Assembly: GCF_025685425.1 (NCBI RefSeq)
Contig: NZ_JAGTAS010000034.1
Coordinates: 1 to 42,181, forward strand
DNA length: 42,181 bases
Origin: Terriglobus albidus
GTDB lineage: Bacteria; Acidobacteriota; Terriglobia; Terriglobales; Acidobacteriaceae
Reading direction: 5' to 3'
How positions within the stretch are numbered: position 1 is the stretch's first letter; every line of letters begins with the position of its first letter. This document shows positions 1 through 42,181 of this stretch, piece by piece. A program made the position numbers and the translations under genes. The notes beneath the pieces are model-generated. The model had not been told where the DNA came from and did no database searches. It worked only from the letters and a program-made list of their open reading frames with translations.

Positions 1-2
1 CA

Positions 3-134
3 ACCTTCCCCATCGCCTACTTCGACGCACAGCAACTTCACGTCGGCAACCTACCCCAACAACAAGGCGATGGAAATCTGGAAATTTCATACAACCGAAA
101 TTCCCAGATTCCCACCGCCTCCACCACCACCTGA
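3..134 (+). CDS. 3' end of an unidentified gene (partial, C-terminal 43 residues)
   Basis: An open frame enters from the left edge and stops at a TGA at 132-134. The visible tail reads TFPIAYFDAQQLHVG and then becomes Gln- and Thr-rich. I do not recognise it. It is followed directly by a hairpin with a T-run, and about 40 bases later by 25-bp tandem motifs that look like insertion-sequence ends, so it could be the tail of a transposase. That is only an inference. The frame could also be fortuitous, because just 132 bases are visible. Confidence 0.4.
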   Translation, partial: TFPIAYFDAQQLHVGNLPQQQGDGNLEISYNRNSQIPTASTTT

Positions 135-155
135 GCTCAAAAAAAGCTCAGTTTT
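131..155 (+). terminator. Intrinsic terminator after the left-edge gene
   Basis: A 7-bp perfect stem, CTGAGCT (131-137) with AGCTCAG (145-151), encloses a 7-base A-rich loop and is followed by TTTT (152-155). The stem overlaps the TGA stop of the partial gene. The A-run in the loop would give a T-run on the other strand, so it may work in both directions. Confidence 0.55.
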
Positions 156-177
156 ATAAAACCTGCCGAGCAAAAAG

Positions 178-225
178 TGTTACCCATCTGCCCGGTCTAA
201 ACTGTTACCTATCTTCCAGGCTGCA
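178..225 (+). mobile_element. IS-end-like tandem 25-bp motifs, left edge
   Basis: Two tandem motifs start TGTTACCCATCTGCCCGGTC (178) and TGTTACCTATCTTCCAGGC (203), with a 25-base period. The same two motifs occur in inverted orientation at 42057-42106. Repeated transposase-binding motifs at the ends are typical of several IS families, but I cannot assign one. The motif is followed from 242 by half of a REP-A unit, which suggests the element ends inside or next to a REP. The second motif is degenerate. Confidence 0.5.
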
Positions 226-241
226 CAAGATCGGAAAGAAA

Positions 242-375
242 CGCGGCTTTAGCGCTGAGGTCATAGCTTTGGTACCTCAGCGGCTAAAGCCGCATATCTT
301 CGGGGCTCGGTACGGGACGGCTGAAGCCGTGCCCTTAAGCAAGGCATTCGCGCCTGTGGCACGAAACGGTTGCGC
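242..375. repeat. REP-A copy 1 (inverted half-unit plus one full unit)
   Basis: A GCGGCTTTAG.CGCTGAGG arm (242-260) faces an ACCTCAGCGGCTAAAGCCGC arm (273-292). A second hairpin, GGGACGGCTGAAGCCGTGCC, and CTTAAGCAAGG follow (313-343), then a third hairpin-like stretch ending near 375. The left half lacks the partner hairpin seen in complete copies (compare 6370-6516), as if cut off by the IS-like end at 178-225. Confidence 0.75.
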
Positions 376-402
376 CTCGTGCACTGATCGGCTAATCCGC
401 AT

Positions 403-447
403 GGGATTGAAGACTCTTCTATAGAACGCGCCTTCAGCGCTTTTATC
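403..447. repeat. Family B fragment
   Basis: This stretch carries GGATTGAAGACTCTT, which is part of the central segment of the family B copy at 26995-27254, joined directly to the terminal hairpin CGCGCCTTCAGCGCT. The intervening part is missing, so this is an internally deleted remnant. It lies just downstream of the efflux adaptor stop codon, between 478 and the REP-A copy. Confidence 0.6.
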
Positions 448-477
448 GGCTAATCCCTTTGCCGCAATCTCTGCCCA

Positions 478-1566
478 TTACTGCAGCGCCACGCCTTCGC
501 GAATCTCATCCGTTGCCTGCTTCACCACCGTATCGCCCGCCTTCAACTCTCCACGAACCGAGACCTGATCGCCGGAGACGGGGCCCTTGCGCACATCTAC
601 CCAGTGAGCATGTCCGCCGCGTGCCTCAATGACAAAGGTGCGCTCCGTCGTCGTAACCACGCTGGTTGTGGGCACAAACAGCAGGTCATCACCAGAGGCG
701 ACCGGCCAGTCTACCGTCGGGTACATGCCGGGCGAGAGCGCTCCGTCGGTATTCGCGACATCAAGCTCCACCATCATGGCCCGGCTCTGCGGGTCGAGTG
801 AGTTAGGAATGCGTGCGACAGCACCGGTATAGCTCTTGCCCGGATGCGCCGGCACATGGAAGGTGACCTGTTTGCCCCGTGCGATGCTGCCGGAATAGCT
901 CTCGGGCACGGGTACCACCAGGCGAAGATGCGAGATCTGCTGCAGCCGCAACAGCGCCTGATGACTCCCCGCGGCGACCATCATGCCGGGGTGAACCAGC
1001 CTCTCGGTGACGATGCCGTCGAAGGGAGCCGTGACACGAAGATATCCCTGCATCTCTTTCGTCGAGGTGAGCTGGCTCCCTGCCGACTTCACCGAAGCTT
1101 CCCGGGCCTGCACGATTGCCTCGGCCGCCTCTTTCTGCTTCTGCGCCTGGATCAGCTCGTTGCCGGCAACAGCGCCGGGAGTCTTCGATGCCTCCAGCAG
1201 ACGCTCATAGGTGCTGGCCGCTGCTGCTGCGTTGGCCTTGGCCTGGGCTGCCTCTGCTTCGGCCTGATGAAGGGTCGCCTCTGAAGCAGAAGTCTGCGAA
1301 CCCATCTCCGGTGCAGAAAGAACGACGAGCAACTGGCCGCGCCGCACCTTGCTGCCGCGATCGACGAGAACCTTCTCCACATAGCCTGGAACGCGGGCCT
1401 CGATATCGGTCTGCAGATAGGGCGTCAGCTCCGCAGTCAGCGGGACAGTGCGGGAGAGGCTGCGGCTCTCCACCTTCGCCAGCGCGATCTTCGGCGCGCC
1501 TTGCGCCACGGCAAGAGAGATGCTGACGAACGGCAGAAGGACGGCGGCGTGTCTAAACGTGTTCAT
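478..1566 (-). CDS. Periplasmic adaptor subunit of an RND efflux pump (membrane fusion protein)
   Basis: A 362-residue protein of the HlyD/AcrA adaptor family, which bridges an inner-membrane RND pump and an outer-membrane TolC channel. Residues 1-22 form a signal peptide (MNTFRHAAVLLPFVSISLAV). A first lipoyl half lies near residues 50-85. An Ala/Glu-rich coiled-coil hairpin spans roughly 90-175. The second lipoyl half contains TAPFDGIVTERLVHPG, followed by beta-barrel and membrane-proximal domains. The start chosen is the ATG at 1566, which overlaps the permease gene by 14 bases; a further 24 in-frame codons upstream would hide the signal peptide. It is the last gene of the tolC-RND-adaptor operon. 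There is no visible lipobox Cys, so it is probably anchored only by the complex. The substrate is unknown. Confidence 0.92.
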   Translation of the reverse strand: MNTFRHAAVLLPFVSISLAVAQGAPKIALAKVESRSLSRTVPLTAELTPYLQTDIEARVPGYVEKVLVDRGSKVRRGQLLVVLSAPEMGSQTSASEATLHQAEAEAAQAKANAAAAASTYERLLEASKTPGAVAGNELIQAQKQKEAAEAIVQAREASVKSAGSQLTSTKEMQGYLRVTAPFDGIVTERLVHPGMMVAAGSHQALLRLQQISHLRLVVPVPESYSGSIARGKQVTFHVPAHPGKSYTGAVARIPNSLDPQSRAMMVELDVANTDGALSPGMYPTVDWPVASGDDLLFVPTTSVVTTTERTFVIEARGGHAHWVDVRKGPVSGDQVSVRGELKAGDTVVKQATDEIREGVALQ

Positions 1567-4500
1567 AGTAGCGGCTCGTAGGATCTTCCGGATTAAGTGA
1601 GTTGGACTCGTGTTTGGCCTTGCGCTGCAGCGCGGCATAGATGGTGGGCAGAACAGTCAGCGTCGTCAGCGTCGAGAAGAACAGGCCGCCGACCACGGCG
1701 CGGCCCAGTGGAGCGGTCTGCGCTCCACCTTCTCCCAGGCCGATGGCCATGGGGATCATGCCGCAGATCATCGCCGTCGCTGTCATCAGGATGGCACGCA
1801 TGCGGCCGGTGGCGCCTTCAAAGGCAGCAGCTTCGACATCCTTGTTCTCACGTCTGGCGTGCTCCGCGAAGCTGATCAGCAGGATGGAGTTCGCCACCGA
1901 GATGCCCACCGCCATGATCGCTCCCATATACGATTGAATATTCAACGTGGTGCGCGTGATCAGCAGCATCAGCACTACGCCTACCAGCACACCGGGGATG
2001 GTCGATAACACCGCCAGCGGCAGACGAAGCGACTGGAAGTTAGCCATCAGCAGCAGGAAGATGGCTGCAATGGCGATCAGCAGACCGATGCGCAGACCGG
2101 AGATGGTATCTTCGAGCGCCGGCACTTGCCCTCGAACTACGACGGTCACCCCTTTGGGAGGCGCAGCGAGATGCTGCAATGCGGCGTTGATCTGGGCGCG
2201 GGCGTCACCGAGTGTGATGCCGTGCAGGTTGGCGGTGACGCTGACGATGCGTTGTCCGCTGAAGCGCTCAATCATCTCCGGCATCGAGCCATATTGCAGG
2301 CTTGCCACCTGGTCTAGCTGCGGCTGGGCCTGTCCGTCGCGCATAAGAGGAAGCGTTGACAACGCTCCCAGGCCCTGTACGCGGTTGGAAGGGAGCTGTA
2401 CCTGGATCTGGAAGGCATTGCCTGTCCGCGGGTCTCGCCAGTAGTTCGGTGCGATGAAGCGTGATGATCCAGTGGCCGGTATCAGTGAGGTAGTAACATC
2501 GGCCATGGTGAGGCCGAACTGTCCGGCATAGTCGCGGTCGATCTTAATCTCAGCCGTGGGATACTTCTGCTCCTGCGGGATGGAGACATCGCGCAGGAAG
2601 CTCAGCTTCTTGATCTCGGCCTCGATCTTTGCCAGGTAGGCGTAGTCCTGGTCGAGGTCGACGCCCTGCACATCGATCTGGATGGGTGTGGGCGAGCCGA
2701 AGCTCATCACCTGCGAGACAATGTCACCGCCCTCGAACGCTACTCTTAGATTCGGCATCTGCTTCTGGAAGGCTGCACGAAGATCTTCGCGTAGCTTCTC
2801 ATCCTCCGGATGGCCGGACGCGAGCTGCACCTGCACGATCGACTCTTCCGGACCTGAGGTGAACAGATGGATCAGGTTGACGGGATAGCTGGAGGGCTGC
2901 ACGCCTACGTAGTCCGAGGTGATGGCGACGTTGTGCTCGCCCGCGGTTTTGCGGATGAGATCAAGCGCATGCAGGATCTGTGGCTCGGTCTCTTCAATGC
3001 GTGTTCCGACAGGAGCCTTGATGCGCAGGCGCAGCACCGGGCCATTGGCATCGGGGAAGATCTCTGTGCCCAGTGTGGGCGCCAGCAGGAAGAGTATCAG
3101 TGCGCAGACGCCGAAGTAGCCGAGATAGATCAGCCGGCCGCGCTTGAGGATGCGCGTCAGGTAGCCTTCGTACCAGGTGCGTAGCTTACCGAAGCGGCCT
3201 TCATGTTCTTCACCGCGATGCGTCTCCGACATGATCCAGACCGCGAAGACCGGCACCAGCGTGCTGGAGAGCAGGTAGGACGCAATCATCGCAAAGCCAA
3301 CGGCCAGCGAGAGCGGTGTGAAGAGCTGGCGGCCTACGCCCTTCATAAAGAACGAGGGGACGAAGACGGCGAGGACACAGAGCATCGAGAGCAGCCGCGC
3401 GATGATGGTGCGGCGGCAGGCTTCCAGCACTGCCTTCGCGCGCGAGACTCCAGGCATCAGCTGCGTATGGATGTTCTCGATCTCGACCGTGGCTTCATCG
3501 ACCAGCACACCGACCGCCAGCGCCAGGCCGCCTAGCGTCATGATGTTGATGGTCTGACCCGTGGCCCACAGCGCGACGACCGCGGTGAAGAGGGCAAAGG
3601 GAATGTTGGCGACGACGATCAGCGCTCCGCGCCAGTCGCGCAGGAAGAGGAAGACGACAAGGCCGGTCAGGACTGCGCCCAGCAGCGCTTCACGCACCAG
3701 TCCGCTGATGGCGTTGGAGACATAGCCGGACTGGTCGAAAGCGAGCTGCACATCGACGTCGTCAGGAATGGCCTTCTTGAAGCTGGGAATGGCGGCTTTG
3801 ACGGCGGCGATCACGGCGAGTGTCGAGGCATCGGAGCGCTTCGTGACCGGAATGTATACGGTGCGTTTGCCATCGACATGGGCATACGCCGTGACGATAT
3901 CGGTTCCGTTCTCGACGGTGCCGATGTCACGCAAATAGATATTGGCTCCGGAGCGCGGATGGATGGGCGCACTCATCAGCTCCGCAAGGTCAGGTCCCAG
4001 GGCTGAGTTGGTGCGGACGATGCGATTGAGCGTGCCGTCGTAGAGATTGCCTGTGGGAGCAACTACCGATCCGTTGCTGACGGCGGAGATGGCCTGTTCC
4101 GGCGAGACGCCGTACTGTTTCAGCTTCTCGGGATCAAGCGTGACCACGATGGTGCGCTGGTTGCCACCGAACGGCGGCGGTGCGGAGACGCCAGGGAGCG
4201 TGGCAAAGAGCGGACGCACCTGGTTGAGCGCGAAGTTCTGCAGCTCGCCCTGCGAGTGGGTATTGCTGGAGAAGAGCAACAGGCCGACCGCGACGCTGCC
4301 TGGGTCGAAGCGGGTGATGAAGGGCGGCACCGTTCCCGGCGGCATGAAGGCACGGGAGCGATTGACGTAGCCAACGGTTTCCGCCATCGCTTGTTCCATA
4401 TTGGTGCCTTCGCGGAAGGTCAGCTTCATCAAGGCCGCACCCTGGACGCTCTTGCTGTCGACTGACTGAATGCCGGTGATGTAAAGGAAGTGGTACTCGT

Positions 4501-4699
4501 AGTAATAGGTGAGGTAGCCCTCCATCTGCGCGGGGTTCATGCCGCCGTAGGGCTGGGCCACGTAGATGACCGGGTTACCGACCTGCGGGAAGATATCCAT
4601 CCGCATGCGTCCAACGGCCATGAAGAAGCCGCCGACGATCGCGAGCAGCGCGACGATCACGGTGAGCGGACGGCTGAGAGCTGCGAGGACAAGGCGCAT
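1553..4699 (-). CDS. RND-family efflux permease (AcrB/HAE-like)
   Basis: A 1048-residue inner-membrane proton-driven transporter of normal RND length. It has an N-terminal membrane helix (SRPLTVIVALLAIVGGFF), a first large periplasmic loop, helices 2-6 from about residue 335, a second loop, and a final helix group (GLLIAIAAIFLLLMANFQSL onward). TM4 reads GVLVDEATVEIENI; where AcrB-type drug pumps have two adjacent Asp residues, this one has Asp-Glu. It starts 15 bases after the TolC-like gene stop and overlaps the adaptor, so the three are co-transcribed. The combination suggests export of small molecules or drugs; the TM4 motif is not the clear heavy-metal type, so the substrate stays open. 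Confidence 0.95.
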   Translation of the reverse strand: MRLVLAALSRPLTVIVALLAIVGGFFMAVGRMRMDIFPQVGNPVIYVAQPYGGMNPAQMEGYLTYYYEYHFLYITGIQSVDSKSVQGAALMKLTFREGTNMEQAMAETVGYVNRSRAFMPPGTVPPFITRFDPGSVAVGLLLFSSNTHSQGELQNFALNQVRPLFATLPGVSAPPPFGGNQRTIVVTLDPEKLKQYGVSPEQAISAVSNGSVVAPTGNLYDGTLNRIVRTNSALGPDLAELMSAPIHPRSGANIYLRDIGTVENGTDIVTAYAHVDGKRTVYIPVTKRSDASTLAVIAAVKAAIPSFKKAIPDDVDVQLAFDQSGYVSNAISGLVREALLGAVLTGLVVFLFLRDWRGALIVVANIPFALFTAVVALWATGQTINIMTLGGLALAVGVLVDEATVEIENIHTQLMPGVSRAKAVLEACRRTIIARLLSMLCVLAVFVPSFFMKGVGRQLFTPLSLAVGFAMIASYLLSSTLVPVFAVWIMSETHRGEEHEGRFGKLRTWYEGYLTRILKRGRLIYLGYFGVCALILFLLAPTLGTEIFPDANGPVLRLRIKAPVGTRIEETEPQILHALDLIRKTAGEHNVAITSDYVGVQPSSYPVNLIHLFTSGPEESIVQVQLASGHPEDEKLREDLRAAFQKQMPNLRVAFEGGDIVSQVMSFGSPTPIQIDVQGVDLDQDYAYLAKIEAEIKKLSFLRDVSIPQEQKYPTAEIKIDRDYAGQFGLTMADVTTSLIPATGSSRFIAPNYWRDPRTGNAFQIQVQLPSNRVQGLGALSTLPLMRDGQAQPQLDQVASLQYGSMPEMIERFSGQRIVSVTANLHGITLGDARAQINAALQHLAAPPKGVTVVVRGQVPALEDTISGLRIGLLIAIAAIFLLLMANFQSLRLPLAVLSTIPGVLVGVVLMLLITRTTLNIQSYMGAIMAVGISVANSILLISFAEHARRENKDVEAAAFEGATGRMRAILMTATAMICGMIPMAIGLGEGGAQTAPLGRAVVGGLFFSTLTTLTVLPTIYAALQRKAKHESNSLNPEDPTSRYYEHV

Positions 4700-4714
4700 G
4701 ACGAGTCGGTTCCT

Positions 4715-6112
4715 TTAGCGGTTGGCTTCCTGCAGAAAGGGCTGCAGATCGCCCCGGAGATACTGCAATTTGAGAAAGGCGCGCCAGACGTTGAGCCGGG
4801 CGATGGCGTTGTCGATCTCTGCCTGCACCTGCAGCCGCTGCGCCTGCGCGACATCATCCACGGGAACTAGGCCGGCCTTGTAGCGGGCGGTGGCTTGATT
4901 GAGCGCTGTTTGTGCGGCCTCAAGCTGAGTGGGTGTGTTCTGGGCGATGGTCTCGGAGGCGCGAAGCTCAGCCTGCGCCTGGGCAAACTGTTCCTGCAGG
5001 TTACGTGCTGTCAGATCTTCATTCGCACGCGCGGCGCGGAGTGTAGCCGACTGCGCTGCGGCCTTCGCATGCATGCTGGCAAAGTCCATCACCGGGAACG
5101 CAATGTTGATGCCGGCGACATAGTTGCCGACGTTGGGCGCCAGACCGTTGGTTCCAGTCAGACGGCGTCCATCGGTCTCTGCTCCGGTGCCGCGGCCATA
5201 GGCTGCGCCTTCGAGGTTAAATTGCGGAGCCCAGCTTCGTTCGATGGCGTGGAGCTGAGCCGCGTTCTCGGCGGTTGCTGCCTTGCGCTCAGCCATCAGC
5301 GGATTCTCTGAGACAGCGAGAGGATTTTCCGCTCCGGTCGACGTGGGCACGCTGCTCAGGAGCTTTGCCTGCGGTGTCACACTGGCAACAGGCGCGCTCT
5401 GGAACTTGTGAAGTGTTGCAACGCTCATCTCGACCGCCTGCTGCGCGAGTGCAAGCTGATTGGCGGCAGCAGCCTTCTCGGCATTGACACGCGACTCATC
5501 GGCTCCGGGGCGAAGTTCAGCGGACGCGAGGGCATGGATGCTCTGGCGCAGGGTCTCCCAGTTTTCGACTGCGGTCTGCGCCGCCTTCACTGCCTGCGTG
5601 GAAGCGAGCACGGAGAGATAGGCATCGGCGGATGCTGTCTCAACTTCAAGCTGCGTGCGGAGATTGGCGGCAGCGGCGCGATCACGCGCGGCCTCGGCTG
5701 CATGAACATTGGCGCTGCGTGTGCCGAAGTCGAAGGGCTGCCAGTTGATGAGCACACCGGCCGCACTGCCCCATACGGAACCGCCATTGTTGGTGCCAAT
5801 CACCGGTCCCGACATGGGGGGAAGAATGCTCTGCGGCAGCAGACTTCCGAAGACATTGTTACGGGTTCCGCGATTGAACTGGGCGGTGGCATCGAGACGC
5901 GGAAGATAGGCGGTGCGCGCCAGATGAATGCGGGCGACCGAGGCGTTCAGCTCTTCCTGCGAGATGTGGATGGCGGGATAGTTCTTCGCGGCATCGTCGA
6001 CGACAGCAGCCAGGGTGAGCGGAGTGGCTGCCTCCTGAGCGCGCGCACCTGAGGACGCAACAGAGACAAGCATTCCCAGAGACGCGAAGCAGGAGATCCG
6101 AAGCAGGTTCAT
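4715..6112 (-). CDS. TolC-family outer-membrane efflux protein
   Basis: A 465-residue outer-membrane channel subunit. Residues 1-25 are a signal peptide ending in ARAQ. The rest consists of two repeated halves rich in Ala, Gln and Glu, with long predicted helices (for example the Ala/Glu/Gln stretch around residues 140-230 and again 335-440), as in OEP/TolC proteins. It is the first gene of the operon: the RND permease starts 15 bases after its stop. Upstream, at 6148-6175, is a candidate promoter whose spacer is a perfect palindrome, which fits control by the PadR regulator encoded at 6654-6962. Confidence 0.92.
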   Translation of the reverse strand: MNLLRISCFASLGMLVSVASSGARAQEAATPLTLAAVVDDAAKNYPAIHISQEELNASVARIHLARTAYLPRLDATAQFNRGTRNNVFGSLLPQSILPPMSGPVIGTNNGGSVWGSAAGVLINWQPFDFGTRSANVHAAEAARDRAAAANLRTQLEVETASADAYLSVLASTQAVKAAQTAVENWETLRQSIHALASAELRPGADESRVNAEKAAAANQLALAQQAVEMSVATLHKFQSAPVASVTPQAKLLSSVPTSTGAENPLAVSENPLMAERKAATAENAAQLHAIERSWAPQFNLEGAAYGRGTGAETDGRRLTGTNGLAPNVGNYVAGINIAFPVMDFASMHAKAAAQSATLRAARANEDLTARNLQEQFAQAQAELRASETIAQNTPTQLEAAQTALNQATARYKAGLVPVDDVAQAQRLQVQAEIDNAIARLNVWRAFLKLQYLRGDLQPFLQEANR

Positions 6113-6147
6113 CGATAAGACGTCCTTGTCTTTTCCTATGGGTAAAC

Positions 6148-6175
6148 GCTATATCGAATTTCGATACTTAGGCAA
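6148..6175 (-). promoter_or_regulatory. Candidate promoter and PadR operator for the efflux operon
   Basis: Read on the minus strand, TTGCCT (-35, 6175-6170), a 16-base spacer and TATAGC (-10, 6153-6148) lie about 35 bases upstream of the TolC-like start. A perfect 15-base palindrome, TATCGAATTTCGATA (6152-6166), fills the spacer and runs into the -10. A repressor bound there would block polymerase. The promoter boxes each match 4 of 6 consensus positions. Assigning it to PadR is an inference from proximity. Confidence 0.5.
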
Positions 6176-6369
6176 CTGTCGGCCGCTTTTATTACATAGT
6201 TCTGACACAACTTAATGGAGGCTTAATGTGTTGGCGGATGTCCCGAGGCGTGGGCATGGAATATGCGGCTGGCACGACATTCGATGGAGAATCAGGTGGG
6301 AGCCGTGACATTCTCAATGGGCTATCAGCCCGCTCTTGTTTTACCAAAGCGCCATAGGCGCTTCGTTTT

Positions 6370-6516
6370 GCTTAAGGGCACGGCTTCAGCCGTGCCGTAA
6401 AAGGCCGGCAAGAAGGGCGGCTTTAGCCGCTGAGGTACCGGAAGCTATGACCTCAGCGGCTAAAGCCGCATATCTTTGGGGCTCCATACGGGACGGCTGA
6501 AGCCGTCCCCTTAAGC
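6370..6516. repeat. REP-A copy 2 (complete inverted pair)
   Basis: This is the cleanest copy. CTTAAGGGCACGGCTTCAGC with its hairpin (6370-6396) and GCGGCTTTAGCCGCTGAGGT (6417-6436) face their inverted counterparts ACCTCAGCGGCTAAAGCCGC (6450-6469) and GGGACGGCTGAAGCCGTCCC plus CTTAAGC (6490-6516). The same inverted layout flanks the RAYT gene at 35028-35662, so this looks like the element without its transposase. The rest of the 6176-6653 gap holds a weak family C-like piece near 6297-6340 and two short hairpins. Confidence 0.85.
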
Positions 6517-6523
6517 ACTACAA

Positions 6524-6601
6524 ATTCGAGCTTCGCTCGAATGCCCACACTGGGTGTTCATACCTCCCGGGTGCCCCACCCTCGCAACGCTAGGGTGGGT
6601 T
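6524..6601. repeat. Short hairpins of families F and E
   Basis: ATTCGAG-CTTCG-CTCGAAT (6524-6542) is a perfect 7-bp hairpin; related forms occur near 21308 and 26756. CCCACCCT (6575-6582) pairs with AGGGTGGG (6592-6599) within a unit that begins GGGTGCCCC; a near-identical unit is at 26566-26599. Neither has a T-run, so they are more likely repeats than terminators. Confidence 0.6.
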
Positions 6602-6653
6602 AGGAATACCTCAAAACTCTTTCCAAAAACACCAGACGAACTTCTCGTTACCC

Positions 6654-6962
6654 CTAATCCTCATCCATCTCACGCAACAACTCCCGGACCTTCTCATGCC
6701 CTTCTTTCAAAGCTCTGCGGCCCGCGGCGGTAACGGTATAGACGCGCCGCGGGCGGCCTGGACCATTGGTGATCTTCGATCGCAGAAGTCCGCTCGCTTC
6801 CATGCCGTGCAGTAGAGGATAGAGCGTTCCTGGGCCGAGATGGTAGCCGTGATGACGAAGCTCACGCATCATCTCCAGACCATAGATCAGTTCACGGCTT
6901 GCATGATGAAGCACATGCAACCGGACCAGACCTGAGTAAATATCCCGATATGTCTTCGGCAC
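6654..6962 (-). CDS. PadR-family transcriptional regulator
   Basis: A 102-residue winged-helix DNA-binding protein of the short PadR type. The family signature is clear: an N-terminal helix pair (LHVLHHASRELIYGLEMMRE), the LGPGTLYPLLHGMEASGLL recognition region, and the beta wing GRPRRVYTVTAAGRRAL. It starts at a GTG (6962) preceded by GTGTGAG. PadR proteins usually repress adjacent transport genes and release DNA on ligand binding. Here the efflux operon lies downstream on the same strand, 541 bases away, with a palindrome in its promoter. A family D repeat ends only about 12 bases upstream of the start codon, so padR transcription must begin within or beyond that repeat. Confidence 0.93.
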   Translation of the reverse strand: MPKTYRDIYSGLVRLHVLHHASRELIYGLEMMRELRHHGYHLGPGTLYPLLHGMEASGLLRSKITNGPGRPRRVYTVTAAGRRALKEGHEKVRELLREMDED

Positions 6963-6974
6963 TCACACAGCGTA

Positions 6975-7086
6975 TAGCATTTTTCCTGTTACTGGGTCTC
7001 CCGGAAGAGGAGTGCAGCGGCGTTTTCATTGCGGAAAACGCCCATAGATGCGGAAGCCCTACACTACACCTACAGAAAAATGCTCT
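6975..7086. repeat. Family D repeat, copy 1
   Basis: An element of about 112 bases with inverted ends: AGCATTTTTCCTGT at the left and ACAGAAAAATGCT at the right (one bulged base). An inner hairpin, GCGTTTTC...GAAAACGC, sits at the centre (7019-7041). It lies between padR (minus) and the small gene at 7200 (plus), in the divergent promoter region. Copies 2-4 are at 18879, 21576 and 35695. Copies 1 and 4 share one orientation and 2 and 3 the other. Confidence 0.85.
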
Positions 7087-7199
7087 AGCGCAAGCGCCCG
7101 CATCAGGCGATGAGGGTCTTACGCAATGCGTATGAAATCGCGCCGGCCGGGCATCGTTTTGGAACGATCACCTCATCTGATATGGTCACGGAGGTTTTC

Positions 7200-7424
7200 A
7201 TGAGCCACCGCGTACTCTACGGAGAAGATGATCCACGCCGCTATACCGCGAAGCTGAAAGCAATGTTGTCAGGGGTTGCTGACTATGCCTGGCATGACGT
7301 CGGAAAGATCGACGATCCCAGGGCTCGCGCTCTTCTGAAAACAACCGCCGAGATCCTTCTCGGCCTGCGGAAGGCCTACGACGAGTTCGAACAGGGCGAG
7401 ATGATTTGTCGGAAAGCCAGCTAA
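7200..7424 (+). CDS. Small protein of unknown function (74 residues)
   Basis: I do not recognise this protein. It begins MSHRVLYGEDDPRRY and ends with a charged helix (LLGLRKAYDEFEQGEMI). It has no signal peptide and no membrane segment, so it is probably cytoplasmic and mostly helical. The start is chosen at the ATG at 7200 because GGAGG lies 5 bases upstream; an in-frame start at 7110 lacks such a site. The sequence shows one long helical segment (residues 8-65), and the many Arg, Lys, Asp and Glu residues suggest a soluble partner or stress protein, but no function can be given. A family B repeat begins 16 bases after the stop. Confidence 0.7.
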   Translation: MSHRVLYGEDDPRRYTAKLKAMLSGVADYAWHDVGKIDDPRARALLKTTAEILLGLRKAYDEFEQGEMICRKAS

Positions 7425-7440
7425 GGCGCATCCGTTTTTG

Positions 7441-7701
7441 AGCGCTGAAGGCGCGACCTATACCAGCCTGGGGCATCGCCCCAGGTTACGGTACCCACAA
7501 GATGTTAAAGGGCTGAAGGCCCGCCCTATATAACAGTCTTCAATCCGACCGTATCGTTTCGGTAGACATACAATGAAGTCACAAACCGTTTTCGTTTGCG
7601 ACAATTGAGAACTATAGATCGGGCCTTCAGCCCTCTTATTGTTTCGCTATCCAGTACCCGGGGCGTTGCCCCAGGCTGGTATAGAGCGCGCCTTCAGCGC
7701 T
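7441..7701. repeat. Family B repeat, copy 1
   Basis: The element begins with AGCGCTGAAGGCGCG and ends with its inverse CGCGCCTTCAGCGCT. Just inside are inverted CCTGGGGC...GCCCCAGG hairpins and GGGCTGAAGGCCCG / CGGGCCTTCAGCCC hairpins. The central segment of about 80 bases contains ACGGTCGGATTGAAGAC on the minus strand, the reverse orientation relative to copies 2, 5 and 6. It fills the space between two converging genes (stops at 7424 and 7748). Confidence 0.88.
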
Positions 7702-7747
7702 TGATTTCGTGTAGGGCCGATATCAACGGACCGCATCATTCGCAACC

Positions 7748-8521
7748 TCAATAAGCCCGTCCATGATGGCGATGGACGACATACCGTCCAATCAACCATC
7801 CGGTCGCGCTGCCAATCAGAACGTCCGTGGGAAAGTGTTGCTGGCCCATCACGCGCGTCAGGCTGACTCCGGTAGCCATCGTATAGACACCGGCCTGCAC
7901 CCAGGGCGACTTATACTCGCTGGCTATCACAGCTGCCGACGACCATGCGAGCACGCTGTGGTTCGAGGGGAACGAGGAATCCACTCCTGCAGAGCGCTGG
8001 AAGAACAGACCGCGGCTGTTGTCCATCGCCGGCCGTTCTCGCCAGAAGATCAGCTTCATGCCCTCCTGCACCACGTAGCCGTCGACCAGCGCCTCACCGG
8101 TCAGAATGCCGGTCTCGCGCTGATGCGGGTTATTGCGTAACAGACCCCCACTGTAGAGCACCGCGGGAATCGCGACGAGCGTGCCGGTCAGTGCATTAGA
8201 AGCATCCACGCTGCTCTGATTGAAGTTGGTATCGTGCGAGACCACCGAACTCATCGTGTGATGATCGGTGGCAATGGCAACTCCGGTCGCTGCTGCCAGA
8301 GGCGTCAGCCACAACAGGTCCTTCGACCGGATACGTGCCGGACTGGTCCATATCCCTGCCTGGTCTTTCAGAATCTCCATCGGCATCCCGAGAAGGATCT
8401 TCCGCTGGCTGGGCTGAGGAGCATCGGGCAACGGCTGTTCCGCACTCTGTGCCTGGCAGAGCGGTGCGGTGACAACGATGGCGAGTGCGAACAACGATGC
8501 TCGCGTGAAAGAGATAGACAA
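7748..8521 (-). CDS. Secreted or membrane PAP2-family acid phosphatase
   Basis: About 257 residues. An N-terminal signal peptide ends in PLCQAQ. All three PAP2 motifs are intact: K-x6-RP (KLIFWRERP), PSNH (FPSNHSVLAWSS) and R-x5-H-x3-D (TRVMGQQHFPTD). Hydrophobic segments around them support a membrane-associated or periplasmic enzyme that removes phosphate from lipid phosphates such as undecaprenyl pyrophosphate or phosphatidate; the substrate cannot be told from sequence. I chose the TTG at 8521 because GGAGG (8530-8534) sits 8 bases upstream; a TTG at 8536 would add five residues but has its own codons on the Shine-Dalgarno. It converges with the small gene at 7200 across a family B repeat. 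Confidence 0.88.
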   Translation of the reverse strand: MSISFTRASLFALAIVVTAPLCQAQSAEQPLPDAPQPSQRKILLGMPMEILKDQAGIWTSPARIRSKDLLWLTPLAAATGVAIATDHHTMSSVVSHDTNFNQSSVDASNALTGTLVAIPAVLYSGGLLRNNPHQRETGILTGEALVDGYVVQEGMKLIFWRERPAMDNSRGLFFQRSAGVDSSFPSNHSVLAWSSAAVIASEYKSPWVQAGVYTMATGVSLTRVMGQQHFPTDVLIGSATGWLIGRYVVHRHHGRAY

Positions 8522-8731
8522 AGCAATGGCCTCCAAAATCGGATCAAGGTTGGGTCAGGATTGTGGCAGGGCTGAATTCAGGGGAGATCCGCTTTCGCAC
8601 GCACGCAGACGAGGTGCAAGACACAGGATGCGTGCATGTGTGCACTGCGAGCGAAAGAGGCGCTTCACGTGCCTTTATTTTATGGAGATGCAGCTTAAGT
8701 CTGGCTTAAGGAATTCATCGGGTAACGAATC

Positions 8732-8995
8732 AAGCGCTGAAGGCGCGTTCTATATCAGCCTGGGGCAGCGCCCCAGGGTATGGAGATAGGGAACGGTAAG
8801 AGGGCTGAAGGCCCGCTCTATAATTCCCAATCGTCACAGACGAAACAGTTCGTGAAAGCTCTGTATGCCTGTCGAAATGATACGGTCGGATTGAGGGCTC
8901 TTAATATAGGACGGGCCTTCGGCCCTTTAACATCTTTTGGGTGCCTCATACCTGGGGCGTTGCCCCAGGCTGGTATAGGTCGCGCCTTCAGCGCT
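8732..8995. repeat. Family B repeat, copy 2
   Basis: Terminal AGCGCTGAAGGCGCG and inverse CGCGCCTTCAGCGCT flank CCTGGGGC/GCCCCAGG and GGGCTGAAGGCCCG hairpins. The centre contains AATCGTCACA.ACGAAACAGT and ACGGTCGGATTGAGG, nearly the same as copy 6. It lies between the divergent PAP2 and phosphatase genes. The remaining bases of the 8522-9163 gap show no gene; they must hold both promoters, but I see no convincing consensus boxes. Confidence 0.88.
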
Positions 8996-9163
8996 CAACA
9001 CCCTTCTTGCTCAATAAAGAATGGGCTTCTATCAGCGAGCTAAAGTAACGGCTGTGGCTTACAGCATCGACTGTGGCGCAATATAGCATTCGGATGCAAT
9101 GAGGCGATAGAATCGGCCAAGTCTGCAGGCACCAAAGACCGGAGTCCCATCACGGAGTAAACA

Positions 9164-9658
9164 ATGAATATCTATTGGGTTGAATCTACCGCACCGAAGT
9201 CGATGGCCATTGTTTCGCGTCCCCGGGGAAACGGATCGTTGGAAGACGAATTACTCGCCATGCGCCGTGAGGGAATCGACGTGCTGGTCTCTCTGCTGAC
9301 GACGACGGAGCAAGAGGATCTCGGTCTCTCGCTGGAAGGCGAAACGTGTAAGAAGGTCGGCATCGAATATGTGAACTTCCCGATCACCGACCATGGGCTG
9401 CCGGCATCAAACCAGGAATTTAGTCTCCTGGTGAAACGGCTTCAGAACAAACTCGATGCAGGAAAGCATATCGGCGCCCACTGTTTTGCCTGCATCGGAC
9501 GGTCTTCCGTTCTGATGGCTTCCCTGATGTGCGCGCAGGGTATCTCCGCACATGACGCATTCTTCCGTCTGGGAGCCGCTCGCGGATTTCCTGTGCCCGA
9601 GACGCTGCAGCAGATGAAGTGGGTAGAGCAATTCGCCCGCTCGCTTGCGGAGAGATAG
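9164..9658 (+). CDS. Protein tyrosine / dual-specificity phosphatase-like protein
   Basis: A 164-residue cytoplasmic protein with a Cys-dependent phosphatase loop: HCFACIGRS gives the C-x5-R signature with nucleophile Cys107 and Arg113. A general-acid Asp sits in FPITDHGLP (Asp76), the expected distance upstream. These are the hallmarks of the PTP/DSP superfamily; the closest bacterial types act on phosphotyrosine or phosphoinositides. The canonical HCxxGxGR loop is changed: Cys110 replaces the first Gly, which could allow a disulfide with the nucleophile and redox control (inference). The start has GGAG seven bases upstream. It stands alone between family B and family C repeats. Confidence 0.85.
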   Translation: MNIYWVESTAPKSMAIVSRPRGNGSLEDELLAMRREGIDVLVSLLTTTEQEDLGLSLEGETCKKVGIEYVNFPITDHGLPASNQEFSLLVKRLQNKLDAGKHIGAHCFACIGRSSVLMASLMCAQGISAHDAFFRLGAARGFPVPETLQQMKWVEQFARSLAER

Positions 9659-9694
9659 ACGTTGCATATCAAAACATTCGAGGGAAGCTCGAAC

Positions 9695-9845
9695 CGGTGG
9701 GAGCAGCGGGCTTCAGCCCGCTGATTTGAGATCAAAAAATGTCATGCTTTAGCCCTGGGCTCTCTTCTTGATCGTGAGCAAAAGCCCAGGGTTACGCCCA
9801 TTCCTTGGCTCATATCAGCGGGGCTAAAGCCCGCTGCTCCCACCG
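9695..9845. repeat. Family C repeat, copy 1
   Basis: It begins GGTGGGAGCAGCGGGCTTCA with a CGGGCTTCAGCCCG hairpin and ends with the inverse (GGGCTAAAGCCCGCTGCTCC, CACCG). Inner inverted arms GCTTTAGCCCTGGGCT and AGCCCAGGGTTACGCCC lie between. The same layout occurs at 26613, 32687 and 40951. It separates the phosphatase from the GT87 gene. Confidence 0.8.
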
Positions 9846-9924
9846 AAAACAATCGGCAACGGCCTTCAACCAATCCTGACAAAAACGTGACAACTCATCA
9901 CGCCGTTGTCATCCATCATGAGAC

Positions 9925-12006
9925 GTGCGCGTAGCGAGGACAGCGCCGTACTTCGTCTGGATAGAACGCGGCATCCTCCTGCTCGCAGTCCTCTATCTCT
10001 CGCTGCACACGCTGCCGCACGCATGGAAGCAGCTCAATACCGACTTCCCGAACTACTACCTCACGGCAAAGCTGGTGGACGAGCACACCGACATGGCCCG
10101 CGCGCAGGAGTGGGTATGGCTGCAGCGTCAGAAGGACCTTCACGCCATCCCGCTTCCGCTGATCGCGCTTGTGCCCATCACACCCTTCTCCACGCTCATC
10201 CTGTATCCGTTCACCGGCCTCGAGCCGCTTACGGCGAAACATGTATGGATCATCGGTAATCTTCTGCTGTTGATTCCCATTGCCTGGTTCCTGAGGCGCC
10301 TGACCGAACTTTCGTATACACGGATCGCCCTGGCACTCGCTCTGTCGCTGCCGCTGCATCGCAATCTGGTCGATGGGCAGTTCTATATCCTGCTTCTCCT
10401 GCTGATCGTGGCTGCGCTCTGGTCGTATGTGGAAGGTCACGACGCTACAGCCGGAGCGCTGGTTGGCCTGGCGGCAGCATGCAAGATCTTTCCCGCTGTC
10501 TTGTTCATCCTCTTCTGGAAAAGGCGTGCCTGGAAAACGCTCGTCTCCGGCCTGCTGGCTTGTGCCCTCTGCGTTGCCTTGGCCCTCGCGGTCTTTGGCA
10601 CGCAGATTCATCACGTCTATCTTCATGAGGTGCTGCCGGCAACGCTTCGCGGCGAGGCGCTGCCACCATATGCCACGGCAAGTGGATCGATCACGACGCT
10701 GATGCACTATCTCTTTCTTTCTGACCCGGAGTGGAACCCCCATCCATGGCATGCATCGGTCATGGCATACTCTGTCCTGCTGCCGCTGGTGCAGATGTTG
10801 ATCATGGCTCCAGTCGTTTTGCTGCTGGCATCCCGCGGGGAGAGCAGAAGCATCGCCATTCTGGAGTGGTGCGCTCTGCTAACCACCGCGGTGACCGTCT
10901 CCACCATTCCAGCGTCATACAACTTTGTCCTCATAGTGCTTCCGCTCTGTGTCCTGGCTGCACGCGCCATCGCACAACAACGCTGCAGATGGTTGTTCGT
11001 CATACTGCTCGCCTTTGCTGTGATCGGAGTTCCTTTTCCATCGGCAGGACCGGGGCATGGACTCTCGATCCTCTTCTTCATGCCACGCCTTCCCACGATG
11101 ATGGCGGCGACGGTGGCGATAGCGAGCCTATTGTGGAGAGAGCGAGAAGGCTCCGCACGCTTCTGGACACTGGAGAATCGTGCCTTCGCCTGTCTCTTCC
11201 TGCTCATTGCTGGATTGACCATGATGCGTACTTTCAACCTGGAGACACTCGCCCGAACAGAAATGGCATACCGGCTACCGGCCGTTCATGCCATGGGCTA
11301 CCTGCGGTCCTCGCCGCAGAGTTCCGATGGCAAACTTCGATATATCGCGATGATGCCTGCGGGTTATCGTCTGGTGACTGAAGATGGTGTCTCGCGTACC
11401 TGGAGCGAAGCGGGGACCGACGACCTCTCCTTCGCAGTCAACGGAAACGATGTCTGGGTGGAACGGGCACAGGCCCGGCAGTCAGTCATCGTGAGACAGT
11501 CGGATGTCCGTCCGCTCGTGACCGGTGCACACGATCCGGCATTTTCCGCGACGTCCGGAGCTGTCTACCTGCGCGATCATCTCGGCCGTGGACAACTGTG
11601 GCTGGCAGGATCATCGCAACCGCTGACGCCGGAATCGCTCAACGTCTACGAGGCCGCATTCCACTCACGCGATCTGTATGCCGTCTCCGCTGTGCAGAGC
11701 GGAGGAATACCGGCACTCTATCTGAAGTCTTCGGACAGTGCACTCACGATGTTGCCTGTCGGCGAAGCTCGTTATCCTGCGATCTCACCGGATGGGAAGT
11801 GGCTCGTGTATAGCCGTTTCGAAGAGGGCTTCTGGAACCTGTGGCTGCGCGATCTTTCGAACGGCGCGACGCAGCGGATCACCGAGCTTCCATGCAACCA
11901 GATTCAGCCATCGTGGGAGCAGGACTCGAAGCACATCGTCTACGGAAGCGATTGCGGCCGCGCGTTGTGGTTTACGGCAGTGTCACGGCGTCAGATTGTG
12001 CCGTAG
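9925..12006 (+). CDS. GT87-type membrane mannosyltransferase fused to a C-terminal WD40-like (PD40) propeller segment
   Basis: A 693-residue protein. Residues 10-440 carry about ten hydrophobic segments. The pattern of DUF2029/GT87 polyprenol-phosphate mannosyltransferases is visible: NTDFPNYYLTAK after TM1, then a glycine-rich multi-helix core with GLAAACKIFPAVLFILFWKR. From about residue 445 the chain is soluble and presumably extracytoplasmic. It ends in PD40/TolB-like blades (ISPDGKWLVYSRFEEGFWNL and QPSWEQDSKHIVYGSD). The fusion suggests glycan transfer coupled to a binding platform. The start is a GTG right after an in-frame stop at 9919-9921, with no clear ribosome site, so a slightly later start is possible. 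A family B repeat begins 61 bases after the stop. Confidence 0.82.
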   Translation: MRVARTAPYFVWIERGILLLAVLYLSLHTLPHAWKQLNTDFPNYYLTAKLVDEHTDMARAQEWVWLQRQKDLHAIPLPLIALVPITPFSTLILYPFTGLEPLTAKHVWIIGNLLLLIPIAWFLRRLTELSYTRIALALALSLPLHRNLVDGQFYILLLLLIVAALWSYVEGHDATAGALVGLAAACKIFPAVLFILFWKRRAWKTLVSGLLACALCVALALAVFGTQIHHVYLHEVLPATLRGEALPPYATASGSITTLMHYLFLSDPEWNPHPWHASVMAYSVLLPLVQMLIMAPVVLLLASRGESRSIAILEWCALLTTAVTVSTIPASYNFVLIVLPLCVLAARAIAQQRCRWLFVILLAFAVIGVPFPSAGPGHGLSILFFMPRLPTMMAATVAIASLLWREREGSARFWTLENRAFACLFLLIAGLTMMRTFNLETLARTEMAYRLPAVHAMGYLRSSPQSSDGKLRYIAMMPAGYRLVTEDGVSRTWSEAGTDDLSFAVNGNDVWVERAQARQSVIVRQSDVRPLVTGAHDPAFSATSGAVYLRDHLGRGQLWLAGSSQPLTPESLNVYEAAFHSRDLYAVSAVQSGGIPALYLKSSDSALTMLPVGEARYPAISPDGKWLVYSRFEEGFWNLWLRDLSNGATQRITELPCNQIQPSWEQDSKHIVYGSDCGRALWFTAVSRRQIVP

Positions 12007-12066
12007 GTGTCCTCCAGCGATCGCGTTCCGTTCGTGGAGAGTTGAAGGCGGACGACGCGATGGTGA

Positions 12067-12376
12067 AGCGCTGAAGGCGCGTTCTATACCAGCCTGGGGC
12101 AACGCCCCAGGTAACGGATAGCGAAAGGGCGAGAGGGCTGAAGGCCCGACCTATAGTCACCAATTTTGTAATGCCACCATCTCTCTAATGAGGCGGTTTA
12201 TCCCCAACCCGAGTGCCTCACATCGGGTCCCTAGCCAGCTTGCTGGGTGGGCCTCACGGAGGCACGGTGGGTACGGAGCGACGGAATTATGGAGCGGGCC
12301 TTCGGCCCTTTACATCTTGTGGGTACTGCAACCTGGGGCGTTGCCCCAGGCTGGTATAGAGCGCGCCTTCAGCGCT
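12067..12376. repeat. Family B repeat, copy 3 (type II centre)
   Basis: The terminal hairpins are as in other copies. The centre differs from copies 1, 2, 5 and 6: it contains a GGTCCCTAGCCAGCTTGCTG hairpin related to family E and resembles copy 4 (shared CCATCTCT, GAGGCGGTTTATCCCC-like and GGAATTATGGAGCGGG pieces). The rest of the gap to 12677 holds a 14-base palindrome at 12487 and an inverted TTGAG...CTCAA (12528-12543). Confidence 0.85.
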
Positions 12377-12486
12377 TTAACTGCCTAAAAGGATACCTCG
12401 GCGCCTAAACCGCCTTTCTTCCCGCTTCGATATGCTGAGGTCCTCTTTCTAGACCAACCCATGCACCTAACGCATCGGCTCAATGA

Positions 12487-12500
12487 ATTTCACGTGAAAT
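12487..12500. promoter_or_regulatory. Perfect palindrome upstream of TonB-dependent receptor 1
   Basis: ATTTCACGTGAAAT is a perfect 14-base palindrome about 180 bases upstream of the receptor start. It could be an operator for a dimeric regulator, but no regulator gene is adjacent and no promoter boxes are evident, so the role is a guess. Confidence 0.3.
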
Positions 12501-12677
12501 GACCGGCGCAGCCATCTCCCCTTAAGTTTGAGTTAAGTCTCAACCGCCTACGCTGAAGTTCAGTCAGTACCCCCAACGAACACCACATCGTAGAGACCTC
12601 TCCCCTTGTACGCAAAGAGGCCGGCGATGTTGGGAACCGATTACTCCAACCCGGATCTTTCAAAGGGATAAGAGCGT

Positions 12678-15581
12678 ATGCGCAAACTTTTCTGGCAAAG
12701 TTTCGTTCTTCTATTTGTCTGTCTATCGGCAGATAGGCATCTCGCTGCACAAACAATCTCTGGTGGAATCGCAGGAAACGTACGCGATACCGCGGGAGCA
12801 GTTCTGGTCAGTGCAAAGGTGGTTCTTGAACCATCGCAACGTCAGGTAGCCACGGATAATCATGGAGAGTTTCGTTTCCCCAACCTTGCTCCAGGGACAT
12901 ACACGCTTACCGCATCGTATGTGGGGTTCAAACAATTCATCACGACCGTGAATGTCGTCTCCAATCAGACGCAGAACGTTGCGGCAATGCTCGAGGTCGC
13001 GTCCGACAGCGATACCGTGATTGTTACCGCACCTCGCCTTCGCGGAGATGCCGAAGCCATCAACATTGAACGCATGTCGGCTCAAATCGTTCAGGTTGCG
13101 CCGGCGGGTGTGATCACCAGTCTTCCCAATACGAATATCGCCGATGCCATTGGCCGTTTGCCCAGCGTCTCGTTGGAACGGGATGAGGGCGAAGGAAAGT
13201 ACGTGCAGATCCGTGGGACCGAACCTCGTCTATCGAATCTCACCATCAACGGCGTCAACGTTCCATCCGTAGAGGTCACCGTACGCAACGTCAAGATGGA
13301 TGCGATTCCATCGAATGGCATTGACCGCATTGAGGTCTATAAAACTCTCGCTGCCGATCAGGATGCCGACGGCGTGGGTGGAACCGTGAACCTTGTAACC
13401 CCCACGGCGCAGGACAAAGCAACCTACGCTCTCAACGGCACCGCGGGCTACAACCCGCTGCAAAACGGCTTCTGGCGCGGCGGATTCGACGGAACCTTCG
13501 GCAAGCGTTTTGGCCCCGGAAAGAAGTTCGGATTCCTGCTGGGAGGAAACTGGGACCGCACCAACCGCGGCATCGATGACCTTGAGCCCAGCCAGGGAGT
13601 TGGAGTGCTGCCCAACGGCGCCAACGTCGCCTACGTCAACAGCGAAGACCTGCGCTCCTACGAGTACTACCGCACTCGCTACGGCTTTGTAACCGGTATC
13701 GATTACAAGATCAACCCGAACACCTCCATGTATATCAAAGGTCTCTATGCCGACTTCCATGACTTCGGCGAGACGCGTGTCTACACCCCCAATGCAGGAA
13801 ATATCATCGGCGGCAGCGCTTCTCATCTGATCTTTGACAATACCGGCTCGTGGCAGTACCGCCACTACATCCGCCGTCCTGACCAACAGGTCTTCAGCAT
13901 GCTGGCGGGAGCAAGTCAGGGTATCTCCAAAGATGTGCTGACGTACGACTTTGCTGTCTCGCGCGGTCATAACATCGGCGGACAGGTCTTTCCCAGCACC
14001 TACTTCAGCGGTCCCAGCAACGTTGCTTTTACCGAGGACCTGAGCAATCCGAACCGGCCGAAGTTCTCCGCCGCCGATGGCACCAACGGCTTTGATGCGA
14101 CGCAGTATACCGTCAACGAATCGGATGGCGGCAGCTATCACGCGACGCAGCTCAATATTCAGGGCACAGCCTCTTACGCGCACAACTACAACGCGGGCGG
14201 CCATCCCAGCACCTTCTCCTTCGGAGCCAAGATACGCAACTCGTACTCGACCCAGCGGGAGAACGACAACCATCTTGCATACACCGGAGCCACGCCGTTT
14301 ACGCTCGCCAGCGTAGTCGGCACTTACAGCAATCCGACGTATTACAACAACAGCTTCGCCATCAATGGAAAGGCGTATGGTCCTGCGTCGTCCTATGGCA
14401 GCATTCTGCATGCGGTTGCTGCGAACTCAGGTGGTTTTACGGAAGATGTTGTGGGTGATTCCGTCACCTATGCACAAGCCTTCTTCAATGCCGATGAGCG
14501 TATTACGGCAGGGTATCTACAGGATGTGATCTTCATCGGCAATCTGCGCCTGGAAGGCGGCCTTCGCTTCGATGCGGGCAGCACACACTTCCTCGCCAAC
14601 ACCATCAACAGTGCGACCACCGGCCCCTGCTTCAAGGACCCAACGCAGGTCTGTCCCGAGGTAACACCCACCAGGCAGGACGCGAGTTACTTCAATCCGC
14701 TTCCCAGTGCAGCGCTGCAGTGGCAGTTCCAGAAGGACAGCAACCTGCGCTTCGTCTACAGCCGCGGATTGGCCCGGCCAAACATCGGCGACCTGGTGCC
14801 GGCGACGATCGTCGATCCCAATCAGACGCCTTATCCAACGGTGTCGACGGGCAATCCAAATCTGGTGCCTACACTGTCAGACAACATAGACATCCTTGCC
14901 GAACACTACTTCCAGCCACTGGGCATCGTGCAGGCCGGCTACTTCTTCAAGGAGCTGCATAACCCCATCTATCCGGTTGCCAGCCTGGTCAACAACTACA
15001 ACGGCACGAGCAGAACCTATCAGGAGACGCTCTCCATCAACGGTCCGAATGCGCATCTGCAGGGGATCGAGCTGCAATGGCAGCAGCGCTTCTCCTTCCT
15101 TCCCGGCATGCTGAATGGCTTCGGTGTCAATGCGAACTACAGCTATGCAACCTCGCGGGTGACCTTTCCGTCGGGGTTCGATGGCGACCGTGGAGACCAT
15201 CCAGCGCTGGACCGCACCTCACCCAATAACTACAACTTCAATCTCACCTATGATAAGAGCCGCTTTTCAGGCCGCTTCGCCATCAGCCACAACGATGCGA
15301 GCATCGCGGCTTATCAGTGGAATGCGACGACAGGGGCGGCCAACGATCCGATCCTTGGATTGAAGGGGCCTACTGGGGATAACTACTTCTATGCACATAC
15401 GCAGTTCGATGTGCAGGGGAGCTATCGCGTGCATAAGGGATGGCAGGTAGTCGCCTCCGGACTGAATCTCAGCAATGAAGTCTTCGGCTTCTATAACGGC
15501 AGCACCATCTATCCGGTGCAGCGCGAGTACTATCGCCCAACGGTTTCCTTCGGCATGCGTTGGACAATGGCGAGCGAGTAG
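12678..15581 (+). CDS. TonB-dependent outer-membrane receptor with N-terminal regulatory-like domain (TIGR01782-like)
   Basis: A 967-residue outer-membrane transporter. Residues 1-25 are a signal peptide ending in LAAQ. Residues 26-110 form a carboxypeptidase-regulatory-like beta-sandwich (GNVRDTAGAVLVSAKV, LAPGTYTLTASYVGF). The plug follows at about 140-245 with NIADAIGRLPSVSLERD, VQIRGTEPRLSNLTINGV and IEVYKTLAADQDADGVGGTV, and then a beta-barrel to the end. The plug wording matches the subfamily of receptors often linked to carbohydrate uptake in Xanthomonas-like bacteria (established for relatives, inferred here). It is energised by TonB-ExbBD, not present in this window. The ligand is unknown; no glycosidase genes are adjacent. 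Confidence 0.93.
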   Translation: MRKLFWQSFVLLFVCLSADRHLAAQTISGGIAGNVRDTAGAVLVSAKVVLEPSQRQVATDNHGEFRFPNLAPGTYTLTASYVGFKQFITTVNVVSNQTQNVAAMLEVASDSDTVIVTAPRLRGDAEAINIERMSAQIVQVAPAGVITSLPNTNIADAIGRLPSVSLERDEGEGKYVQIRGTEPRLSNLTINGVNVPSVEVTVRNVKMDAIPSNGIDRIEVYKTLAADQDADGVGGTVNLVTPTAQDKATYALNGTAGYNPLQNGFWRGGFDGTFGKRFGPGKKFGFLLGGNWDRTNRGIDDLEPSQGVGVLPNGANVAYVNSEDLRSYEYYRTRYGFVTGIDYKINPNTSMYIKGLYADFHDFGETRVYTPNAGNIIGGSASHLIFDNTGSWQYRHYIRRPDQQVFSMLAGASQGISKDVLTYDFAVSRGHNIGGQVFPSTYFSGPSNVAFTEDLSNPNRPKFSAADGTNGFDATQYTVNESDGGSYHATQLNIQGTASYAHNYNAGGHPSTFSFGAKIRNSYSTQRENDNHLAYTGATPFTLASVVGTYSNPTYYNNSFAINGKAYGPASSYGSILHAVAANSGGFTEDVVGDSVTYAQAFFNADERITAGYLQDVIFIGNLRLEGGLRFDAGSTHFLANTINSATTGPCFKDPTQVCPEVTPTRQDASYFNPLPSAALQWQFQKDSNLRFVYSRGLARPNIGDLVPATIVDPNQTPYPTVSTGNPNLVPTLSDNIDILAEHYFQPLGIVQAGYFFKELHNPIYPVASLVNNYNGTSRTYQETLSINGPNAHLQGIELQWQQRFSFLPGMLNGFGVNANYSYATSRVTFPSGFDGDRGDHPALDRTSPNNYNFNLTYDKSRFSGRFAISHNDASIAAYQWNATTGAANDPILGLKGPTGDNYFYAHTQFDVQGSYRVHKGWQVVASGLNLSNEVFGFYNGSTIYPVQREYYRPTVSFGMRWTMASE

Positions 15582-15618
15582 TAGAAAGGGCGATACAGAT
15601 AAAACCCATCGATGAAAA

Positions 15619-15947
15619 GTGCTGAAGGCCGGGGTCCCCGACGAACGTGTTCGTTGGGGTGGAAACGCGCGCCCTATACCAGCCTGGGGCAACGCCCCAG
15701 GTAACGGATAGCAAAACGGTAAGAGGGCTGAAAGCCCGATCTATAGTTCCCAATCGTCGCAACGCCACATCTCTAAACGAGACGGTTCATCCCCACCCGG
15801 TGCCCCACATCGGGGTAAAAGCCTCACGGAGTTAGGGTGGGTTCGGAGCCGCGGAATTATGGAGCGGGCCTTCAGCCCTTTAACATGTTGTGGGCTCCGT
15901 AACCTGGGGCGTTGCCCCAGGCTGGTATAGAGCGCGCCTTCAGCGCT
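15619..15947. repeat. Family B repeat, copy 4 (type II centre, with a nested insert)
   Basis: The left terminal hairpin, normally AGCGCTGAAGGCGCG, is split by about 37 extra bases that contain their own palindrome (CCCCGACGAAC...GTTCGTTGGGG, 15636-15659). The rest matches the family. The centre resembles copy 3. It lies between the converging receptor and molybdenum hydroxylase genes; the 15948-16063 stretch adds a CAGCGAA...TTCGCTG hairpin and no gene. Confidence 0.83.
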
Positions 15948-16063
15948 CGATTCGAGCTCCGATTCACCCCAGCGAAACAAGTTCGCTGAGGTACCTGTCG
16001 CTCGAACGATCCCACCCATTGCTACGCAATGGATGGTGCACCCGGTGCATTGGTTACACAAAC

Positions 16064-16092
16064 AGAAAAGCCGCCTCAAGGGCGGCTTTTCT
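16064..16092. terminator. Strong intrinsic terminator between converging genes
   Basis: A perfect 12-bp stem, AGAAAAGCCGCC (16064-16075) with GGCGGCTTTTCT (16081-16092), encloses a 5-base loop. On the minus strand it begins one base after the TGA of the molybdenum hydroxylase large subunit and carries TTTTCTGTTTG. On the plus strand it also offers TTTTCT, so it can stop transcription from both sides. Confidence 0.85.
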
Positions 16093-16093
16093 A

Positions 16094-18376
16094 TCAGATC
16101 GTATACCCCGCTCGTTTGAATGGCATCGTCCGTACACGTTCGCCTGTCGCGGCAAACAGTGCGTTGCCAAGCGCTGCAGCCAGCGGCGGCAAACACGGCT
16201 CACCCAGACCCGACGGACGGAAGTCCGACTGGATGAAGTGAGCCTCCACTGGAGGAGCGCTGCGCATGCGCAGAATCGGGTAGTCACCGAAGTTTGTCTC
16301 TTGAATGCGGCCCTGCTCCACGCCGATCTCCAGGCCCATCGCGGTCGACAGACCATCGATGGCGCCGCCCTGTGCCTGGTTCTCCGCGCTGCTCAGGTTG
16401 ATGATCGGACCGATATCCGCGGCCACCGTGATCTTGTGCACGGTGATCTTCTTCTTGGCATCGACGCTCAGCTCCACCGCTTCGGCGATGTGTCCGCCGT
16501 AAGAAAATCCAAACGCGATGCCCAGACCATGACCTGGCGGCAGCTTCTTGCCCCAGCCGGATTTCTCCGCGGCCAGCTTCACGACACCCGCGGCGCGCGT
16601 GGGATTGAAGGTACGGCTCGGGTCCTGCGGCGGGCCTCCACTTGGCGGAGGAGCCAGCGGACGAGCCAGCCAGTCGAGAAGGAAGGTGACATGGTCGCAC
16701 TCAGCGGCAACCGAGAGCTCATGCAGGAAGCTGCCGATGACAAACATCTGCGTGTTATCGGTAGGCGCACGCCATGGGCCGCAGGGAATCTGCAGCGGCA
16801 TCAGGCTGACGGCATAACGGACATTCGGAGCGATATCGACAGGGAAGCTGTTGTTGCTGCGCGCGCCGCCGGAGACCGGACGGCTGCCATCCGCGGAGAA
16901 GGTGACCAGATGCTGCTGGAAGGCGGTAAGCTTTCCGTCCTTCACCGCTCCCTTCAGGAAGTGATAGCCGCCCACGCGGAACATGTCGTGAGCAAAGTCG
17001 TCTTCACGCTTCCACTGCAGCTTGACCGGAGCGTTGACCTTCATCGCAATGGCCGCGGCCTCGCACATGTAGTCATTGGCCAACCTGCGGCCAAAGCCGC
17101 CACCGGCGCGGGTCTGGTGCACGATCACCTTGTCTTCCGGCAGGTTCAGCATCTTGGTGACCTGGCCGAGACCGCGGTCGGATTGCTGGCTCGGCGTCCA
17201 CAGCTCCATGGTTCCGTCATGCCACCAGCCGGTGGTGACCTCGGGCTCAAGCTGCTGGTGCGAGACCATGGCGTAGTCGTAGGCAGCCTCTACTACCTTG
17301 CCGGCGGCAAAGGCGGCATCGACGTCGCCGATATTGACTGCAGGTGTCGGCAGGTTGGGGCCAAGCTCTTTGGCCTTCGCTGCGGCCTGCGTCAGTGAGT
17401 CCTTCGAGGCCGAGCTCTCATCCCACTCCACCTTCAGCGCGGCCTTCGCCTTGAAGGCCTCCCAGGTGGTCTTGGCGATGATCGCAACGCCCGGCATTAC
17501 CTCGGCGGGGCTTCCGGTGCCCTCCAGCACGAAGGCATCGAGCACGCCCGGCATCTTCTTGATCTCGTCCAGGTTGGCGGACTTTACCTTACCGCCGACC
17601 GCGGGACACTTGGTGTAGTTGGCATACACCATGCCCGGCATGGTGACATCGATGCCGAAGAGCGGCTGGCCGGTCACTACTTTAAGGTTGTCGACCCCGG
17701 TGTAACGCTTGCCCAGCAGCTTGTACTCAGCGCGGGTCTTCAGCGGAACCTTCGCGACATCGGGCACCGGCTGGGCTGCCGCGGCCTTTGCCAGCTCACC
17801 GTAGGTCAGCTTGCGTTTTGAAGGAGTATGGATGACGGTGCTCTCCGAAGCGGTGCACTCGCTCACCGGAACGTTCCACTGCTTGGCAGCGGCAGCAATT
17901 AGCATGGCGCGCGCCGTCGCTCCCGCCTGGCGCAACTGGTCCCATCCACGCGGAATCGAGGTAGAACCACCCGCGCCCTGGTAGCCATAGACCTTGGGAT
18001 TGATGGCAGCCTGATCGACCTTCACCGTCTTCCAGTCAGCGTCGAGCTCCTCGGCGATGATCAGGCCGAAGGCCGTCTTAATGCCCTGGCCGATCTCCGG
18101 CCCTTTGGAGTAGACGGTCACGGTGTTGTCCGGAGCGATGCGGACGAAGGCATTCAGCTCCGTGTTGGCCGCATCTCCCGTCGCCGCCATCTCAGCTTTG
18201 GCCGAGCGGGTATCGAGGTTGAAGGCGAGCACCAGGCCGCCGCCGGCCAGTCCGGCCAGCTTCAGGAACGAGCGCCGTCCCATCGTGGTGACCACGGAAG
18301 GCGAGATCATCTCGACCTCGGCGATCAGGGCCTGCATCTCGGCGTCGTATTGAGCAAACTTCTCAAGCACCGGCAT
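16094..18376 (-). CDS. Molybdenum hydroxylase large subunit (isoquinoline 1-oxidoreductase beta-like, xanthine dehydrogenase family)
   Basis: A 760-residue molybdopterin-binding catalytic subunit. A twin-arginine signal, [14 protein letters not shown] (Arg34-Arg35), predicts export to the periplasm in folded form. The cofactor-binding loop GGGFGRR and the conserved GLGEP with the active-site Glu near residue 726 are present. These enzymes hydroxylate N-heterocycles or oxidise aldehydes, passing electrons to the 2Fe-2S subunit. The ATG at 18376 has AAGGAGG five bases upstream, within the end of the small-subunit gene (14-base overlap). Oddly, 33 residues precede the Tat motif. No FAD subunit or cytochrome is adjacent, as expected of the two-subunit type. 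The substrate is unknown. Confidence 0.92.
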
Positions 18377-18851
18377 GGCTGCCTCCTTCCTTGGTGGCGG
18401 AGTCTCCGGCAGCCTGATGAATCGCCGCGCGGATGCGGTTATAGGTGGCGCAACGGCAGATATTGCCGGTCATCGCCGCATTGATGTCGGCATCGCTGGG
18501 ATGAGGATTCTTTGCCAGCAGAGACGCCGCGCTCAGGATCTGTCCACCCTGGCAGTAACCGCACTGGGCAACATCCAGGTCAATCCACGCCTTTTGCAGA
18601 GGATGCAGCTTGCCTTCTTCCGCCAGGCCTTCGATGGTGGTGATGTTGCCTTTCACTGCGGAGACCGGGATCTGGCAGGAACGTACCGCCTCACCGTTCA
18701 TCAGGACCGTGCAGGCGCCGCACGCCCCGATCCCGCAGCCATATTTGGCGCCCTTCAGATCAAGGACGTCGCGCAAAACCCAGAGCAACGGCATATCGGC
18801 CGGTGCGTCGACCGATCTGGGCTTCCGATTAATAGTGAGCTGGAATGGCAT
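18363..18851 (-). CDS. 2Fe-2S small subunit of the molybdenum hydroxylase (IorA-like)
   Basis: A 162-residue electron-transfer subunit. The plant-ferredoxin-like N-terminal cluster ligands are Cys39, Cys44, Cys47 and Cys59 ([21 protein letters not shown] region). The C-terminal four-helix domain holds the second cluster with Cys97, Cys100, Cys132 and Cys134 (CGYC, CRC). Both clusters are complete. It has no signal of its own and probably rides with the Tat-exported large subunit. The start has GAGGTGA five bases upstream. It overlaps the large-subunit gene by 14 bases, so the two are co-translated. A family D repeat lies 27 bases upstream of the start codon. Confidence 0.93.
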
Positions 18852-18878
18852 GATTCACCTCGCAACAGGCTTGCACTG

Positions 18879-18990
18879 GAGCATTTTCCCTGTGGGTGTA
18901 GTGTAGGGCTTCCACATCTATGGACGTTTTCCGCAATGAAAACGCCGCTGCACTCCTCTTCCGGGATACCCAGCATCAGGGAAAATGCTC
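18879..18990. repeat. Family D repeat, copy 2
   Basis: A 112-base element with perfect 14-bp inverted ends, GAGCATTTTCCCTG and CAGGGAAAATGCTC. The central hairpin is CGTTTTC-CGCAAT-GAAAACG. It sits just upstream of the 2Fe-2S subunit gene, so the promoter for this operon must be inside or beyond it. No coding content is seen in 18991-19184, which is AT-rich near 19105-19125. Confidence 0.9.
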
Positions 18991-19184
18991 TTGGAACTCA
19001 TCGAAGCTGGCCCGGAAGAGCCATCATAGCCGACAAATGGTGCGCTTGGCACGGACGCAGGCTCTCGAGGAAAGCTCTGCCGCCCGCGTGAGTTTTTTGA
19101 AAAGGGAATCTTTTTAAAATTTTTGTGGTTCTTGGGCTAAAGGTTCACCCGGTTCTGCCGAAAAGCTCTTTCAGAGTTAGAAAT

Positions 19185-20717
19185 ATGCCGAAGATTCTCG
19201 ATCCCGATGGAACATTGGCGGCTCAGTTGCTGGAATCAGCCCGGTTGGCGGCCCTGCATACCAGTGGATTGCTGGATACCGATCCGGAAGAGTCATTTGA
19301 TGACATTACCAGGCTGGTAACCCGGTTGTGCGAAGTGCCGATCGCCCTTGTTTCTCTGGTAGATACAGATCGGCAATGGTTTAAATCGGTGCAGGGGCTG
19401 GCATGCCGGCAGACGGCACGCGAGGGAGCCATGTGCACCTATACCATCCGGCAGACCGTCCCCCTGGTTGTGCCCGATCTTACGGCAGATGAACGGTTTG
19501 CCCTAAGTCCGTTTGTTGTGGGCAAACCGCATCTGCGGGCGTACGCCGGTGTACCGCTGCGCGATCTCAATGGCTTCTGCTTTGGCGCGCTCTGCGCCGT
19601 CGACCTGGTTCCACGCTCCTTCAGTGGGGAACAGATTGAGACACTCCGCATGCTGGCCAAACAGGTGGAGGCGCAGATTGCCCTGCGGCAGCGCATGCAG
19701 CAGGTGCAGCAGCTTGTCGAAAATACTGAGGCGCTGACGAAAGATCTTCTCTCCAGCAATGACCGGTTCTGCGCGTTCATGGACCATAGCCCCATCGTCG
19801 CTTTTATTAAAGATGCGGAAGGCCGGATGCGCTTCTACAACCGGCGGCTTGCGGCGTTGTATGGCGTGACCAGCAAGGAATGGCTCAACAGGACGGATCA
19901 CGAGATCTGGCCGGCGCATCTGGCAGACGAGTATCGCGCGACCGATCTCGCTGTTCTGACCGGCAATCATGCTGTGGAACTGGAAGAGAGATCTCCCGGT
20001 GCACATGGCGACTATATCTACTGGAAGAGTTATAAGTTTCCGTTTACCGATGCGCACGGCGAGCGTTTTCTCGCCGGCATTGCCATCGATGTAACCCGTG
20101 AGCGGCTCTACGAAGAGGAGCTGGAACGTAAGAAGGAAGAGCTTACGGCTGCAACCATTGAGCTCGGCAAGCTGAGCATTACCGATACGCTGACCGGACT
20201 TCCGAACCGCAGATGTTTTGACCAGTGGCTGGAACAGTGCGCCTCCTATGCTGCGAGAAGCAGGCGCCCTCTCTCGCTGATCATGCTTGACGTCGACCAC
20301 TTCAAGCAGATCAACGATACCAAGGGGCATCTCTATGGAGATGAAGTATTGCGCGAGTTCGGGATGGTGCTGCCCCGGCTGTTCCGCAGTGCCGATCACA
20401 TCTGCCGCTATGGTGGAGAAGAGTTTGCCGTCCTGCTTCCGGATACCACTCCGGAAAATGCTCTGATGCTTGCCACACGCATCTGTAACGCCATTCCGCG
20501 GCAGGAGGGCGCGCTGCACGGCGTGACCATCAGCATCGGTGTGGCAACATGGCAGGTCGGAATGACGTCCTCCGCGCTGGTCGCGGTCGCCGACGCCGGC
20601 TTGTATGAGGCAAAGCGAAACGGTCGCAACCAGGCCGCATTCAGCTCGGTGCAGCGATCGTTCACTTCGGAAGAAGCGCTTCGCTTCGCGGTCCCTCCGA
20701 CGCGGTGCATTCAGTAG
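19185..20717 (+). CDS. GAF-PAS-GGDEF diguanylate cyclase
   Basis: A 510-residue signalling enzyme predicted to make cyclic di-GMP from two GTP. Residues 25-170 form a GAF domain (VPIALVSLVDTDRQWFKS, AGVPLRDLNGFCFGAL). Residues about 193-310 form a PAS domain (FCAFMDHSPIVAFIKDAEGR). A short coiled-coil linker (310-332) leads to a GGDEF domain with DTLTGLPNRRCFD, DVDHFKQIND and the active-site GGEEF (410-414). An RxxD inhibitory site lies at 401-404, so product feedback is likely. There are no membrane helices. The ATG at 19185 is chosen because the GAF fold begins soon after; a GTG at 19125 would add 20 unlike residues. The last codons are duplicated at 21352-21376. Confidence 0.94.
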   Translation: MPKILDPDGTLAAQLLESARLAALHTSGLLDTDPEESFDDITRLVTRLCEVPIALVSLVDTDRQWFKSVQGLACRQTAREGAMCTYTIRQTVPLVVPDLTADERFALSPFVVGKPHLRAYAGVPLRDLNGFCFGALCAVDLVPRSFSGEQIETLRMLAKQVEAQIALRQRMQQVQQLVENTEALTKDLLSSNDRFCAFMDHSPIVAFIKDAEGRMRFYNRRLAALYGVTSKEWLNRTDHEIWPAHLADEYRATDLAVLTGNHAVELEERSPGAHGDYIYWKSYKFPFTDAHGERFLAGIAIDVTRERLYEEELERKKEELTAATIELGKLSITDTLTGLPNRRCFDQWLEQCASYAARSRRPLSLIMLDVDHFKQINDTKGHLYGDEVLREFGMVLPRLFRSADHICRYGGEEFAVLLPDTTPENALMLATRICNAIPRQEGALHGVTISIGVATWQVGMTSSALVAVADAGLYEAKRNGRNQAAFSSVQRSFTSEEALRFAVPPTRCIQ

Positions 20718-20767
20718 AGCTACGGCACGATCTACGTATCCAATGCAGTAGATCGATCTACGGAAAG
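20700..20767 (+). repeat. Duplicated 3' end of the cyclase gene, copy 1
   Basis: A 25-base stretch (20700-20724) spanning the last codons and TAG stop of the cyclase is repeated exactly at 21352-21376. Both copies are followed, after diverged bases, by GATCTACGGAAAG (20755-20767 and 21391-21403). A perfect palindrome, GTAGATCGATCTAC, lies at 20748-20761. The duplicates bracket the family C/B nest. Confidence 0.7.
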
Positions 20768-20817
20768 CTTCAGTGCGTATCGACAAATTCAGTTGATCTG
20801 ACACAGCATGACCGAAA

Positions 20818-20905
20818 CGGGTGGGAGCAGCGGGTCCCCAACCAGCTTTGCTGGATGGGGTGTTCAGCCGGCTTCAGCTAGGCTTAAAGTCCCATTCTTT
20901 GTTGA
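20818..20905. repeat. Left part of a family C copy, interrupted by hairpin E
   Basis: GGTGGGAGCAGCGGG opens as in family C, but a hairpin with GGTCCCCAACCAGC / GCTGGATGGGGT (20833-20862) interrupts the first arm before CGGCTTCAGC resumes. The matching right end appears only at 21229-21307, on the far side of a family B copy. Confidence 0.55.
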
Positions 20906-20922
20906 GCAAGAAACATGTGTTG

Positions 20923-21171
20923 AGCGCTGAAGGCGCGACCTATACCAGCCTGGGGCAACGCCCCAGGTTCCGGATAGTTGAACGGTATGAGGGCTGAAGG
21001 CCCGATCTATAGTCACCGAAAACCGTTGTGGAACCGTTGTATATCTATCGAAAAGATACGGTCCGCTTGAGGGCGCTTAATATGGGACGGGCCTTCAGCC
21101 CTTTAACAACTTGTGGGTATCACGCACCTGGGGCGTTGCCCCAGGCTGGTATAGAGCGCGCCTTCAGCGCT
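20923..21171. repeat. Family B repeat, copy 5
   Basis: Full terminal AGCGCTGAAGGCGCG and inverse, with CCTGGGGC/GCCCCAGG and GGGCTGAAGGCCCG hairpins. The centre, with GTTGTATATCTATCGAAAAG and ATACGGTC, is of the type seen in copies 1, 2 and 6. It lies inside what looks like a split family C copy. Confidence 0.88.
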
Positions 21172-21228
21172 TGGTCCTCCATAGGGTCAGTCTGTGGCCG
21201 ACACGAGGAAGATAGGGCGCACTGTAAC

Positions 21229-21403
21229 AGCGGGCTTCAGCCAAGCTAAAAAGCCCACGCCTTTACCCCAGCCAGCAATGCTGGCCGGGGACCCCGATGC
21301 TCCCACCGATTCGAGCTTCGCTCGAACATCCCACCCATCGCGTATCGGGGTACGCGGTGCATTCAGTAGAGCTACGCATTGCATGCAGCAGATCTACGGA
21401 AAG
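21229..21403. repeat. Right part of a split family C copy, hairpins, and duplicated cyclase 3' end (copy 2)
   Basis: AGCGGGCTTCAGCC (21229) and GATGCTCCCACCGAT (near 21296-21310) are the right-hand parts of family C. A hairpin with CAGCCAGCAATGCTGGC and GGGGACCCC is inserted. A TTCGAGCTTCGCTCGAA hairpin follows. At 21352-21376 is the exact copy of 20700-20724, with GATCTACGGAAAG at 21391-21403. The stretch 21404-21575 shows nothing I recognise. Confidence 0.5.
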
Positions 21404-21575
21404 ATCCTGCTCAAACGTCGCAACCAGCAAATATCAAGCGTTGGAACGCTTGACTTCGTTCGAGGTCATTCGTAAAGTACATCTAATTCGTTTCACAATT
21501 CAGACAGTCTGGACGGCCCTCTTTGCGAACCACCAGTCAGCACACGTTCGCTCTGCATCTGTGTCGATGTCTCTA

Positions 21576-21687
21576 GAGCATTTCCCTGTAGGTGTAGAGT
21601 AGGGCTTCTGCATCTACGAGCGTTTTCCTCAATGAAAACGCGCTCTGCACGCCCTTTCCGGGATACCCGGCAACAGGGAAAACGCTC
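21576..21687. repeat. Family D repeat, copy 3
   Basis: A 112-base element with GAGCATTTCCCTGT at the left and ACAGGGAAAACGCTC at the right, slightly diverged from copy 2 but in the same orientation. The inner hairpin is GCGTTTTC...GAAAACGC (21630-21648). It lies 125 bases upstream of TonB-dependent receptor 2. Confidence 0.87.
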
Positions 21688-21812
21688 CAAGAGCACCTGA
21701 ATGCGTCCTCCGGCGCAGACAGGATACGTGTCTCTACACGGGCCCCACTGTCTAAAACACATACTTTAGTTCCGGTAAACCCACATCTTTGCTGTTTTTC
21801 TTTGGAGGTTAG

Positions 21813-24800
21813 ATGCGACGTCTTCTCTGGATACTTCTCTATCTCATACCCGTTTCGGCAATGGGGCAGACCTTCCGCGGTACGCTCTCAGGCAACGTGA
21901 CAGATGCTCAGGGCGCTGTGCTTGCAAATGTCAAAGTGGTTCTTACCAATCCTGCGACGGGCACGGTATTGAACTCGACATCGACGGGAACCGGTGACTT
22001 CACCTTTACGGAGCTGCCTGTCGGCAAGTATTCACTCAGTGTCAGCAGTCCTGGCTTTGCTACCAAGAAGATTGACGACATCGACATTGCCGTCTCGAAG
22101 ACCACCGCACTTCGCGTCGAGCTGGCCGTTGGTGCCCAGGACATGATCGTCGATGTGCAGGCCGATGCCATTCAGGCCGATACCACCTCCAGCGCTCTGG
22201 TCGCTGTGATTGATTCCAAGTCGGTACAGGAGATGCCGATGAACGGACGTAACTTCACCCAGATGGTGAAGTTCGTTCCCGGCGCCAGCGCTCTCACTAA
22301 CTCCGTCAACGGTTCACGTACCGCCAGTATCAACTTCCAGGTGGACGGCGCGGACAATGTTGATCCGTGGCTTGGTATCGTCGCGTCTAACCAGGGCGGG
22401 ATCGCCGGTATTGCCGGCGGCCTGATTCCGATTGAGGCGATCGACCAGTTCTCCATGCAGTCGGGTGGCGAGGCGGATCAAGGCCGCAACGCTGGCGCGA
22501 ACTCCAACATGGTGATCAAGTCGGGCACCAACAGCCTGCATGGCGATCTCTTCTACTTCGACCGCAACGAATACTTTGCCGCCATCTCGCCGGTAGCTGC
22601 GGTTGGCAGTAAGAAGCCGCTGATCCGTAATCACCAGGGTGGCTTTACGGTCGGTGGACCCATCTGGAGAGACCGCACCTTCTTCTTCATCGCCGGAGAA
22701 GTACAGATCGCGAAAGCAAATACCGCCATCGTCGATACGGTCGTCTCCGATCCGTGGATTGCGGCTGCAACGGCCAATATCGCCAGGTACACCGATCCGG
22801 CAACGAACGCTCCATACGCCGCGAACCAGCTCAGCCTGAATCTCTACAAGCTGCTGTATCCCGCAAACACCAAGTCTGCCCCTGCCGCCGCGAACAACAT
22901 CATCATGAACAACACGGCGAACTACAACAGCTTCAACGGCATCCTCAAGATCGACCATCACTTCAGCGATGCTCATACGCTGTCTGCCCGCTACCTGGGG
23001 ACCACCGGTAAGCAGACGGCTCCACTGACGACGTCATACTACGCGGATTATTTCCAGACCGCGCCGATGCACATTCATAACTTCTCCGTCGTCGATACCT
23101 ACACCATCACCCCACGCGTGCTGAATCAGGTCACGCTGGCGACTAACTACTTCCTGCAAACCTTCAACGACGCTAACCAGAACTTCTATCCGCAGCAGAA
23201 CGCCGGTCTGAATCTTGGGCTCTCCGGCATCGTCGCCGCGGGTGCGCCCACCATTACGATGTCGCAGTTTGATGGCGTCGGCGTCACCCAGCCCTCGGGC
23301 CGTACCGACGTCACCGGCCACGTGACGGACAATCTGCACTGGACTCTCGGCCGCCACGATATGAAATTCGGTGGCGAGTACCGCCACTCCAACGTCAATC
23401 AGCTCTACTTCTCCAGCGCCCGCGGCACCTTTGCCTTCGACGGCTCGCGTGGTCCGTGGGGAGGTTCCGGTACAGCGCTTGGCGCTCTCTCTGACTTCCT
23501 TGCCGGTATGCCCTCCAACTCCTCCGGTGCGCGCCTGCTTCAGGGCAACGCGCAGCGCGTGTGGACTCTGAATACCGAAGACCTGTGGGCACAGGACAAC
23601 ATCAAGCTCAACAAGCGTCTGAACCTCAACCTCGGTGTGCGTTACACCATTCCAGGCGTCATCAATGCTGAAGCCGACGATATCTATATGTTCGTTCCGG
23701 GCTCAACTCCCGGCTTCAACAAGGGCTACTACCCGAACTACTTCTCCGGCGCTGCTCCGCGCGTCGGCTTCTCTTATTCGCCGTTCGATAACGACCGCAC
23801 CGTCATTCGTGGTTCCTATGGCCTGTTCTACGATTTCCCGGCGATGAGCAGCTGGATCTCCGGCACCACCACCAACGGTGGCGGTGCATATGCGCAGAAC
23901 AATCCCGCCGGGCCTGATGCCGCGGCAATCTACAACCAGACCAACGTCCGTTGGGCAGTGAACGTCAATCCGTTTGCCGCCTCCACGGCTCCGCAGGTGG
24001 GAGCATACGGCGTCAATCAGAACTTCAAGATGCCTCGGTCTTCCACTGTTAGCTTCAACATTGAACAACAGCTTTCGCGCACCACGCTCTTTACCTTCGG
24101 CTACGTCGGCACCTTCGGACGTCATTTGGAAGTGCTGTACAACATCAACCAGCCGAAGATCAGCGATCTGGCAGCCGGCATCTCACTGGCAAATGCGCGG
24201 CCCTACCAACAGACGACCTTTCCGAACATGAATGCCAAGTTTGCCGGGCAAAGGCTGCTGGCCATCAACCAGTTGAACTTTGCCGCGAACTCGAACTTCC
24301 ATTCGCTGCAGACGACTATCAAGCAGGCGGCGTGGAAGGGCCTGATCACCACCTTCAACTACACCTGGTCGAAGTCGCTGGACTACGCATCAAGCAACAC
24401 GACGCCGATGAACAGCTATGACCTGAAGGCCGACTACGGTCCCAGCACCTTCGACAATCGCCATGTACTGACCGGGTACGTCTATTACAACCTGCCCAAG
24501 TTCACCGATAAGGCCAAGCGGATCACGCAGGGCTACCAGGTGAATGCACTGCTGCAGTTCACATCGGGGACGCCCATCAGCCCGCAGTACTCCACCAACG
24601 TGGATGGCACCGGCGAGCTGAAGAACCGCCCGAACTGGAACGGTGTAAGTCCGTATGTCGGCGGCACGCAGCTTGCCACCAGCTCTTCCTCCGGCCGCAC
24701 GTATCGCTATCTTCAGCCTGCAAGCGTCGCGTTCAGCACACCTGCATCCTTTACCTACGGCAACCTGCGGCGCGACGCCTTCACGGGACCGATCTTCCAC

Positions 24801-25031
24801 ACAGTTGATTTCTCCCTGATCAAGCGCACCCCGGTAACCGAACGGGTGATGAGCGAGTTCCGTGCGGAGATCTTCAACGTCTTCAACCTGAACAATTTTG
24901 CCAATCCAACGGTGACGCCAACCTCAAGCTCCTTCGGCCTGATCACCAATACGCGTAATGCTTCTTCGGCTCCGGGTCTCGGTGTCGGCGAACCGTTCAA
25001 CATCCAATTCGCTGCGAAACTCAGTTTCTAA
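21813..25031 (+). CDS. Oar-like TonB-dependent outer-membrane receptor with carboxypeptidase-regulatory-like domain
   Basis: A 1072-residue outer-membrane protein of the large Oar-like group that is expanded in Acidobacteriota. Residues 1-18 are a signal peptide. Residues 20-105 form the regulatory-like beta-sandwich (GNVTDAQGAVLANVKVVLTN, LPVGKYSLSVSSPGF). The plug contains MPMNGRNFTQMVKFVPGA and NFQVDGADNVD, then GLIPIEAIDQFSMQSGG. The remainder is the beta-barrel with aromatic-rich strands, ending in AAKLSF with the C-terminal Phe used for outer-membrane insertion. GGAGG lies five bases upstream of the ATG. Members of this group are thought to import large or unusual substrates; the ligand here is unknown. 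An intrinsic terminator follows. Confidence 0.94.
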   Translation: MRRLLWILLYLIPVSAMGQTFRGTLSGNVTDAQGAVLANVKVVLTNPATGTVLNSTSTGTGDFTFTELPVGKYSLSVSSPGFATKKIDDIDIAVSKTTALRVELAVGAQDMIVDVQADAIQADTTSSALVAVIDSKSVQEMPMNGRNFTQMVKFVPGASALTNSVNGSRTASINFQVDGADNVDPWLGIVASNQGGIAGIAGGLIPIEAIDQFSMQSGGEADQGRNAGANSNMVIKSGTNSLHGDLFYFDRNEYFAAISPVAAVGSKKPLIRNHQGGFTVGGPIWRDRTFFFIAGEVQIAKANTAIVDTVVSDPWIAAATANIARYTDPATNAPYAANQLSLNLYKLLYPANTKSAPAAANNIIMNNTANYNSFNGILKIDHHFSDAHTLSARYLGTTGKQTAPLTTSYYADYFQTAPMHIHNFSVVDTYTITPRVLNQVTLATNYFLQTFNDANQNFYPQQNAGLNLGLSGIVAAGAPTITMSQFDGVGVTQPSGRTDVTGHVTDNLHWTLGRHDMKFGGEYRHSNVNQLYFSSARGTFAFDGSRGPWGGSGTALGALSDFLAGMPSNSSGARLLQGNAQRVWTLNTEDLWAQDNIKLNKRLNLNLGVRYTIPGVINAEADDIYMFVPGSTPGFNKGYYPNYFSGAAPRVGFSYSPFDNDRTVIRGSYGLFYDFPAMSSWISGTTTNGGGAYAQNNPAGPDAAAIYNQTNVRWAVNVNPFAASTAPQVGAYGVNQNFKMPRSSTVSFNIEQQLSRTTLFTFGYVGTFGRHLEVLYNINQPKISDLAAGISLANARPYQQTTFPNMNAKFAGQRLLAINQLNFAANSNFHSLQTTIKQAAWKGLITTFNYTWSKSLDYASSNTTPMNSYDLKADYGPSTFDNRHVLTGYVYYNLPKFTDKAKRITQGYQVNALLQFTSGTPISPQYSTNVDGTGELKNRPNWNGVSPYVGGTQLATSSSSGRTYRYLQPASVAFSTPASFTYGNLRRDAFTGPIFHTVDFSLIKRTPVTERVMSEFRAEIFNVFNLNNFANPTVTPTSSSFGLITNTRNASSAPGLGVGEPFNIQFAAKLSF

Positions 25032-25050
25032 AAGCGGTAACCAAAGAAAG

Positions 25051-25075
25051 GCCCGGCATGTCTGCCGGGCTTTTT
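25051..25075 (+). terminator. Intrinsic terminator of receptor 2
   Basis: GCCCGGCA (25051-25058) pairs with TGCCGGGC (25063-25070) over a 4-base loop, followed by TTTTT. It starts 20 bases after the receptor stop codon. Confidence 0.9.
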
Positions 25076-25153
25076 CGTTTAAGGCACTTTCGCAATCGCG
25101 AAAATACAGGCAAGATGGGTAACGCTCGTGATTTCCGCTCTGAGGGCTTACCG

Positions 25154-26542
25154 ATGTTCACGCGCTCCAATCAGATCTCATCACCCATGCTGCTGCCGCT
25201 CATCGGCAGCATTCTCGCCACCAGCGTCGCCGTCACGCTGGTTCTGGTGCCTCCATCCCGGCCAAGCCTCAGCCTGGCGCAGCTCTTTCTGCGAGCGGCT
25301 ATCGATCTCGCCATCGCCGCCTGCATTCACCTGGCAACGGTCTGGGCGATCTGGCGACTGATCCGCGAGTATCTGCACGCGCCGGTCAGCCTGCTCATGC
25401 TCCATATCTGGGCGGCGATTGTTTGGCTGCCGCTGGTCTCGCTGCTGAATGCGGAACACTCCCTCTGGCTCTGCTGTATCGTGCCCTGGGCATGTGCGAA
25501 TGCCATGATCTATCTCGCGCTTTGGAATGATCGTGCCGAGACGCCGGAACCGGAGAGCCCAATCACTCCCTCTCCACGGCCGCTCTTCCAGACAGAGACA
25601 GTCGTGCCGCTGTGGCGTACGCTCCTGCCGTATGTGGTCGTCGTTGTCGCTGCACAGGCAGGCGTTGCATCCCTGATGAACGGCAGCCCGTGGATGGCCG
25701 CGGGCCTGTTCTCCATCTGCCTGCTGATCCTGCTGCTGCGTCATCCTATCGTTCGTCCCAATCGCCTGCGCCGTCAGCGCCGCCGTTTCTCCAAAGCCGC
25801 CTTCGTGCAGACGGCGACGGCCTTCTTGCTGCTGGCGACTGCGCTCACACCCTTTCTCCAACGTGCCTATGGCGTGCAGTCGTTGAGCGGATTGCTCGCG
25901 ATCCGGCCGCCAGTCATCAAATCCACTCAGGCGAGCGTCCCGAGTAGTGGCTACTCCGGCGTTATCTTGATGCTTCCGCCAAAGCCGCATCCGCCTATTG
26001 TGCCGCCGACCCGGGGCGAACAGACATCGTTCGCGACAGCGATCGCCAAGCCGGTCGTGATTCCATTCGACGGCGTCTACTGGTACTTCAAACACCCTGA
26101 CCTGCAACCGAGACGGGATGCCAGAGTGCAGCGCGGCGATCCCATCAAGGCCAACGTCCGCTCCACGGATGAATATCCCCTGCAGATGGAGGCACACCAG
26201 CTGCTGCCCACGCCTGTGAGCCTGGAATGCTGCCATGCACTGCGCGTGGACCTGCTGAACGGCGACGCGCGTCCGGGAATCATTCGTCTCGAAGTGCGGT
26301 TGAGAGATACTTCGCTCAAGAGCCGGCAATCGATCTCGCTCGGGAGCATCGTGATTCCATCCAGCCAGGCCAAACACATCTCGCTGACACGCCCGCCGGT
26401 GCATGAATCGATGCGCTTTGAGCTTCCCGCAGCGGCAAGACATCGCCAGTTCGACGAGATCACGCTGGTGATTGCTCCCGATAAAGAGCGTGCTCGCGGA
26501 GGTTCGAAGATCGCGATCCAGAACTTTGTCTTGATGCCGTAG
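25154..26542 (+). CDS. Integral membrane protein of unknown function
   Basis: A 462-residue protein I do not recognise. Residues 10-140 hold four hydrophobic segments (for example LLPLIGSILATSVAVTLVLV and LFLRAAIDLAIAACIHLATV). Two or three more lie at about 165-265 (LLPYVVVVVAAQAGVASLM, LFSICLLILLLRHPIV, ATAFLLLATALTPFLQR). A soluble C-terminal part follows from about residue 275, beta-rich, with VIPFDGVYWYFKHPDLQPR. The C-terminal part may be periplasmic. The ATG at 25154 is chosen because GAGGG lies 7 bases upstream; an earlier start at 25058 would fall inside the receptor terminator. It is monocistronic and followed by repeats. Confidence 0.8.
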   Translation: MFTRSNQISSPMLLPLIGSILATSVAVTLVLVPPSRPSLSLAQLFLRAAIDLAIAACIHLATVWAIWRLIREYLHAPVSLLMLHIWAAIVWLPLVSLLNAEHSLWLCCIVPWACANAMIYLALWNDRAETPEPESPITPSPRPLFQTETVVPLWRTLLPYVVVVVAAQAGVASLMNGSPWMAAGLFSICLLILLLRHPIVRPNRLRRQRRRFSKAAFVQTATAFLLLATALTPFLQRAYGVQSLSGLLAIRPPVIKSTQASVPSSGYSGVILMLPPKPHPPIVPPTRGEQTSFATAIAKPVVIPFDGVYWYFKHPDLQPRRDARVQRGDPIKANVRSTDEYPLQMEAHQLLPTPVSLECCHALRVDLLNGDARPGIIRLEVRLRDTSLKSRQSISLGSIVIPSSQAKHISLTRPPVHESMRFELPAAARHRQFDEITLVIAPDKERARGGSKIAIQNFVLMP

Positions 26543-26565
26543 AGGGAAGGAGATCTTCCCCTAGT

Positions 26566-26599
26566 GGGTGCCCCACCCTCGCAACGCTAGGGTGGGCGG
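26566..26599. repeat. Family E hairpin unit
   Basis: It begins GGGTGCCCC and contains CCACCCT-CGCAACGC-TAGGGTGG, nearly identical to 6568-6601. It lies 24 bases after the membrane protein stop; a GGGAAG-GAGAT-CTTCCC hairpin (26544-26560) precedes it. No T-run follows. Confidence 0.6.
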
Positions 26600-26612
26600 G
26601 GAAGTCACGAAT

Positions 26613-26754
26613 CGGGTGGGAGCAGCGGGCTTCAGCCCGCTGATTGACACACAAAAATGAATGGGCTTTCGCTTATGGAATCAGAAAGCCCAGGGCTAAA
26701 GCCCAATTCTTTTAGACCGCTAACCCGTGGGCTGAAGCCCACGGCTCCCACCGG
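26613..26754. repeat. Family C repeat, copy 2
   Basis: GGTGGGAGCAGCGGGCTTCA with its hairpin at the left and GGGCTGAAGCCCACGGCTCC, CACCGG at the right. Inner arms AAGCCCAGGGCTAAAGCCC are present. The following 26755-26994 holds an ATCGAGCTTGCGCTCGAT hairpin and otherwise nothing recognised. Confidence 0.82.
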
Positions 26755-26994
26755 ATCGAGCTTGCGCTCGATACTTAGCTGTTCTCACGCCACCAAATCA
26801 ATTTCGGTTCGCACCAATCAATAGGAACGGAGATCTCACGCAGCTTGCGTATCCCGCAAAGAACTCCGGATCGTCATAGATATTCTGAGGTGCGTTCAAG
26901 GGCAGCTTCTTCCTGGTGACTCAGTTAATTTTATGGCAGGTGGAAACGTTCGAGCATTGGGATGAAACGAAGCTTGAGCCAGATAGATGTGTTT

Positions 26995-27254
26995 AGCGCT
27001 GAAGGCGCGTCCTATACCAGCCTGGGGCAACGCCCCAGGTACGAAGGCAGAAAAGCCTAAGAGGGCTGAAGGCCCGATTTATAATTCCCAATCGTCACAA
27101 ACGAAACAGTTCGTGAAAGCGTTGTATGCCTATCGGACGATACGGTCGGATTGAAGACTCTTACTATGGGGCGGGCCTTCAGCCCTTTAACTTCTTGTGG
27201 GTATCAAACCTGGGGCGTTGCCCCAGGCTGGTATAGAGCGCGCCTTCAGCGCTT
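26995..27254. repeat. Family B repeat, copy 6
   Basis: AGCGCTGAAGGCGCG and inverse at the ends. The centre carries AATCGTCACAAACGAAACAG and ACGGTCGGATTGAAGAC, nearly the same as copy 2. It lies between the converging membrane protein gene and response-regulator gene. Confidence 0.9.
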
Positions 27255-27307
27255 GACTCTCGGCACACCCGAACTCAGATTGTGGAGTACTGCCTATCAG
27301 CGTTCCT

Positions 27308-28093
27308 CTACAGCGACTGCCCCAACCGTTTCTCCAACTCCGCCCGATACGTCCTGCTCACGCGCGACCGATGACCATCCTTCAATACCAGCTCAAACTC
27401 GCCATGCGAAAGTGAGTGCAGCTCAAGAATGCTGTCGATGTTCACAATCGCCGATCGATGAACGCGGATAAACCGCATCGCATCCAAACTCTCGGCAAGT
27501 TCGTTCAAGCTCGCACGATAGAGAATCTCTTTCCCACCCACATGCAGATTGGCATACACCCCCGCCGCTTCAATCCAGTCGATCTCGACGACGCGAAGAA
27601 AACGGGTCACGCCGGCCGACTTCACCACCAGACGATCGATACTGCGTCCTGACGAGCCCGCCGCGGCGACCATGCGCAGCATGCCCAATCCCAGCGCCTG
27701 CATGTTGCGCTCCAGATGGCGAGTCTTTGCACGGGCAACTGCTGCTTCCAGGCGTTCATCACTGAAGGGCTTCAACAGATAATCGAGCGCGTTGGCTTCA
27801 AAGGCGCGGATCGCGTGTTGATCGTACGCCGTGACGAAGATGGTCAGCGGCATCCGTTCCGCGCCAATCGCTTCAATCACGCCAAGACCATCGAGCTCCG
27901 GCATCTGGACATCGAGGAAGACGAGATCGAGCGCCTCGCGTTCGATTGCTTGCACCGCAGCCAGACCGTCGCCCGCCTCCAGCACCGTCTCGATCTGCGT
28001 ATCCTTCTTCAGCAGATCGATGATGCGCTGACGCGCGGGCGCTTCGTCGTCGACAACAAGTACGCGCAGCCGTTCCGAAGATTGTGACGTCAT
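27308..28093 (-). CDS. LytTR-family response regulator
   Basis: A 261-residue two-component output protein. The receiver (about 10-125) has the acidic pair Asp15-Asp16, phospho-acceptor Asp61 in FLDVQMPELDG, the Thr of FVTAYDQHA, and the Lys of YLLKPFSDE. A linker leads to a LytTR DNA-binding domain (about 155-258) with VVEIDWIEAAGVYANLHVG and FIRVHRSAIVNIDSI. Such regulators bind direct repeats upstream of membrane or cell-envelope genes. Its ATG overlaps the kinase stop by four bases (ATGA), so the two are translated together. The targets cannot be read from this window. Confidence 0.94.
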   Translation of the reverse strand: MTSQSSERLRVLVVDDEAPARQRIIDLLKKDTQIETVLEAGDGLAAVQAIEREALDLVFLDVQMPELDGLGVIEAIGAERMPLTIFVTAYDQHAIRAFEANALDYLLKPFSDERLEAAVARAKTRHLERNMQALGLGMLRMVAAAGSSGRSIDRLVVKSAGVTRFLRVVEIDWIEAAGVYANLHVGGKEILYRASLNELAESLDAMRFIRVHRSAIVNIDSILELHSLSHGEFELVLKDGHRSRVSRTYRAELEKRLGQSL

Positions 28094-29208
28094 GCTTCCC
28101 GGTTCTCGTTCGCAGAGCGGAGTGGAAGTACGATCTCAACTTCTGTTCCGCCGGTAGGGCGGCGTGTCACGGAAAAACTACTGGAGCCGTTGTGGAGCGT
28201 GGTAATCCGCTCGCGAGTGACCGAAAGCCCCAGGCCCGCAGATGTCTCCAGTGACCACTCCGGCGGCAGCCCGACGCCATCGTCAGCGATGCGGATCTCG
28301 ACCTGCTCCGCGCGGCGTTGCGCCGTCACCGTCACGGAGCCTCCTGCAGAACGCCGTGAGATGCCGTGGCGAATCGCGTTTTCCACCAGCGGCTGCACGA
28401 TGAAGCAGGGAACCAGTGCGTACTTCACCTCGGGATCGATACAGGTTTCGATATGCAATGCATTGCCGAAGCGGATCTTCTGGATCGCGACGTAGTGATC
28501 CAGAAAAGCCATCTCCTCCACCAGAGGAACTTCCTGACGGTCACGGGATTCAAGCGAGAGGCGTAGAAGATCGCCCAGGTGTTCAATCATGCGCCGCGCC
28601 AGGCGAGGATCACGCTCCACCTGGGAGGAGACGGCGTTGAGCGCATTGAAGAGGAAGTGCGGATCCAGTTGCATACGCAGAGCATTCAGCCGCGCCTGCG
28701 AGAAGCTGCGCTCCATCCTCTCCAGCCGCAGCTCGCTGTCGATGTAGTGCTTGTAATAGAGAAAGGTCTGGCGTGCGCCGAAGATCAGCCAGTAGATCAG
28801 CCAGTTCCATAGAATGCCGCCGGTAAACGCGCTGACGATCAGGCGCGTTCCGGCGAGCGCGCTCCAATGGGATAAGCCCATCAGGGCGCGCATTGCCATC
28901 AGAACGTAGAGATAGAACGTGGTGAGCAGCAGACTGGGAACGATCTGGACCAGGATGCGAAGCCCCAGTTGCCGCTCCCGCAATGGAAGGCGGTCGTCGA
29001 CCCAGAAAAGAAGCGGAGTGACCAACCCCCATGACCACCACTGCGTCAGCGACATCAGCAGCATGCTGTGCCGCTGCGGAGTGGATAGCTGGGGCAAAGC
29101 AAACAACAGACCAATAAGGCTCCAGAGCGGAACCGCCGGCAGCCAGCGGCCCCAGCGTGTGGTCATCAGGCGGCTGTCTACGAACGACCGGGGTTGCTTT
29201 TCGATCAC
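28090..29208 (-). CDS. LytS/YehU-type membrane sensor histidine kinase
   Basis: About 372 residues. Roughly the first 150 carry four or so hydrophobic segments (VPLWSLIGLLFALPQL, WWSWGLVTPLLFWV, LVQIVPSLLLTTFYLYVL, GGILWNWLIYWLIFG). A coiled linker leads to the His_kinase domain with the phospho-acceptor His in QLDPHFLFNALNAV. The ATP-binding domain has PLVENAIRHG and DDGVGLP. There is no large periplasmic sensor domain. The chosen start is a GTG at 29208 with GAGGAGG four bases upstream; a TTG at 29241 would precede that site. It pairs with the LytTR regulator. It starts 50 bases after a secreted lectin-like gene on the same strand. Confidence 0.9.
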   Translation of the reverse strand: MIEKQPRSFVDSRLMTTRWGRWLPAVPLWSLIGLLFALPQLSTPQRHSMLLMSLTQWWSWGLVTPLLFWVDDRLPLRERQLGLRILVQIVPSLLLTTFYLYVLMAMRALMGLSHWSALAGTRLIVSAFTGGILWNWLIYWLIFGARQTFLYYKHYIDSELRLERMERSFSQARLNALRMQLDPHFLFNALNAVSSQVERDPRLARRMIEHLGDLLRLSLESRDRQEVPLVEEMAFLDHYVAIQKIRFGNALHIETCIDPEVKYALVPCFIVQPLVENAIRHGISRRSAGGSVTVTAQRRAEQVEIRIADDGVGLPPEWSLETSAGLGLSVTRERITTLHNGSSSFSVTRRPTGGTEVEIVLPLRSANENREA

Positions 29209-29258
29209 CACACCTCCTCGTCTGAATCTCTGTCCCGCCAATGTTACCGTGTAGCCTT

Positions 29259-30467
29259 CTACCGTGTTGCCAGGGTGACGTTATCCATATCGTCCAGGTG
29301 CATCACGATGCCCCATCCATAGAAGTCATTGACGACGGCAATCGCCACTTCGTTATCACCTTCTTTCAACGGCAGGGTTAGACCTCCGTTCTGGAGCGAG
29401 AGACGTCCGTCGGGCGTCTTGCGTCCAGATGCGGCCTGCATGTATAGATTTTTGTCGGCAAAGACCAGGTCTCCGTTGACGTAGACGAAGGCCTCGCGGA
29501 GCCATCCGAAGGAGAGATGTTTTACCTGCGCCTTACTGGAGTGGATGGTGGTCTTCAGCCACACGACAGACCGCTTCGGCCGGTCGACCGGAACGCCATA
29601 GATGCGGCTGACATTGATGAAGCCATCGCGTTCGGCGTCAACCGGCCTCCATTCCGCGGAGGCGGCGGGCATGCCGCCGTAAGCAGGAGCCTTATTCGCT
29701 TCCAGTTTCGAGACGGATGAGATCTGCCAGTGCCGCACATAACAGTTGTCGGCGTCAGTGTCATCTTTTTCCGGCTCGGCGGTGAGGCCTTCGGTCGCAT
29801 CCGGAGTGACGGTGATGTTGGAGAAGACGCCGGGACCCTCAATCATGATGGAGCCTTCTTCCGCGTCTCCTTCCAGCCGGCCGACCTTCAGTGTGGGCGT
29901 CGCGGCTCCATTGACGAAGATATTCATGCGCTTGCCGTTTACTACAAGCTTCACATGGTTCCACCCGTCCTGTTGGAGCGGCGCCGGTCCCTGGTACTGC
30001 GGAAAGACATCCCACAGCAGAGCGCCATGCGTCTCCGGAGCGTACTGGATGCAGTCTGGAGCATCCTCGCATTTCGGACGCGGACGCAGGTAGAACATCT
30101 CGTAGTTGTCTTTATCGGCGCGGCGGAAGATGAAGCCCGCGCCCATGCTGCTGGTGGCGACGACGTCGTATTCAATGGTGCCGTTGTGGAAGTTGATCGA
30201 CTTCAGCACGGCCGCCCCGGTTGGGATGTGTTTGGCATAGTCGCCTGCCTTCAGGGAGATCGCCGGACGGCCCATGTATTCAGCGAAGTCCACCGTGCCC
30301 GCCGTAACCGTCCAGCCGTCACGGGTCATGGGAACCTTGATGGTGTCGGCCGCATAAGCAAGTTGCCCGGCGGCCAGGACAAAGAGCGTTAAAACTATCC
30401 AGAGAGAGAACAGGCGGCGATACGACGAGCCGCATTCCGAAAGGAGCGCTGGCGAATGAATTTGCAT
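29259..30467 (-). CDS. Secreted concanavalin A-like / DUF1080-like protein
   Basis: A 402-residue exported protein with a signal peptide ending in LAYAAD (about residue 41). Residues 50-225 resemble a ConA-like jelly roll (FHNGTIEYDVVATSSMGAGF, IFRRADKDNYEMFYLRPR, DGWNHVKLVVNGKRMNIFVN). That fold is used by 3-keto-disaccharide hydrolases and lectins. Residues 260-400 look like a second beta-sandwich of the galactose-binding type (HLSFGWLREAFVYVNGDLVF and EGDNEVAIAVVNDFYGWG). I see no clear catalytic pair, so it may bind rather than cleave. It is upstream of the kinase-regulator pair on the same strand, 50 bases apart, and so may be co-transcribed. Confidence 0.75.
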   Translation of the reverse strand: MQIHSPALLSECGSSYRRLFSLWIVLTLFVLAAGQLAYAADTIKVPMTRDGWTVTAGTVDFAEYMGRPAISLKAGDYAKHIPTGAAVLKSINFHNGTIEYDVVATSSMGAGFIFRRADKDNYEMFYLRPRPKCEDAPDCIQYAPETHGALLWDVFPQYQGPAPLQQDGWNHVKLVVNGKRMNIFVNGAATPTLKVGRLEGDAEEGSIMIEGPGVFSNITVTPDATEGLTAEPEKDDTDADNCYVRHWQISSVSKLEANKAPAYGGMPAASAEWRPVDAERDGFINVSRIYGVPVDRPKRSVVWLKTTIHSSKAQVKHLSFGWLREAFVYVNGDLVFADKNLYMQAASGRKTPDGRLSLQNGGLTLPLKEGDNEVAIAVVNDFYGWGIVMHLDDMDNVTLATR

Positions 30468-30616
30468 GCGCCGAGCCTATGCGGGAGTTATCGCTGCGTC
30501 TTCTGAAATGTTGCAAACCGGACAGGCAAGTTGCGAAACGGCTTATGGGATGAAGGTAGCCTGTCATCCTGAGCGTAAGCGAAGGACCCGCTTTGTTGTT
30601 CACCACGAAACTGGGT

Positions 30617-30851
30617 GCCCCATGTACCTCAGCGGCTAAAGCCGCCATCTCACTCAAGCTTTTTACGGGACGGCTGAAGCCGTCCCCTTAAGCAAGACAT
30701 TCGCACTTGCAGTGTGAAATGGTTGCGCTACGCGCATCAGCGCAATCCGGCAAGACGCTATCCGCACACCCGTTCGCGCGCAGCGCGATGTTTTGCTTAA
30801 GGGCATGGCTTCAGCCGTGCCTGAAGAAAACGCGGCTTTAGCCGCTGAGGT
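30617..30851. repeat. REP-A copy 3 (diverging pair)
   Basis: ACCTCAGCGGCTAAAGCCGC (30626-30645) and GGGACGGCTGAAGCCGTCCC plus CTTAAGCAAGAC (30667-30698) are followed by a middle stretch rich in GCGC. Then come GCTTAAGGGCATGGCTTCAG (30795) and GCGGCTTTAGCCGCTGAGGT (30832-30851). The order is reversed relative to copy 2, with the CCTCAG ends outermost. GGGTGCCCC just before it (30613) looks like a cut family E unit. Nothing else is seen in the 30468-30881 gap. Confidence 0.82.
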
Positions 30852-30881
30852 CCGTATTCAAGCTCAAACGTACTCCATTCA

Positions 30882-31538
30882 TCACCGATAAACCAAACAG
30901 CCACGCGTTTCCAGATCACCCAACCACGCCGGCTCCGCAAGCGTCGTTACCCATCGCAGATCCAGCTTCTCCAATTTAGGAAGCCGCGCCATTGCATCCG
31001 GAAGAGTCTCAATCGGATTCCCGCGAAGATCGATCTGCCGTAGCTCTGATAAACCAGCAATCTCCTCCGGAAGCGTGCGCAACCGATTATTCCGAAGATG
31101 AAGCTCCCTCAATTGCGCCATTGTTCCAATCGATGCCGGGAGCTGCGAGATCTGATTGTCTGTCATTCGAAGTTCTAACAGACCGGACATCTGACAGATG
31201 CTCTCGGGGAATACCGAGAGCTGGTTCTCACTGATATTCAGATAGCGCACCCGTGTAAGTCTTGCGATCGAAGCTGGCAATGACGTCAGCCGGTTGTCAT
31301 GAAGATAGAGAAAGTCGGAGAGCGCGGTGAGCTCTCCGATCTCTTCCGGCAATGACGCAATCTGGTTGTGCCCAAGATCCAGCGTTCGCAGACGCTGCAT
31401 GTTGCCGATGCGCGGCGAGATCTCCGTCAGGCCGTTGTCGGCCAGAATCAAGACCGTGGCCTCTGTCCGTTCCCATATTTCAGCGGGTACCGTACCGAGC
31501 CGCTGTTTCCAGAGATTGATCGTGATGTCTGCAGACAT
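30882..31538 (-). CDS. Leucine-rich-repeat protein
   Basis: A 218-residue cytoplasmic protein made almost entirely of about eight 23-residue leucine-rich repeats with the pattern LxxLxLxxNxLxxLPxxIxxL (LRTLDLGHNQIASLPEEIGE, LRELHLRNNRLRTLPEEIAG). Such repeats form a curved protein-binding surface. There is no signal peptide, membrane segment or enzymatic domain. The ATG at 31538 is chosen; 17 upstream codons would run into the stop of the preceding hydrolase gene, which ends at 31555. The 16-base gap suggests an operon with the hydrolase. The partner protein is unknown. Confidence 0.87.
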   Translation of the reverse strand: MSADITINLWKQRLGTVPAEIWERTEATVLILADNGLTEISPRIGNMQRLRTLDLGHNQIASLPEEIGELTALSDFLYLHDNRLTSLPASIARLTRVRYLNISENQLSVFPESICQMSGLLELRMTDNQISQLPASIGTMAQLRELHLRNNRLRTLPEEIAGLSELRQIDLRGNPIETLPDAMARLPKLEKLDLRWVTTLAEPAWLGDLETRGCLVYR

Positions 31539-31554
31539 AGACGAAATCTTAAAC

Positions 31555-32493
31555 TCACCGCAACGAGACGCGCTCCACATGCCAAACAAATTCGGTGATC
31601 CGTGCAGCCAGCTGCAGCCGCAGTCCCGGCGGAAGATTGTGTCCCATTCCTTCGATCAGTACGAGCTTCGCCCCGGAGATCGCATCCGCGGTCGCGCGTC
31701 CTCCGCTGACGTCGCACATACGATCGGCCAGTCCGTGAATCACCAGCGTTGGAAGCTGTAGTTGCCGCAGCCGTTCTGTCCTGTCTCCCGAGGCAACAGC
31801 CGCAATTGCCTGGCGAGCTGTCGCGACACGATCATGTGACCGGTCAAAGGCAATGCCAGCGCGAGCTGCCACTTCGTCTTCATCAATCGGATACCCCGGC
31901 GAGCCAACGATACGCATCGCCCGTAGAGATTGCTCGATGGCCTGCTCGCGCGTCTCCACCGGACCTCCGGAGAACAACTCCCGCAGCACCTCCGGAGCGG
32001 GCTGGCCTACGGTCATGTTCCCGGTCGTGGACATGATCGAACACAAGGAGCGCACGCGTGTGGGATGCTCAATGGCCATGGTCTGCGCGATCTGTCCGCC
32101 CATCGAAGCTCCCACAACATGAGCCTCCTCAATCTCCAGTGCATCAAGCAGTCCCACTGCATCGGCCGCCATATCAGAGAGCGTGTAGGACACCGACGAC
32201 AGATCTCCGGCGAGCACAGCGTGAAGATTCGGAACCGGAGCATCGCTGAGATGTGTGGACAGTCCAGAATCGCGGTTATCGAAGCGAATCACCTGCAGCC
32301 CGCAGTCGAGCAGGGCATTGCACAAAGGATCCGGCCAGTGGATCGACTGTGCCGCTACTCCCATGATCAGCAGCACCGCGGGCGCCAGCGGATCGCCGAG
32401 ACGCTGATAGGCGATATCGACGCCTGCCGGTCCAACCTGGGGTGCGATGGCATCAACCGTGGAACCTTCGAACCTGTTCGCCGCAACCAACAT
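31555..32493 (-). CDS. Alpha/beta hydrolase
   Basis: A 312-residue serine hydrolase of the epoxide-hydrolase/esterase type. The nucleophile elbow is GASMGG. The oxyanion region is near LLIMGVAAQSIHW. The acid is probably in HGLADRMCD and the His in EGMGHNLPPG. The arrangement resembles the aclacinomycin methylesterase (RdmC-like) group, but the substrate cannot be told. The start ATG at 32493 has GGAGG six bases upstream; an in-frame start 13 codons earlier lacks one. It has no signal peptide. It is followed by the leucine-rich-repeat gene on the same strand. Confidence 0.88.
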   Translation of the reverse strand: MLVAANRFEGSTVDAIAPQVGPAGVDIAYQRLGDPLAPAVLLIMGVAAQSIHWPDPLCNALLDCGLQVIRFDNRDSGLSTHLSDAPVPNLHAVLAGDLSSVSYTLSDMAADAVGLLDALEIEEAHVVGASMGGQIAQTMAIEHPTRVRSLCSIMSTTGNMTVGQPAPEVLRELFSGGPVETREQAIEQSLRAMRIVGSPGYPIDEDEVAARAGIAFDRSHDRVATARQAIAAVASGDRTERLRQLQLPTLVIHGLADRMCDVSGGRATADAISGAKLVLIEGMGHNLPPGLRLQLAARITEFVWHVERVSLR

Positions 32494-32667
32494 GTTTTCC
32501 CTCCTGGGGTGGTAAGACGTGCGTAGATGCACGTTCCTCCTCCAGCCCGAGGGTTGAACGTATCCGGAAACGGGACCGAAAAACAGTCTGTTTCTGAAAG
32601 GTGTGGCTTGCTATCCTAAGAATGGGAAGAGCTCCTGCACATCGCGCGAAGAGCGTGAGAGATAAAT

Positions 32668-32846
32668 GGAGCCAGCTTTGCTGGCTCCGGTGGGAGCCGA
32701 GGGCTTTTAGCCCTCGGTTTATCCGTTCCCAACAAAAAATGGGCTTTAGCCCTGGGCTTTTTGCTTCCCATAGGAGAATGCCCAGGGCTAAAGCCCGTCT
32801 CATTTAGCTCCTGAATCAGCGGGCTGAAGCCCGCTGCTCCCACCGG
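32668..32846. repeat. Family C repeat, copy 3, with an extra hairpin at its left end
   Basis: GGAGCCAGC-TTT-GCTGGCTCC (32668-32688) precedes the usual GGTGGGAGC start. Inner arms GGGCTTTAGCCCTGGGCTTT and GCCCAGGGCTAAAGCCCG and the right end GGGCTGAAGCCCGCTGCTCC, CACCGG are all present. It lies between two minus-strand hydrolase genes. Confidence 0.82.
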
Positions 32847-32936
32847 GATTGACTCCATTGTGTTGCCGCATGTAAATGATTCTGGCGAAATGATGGCAAT
32901 ACGCGGGTCACCCCAATGCCCACCGAGCGTGATGCT

Positions 32937-33818
32937 TCACCTCGTCACATAATGAAGCGAGCGCAGAAACTCATCCTCGCGCTTGTGTGCGTCGGCGGCG
33001 TCTTCAGGATCACTGTCGAAATCCTTGTATTGCACCTTCAGGTTGCGCGTCAGCAGGTGACCCACATTCGGATAGACGTGCAGCTCGCACCGCGCGTGTA
33101 ATTGTGTCGCTTTCGCGCAGAAGGTCTTGGCATCGTCGGCATAGACGATGGAGTCCTTCTCTCCCTGGATGATAAGTGTCGGCGGCAGAGTAGAGGAGAT
33201 AAAGTCCGATGGAGAGTACTGGTGCGGATCTCCGTGACCGTTCATCAGCCGCATGAAGTAAGCATCAGTTCCCGTATTCAAGGCAGGGGAGTAGAGCAGC
33301 ATCGCATTCGGCCGCGCTTCCGCGGGAATGGGAACGCCGCTGATCGCGGGAAGCGTCGCGGCGGCGGCAACCAGATGTCCGCCGGCCGAGACACCATACC
33401 CCGCCACTCTGTCCGGATCGATATGGAGCTCGGCGGCATGCGCGCGTACCCATAGAAACGCTGCACAGGCGTCGTCCACGCCTTCTACTGGAGATTGGCC
33501 ATGCAGGCTGAGCCGGTACTCGACGGCAATCGCAACCATGCCGTCTTGGGCAAACTCTCTGGCTCGTTGGAACATCCAGGAGGCATCGCCAAGCTGCCAG
33601 GCTCCGCCGTGAAACATCAGGATCGCTGGATGCCGCGTCCCGCTCCTCTCTTGAGGAGAGAAGACATACGCCTTCAGAGCCTCTCCCTGCACTTCGCGAT
33701 AGGTATACGGTGTGCCGCCGGTATCCGGAGTCTGCGCTTGCAGGCGAACGGTCCAGCACAGAGCAGCAACTACGCCCCAAAAGACGCACTGTAGAAAAAG
33801 ACGGTTTGGCTTCCTCAC
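32937..33818 (-). CDS. Secreted alpha/beta hydrolase (acetyl-esterase/lipase type)
   Basis: A 293-residue enzyme with a signal peptide (FLQCVFWGVVAALCWTVRLQAQ). It carries the hormone-sensitive-lipase/BD-FAE pattern: the oxyanion HGGAW (MFHGGAWQLGDAS), the nucleophile GVSAGGH, an acid near KDSIVYADDA, and the His in YPNVGHLLTR. Members of this group remove acetyl or feruloyl groups from plant polysaccharides or hydrolyse short esters; the function here is inferred only at that level. The start is a GTG with AGGTGG upstream. It lies alone between repeats and the transaldolase gene, which diverges from it. Confidence 0.88.
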   Translation of the reverse strand: MRKPNRLFLQCVFWGVVAALCWTVRLQAQTPDTGGTPYTYREVQGEALKAYVFSPQERSGTRHPAILMFHGGAWQLGDASWMFQRAREFAQDGMVAIAVEYRLSLHGQSPVEGVDDACAAFLWVRAHAAELHIDPDRVAGYGVSAGGHLVAAAATLPAISGVPIPAEARPNAMLLYSPALNTGTDAYFMRLMNGHGDPHQYSPSDFISSTLPPTLIIQGEKDSIVYADDAKTFCAKATQLHARCELHVYPNVGHLLTRNLKVQYKDFDSDPEDAADAHKREDEFLRSLHYVTR

Positions 33819-34118
33819 GACACCACCTTGCTATGAAAGATCTTTCAGGTCTTAAGGGAATACGAAAGATTGCGTAGATCGGTTCCCGGAAAATGCTCAG
33901 GTCTTCATCCTGTGCGCTGTGCCCGTTTCCCGATTATCAAATTTGCATCATGAGGCCACGGGCTGAAGGACCCCGGCGTCTAACCTACAACGGGAGAGGG
34001 TTCGCATAGACACACGCCATTTCGGCGATATCTCCGGGCGGTGCGGATTCCATTGAATCTATCGTCAACCTTGCGTCGCCTGAGTCTGTGAGCCGCAACC
34101 CCGTCAGGGGGAAATCAC
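33819..34118. other. Divergent intergenic region without recognised features
   Basis: This 300-base gap separates the secreted esterase (minus) from transaldolase (plus) and must hold both promoters. I see no convincing -35/-10 pair. An 11-base GGAAAATGCTC at 33888-33898 matches the ends of family D but has no partner. No RNA structure is evident. AGGGGGA lies just before the transaldolase ATG and serves as its ribosome site. Confidence 0.5.
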
Positions 34119-35018
34119 ATGGCAAACGTTGATACCGCTCAAACCAAAGATGGCCGTTCCACCCATCCGGGCCCGAAGATTCTCGTCGATGGTGGCGATC
34201 CGGCAGAGACGATGCGGGTCAAGGAAGCGCTCGGATATGTCGACGGCCAGACCACCAATCCGTCCCTGATCGCCAAGAACCCCGAGGTAAAAAAGCGGGT
34301 CGAGTCCGGCCGTTCGCTGAGCGAAGCTGAGGAACGCGCCGCCTACCGCAAAATTGTGCAGGAGATCTCACCCATGGTGGGAAGCGCCGGTGTCTCGATC
34401 GAGGTCTTTGCCGACTTCGACACCACCGCCGACCAGATGCTGAAGCAAGGCCAGGAGATGTTTACCTGGATTCCGAACGCCTACATCAAATATCCCTGCA
34501 CGACCGAAGGTCTGAAGGCAGCGCAGCGCTCCGTCGCGCAGGGAATGCGCGTGAACATGACCCTGTGCTTCTCGCAGGAACAGGCCGCCGCAGTTTATGC
34601 GGCGACCAAAGGTTCGAAGTTCCCGGTTTATGTTTCACCCTTCGTCGGGCGTCTCGACGACATCGGATGGAACGGCATGGACCTGCTGGCGAACATCAAA
34701 CGCATGTTCGCCTCAGGTGACGGCCACGTCCATATCCTGGGCGCAAGCATTCGCAGTCTGCCGCATCTGATGCGTTGTTTCCAGATCGGCGTTGACCTGG
34801 TCACGGTTCCGGCAAAGGTGATTCTGGAATGGGTCGAAGCCGGCAAGCAGATGCCGGATGAGAACTTCCATTACCAGTTCAACGGAAAACCGATGGAGTA
34901 TCGCGAGATCGATCTGAATCAGCCCTGGCAGAACTTCAACATCAAGCACGAGCTCACGGACAAGGGCATCCGCAAGTTCGTCGAAGACTACCGCTCGACA
35001 TTGCGCAAAGCGTCGTAA
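34119..35018 (+). CDS. tal: Transaldolase-family protein
   Basis: A 299-residue cytoplasmic enzyme of the class I aldolase/transaldolase fold, in the pentose phosphate pathway: it moves a dihydroxyacetone unit between sugar phosphates. Signatures include ILVDGGDPAET, the TTNPSLIAKN strand-1 motif and the Schiff-base Lys in AYIKYPCTTEGLKAA. NMTLCFSQEQAAAVY and SPFVGRLDDIGWNG follow. It is close in length to the shorter bacterial transaldolases. A type-F fructose-6-phosphate aldolase-like activity cannot be excluded. The ribosome site is strong (AGGGGGA). The stop is followed at once by the REP-A/RAYT element. Confidence 0.9.
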   Translation: MANVDTAQTKDGRSTHPGPKILVDGGDPAETMRVKEALGYVDGQTTNPSLIAKNPEVKKRVESGRSLSEAEERAAYRKIVQEISPMVGSAGVSIEVFADFDTTADQMLKQGQEMFTWIPNAYIKYPCTTEGLKAAQRSVAQGMRVNMTLCFSQEQAAAVYAATKGSKFPVYVSPFVGRLDDIGWNGMDLLANIKRMFASGDGHVHILGASIRSLPHLMRCFQIGVDLVTVPAKVILEWVEAGKQMPDENFHYQFNGKPMEYREIDLNQPWQNFNIKHELTDKGIRKFVEDYRSTLRKAS

Positions 35019-35027
35019 AAGCATCCA

Positions 35028-35662
35028 TCGCGCTCCGCGCGATCGTCTTGCTTAAGGGCACGGCTTCAGCCGTGCCGTAAAAGCCACAAAACACGCGGCT
35101 TTAGCCGCTGAGGTACTCGTCCAGCCGAATCGTTGGATTGACAGAAGAATACGGATACTCCTCAGCTGTAGTACACAGCCTTGCTCGCACAGGATTCTGC
35201 GCGATGTATGCAAGGCGTGTTACGTATTCTTCTGCATTCCGAATTCGATGGTCTGTAAATCCTCGCTGCCATACAGATTGCGATGCATGGAAGCGATAAG
35301 AGAACCCACCCTTGATCAGTTGCATTGTTCGTTCGAGTGTTATCTGTGTCGGAGTCAGCAGCAGATGGATATGATCCGGCATCACGACGTACGCGTGTAG
35401 AAGATAGTTCTCCCGGTAATGATCCAGCGTCTCGAGAAGCAACTCAGCATTCCGCGTAACTTGAAAGACTCTACGTCGATTGGCGACCAGAGATGTGACG
35501 AAATACGTCCCGGGTCTCGCTGTACGTGTCGGGATCGCCATAAGATGAATTGTATTTGACGTGGACGAGTACCTCAGCGGCTAAAGCCGCCTTTCTCCCC
35601 GGCTCTGTACGGGACGGCTAAAAGCCGCCCCCTTAAGCAAGACATTCGCGCGTCGCGCGAAC
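35028..35662. mobile_element. RAYT gene bracketed by inverted REP-A units
   Basis: The unit at 35028-35122 (GCGC-rich hairpin, GGCACGGCTTCAGCCGTGCC, GCGGCTTTAGCCGC, then GAGGTACTCGTCC) is inverted at 35563-35662. The inner 28 bases at 35095-35122 and 35563-35590 are exact reverse complements. The RAYT coding sequence lies between, and its stop codon is inside the left inverted repeat. The layout equals REP-A copy 2 (6370-6516) with a gene in the centre, so this is probably the autonomous parent of REP-A. Confidence 0.85.
35101..35541 (-). CDS. REP-associated tyrosine transposase (RAYT, Y1 family)
   Basis: A 146-residue HUH-type single-strand nuclease related to IS200/IS605 transposases. The metal-binding HUH motif is in VVMPDHIHLLL. 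The C-terminal signature EEYVTRLAYIAQNPVRARL contains the candidate catalytic Tyr. WQRGFTDHRIR is typical of the family. RAYTs are known to bind and nick REP hairpins. Length is normal and there is no frameshift, so it is probably active or recently so. The last codons (DEYLSG, TAA) are within the REP-A inverted repeat. The start ATG at 35541 has no clear Shine-Dalgarno, which fits low expression. Confidence 0.93.
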   Translation of the reverse strand: MAIPTRTARPGTYFVTSLVANRRRVFQVTRNAELLLETLDHYRENYLLHAYVVMPDHIHLLLTPTQITLERTMQLIKGGFSYRFHASQSVWQRGFTDHRIRNAEEYVTRLAYIAQNPVRARLCTTAEEYPYSSVNPTIRLDEYLSG

Positions 35663-35665
35663 GGA

Positions 35666-35691
35666 CATCGAACGAACAAGTTCGTTCGATG
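35666..35691. repeat. Perfect 12-bp hairpin
   Basis: CATCGAACGAAC pairs perfectly with GTTCGTTCGATG across a 2-base loop. It lies between the RAYT element and family D copy 4. There is no T-run. The GAACAAGTTC core recurs in short palindromes elsewhere in the window (for example near 15980). Confidence 0.65.
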
Positions 35692-35694
35692 ACA

Positions 35695-35805
35695 GAGCAT
35701 TTTCCCGTTGCTGGGTATCTCGGAATAGGAGTGCCGTGGCGTTTTCATTGCGGGAAACGCCTATTGATGCAGAAGCCCTGCAATACACCTGCAGGGAAAT
35801 ATTCT
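35695..35805. repeat. Family D repeat, copy 4
   Basis: A 111-base element, GAGCATTTTCCCG at the left and GGGAAATATTCT at the right, in the same orientation as copy 1. The inner hairpin is GCGTTTTC...GGGAAACGC. It lies in the gap between RAYT and the DUF2147 gene. Confidence 0.83.
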
Positions 35806-35860
35806 AGCGAAGGCTATCAGAATGTCAGCCTCACAAACCCTAACGAGACGCTTTTCCGTT

Positions 35861-35950
35861 CGCGCTCCGCGCGAATGCCTTGCTTAAGGGCACGGCTTCA
35901 GCCGTGCCGAAACAGAAGCCGCAAAACACGCGGCTTTAGCCGCTGAGGTA
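35861..35950. repeat. REP-A copy 5 (single unit, overlapping a coding end)
   Basis: A GCGC hairpin, GCTTAAGGGCACGGCTTCAG with its hairpin (35882-35908) and GCGGCTTTAGCCGCTGAGGT (35930-35949) form one unit without its inverted partner. On the minus strand it encodes the last ~23 residues and the stop codon of the DUF2147 protein. Confidence 0.85.
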
Positions 35951-36396
35951 CCGCTTAAAAAACCATCACCCGTACAAGCACTCACATTCCCCGGCCTGCT
36001 CCACACCTCAGTCCTTCCAAACAGCTTGATCCCAACATACCCACGCAACTCCAATCGATCTCCACTCCGCGTCATCGAGCCGTGATACGTCTTCCCCGAT
36101 TTCGGATCGTAAAGATAACCACCGTCCGCATGGTTCTGATCCGAGAGATGAAAGCCATGCCCGATCATCAGGCCACACAATGGCTGGTTACGTTTCGCCG
36201 CATCCGGATTATTGCTATCGAACGGCGTAGGGGCCTGGCGGCTGATCGCAATCAGCCGCGCACACAACTCCTGACCGCACGGCGCAATACGGATGACGGA
36301 TCCCGTGGGCTCCACCCAATCACCCAACACACCGGGCTGCTCGGCCTGCAATGTGGCCGCAATTATGAGAAAGATACCGGCAATCAGCCTCAGCAT
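35884..36396 (-). CDS. DUF2147-family secreted protein with a REP-encoded C-terminal tail
   Basis: A 170-residue exported protein. Residues 1-19 are a signal peptide (MLRLIAGIFLIIAATLQA). The DUF2147 pattern follows: GVLGDWVEP, IRIAPCGQELCARLI, GYLYDPKSGKTYHGSM, LELRGYVGIKLFGRTEVWSR. The family is an uncharacterised beta-barrel-like fold. The final 23 or so residues (from about SGTSAAKAACF) are encoded by a REP-A unit and are unlike the family, so the original stop was probably lost. The ATG at 36396 has GAGGG just upstream and lies 7 bases after the ketosynthase stop, making it the last gene of the polyketide operon. Its role there is unknown. Confidence 0.85.
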   Translation of the reverse strand: MLRLIAGIFLIIAATLQAEQPGVLGDWVEPTGSVIRIAPCGQELCARLIAISRQAPTPFDSNNPDAAKRNQPLCGLMIGHGFHLSDQNHADGGYLYDPKSGKTYHGSMTRSGDRLELRGYVGIKLFGRTEVWSRPGNVSACTGDGFLSGTSAAKAACFAASVSARLKPCP

Positions 36397-36403
36397 AGAT
36401 CCC

Positions 36404-37618
36404 TCAAACGGAGCGAAAGGCCAGCACCGCATTCAGTCCGCCAAAGGCGAAGGAGTTAGACAGTGCGAGCACCGGCTCACTGGTTCGCTCTAGCGCTCGC
36501 GGTTCACCGGTAATCACATCGAGTGCGAGCTCTGGGTCGATCTCGCTGGCATGCGCTGTATGCGGCAGTTCGCCATGCTGTAAGGCAAGCACAGTCGCTA
36601 CGGCCTCCAGCGCTCCAGAGGCGCCCATCGCATGGCCGTGCGTCGACTTGGTGGAGGTCACCGGAATCCTGCCTGTCTCCTCTTCAAAGACCATGTGGAT
36701 CGCCTCCGCCTCTGTCCCGTCATTGACGACGGTTCCTGTGCCGTGTGCATTGATGTGGCGAACGGGTGCGCGTAGATCGCCGCAGTCCAGCAGAGCAGTG
36801 CGCATGGCGGCGGCCGCTCCACTGGGTGCAGGCTGGGTGATGTGCCGCGCATCCGAAGACATACCGAAGCCGGCGATCTCTCCCAGTACAAGCGCTCCTC
36901 GCCGTAGCGCGCTCTCCATCTCTTCCAGAACCAGCACAGCCGAGCCTTCCCCCAGCGTCATGCCGTCGCGGTCTTTGGCGAAAGGACGGCTGAAGGTGGG
37001 TGAGACCACACGCAGGCTGTTCCATGCCCGCAGAAAGCCGAAGGTCAAGGGAGCGTCATGACCCCCGGTGATCGCAGCGTCTACCATGCCGGAGCGCACC
37101 ATGTGAAAGGCCTGGCCAATAGCGTGCGTCGCGGACGCACATGCGGTGGAGACAGTATAGGCAGGCCCGGTGATGCCATACTCCATCGAGACCAGGCTGG
37201 TGCCCGCATTGGCCATCGCACGCGGCACCGTAAGCGGATGAACGCGCGCGCCCTGCGTGTAAAGCTTCTCCAGCGCCGGCTCTTCCGCCGTTCTGCCGCC
37301 CGCGGAGCAGCCGAAGACAACAGCAATACGGCTGCCGTCGAGCGTAGCCGGCATGCCAGACTCTTCAATCGCCTCATGCGCCGCCACGAGAGCAAACTGC
37401 GATGAGCGCTCGGAGAGCAGCATCTGGTCAGGAGAGAGCAGCTCCTCGGGCCGGAAATCCTCCACCCGTGCCGTAGAGCTGAAGTTCAACCCAACGCGCT
37501 CCTCCTCCGGGAGAGGAAGAAAGCCGTCTCTGCCTTCGCGCAGCGCATGGAAGAATCTCTCCGTGCCGATGCCGATGGCGGTCACACAGCCCATGCCCGT
37601 AATCGCAACACGTCTCAT
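36404..37618 (-). CDS. Beta-ketoacyl-ACP synthase (KAS II/FabF-like)
   Basis: A 404-residue condensing enzyme with an intact active site: Cys160 in VSTACASATHAIG, His292 in AHGTGT, Lys324 in STKS and His329 in HGHAMGASG. It is therefore a catalytic ketosynthase, not a chain-length factor. It extends acyl chains on an ACP with malonyl-ACP. Its ATG overlaps the ACP stop by 4 bases (ATGA). In this operon it probably builds or selects an acyl chain on the dedicated ACP for the type III PKS, or acts after it; that is inference. The divergence from housekeeping FabF (RSSQFALVAAHEAIEESGMP region) suggests a secondary-metabolite role. Confidence 0.92.
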   Translation of the reverse strand: MRRVAITGMGCVTAIGIGTERFFHALREGRDGFLPLPEEERVGLNFSSTARVEDFRPEELLSPDQMLLSERSSQFALVAAHEAIEESGMPATLDGSRIAVVFGCSAGGRTAEEPALEKLYTQGARVHPLTVPRAMANAGTSLVSMEYGITGPAYTVSTACASATHAIGQAFHMVRSGMVDAAITGGHDAPLTFGFLRAWNSLRVVSPTFSRPFAKDRDGMTLGEGSAVLVLEEMESALRRGALVLGEIAGFGMSSDARHITQPAPSGAAAAMRTALLDCGDLRAPVRHINAHGTGTVVNDGTEAEAIHMVFEEETGRIPVTSTKSTHGHAMGASGALEAVATVLALQHGELPHTAHASEIDPELALDVITGEPRALERTSEPVLALSNSFAFGGLNAVLAFRSV

Positions 37619-37911
37619 ACCGGGCTCGTTTGCGAATCGGCCGTGACAGGTTTCGCCGCAACCGCCTGTTGAATCGCCGCCGCCATGGCGCCAATGGTAT
37701 GAACCGTGGCCAGCGCGCTCTCTGGAATGGCGATGTCGTACGCTTCTTCCACATCGAAGGCCAGCGTTACCTTATCCAGCGAGTCGAGCCCGATCTCCTT
37801 AAAGGTCGAAGCAGGTGAGAGCGTCTCCGGCGGAACCTTCTTGGCCGCAGCGATCAGTTCAATGCAGCGTTGCTGGATTGTTTCCAGTTGCTGGATTTTT
37901 TCCATCTCCAT
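37615..37911 (-). CDS. Acyl carrier protein
   Basis: A 98-residue carrier with the phosphopantetheine site GLDSLDKV (Ser44). The usual helix pattern follows (TLAFDVEEAYDIAIPE). The Pro/Ala-rich tail after residue 85 is longer than in housekeeping AcpP. AGGAG lies seven bases before the ATG. The stop of the upstream FAD oxidoreductase gene and this start share one base (TGATG). It is followed by the ketosynthase with a 4-base overlap. A dedicated ACP beside a type III PKS is unusual, because those enzymes normally use CoA esters. Confidence 0.93.
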   Translation of the reverse strand: MEMEKIQQLETIQQRCIELIAAAKKVPPETLSPASTFKEIGLDSLDKVTLAFDVEEAYDIAIPESALATVHTIGAMAAAIQQAVAAKPVTADSQTSPV

Positions 37912-39077
37912 CAGATATCTCCTGCACAGCGGTGAAATGAGGGGTAAGGCGAACTGCGGTGACTGTCACCAATCTTCAAAAAGTGTGATGGAACGCGGGT
38001 CCATGAGGCAATCCACGCCATCGCGCCCGGATACAGACGGAGCGCATGCGCAAGCACAGGCATCGAAACCATGCATCGCGAGAGCGCCGTCGCAAACCGC
38101 ACGGGCCGCTTTAGTTGCCGCGCCAGGATAGCCTGATACGTGTGCGCCGTCACGCCGCGACGATACGCATCCGCGGCGAGAAACGCGGAGTGCAGCGCGA
38201 TCGACATACCGTCGCCCGTAAAAGACGGCATCACTGCACTCTGGTCACCGAGATACCACGGCTCAGTCTCGGAGGAGATGCGACGATATCCGTAGGGAAT
38301 GGATGACAGCGTGATCGGCCTGGAACGTAACTGCACTGCACCCGCAAGCCTGCGTTCCAAATGAGCGGACGATACCACCGCATGTGCAAGCACGCGGCTC
38401 CACTCGGCGCCGCAATCTCGTAAGGATTTTTTGGTGAGCAATAGGCTGAGGTTGGCGCAGCCCGAGCCGGCGAGTTGCAACCCTGCGTAGCCGCCGGGGA
38501 AGAGAATCAGCTCTACCCAGTCACGTAAGCGCTCCTCTTGTTCCGCAGCCAACCGGAAGTACATCTTGAAGGCGACAAGGTCGTTCTGTGAACCCCCGGT
38601 ACGCTTCCGTCCGCGAAGATCGTGCTTGCCCGTAGCGAGAAAGGCGTCCTTCGCTGTCTCCTCCGTTCCATCGCTAAGACGTATGCTCCATTCACCTGGG
38701 GCACCTGTAAGCTGCTCCACGCTCGTTCCTCGTACCACGGCAACACCACTTTCAGCGGCACGCTGCAGCAGATGTTCGTCGACGATCCTGCGCGGAAGAG
38801 AAAGCCCGGCGAAGGGAAGAGGACACTCGGCAAGAACCTCCCGCGCCGCCAGCCGTACCGCACCGATGGGGACAGCTCCAAGCGCACGTAGGTCCACGCC
38901 CAGAGCGGCAAGATAGCGAACTCCTTCTTCGCTGAAGAACTCGCCGCACATCTTGTCCTGCGCTGCAGTTGTCTTCTCAAACAGCATGACGCTGCGGCCC
39001 TGGCCGGCAAGCATTGTGCCAAGCGCCGCGCCGGCAGGGCCGCCGCCGGCGATGATGACATCGAGCATCGCCCTCAT
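37911..39077 (-). CDS. FAD-dependent oxidoreductase (geranylgeranyl-reductase / aromatic hydroxylase-like)
   Basis: A 388-residue flavoprotein of the p-hydroxybenzoate-hydroxylase fold. The FAD-binding Rossmann motif is GGGPAG (11-16), followed by LFEK. A second FAD motif reads GDQSAVMPSFTGDGMSIAL. The fold includes monooxygenases that hydroxylate phenols and reductases that saturate prenyl chains. By analogy with the Streptomyces srs gene set (type III PKS, methyltransferase, flavin hydroxylase), hydroxylation of a phenolic lipid is attractive but unproven. The ATG at 39077 overlaps the methyltransferase stop by 4 bases; later Met codons are possible. Two Cys residues near CGEFFSEEG are noteworthy. 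Confidence 0.87.
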   Translation of the reverse strand: MRAMLDVIIAGGGPAGAALGTMLAGQGRSVMLFEKTTAAQDKMCGEFFSEEGVRYLAALGVDLRALGAVPIGAVRLAAREVLAECPLPFAGLSLPRRIVDEHLLQRAAESGVAVVRGTSVEQLTGAPGEWSIRLSDGTEETAKDAFLATGKHDLRGRKRTGGSQNDLVAFKMYFRLAAEQEERLRDWVELILFPGGYAGLQLAGSGCANLSLLLTKKSLRDCGAEWSRVLAHAVVSSAHLERRLAGAVQLRSRPITLSSIPYGYRRISSETEPWYLGDQSAVMPSFTGDGMSIALHSAFLAADAYRRGVTAHTYQAILARQLKRPVRFATALSRCMVSMPVLAHALRLYPGAMAWIASWTRVPSHFLKIGDSHRSSPYPSFHRCAGDI

Positions 39078-39784
39078 AGCTTCCGCCTCGAAACACACAG
39101 GCGGGCAAATGGCTTTTCCTCAATGCGGATCTCGCTCATGGGAAGTCCTGCCGCACGACACATCCGCTCCCAGTCCTCCGCCAGAAACGCTCTGCGAACC
39201 GATACCGGCCCATCATGACGCACGAAGCGATGCCATCGCAACGCCCAGGCCATCACCTTGAAGCTGTAATACGCCCGGGCGCTGCGGCGAAGATCGTTGA
39301 TGAACCATCCGCCGGTGGCCTTCGCCTCCATCCATGCCAGGAAACGCACAATCTGCTCTTCGGTCAGATGATGCGTCAGCAGCGAGCTGACAATCAACGT
39401 CGCGGGTCCCCGGTACGTGAAGACATCTCCGGTCATCCACGCAATGGCAGAGTCCTTCGGAGTGAACTCTTTCGCCGCCTGAGCCGCATGCGGATTCAGA
39501 TCGATGCCTGTGAGCTTTACGCTGCGTCCACGAGCGAACTCCGAAGCTTCCACGGCACGCAGCAGACCTCCACCGCCGCTGCCTACATCCAGCAGGTGAA
39601 CGGGACCGCTGCAGCACTGCAGCGACTCTTCAATCCATGCGAGCGAGGGCGCATATCCACTCAGCACGCGATTCACCTCTTCCAGATCACGCAGGCAGTC
39701 ACGAAACACCGGATAGGCACACGGCTCATCCATCCACTCCGAAAGGTGGGCCCGCTGGCTGAAGTCCTTCCGTTCAGACAGCAT
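39074..39784 (-). CDS. Class I SAM-dependent methyltransferase
   Basis: A 236-residue enzyme. SAM motif I is DVGSGGGG (66-73). The acidic motif LTGIDLNPHA and later blocks (AWMTGDVFTY, IVSSLLTHHLTEEQIVRFL) follow, as in UbiE/Coq5-like small-molecule methyltransferases. It overlaps the type III PKS stop by 11 bases. The likely substrate is the polyketide product, as in alkylresorcinol pathways, or its hydroxylated form; this is inference. The start is ATG at 39784, inside the PKS coding end, so translation is coupled. Confidence 0.9.
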   Translation of the reverse strand: MLSERKDFSQRAHLSEWMDEPCAYPVFRDCLRDLEEVNRVLSGYAPSLAWIEESLQCCSGPVHLLDVGSGGGGLLRAVEASEFARGRSVKLTGIDLNPHAAQAAKEFTPKDSAIAWMTGDVFTYRGPATLIVSSLLTHHLTEEQIVRFLAWMEAKATGGWFINDLRRSARAYYSFKVMAWALRWHRFVRHDGPVSVRRAFLAEDWERMCRAAGLPMSEIRIEEKPFARLCVSRRKL

Positions 39785-40832
39785 GGAACTCCATCGTCTC
39801 CGCCGTAAGCCCCGGGCCGAACGACATCGCCAGACCTTTCTCTCCCGCCTGTGCCGAGCGCATCAGCTCCTCCAGGACAAACATCACTGTCGCGGAAGAC
39901 ATATTGCCATAACTGCGCAGCACCTGACGTGACGCGGTCAACGCTTCCGCCGGAAGTCCCAGCCCACGTTCCACCGCATCCAGCACCGAGTTGCCACCGG
40001 GATGAATCGCCCACAGCGAAGTGTCATTGTTTGCAAGCTCTCCTCCTGCCTGCCGCAGCCACTTCTCAATCTCGCCGGGTACCTGTCCTGAGAGATGCAT
40101 CAGGAAGCCTCCATCGCCGATACGCCAGGTGATCAGATTGCGTGTGCCCTCGACCATGACAGTGCGGAACGCATCCATGGCCAGACCACCCGGCTCGGCC
40201 GAGATCAGGCTGACCGCGCAGCCATCGCCGAAGATCAGAAAAGACAACACCTCCGCCAGATCCTGTGACTCCTGCAGATGCAGGGTGCACAGCTCCAGGT
40301 TTACCAGCAGAACGCTCTCATCCGGCGCGGACCGGACAATGTGTTGCGCCTGACGCAGACCGTTGATAGCGGCATAGCAACCCATGAATCCGACCATCGT
40401 CCGCGAGACATCGCGTGACAGACCGAGATAGTCGATGATCGCGAAATCCAACCCCGGCGCATAGTGGCCGGTGCACGAGGTCACGATCACATGACGAATG
40501 CGGCTCCGTTCCTCAGGGGTCAGGTGAAGGCGATCGAGAGTTTTGTGAAGCAGCCGCGGAGCCCATCGTTCATAGACGCGCATGCGCTCCTCGGTGCCGG
40601 GAAAGCGATTCAGTTGATAGAACTCATTCGCATTGACAGCATCGCCGGCAAAGGGCGGCACGACCTGCAGCACGGAGTAGCGCCGCTCGATCTCAGCCTT
40701 TGCCGCCATGCGATGAAAGAGTGACCTTGCACGATCATCCTGCAGTAGTTTTCCGGCAAAGGCGACGAAGGCTCCATGAACCTCATGTTCCGGAGCCGCG
40801 GTTGCAATGCGATGAATAAAGGCCTGGGTCAC
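39774..40832 (-). CDS. Type III polyketide synthase (chalcone/stilbene synthase-like)
   Basis: A 352-residue homodimeric ketosynthase that extends an acyl starter with malonyl-CoA and folds it to a pyrone, resorcinol or other ring. The catalytic triad is complete: Cys152 (GFMGCYAAINGLRQA), His277 (LWAIHPGGNSVLDAV) and Asn310 (RSYGNMSSATVMFV). TSCTGHYAPGLDF and GDGCAVSLIS complete the family signatures. Length is slightly under plant CHS. It is the first gene of the operon; the start is a GTG with a weak ribosome site. A divergent H-NOX-like gene lies 404 bases upstream. The starter, chain length and product cannot be predicted from the sequence alone. Confidence 0.94.
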   Translation of the reverse strand: MTQAFIHRIATAAPEHEVHGAFVAFAGKLLQDDRARSLFHRMAAKAEIERRYSVLQVVPPFAGDAVNANEFYQLNRFPGTEERMRVYERWAPRLLHKTLDRLHLTPEERSRIRHVIVTSCTGHYAPGLDFAIIDYLGLSRDVSRTMVGFMGCYAAINGLRQAQHIVRSAPDESVLLVNLELCTLHLQESQDLAEVLSFLIFGDGCAVSLISAEPGGLAMDAFRTVMVEGTRNLITWRIGDGGFLMHLSGQVPGEIEKWLRQAGGELANNDTSLWAIHPGGNSVLDAVERGLGLPAEALTASRQVLRSYGNMSSATVMFVLEELMRSAQAGEKGLAMSFGPGLTAETMEFHAV

Positions 40833-40930
40833 GATGTCTCAGTATCTTAGACGCTCGCTTCTGAGCGCTTGAAGAATATGGATGTAACTCTCTTGTCATT
40901 GCGGTCGGGTGAGGAGGACGACGGAATTTT

Positions 40931-40957
40931 GGGTGTGGGTTGGGTGGGTTGGGTGGG
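40931..40957 (+). other. G-quadruplex motif in the divergent promoter region
   Basis: Six GGG tracts in 27 bases are separated by loops of 1 to 3 bases (TGT, TT, T, TT, T). Only four are needed for a quadruplex. It lies about 100 bases upstream of the PKS start and runs directly into a family C repeat. It may affect transcription of the PKS operon or simply reflect slippage of a GGGTT unit. Confidence 0.7.
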
Positions 40958-41103
40958 AGCAGCGGGCTTCAGCCCGCTGAATAAGGCGTAAAAAGTAGAT
41001 AGGCTTTAGCCTTGGGCCTTTATTCTCCGAGACGAAAAGCCCAGGGCTAAAGCCCATTGCTTTCAGAGCGAATAACGGTGGGCTGAAGCCCACCTCTCCC
41101 ATC
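40951..41103. repeat. Family C repeat, copy 4
   Basis: GGGTGGGAGCAGCGGGCTTC with its hairpin, inner arms GGCTTTAGCCTTGGGCC and AGCCCAGGGCTAAAGCCC, and the right end GGGCTGAAGCCCACCTCTCC. It lies between the PKS operon and the H-NOX-like gene. The remaining 41104-41236 has no recognised element. Confidence 0.82.
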
Positions 41104-41236
41104 CAAAAAACGAAAACGATCTGTCGACACACCCCAAAATCTTTCGTACCGTGCCCATGGTTCGATTTACACCAAGCTCTCTCATCCCTTGCCCCCACAC
41201 GCCGATGAGGCGAAGAAGCACCTGAGGGAAGTAACT

Positions 41237-41809
41237 GTGAAGGGCATCATATTTAACTGGCTCGAAGAGATCGTCACCGCGGAGTTCGACTCTGATGTGT
41301 GGGACGACCTGTTGGATCAGGCCGAGAGCGATGGTATCTATGCCTCGTTTGGCAGTTATCCGGACGACGAGCTCATACTTCTGGTGCAGGTCACGGCCAA
41401 CCGGCTCGGCAAGACTGAGGTGGAGACCTGGCTCTGGCTTGGACGGCGAGCTGTGCCTCTGATGGCCATCCACTATCCTATGTTGTTCGCAGCGGCAACT
41501 ACACTGAGGGATCTGTTGCTCGACCCGGAACTGGGAATGATGAATATGGCGGAGATCTTCCCGGAGCTCACCGTTTGCGAAGGTGACAACCAAACGCTGC
41601 TGGTGGGCTACCGCTCGCACCTCAATCTATGCGGATTGGTTGAAGGCCTGACCATGGGTGCAGCGGAATACTTTGGCGATGACATCGAGCTCGATCGGCT
41701 GAAGTGTGCCAACCAGGAAGACGACACCTGCCTTTATCGCGTTCGGTTCCTGAGCTCAGACAACGAACCTCTCGATATGGAAGACTCAAAGTTCGTTTTA
41801 TTTCTGTAG
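41237..41809 (+). CDS. Stand-alone H-NOX (heme-NO-binding)-like protein with an altered heme pocket
   Basis: A 190-residue cytoplasmic protein matching the H-NOX fold end to end: KGIIFNWLEEIV at the start, LGRRAVPLMAIHYPMLF and TLRDLLLD in the middle, GYRSHLNLCGLVEGLTMGAA near the end, and CANQEDDTCLYRVRF at the C-terminus. In gap-free alignment by eye to the family pattern, the proximal heme His corresponds to Met101. The YxSxR propionate motif becomes Y125-R-S127-H-L129, losing the Arg. So heme may be bound through Met, bound weakly or not at all. I chose GTG at 41237 because the family starts at KG-I and GAGGGA lies upstream. No kinase or cyclase partner is adjacent. Confidence 0.85.
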   Translation: MKGIIFNWLEEIVTAEFDSDVWDDLLDQAESDGIYASFGSYPDDELILLVQVTANRLGKTEVETWLWLGRRAVPLMAIHYPMLFAAATTLRDLLLDPELGMMNMAEIFPELTVCEGDNQTLLVGYRSHLNLCGLVEGLTMGAAEYFGDDIELDRLKCANQEDDTCLYRVRFLSSDNEPLDMEDSKFVLFL

Positions 41810-41836
41810 GTCTCAGTCACTCGTTGCCCATTCTGC

Positions 41837-42052
41837 CCTCAGCGGCTAAAGCCGCCATCCGTGTAACTCCTGTACGGGACGGCTAAAGCCGTCCCCTTAA
41901 GCAAGACATTCGCACCTTTGGTGCGAAATGGTTGCGCTACGCGCAACAGAGTGATGCAGTATAAGTGTGATCCGTCGGCAACAAACACATATCTCTGGTT
42001 CGCGCGTAGCGCGATGTTTTGCTTAAGGGCACGGCTTTAGCCGTGCCGTATA
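41837..42052. repeat. REP-A copy 6, cut at its right end
   Basis: CCTCAGCGGCTAAAGCCGCC (41837), GGGACGGCTAAAGCCGTCCC and CTTAAGCAAGAC (41877-41908) begin the copy. A GCGC-rich middle and GCTTAAGGGCACGGCTTTAG with its hairpin (42021-42050) follow. The expected second hairpin, GCGGCTTTAGCCGC, is missing: IS-like motifs begin within 7 bases. Confidence 0.82.
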
Positions 42053-42056
42053 GGGG

Positions 42057-42106
42057 GTACAGACCGGGCAGATGGGTAACAGATTAGACCGGGGAGATAG
42101 GTAACA
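42057..42106 (-). mobile_element. IS-end-like tandem 25-bp motifs, right edge
   Basis: On the minus strand, TGTTACCTATCTCCCCGGTC and TGTTACCCATCTGCCCGGTC stand in tandem with a 25-base period, the same motifs as at 178-225 but inverted. The stop codon of a minus-strand gene at the right edge lies inside them. They interrupt a REP-A unit. This supports an IS end with the element extending to the right of the window. Confidence 0.55.
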
Positions 42107-42181
42107 CTTTCGCGAGGTCGAGCGGAGGCGTGTAGAAGTCAGGCATGCCTTGGAGAGCGAGCGGAGTGTTGGAAGAGCGTA
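42084..42181 (-). CDS. 3' end of a gene at the right edge, possibly a transposase (partial)
   Basis: A minus-strand frame enters from the right edge and ends at TAA (42084-42086). The visible 31 residues include PLALQGMPDFYTPPLDLAKV. I do not recognise the tail. Because the stop is within tandem terminal-repeat motifs, a transposase is the best guess. Only 98 bases are visible, so the frame is not certain. Confidence 0.4.
   Translation of the reverse strand, partial: RSSNTPLALQGMPDFYTPPLDLAKVLPISPV

Follow-up and report, generated by a model that had tools for sequence, protein, structure and literature searches.

The genome of Terriglobus albidus encodes a six-gene operon in which a private acyl carrier protein (ACP) and a ketoacyl-ACP synthase (KAS) are judged to give a type III polyketide synthase (PKS) a dedicated, probably long acyl-ACP starter. 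The genes, coding for the PKS, a methyltransferase (MT), an FAD enzyme, the ACP, the FabF-like KAS and a DUF2147 protein, are all intact and lie on the minus strand of the window, i.e. the whole stretch of 42,181 nucleotides that was analysed (Table 1). The preferred reading, to which a probability of roughly 0.55 is given, is that this operon directs the synthesis of an alkyl phenol or quinone lipid, probably a membrane component, with ACP and KAS as a starter-supply pair handing acyl-ACP to the PKS. Gene order, intact residues, selection, distribution and phylogeny are observed, and product class, chain length and transfer are inferred. No description of the six-gene operon was found in a literature search that covered subscription journals in part.

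Table 1. Genes of the type III PKS operon of T. albidus (positions in the window)
Product	Position	Strand	Pfam
Type III polyketide synthase, 352 aa, GTG start	39774..40832	-	PF00195/PF02797
Class I SAM methyltransferase, 236 aa	39074..39784	-	PF13649
FAD-dependent oxidoreductase, 388 aa, class A monooxygenase / geranylgeranyl-reductase-like fold	37911..39077	-	PF01494
Stand-alone acyl carrier protein, 98 aa, Ser44	37615..37911	-	PF00550, 44 bits
FabF-like ketoacyl-ACP synthase, 404 aa, Cys-His-Lys-His intact	36404..37618	-	PF00109/PF02801
DUF2147 protein, 170 aa, apparent signal peptide (by eye)	35884..36396	-	PF09917, 103 bits

The identity of each of the six genes is supported by Pfam. The first-pass annotation had described six overlapping genes, with 11, 4, 1 and 4 bases shared at successive junctions and a gap of 7 bases at the last; the ORF coordinates agree with these spacings, and the overlap is real for the first five genes but not for the DUF2147 gene, which stands behind the gap. 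The residues that it had listed as intact are all found (PKS C152/H277/N310; KAS C160/H292/K324/H329; ACP S44). Purifying selection acts on each of the six, with dN/dS values of 0.06-0.15 against close relatives having the gene in question (one relative for DUF2147, two for the FAD enzyme and three for each of the other four genes). Furthermore, among all 17 loci with both PKS and MT, T. albidus included, a start codon for MT is open at the 11-base overlap in 13 (12 ATG, 1 GTG) but not in L038, L042, L044 and L046. Purifying selection and the recurrent overlap show that this is more than a chance arrangement. The FAD enzyme has an ATG start, and an alternative GTG at 39098 is also open. A REP-type repeat lies within the 3' end of the DUF2147 gene. 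Oxygen regulation through a divergent HNOB-domain gene was considered and dropped: of 20 loci, L032 and L033 alone have this gene next to the operon, a count in which the L034 contig ends before the relevant place.

The first enzyme is a type III PKS by fold and by catalytic triad. Indeed, its AF2 model (pLDDT 92.7) finds type III PKSs as best fold matches (first E 2.5e-33), the ten best PDB folds including Ectocarpus PKS 4b0n, Mycobacterium marinum type III PKS 7d41 and PKS18, and the Cys-His-Asn triad is invariant in 49 of 49 aligned rows. By sequence, the closest PDB chain is PKS18 (1ted, 156 bits), and the nearest PDB relatives are about 30% identical. The place aligned to PKS18 A148, an acyl-tunnel residue, is Ala; those aligned to C205 and A209, given as tunnel residues in a figure legend of PMC6274091, are Cys and Leu, respectively. 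W236 is also invariant (49/49 rows). In ArsB, a Trp is reported to mark resorcinol formation, but it was rejected as proof of the product: by eye, PKS11, a pyrone maker, appears to share it at the matching place, so the marker does not fix the product. In the PKS tree, built by a quick method, L055, L066 and L081 were omitted as copies of L039, L044 and L046, and L049-L051 as distant; the root row L048 sits on a very long branch. The MT matches NCBIfam PRK06202 at 123 bits, under the cut-off of 243, and the FAD enzyme matches TIGR02032, also under the cut-off. The folds nearest to the FAD enzyme model (AF2, pLDDT 91.0) are halogenases and hydroxylases, at 13-20% identity; a halogenase function was nevertheless rejected, as the halogenase motif WxWxIP occurs in 0 of 39 rows.

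The ACP, whose Ser44 sits in GLDSLDKV, shares 30% identity with the other ACP match of the genome, which adjoins the FabF of that genome, and the KAS shares 38% identity with the other KAS, the presumed FabF. The operon KAS scores 371.9 bits against NCBIfam TIGR03150 (FabF), under the cut-off of 493.75, and is separated in the tree from four FabF rows (support 100/100). It falls instead within a clade of type III PKS-linked KASs (support 100/100). At one pocket position, Ala, Thr or Cys is found in all 32 rows of the T. albidus genus and of a second genus, g36, where the four FabF rows all have Ile; in the sister group, 1 of 12 rows also has Thr. This small residue in place of Ile hints that the pocket is deeper and the chains are longer.

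The search for the same gene order in relatives, proposed in the first-pass annotation, found homologues of the PKS-MT-FAD core in 67 of 80 named loci. These adjacent genes for type III PKS, MT and flavin oxidoreductase are the gene content expected of a pkq/srs/hid-type operon, and the core is not new. Within the genus, which includes Terriglobus roseus, 16 genomes have the PKS; the ACP-KAS pair adjoins it in 11, to which a cut contig in a twelfth genome may be added, and the core occurs without the pair in 5 of 16. Among the 76 other genomes with the PKS in a 298-genome sample, none was found to have such a pair beside it, searched under strict E-value limits with at most 5 or 6 candidates scored per genome. 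The pair is therefore an accessory of one genus and not part of the core, and since most genomes seen have the core without it, some product must be attainable in its absence. The gene order is stable across the 11 carriers, although a Y1_Tnp transposase and REP repeats adjoin the operon and spread with mobile DNA was considered. The whole operon is present in the cultured type strain T. roseus DSM 18391 (L044/L066). In relatives, whether or not they have the pair, a DUF2147 homologue follows the FAD or the KAS gene.

The KAS subfamily is tied to two type III PKS families. In the 298-genome sample, searched under the same limits, 9 of the best-scoring 54 KAS homologues lie beside an operon-type PKS and at least 34 beside a second PKS (T3b, PKS11/CylI-like), all of the latter in g36; 34 is a lower bound, drawn from a set of 74 places from which most in KAS-less genomes were left out and those of G178 are absent. 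Among the matches listed, a type III PKS thus occurs within 10 kb of at least 43 of the 54 best matches versus none of the other 42, a split picked after inspection of the list and counted on place lists compiled by hand from the homologue searches; none was found within 10 kb for 11 of the 54. The order T3PKS-FAD-ACP-KAS is seen in 4 of 9 further g36 contexts among those listed. The number of independent events behind these counts is small: about one in the T. albidus genus, one in g36 and one or two in Proteobacteria. Two proteobacterial contigs carry the same core with a KAS outside the T. albidus subfamily. An Acetobacteraceae contig has all six genes in a different order, its KAS outside the type III PKS-linked clade. 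The tie of the KAS subfamily to type III PKSs is not confined to T. albidus. The first-pass annotation had taken ACP-KAS genes beside unrelated neighbours in relatives as evidence against its reading, and some were found: 22 of the 42 weaker homologues lie beside a serine-palmitoyltransferase-like gene, as do rows of the sister KAS group in Acidobacteriaceae, and more distant ACP-KAS pairs also occur next to a gene that, on inspection by eye, resembles one for DNA polymerase X. Inside the clade, too, there are pairs with no type III PKS found within 10 kb, as in L222, L223, L226 and L227. With 22 of 96 related pairs beside the serine-palmitoyltransferase-like gene and 31 of 96, among the matches listed, beside neither this gene nor a type III PKS, ACP and KAS could make a separate lipid and merely be co-transcribed with the PKS genes. 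This seems unlikely, given the type III PKS neighbours of the closest KASs, the recurrence of the pairing with another KAS in Proteobacteria and the T. albidus genome itself, which has no serine-palmitoyltransferase-like match at E 1e-100; on the latter ground, it was rejected that the pair serves sphingolipid synthesis in T. albidus.

In the preferred reading, the KAS would elongate an acyl chain on the private ACP, and the acyl-ACP would pass to the PKS, which would extend this long starter with malonyl-CoA and then close the ring, an alkylresorcinol or the corresponding acid being the probable result; the MT and the FAD enzyme would subsequently methylate and oxidise the ring, and the DUF2147 protein may be a secreted accessory. 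The reduction steps would be borrowed from the ordinary cellular FabG, FabZ and FabI. No fatty-acid reductase or dehydratase gene was recognised in the operon (ORF list, Pfam), and none was noticed by eye in the clusters of relatives. This absence would also suit a KAS that performs a single condensation, without full elongation, and delivers a beta-ketoacyl-ACP to a PKS needing one malonyl unit fewer. There is little probability in this alternative, since the housekeeping reduction enzymes expected in every such cell could serve and the small pocket residue speaks for long chains, even though some type III PKSs are described as taking acyl-ACP or acetoacetyl starters in passages of PMC6274091.

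The adjacency of FAD and ACP genes, in the T. albidus genus and in the g36 contexts mentioned above, would fit another role, in which the PKS itself would use acyl-CoA and the ACP would hold either the polyketide or a substrate that the MT and the FAD enzyme tailor. Halogenase PltA, which acts on a carrier-bound substrate, is also among the best fold matches of the FAD model. As MT and FAD enzyme are kept in genomes without the ACP, and the KAS is left unexplained, this role appears very improbable. The starter-supply reading can be tested in the cultured T. roseus strain. A broader and more tentative proposal is that Acidobacteria have evolved a type II fatty-acid route that serves type III PKSs specifically, in which a private ACP and a deep-pocket KAS might build very long acyl-ACP starters for two PKS families, leading to an envelope lipid or a low-oxygen respiratory quinone lipid undescribed in the phylum. 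If the starter-supply reading is true, it accounts for a possible control of phenolic-lipid chain length in these soil bacteria, and the KAS clade is a marker for finding such clusters.

Three-gene PKS-MT-oxidoreductase operons lead to alkylresorcinols or alkyl benzoquinones, according to portions of PMC10896814 and PMC9927152. The order type III PKS, methyltransferase, oxidoreductase is shared with pkqABC of Mycobacterium smegmatis and its Streptomyces MNU77 homologue (polyketide quinones, excerpts of PMC9927152), but the term 'acyl carrier' is absent from the text of PMC9927152. The same three functions are found in a planctomycete MT-oxidoreductase-PKS III operon, with the PKS last of three genes in 58 of 96 cases (PMC10896814, in part), and in cyanobacterial hidABC (PMC8086630, in part), and no ACP-KAS pair is described in the parts of these two papers covered. 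There, planctomycete PKSs in C. glutamicum gave pentadecyl- and heptadecylresorcinols (PMC10896814), and HidC itself is proposed to use C14 acyl-ACP (PMC8086630). The likeness to the Streptomyces srs set, drawn in the first-pass annotation, stands as far as the core is comparable to published phenolic-lipid operons; pkq, srs and hid are likened to it by gene functions and content.

As regards starter supply, the operon presents a stand-alone KAS-ACP couple recurrently paired with type III PKSs in genomes. A fatty acyl-AMP ligase route to alkylresorcylic acid in Myxococcus xanthus, reportedly described by Hayashi in 2011, likewise gives a type III PKS a dedicated means of fatty-chain loading, but by ligase activation and not KAS elongation. 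FAAL-ACP pairs are described in passages of PMC8460268. The rhodobacterial AcpR-Spt sphingolipid synthesis (PMC11324152, in part) also has a specialised ACP feeding one lipid enzyme, with another end enzyme and with a synthetase in place of a KAS as the source of acyl-AcpR. Type III PKSs also receive a chain bound to an ACP in cylindrocyclophane CylB-CylI, where type I PKS modules stand between ACP and PKS (PMC8086630, in part), and in Gcs and SCO7671, which use hexanoyl-ACP, shown in vitro for Gcs, no private KAS-ACP pair being named for Gcs in the PMC6274091 passages. Acyl-ACP transfer to type III PKSs is thus already known, and a dedicated KAS-ACP supply is a variation on it: the private acyl chain proposed in the first-pass annotation keeps its basis in the core and the conserved pair, but its acyl-ACP starter has precedents and the pair lies outside the core. 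The ars genes of Azotobacter vinelandii likewise encode, together with type III PKSs, a dedicated supplier of fatty acyl chains; there the supplier is a large type I FAS, whereas T. albidus has a separate KAS and ACP, with no multidomain FAS of the ArsA/ArsD type among the genes of the operon (ORFs, Pfam). In ars, acyl-ACP with C22-C26 chains is passed directly from ArsA to ArsB/ArsC (sections of PMC6274091 and PMC3098273).

The type III polyketide synthase (PKS III) operon of the window is real and conserved, and its reading in the first-pass annotation is partly right. The overlaps of 11, 4, 1 and 4 bases and the final 7-base gap described for the six-gene set agree with the ORFs, and every catalytic residue that had been named is present in the alignments. 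Comparison of the window with up to three close relatives gave dN/dS values of 0.06-0.08 for the PKS, 0.13-0.15 for the methyltransferase (MT), 0.13-0.14 for the FAD-dependent oxidoreductase (FAD), 0.12-0.13 for the acyl carrier protein (ACP), 0.07-0.09 for the FabF-like ketoacyl-ACP synthase (KAS) and 0.14 for DUF2147 (a single comparison). At the 11-base PKS/MT overlap, a start codon is open at the same place in 13 of 17 loci (window counted) and absent from the other four (L038, L042, L044, L046). The 6.1 Mb genome contains one type III PKS match and one second ACP match, which adjoins FabF and is 30% identical to the operon ACP.

Features of the operon and its surroundings in the window
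Feature	Position	Strand	Remarks
Operon of six ORFs: PKS III, MT (class I), FAD, ACP, KAS, DUF2147	40832 to 35884	minus	
Divergent HNOB-domain gene (haem-NO-binding)	41189-41809	+	PF07700, 74 bits
REP-like palindromes, examples	9708-9832, 26627-26740, 32702-32832, 40964-41091		
REP core	35931-35942		within 3' end of DUF2147 gene
Y1_Tnp (IS200-like) transposase, 146 aa	35096-35589		CGGCTTTAGCCG on both sides

REP-like palindromes of the GGGCTTTAGCCC type are abundant in the window (49 matches with at most 2 mismatches versus 3.06 expected) and include the inverted repeats in the gap upstream of the operon; the core within the DUF2147 gene seems to encode part of an odd C-terminal tail. The Y1_Tnp protein is likely a REP-associated transposase, and in L033 and L034, too, transposase copies occur close to the operon. 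The HNOB gene adjoins the operon in L032 and L033 too; its haem-binding His may be missing, judged from what we take to be the motif.

The PKS-MT-FAD core is common. A PKS match at E 0.001 was found in 27 of 61 genomes (own genome counted), and the best 80 of at least 566 named loci fall in Acidobacteriota (41), Pseudomonadota (36) and Planctomycetota (1), with two unplaced; two or three of these 80 are copies of genomes already sampled (L055, L066, L081). Homologues of both MT and FAD occur within the stretch read in 67 of these best 80; the other 13 are without MT, FAD or both, and some end with the contig. In three PKS operons without ACP-KAS (L040 by Pfam; L043 and L045 by eye), a DUF2306 gene and an unclassified gene surround FAD instead, with a YceI-like gene also in L040 and L043.

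Within the window genus (19 genomes, own counted), the PKS is present in 16 and is followed by ACP and KAS in 11 (own, G001, G002, G005, G006, G007, G011, G012, G014, G015, G018); in a twelfth, G009, the contig begins within MT and the order is MT-FAD-ACP-KAS. The stretch read from G011 has a 2,000-base piece in common with the record of Terriglobus roseus DSM 18391. The pair is absent from five congeners with the PKS (G003, G004, G010, G013, G017), each with a single KAS match genome-wide (38-40%). DUF2147 directly follows FAD in G013, an arrangement that would fit either loss of the pair or its never having arrived. Only the last 19 residues of FAD remain in G015 (L034, 2113-2205), which may reflect a deletion or an assembly fault (draft of 410 contigs); its PKS, MT, ACP and KAS are intact. 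On a PKS tree of 95 rows built by a quick method, all 11 carriers fall within one 21-row cluster (SH-aLRT 93); the carrier label needs four changes, of which starred branches force just one. In 298 genomes of the order, the window-type PKS and KAS lie within 10 kb of each other in nine pairs only, every one in the window genus. As a companion of this PKS, ACP-KAS is an accessory found in a single genus.

The KAS itself has a wider range. In the same order sample, the PKS (E 1e-70) was found in 90 genomes (97 copies) and strong KAS homologues (E 1e-95) in 89 (96 copies), and an ACP adjoins the KAS in 20 of 20 contexts read from outside the window genus. The nearest KAS there belong to another genus, g36 (54-59% identity), and often adjoin a second type III PKS (T3b) that is PKS11- and CylI-like. 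Among the matches listed, nine of the 54 top-scoring KAS copies adjoin the window-type PKS, at least 34 adjoin T3b and 11 neither, whereas 22 of the other 42 adjoin a serine-palmitoyltransferase-like gene, 20 neither and none a type III PKS; the split at 54 was set after the list was seen. Some pairs do occur beside unrelated genes (22/96), and at least 43/96 KAS copies stand at type III PKSs. Since all 34 T3b-linked cases belong to g36, they may go back to a single ancestral event. A further 12 g36 stretches were read, nine of which were tabulated: four (L245, L246, L247, L248) have the order T3b-FAD-ACP-KAS, in one of them with ACP and KAS separated by another gene; L241 and L244 have T3b-ACP-KAS with other or unclear intervening genes; and T3b was not found in the stretch tabulated for L243, L249 and L250. 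The g36 FAD is a distant relative of the window FAD (110-115 bits in L223 and L227 versus mostly 460-510). In L192, L236 and L237, ACP-KAS runs convergently to a serine-palmitoyltransferase-like (BioF/Kbl) gene and an SDR gene; such a locus, equipped with a KAS and an ACP of its own, is a candidate for sphingolipid synthesis in Acidobacteria. Pairs of the order's second family adjoin a putative DNA polymerase X gene, as judged by eye (L194, L195, L197).

With four FabF rows as its root, the KAS tree joins the window genus, g36 and two g58 rows in one 22-row clade (support 100/100), sister to a group containing the palmitoyltransferase-linked KAS; by this placement, the window KAS is a member of a subfamily associated with type III PKSs. 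Outside Acidobacteriota, 39 loci were compared, 34 of them with at least 1.5 kb upstream, and only two have a KAS in the stretch: L123, an Acetobacteraceae contig with ACP, KAS, PKS, MT, FAD and DUF2147 in that order (ACP/KAS overlap of 4 bases), and L120, a Burkholderiaceae contig with KAS-PKS-MT-FAD. Both are MAG contigs, for which host assignment by binning may err but gene order not. Their KAS form a separate clade (100/99) outside the 22-row clade, and outside all 45 acidobacterial rows with support of just 87/72; their PKS lie within a small proteobacterial group.

Transfer, chain length and product are what we infer for the window operon. The closest solved structures to the PKS are PKS18 and the M. 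marinum PKS (about 30% identity). Cys and Ala at the places aligned to PKS18 C205 and A148, the latter presumably a tunnel position, suggest that the PKS may take a long acyl starter, although the A209 place has Leu. At the KAS pocket position, which we take to be E. coli FabF Ile108, Ala/Thr occurs in 12/12 window-genus rows, Cys/Thr in 20/20 g36 rows (five without adjoining T3b), Thr and Val in g58 (two rows), Ile in 4/4 FabF rows, Leu/Val/Phe in 11/12 sister-group rows (Thr in one), Met/Leu in 11/11 rows of family f2, and Leu and Ile in the two proteobacterial rows. From these counts, a small residue is a mark of the acidobacterial clade and not of every PKS-linked KAS; its simplest reading is a deeper pocket that would accept longer chains. 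The acyl-ACP of the pair would then pass its chain directly to the PKS. In fold, the FAD model (pLDDT 91.0) resembles halogenases of the flavin type and hydroxylases of aromatic compounds; a halogenase role was considered, but what we take to be the halogenase motif is absent from the FAD alignment, which makes it likelier that the enzyme hydroxylates or oxidises the ring.

In functions, the window core resembles two described systems, likened by function alone: planctomycete operons with PKS III, MT and oxidoreductase functions yield alkylresorcinols (PMC10896814), and pkqABC and a Streptomyces homologue, with three corresponding functions, yield alkyl benzoquinones serving as electron carriers (PMC9927152). 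In the planctomycete study, addition of the MT and FAD genes in C. glutamicum gave methylated resorcinol only, quinone not being formed (PMC10896814). The long chains proposed for the window KAS are comparable to the C22-C26 chains reported for Azotobacter phenolic lipids (PMC3098273). ACP and KAS are, as first noted, extra to the core, but acyl-ACP starters are already documented for type III PKSs, with direct transfer from ArsA to ArsB/ArsC, and also for Gcs and SCO7671 (PMC6274091), so the operon stays within a known kind. The new element comes from the comparison: in Acidobacteriaceae, two families of type III PKS are accompanied by one KAS-ACP subfamily, and in Proteobacteria a different KAS takes that place.
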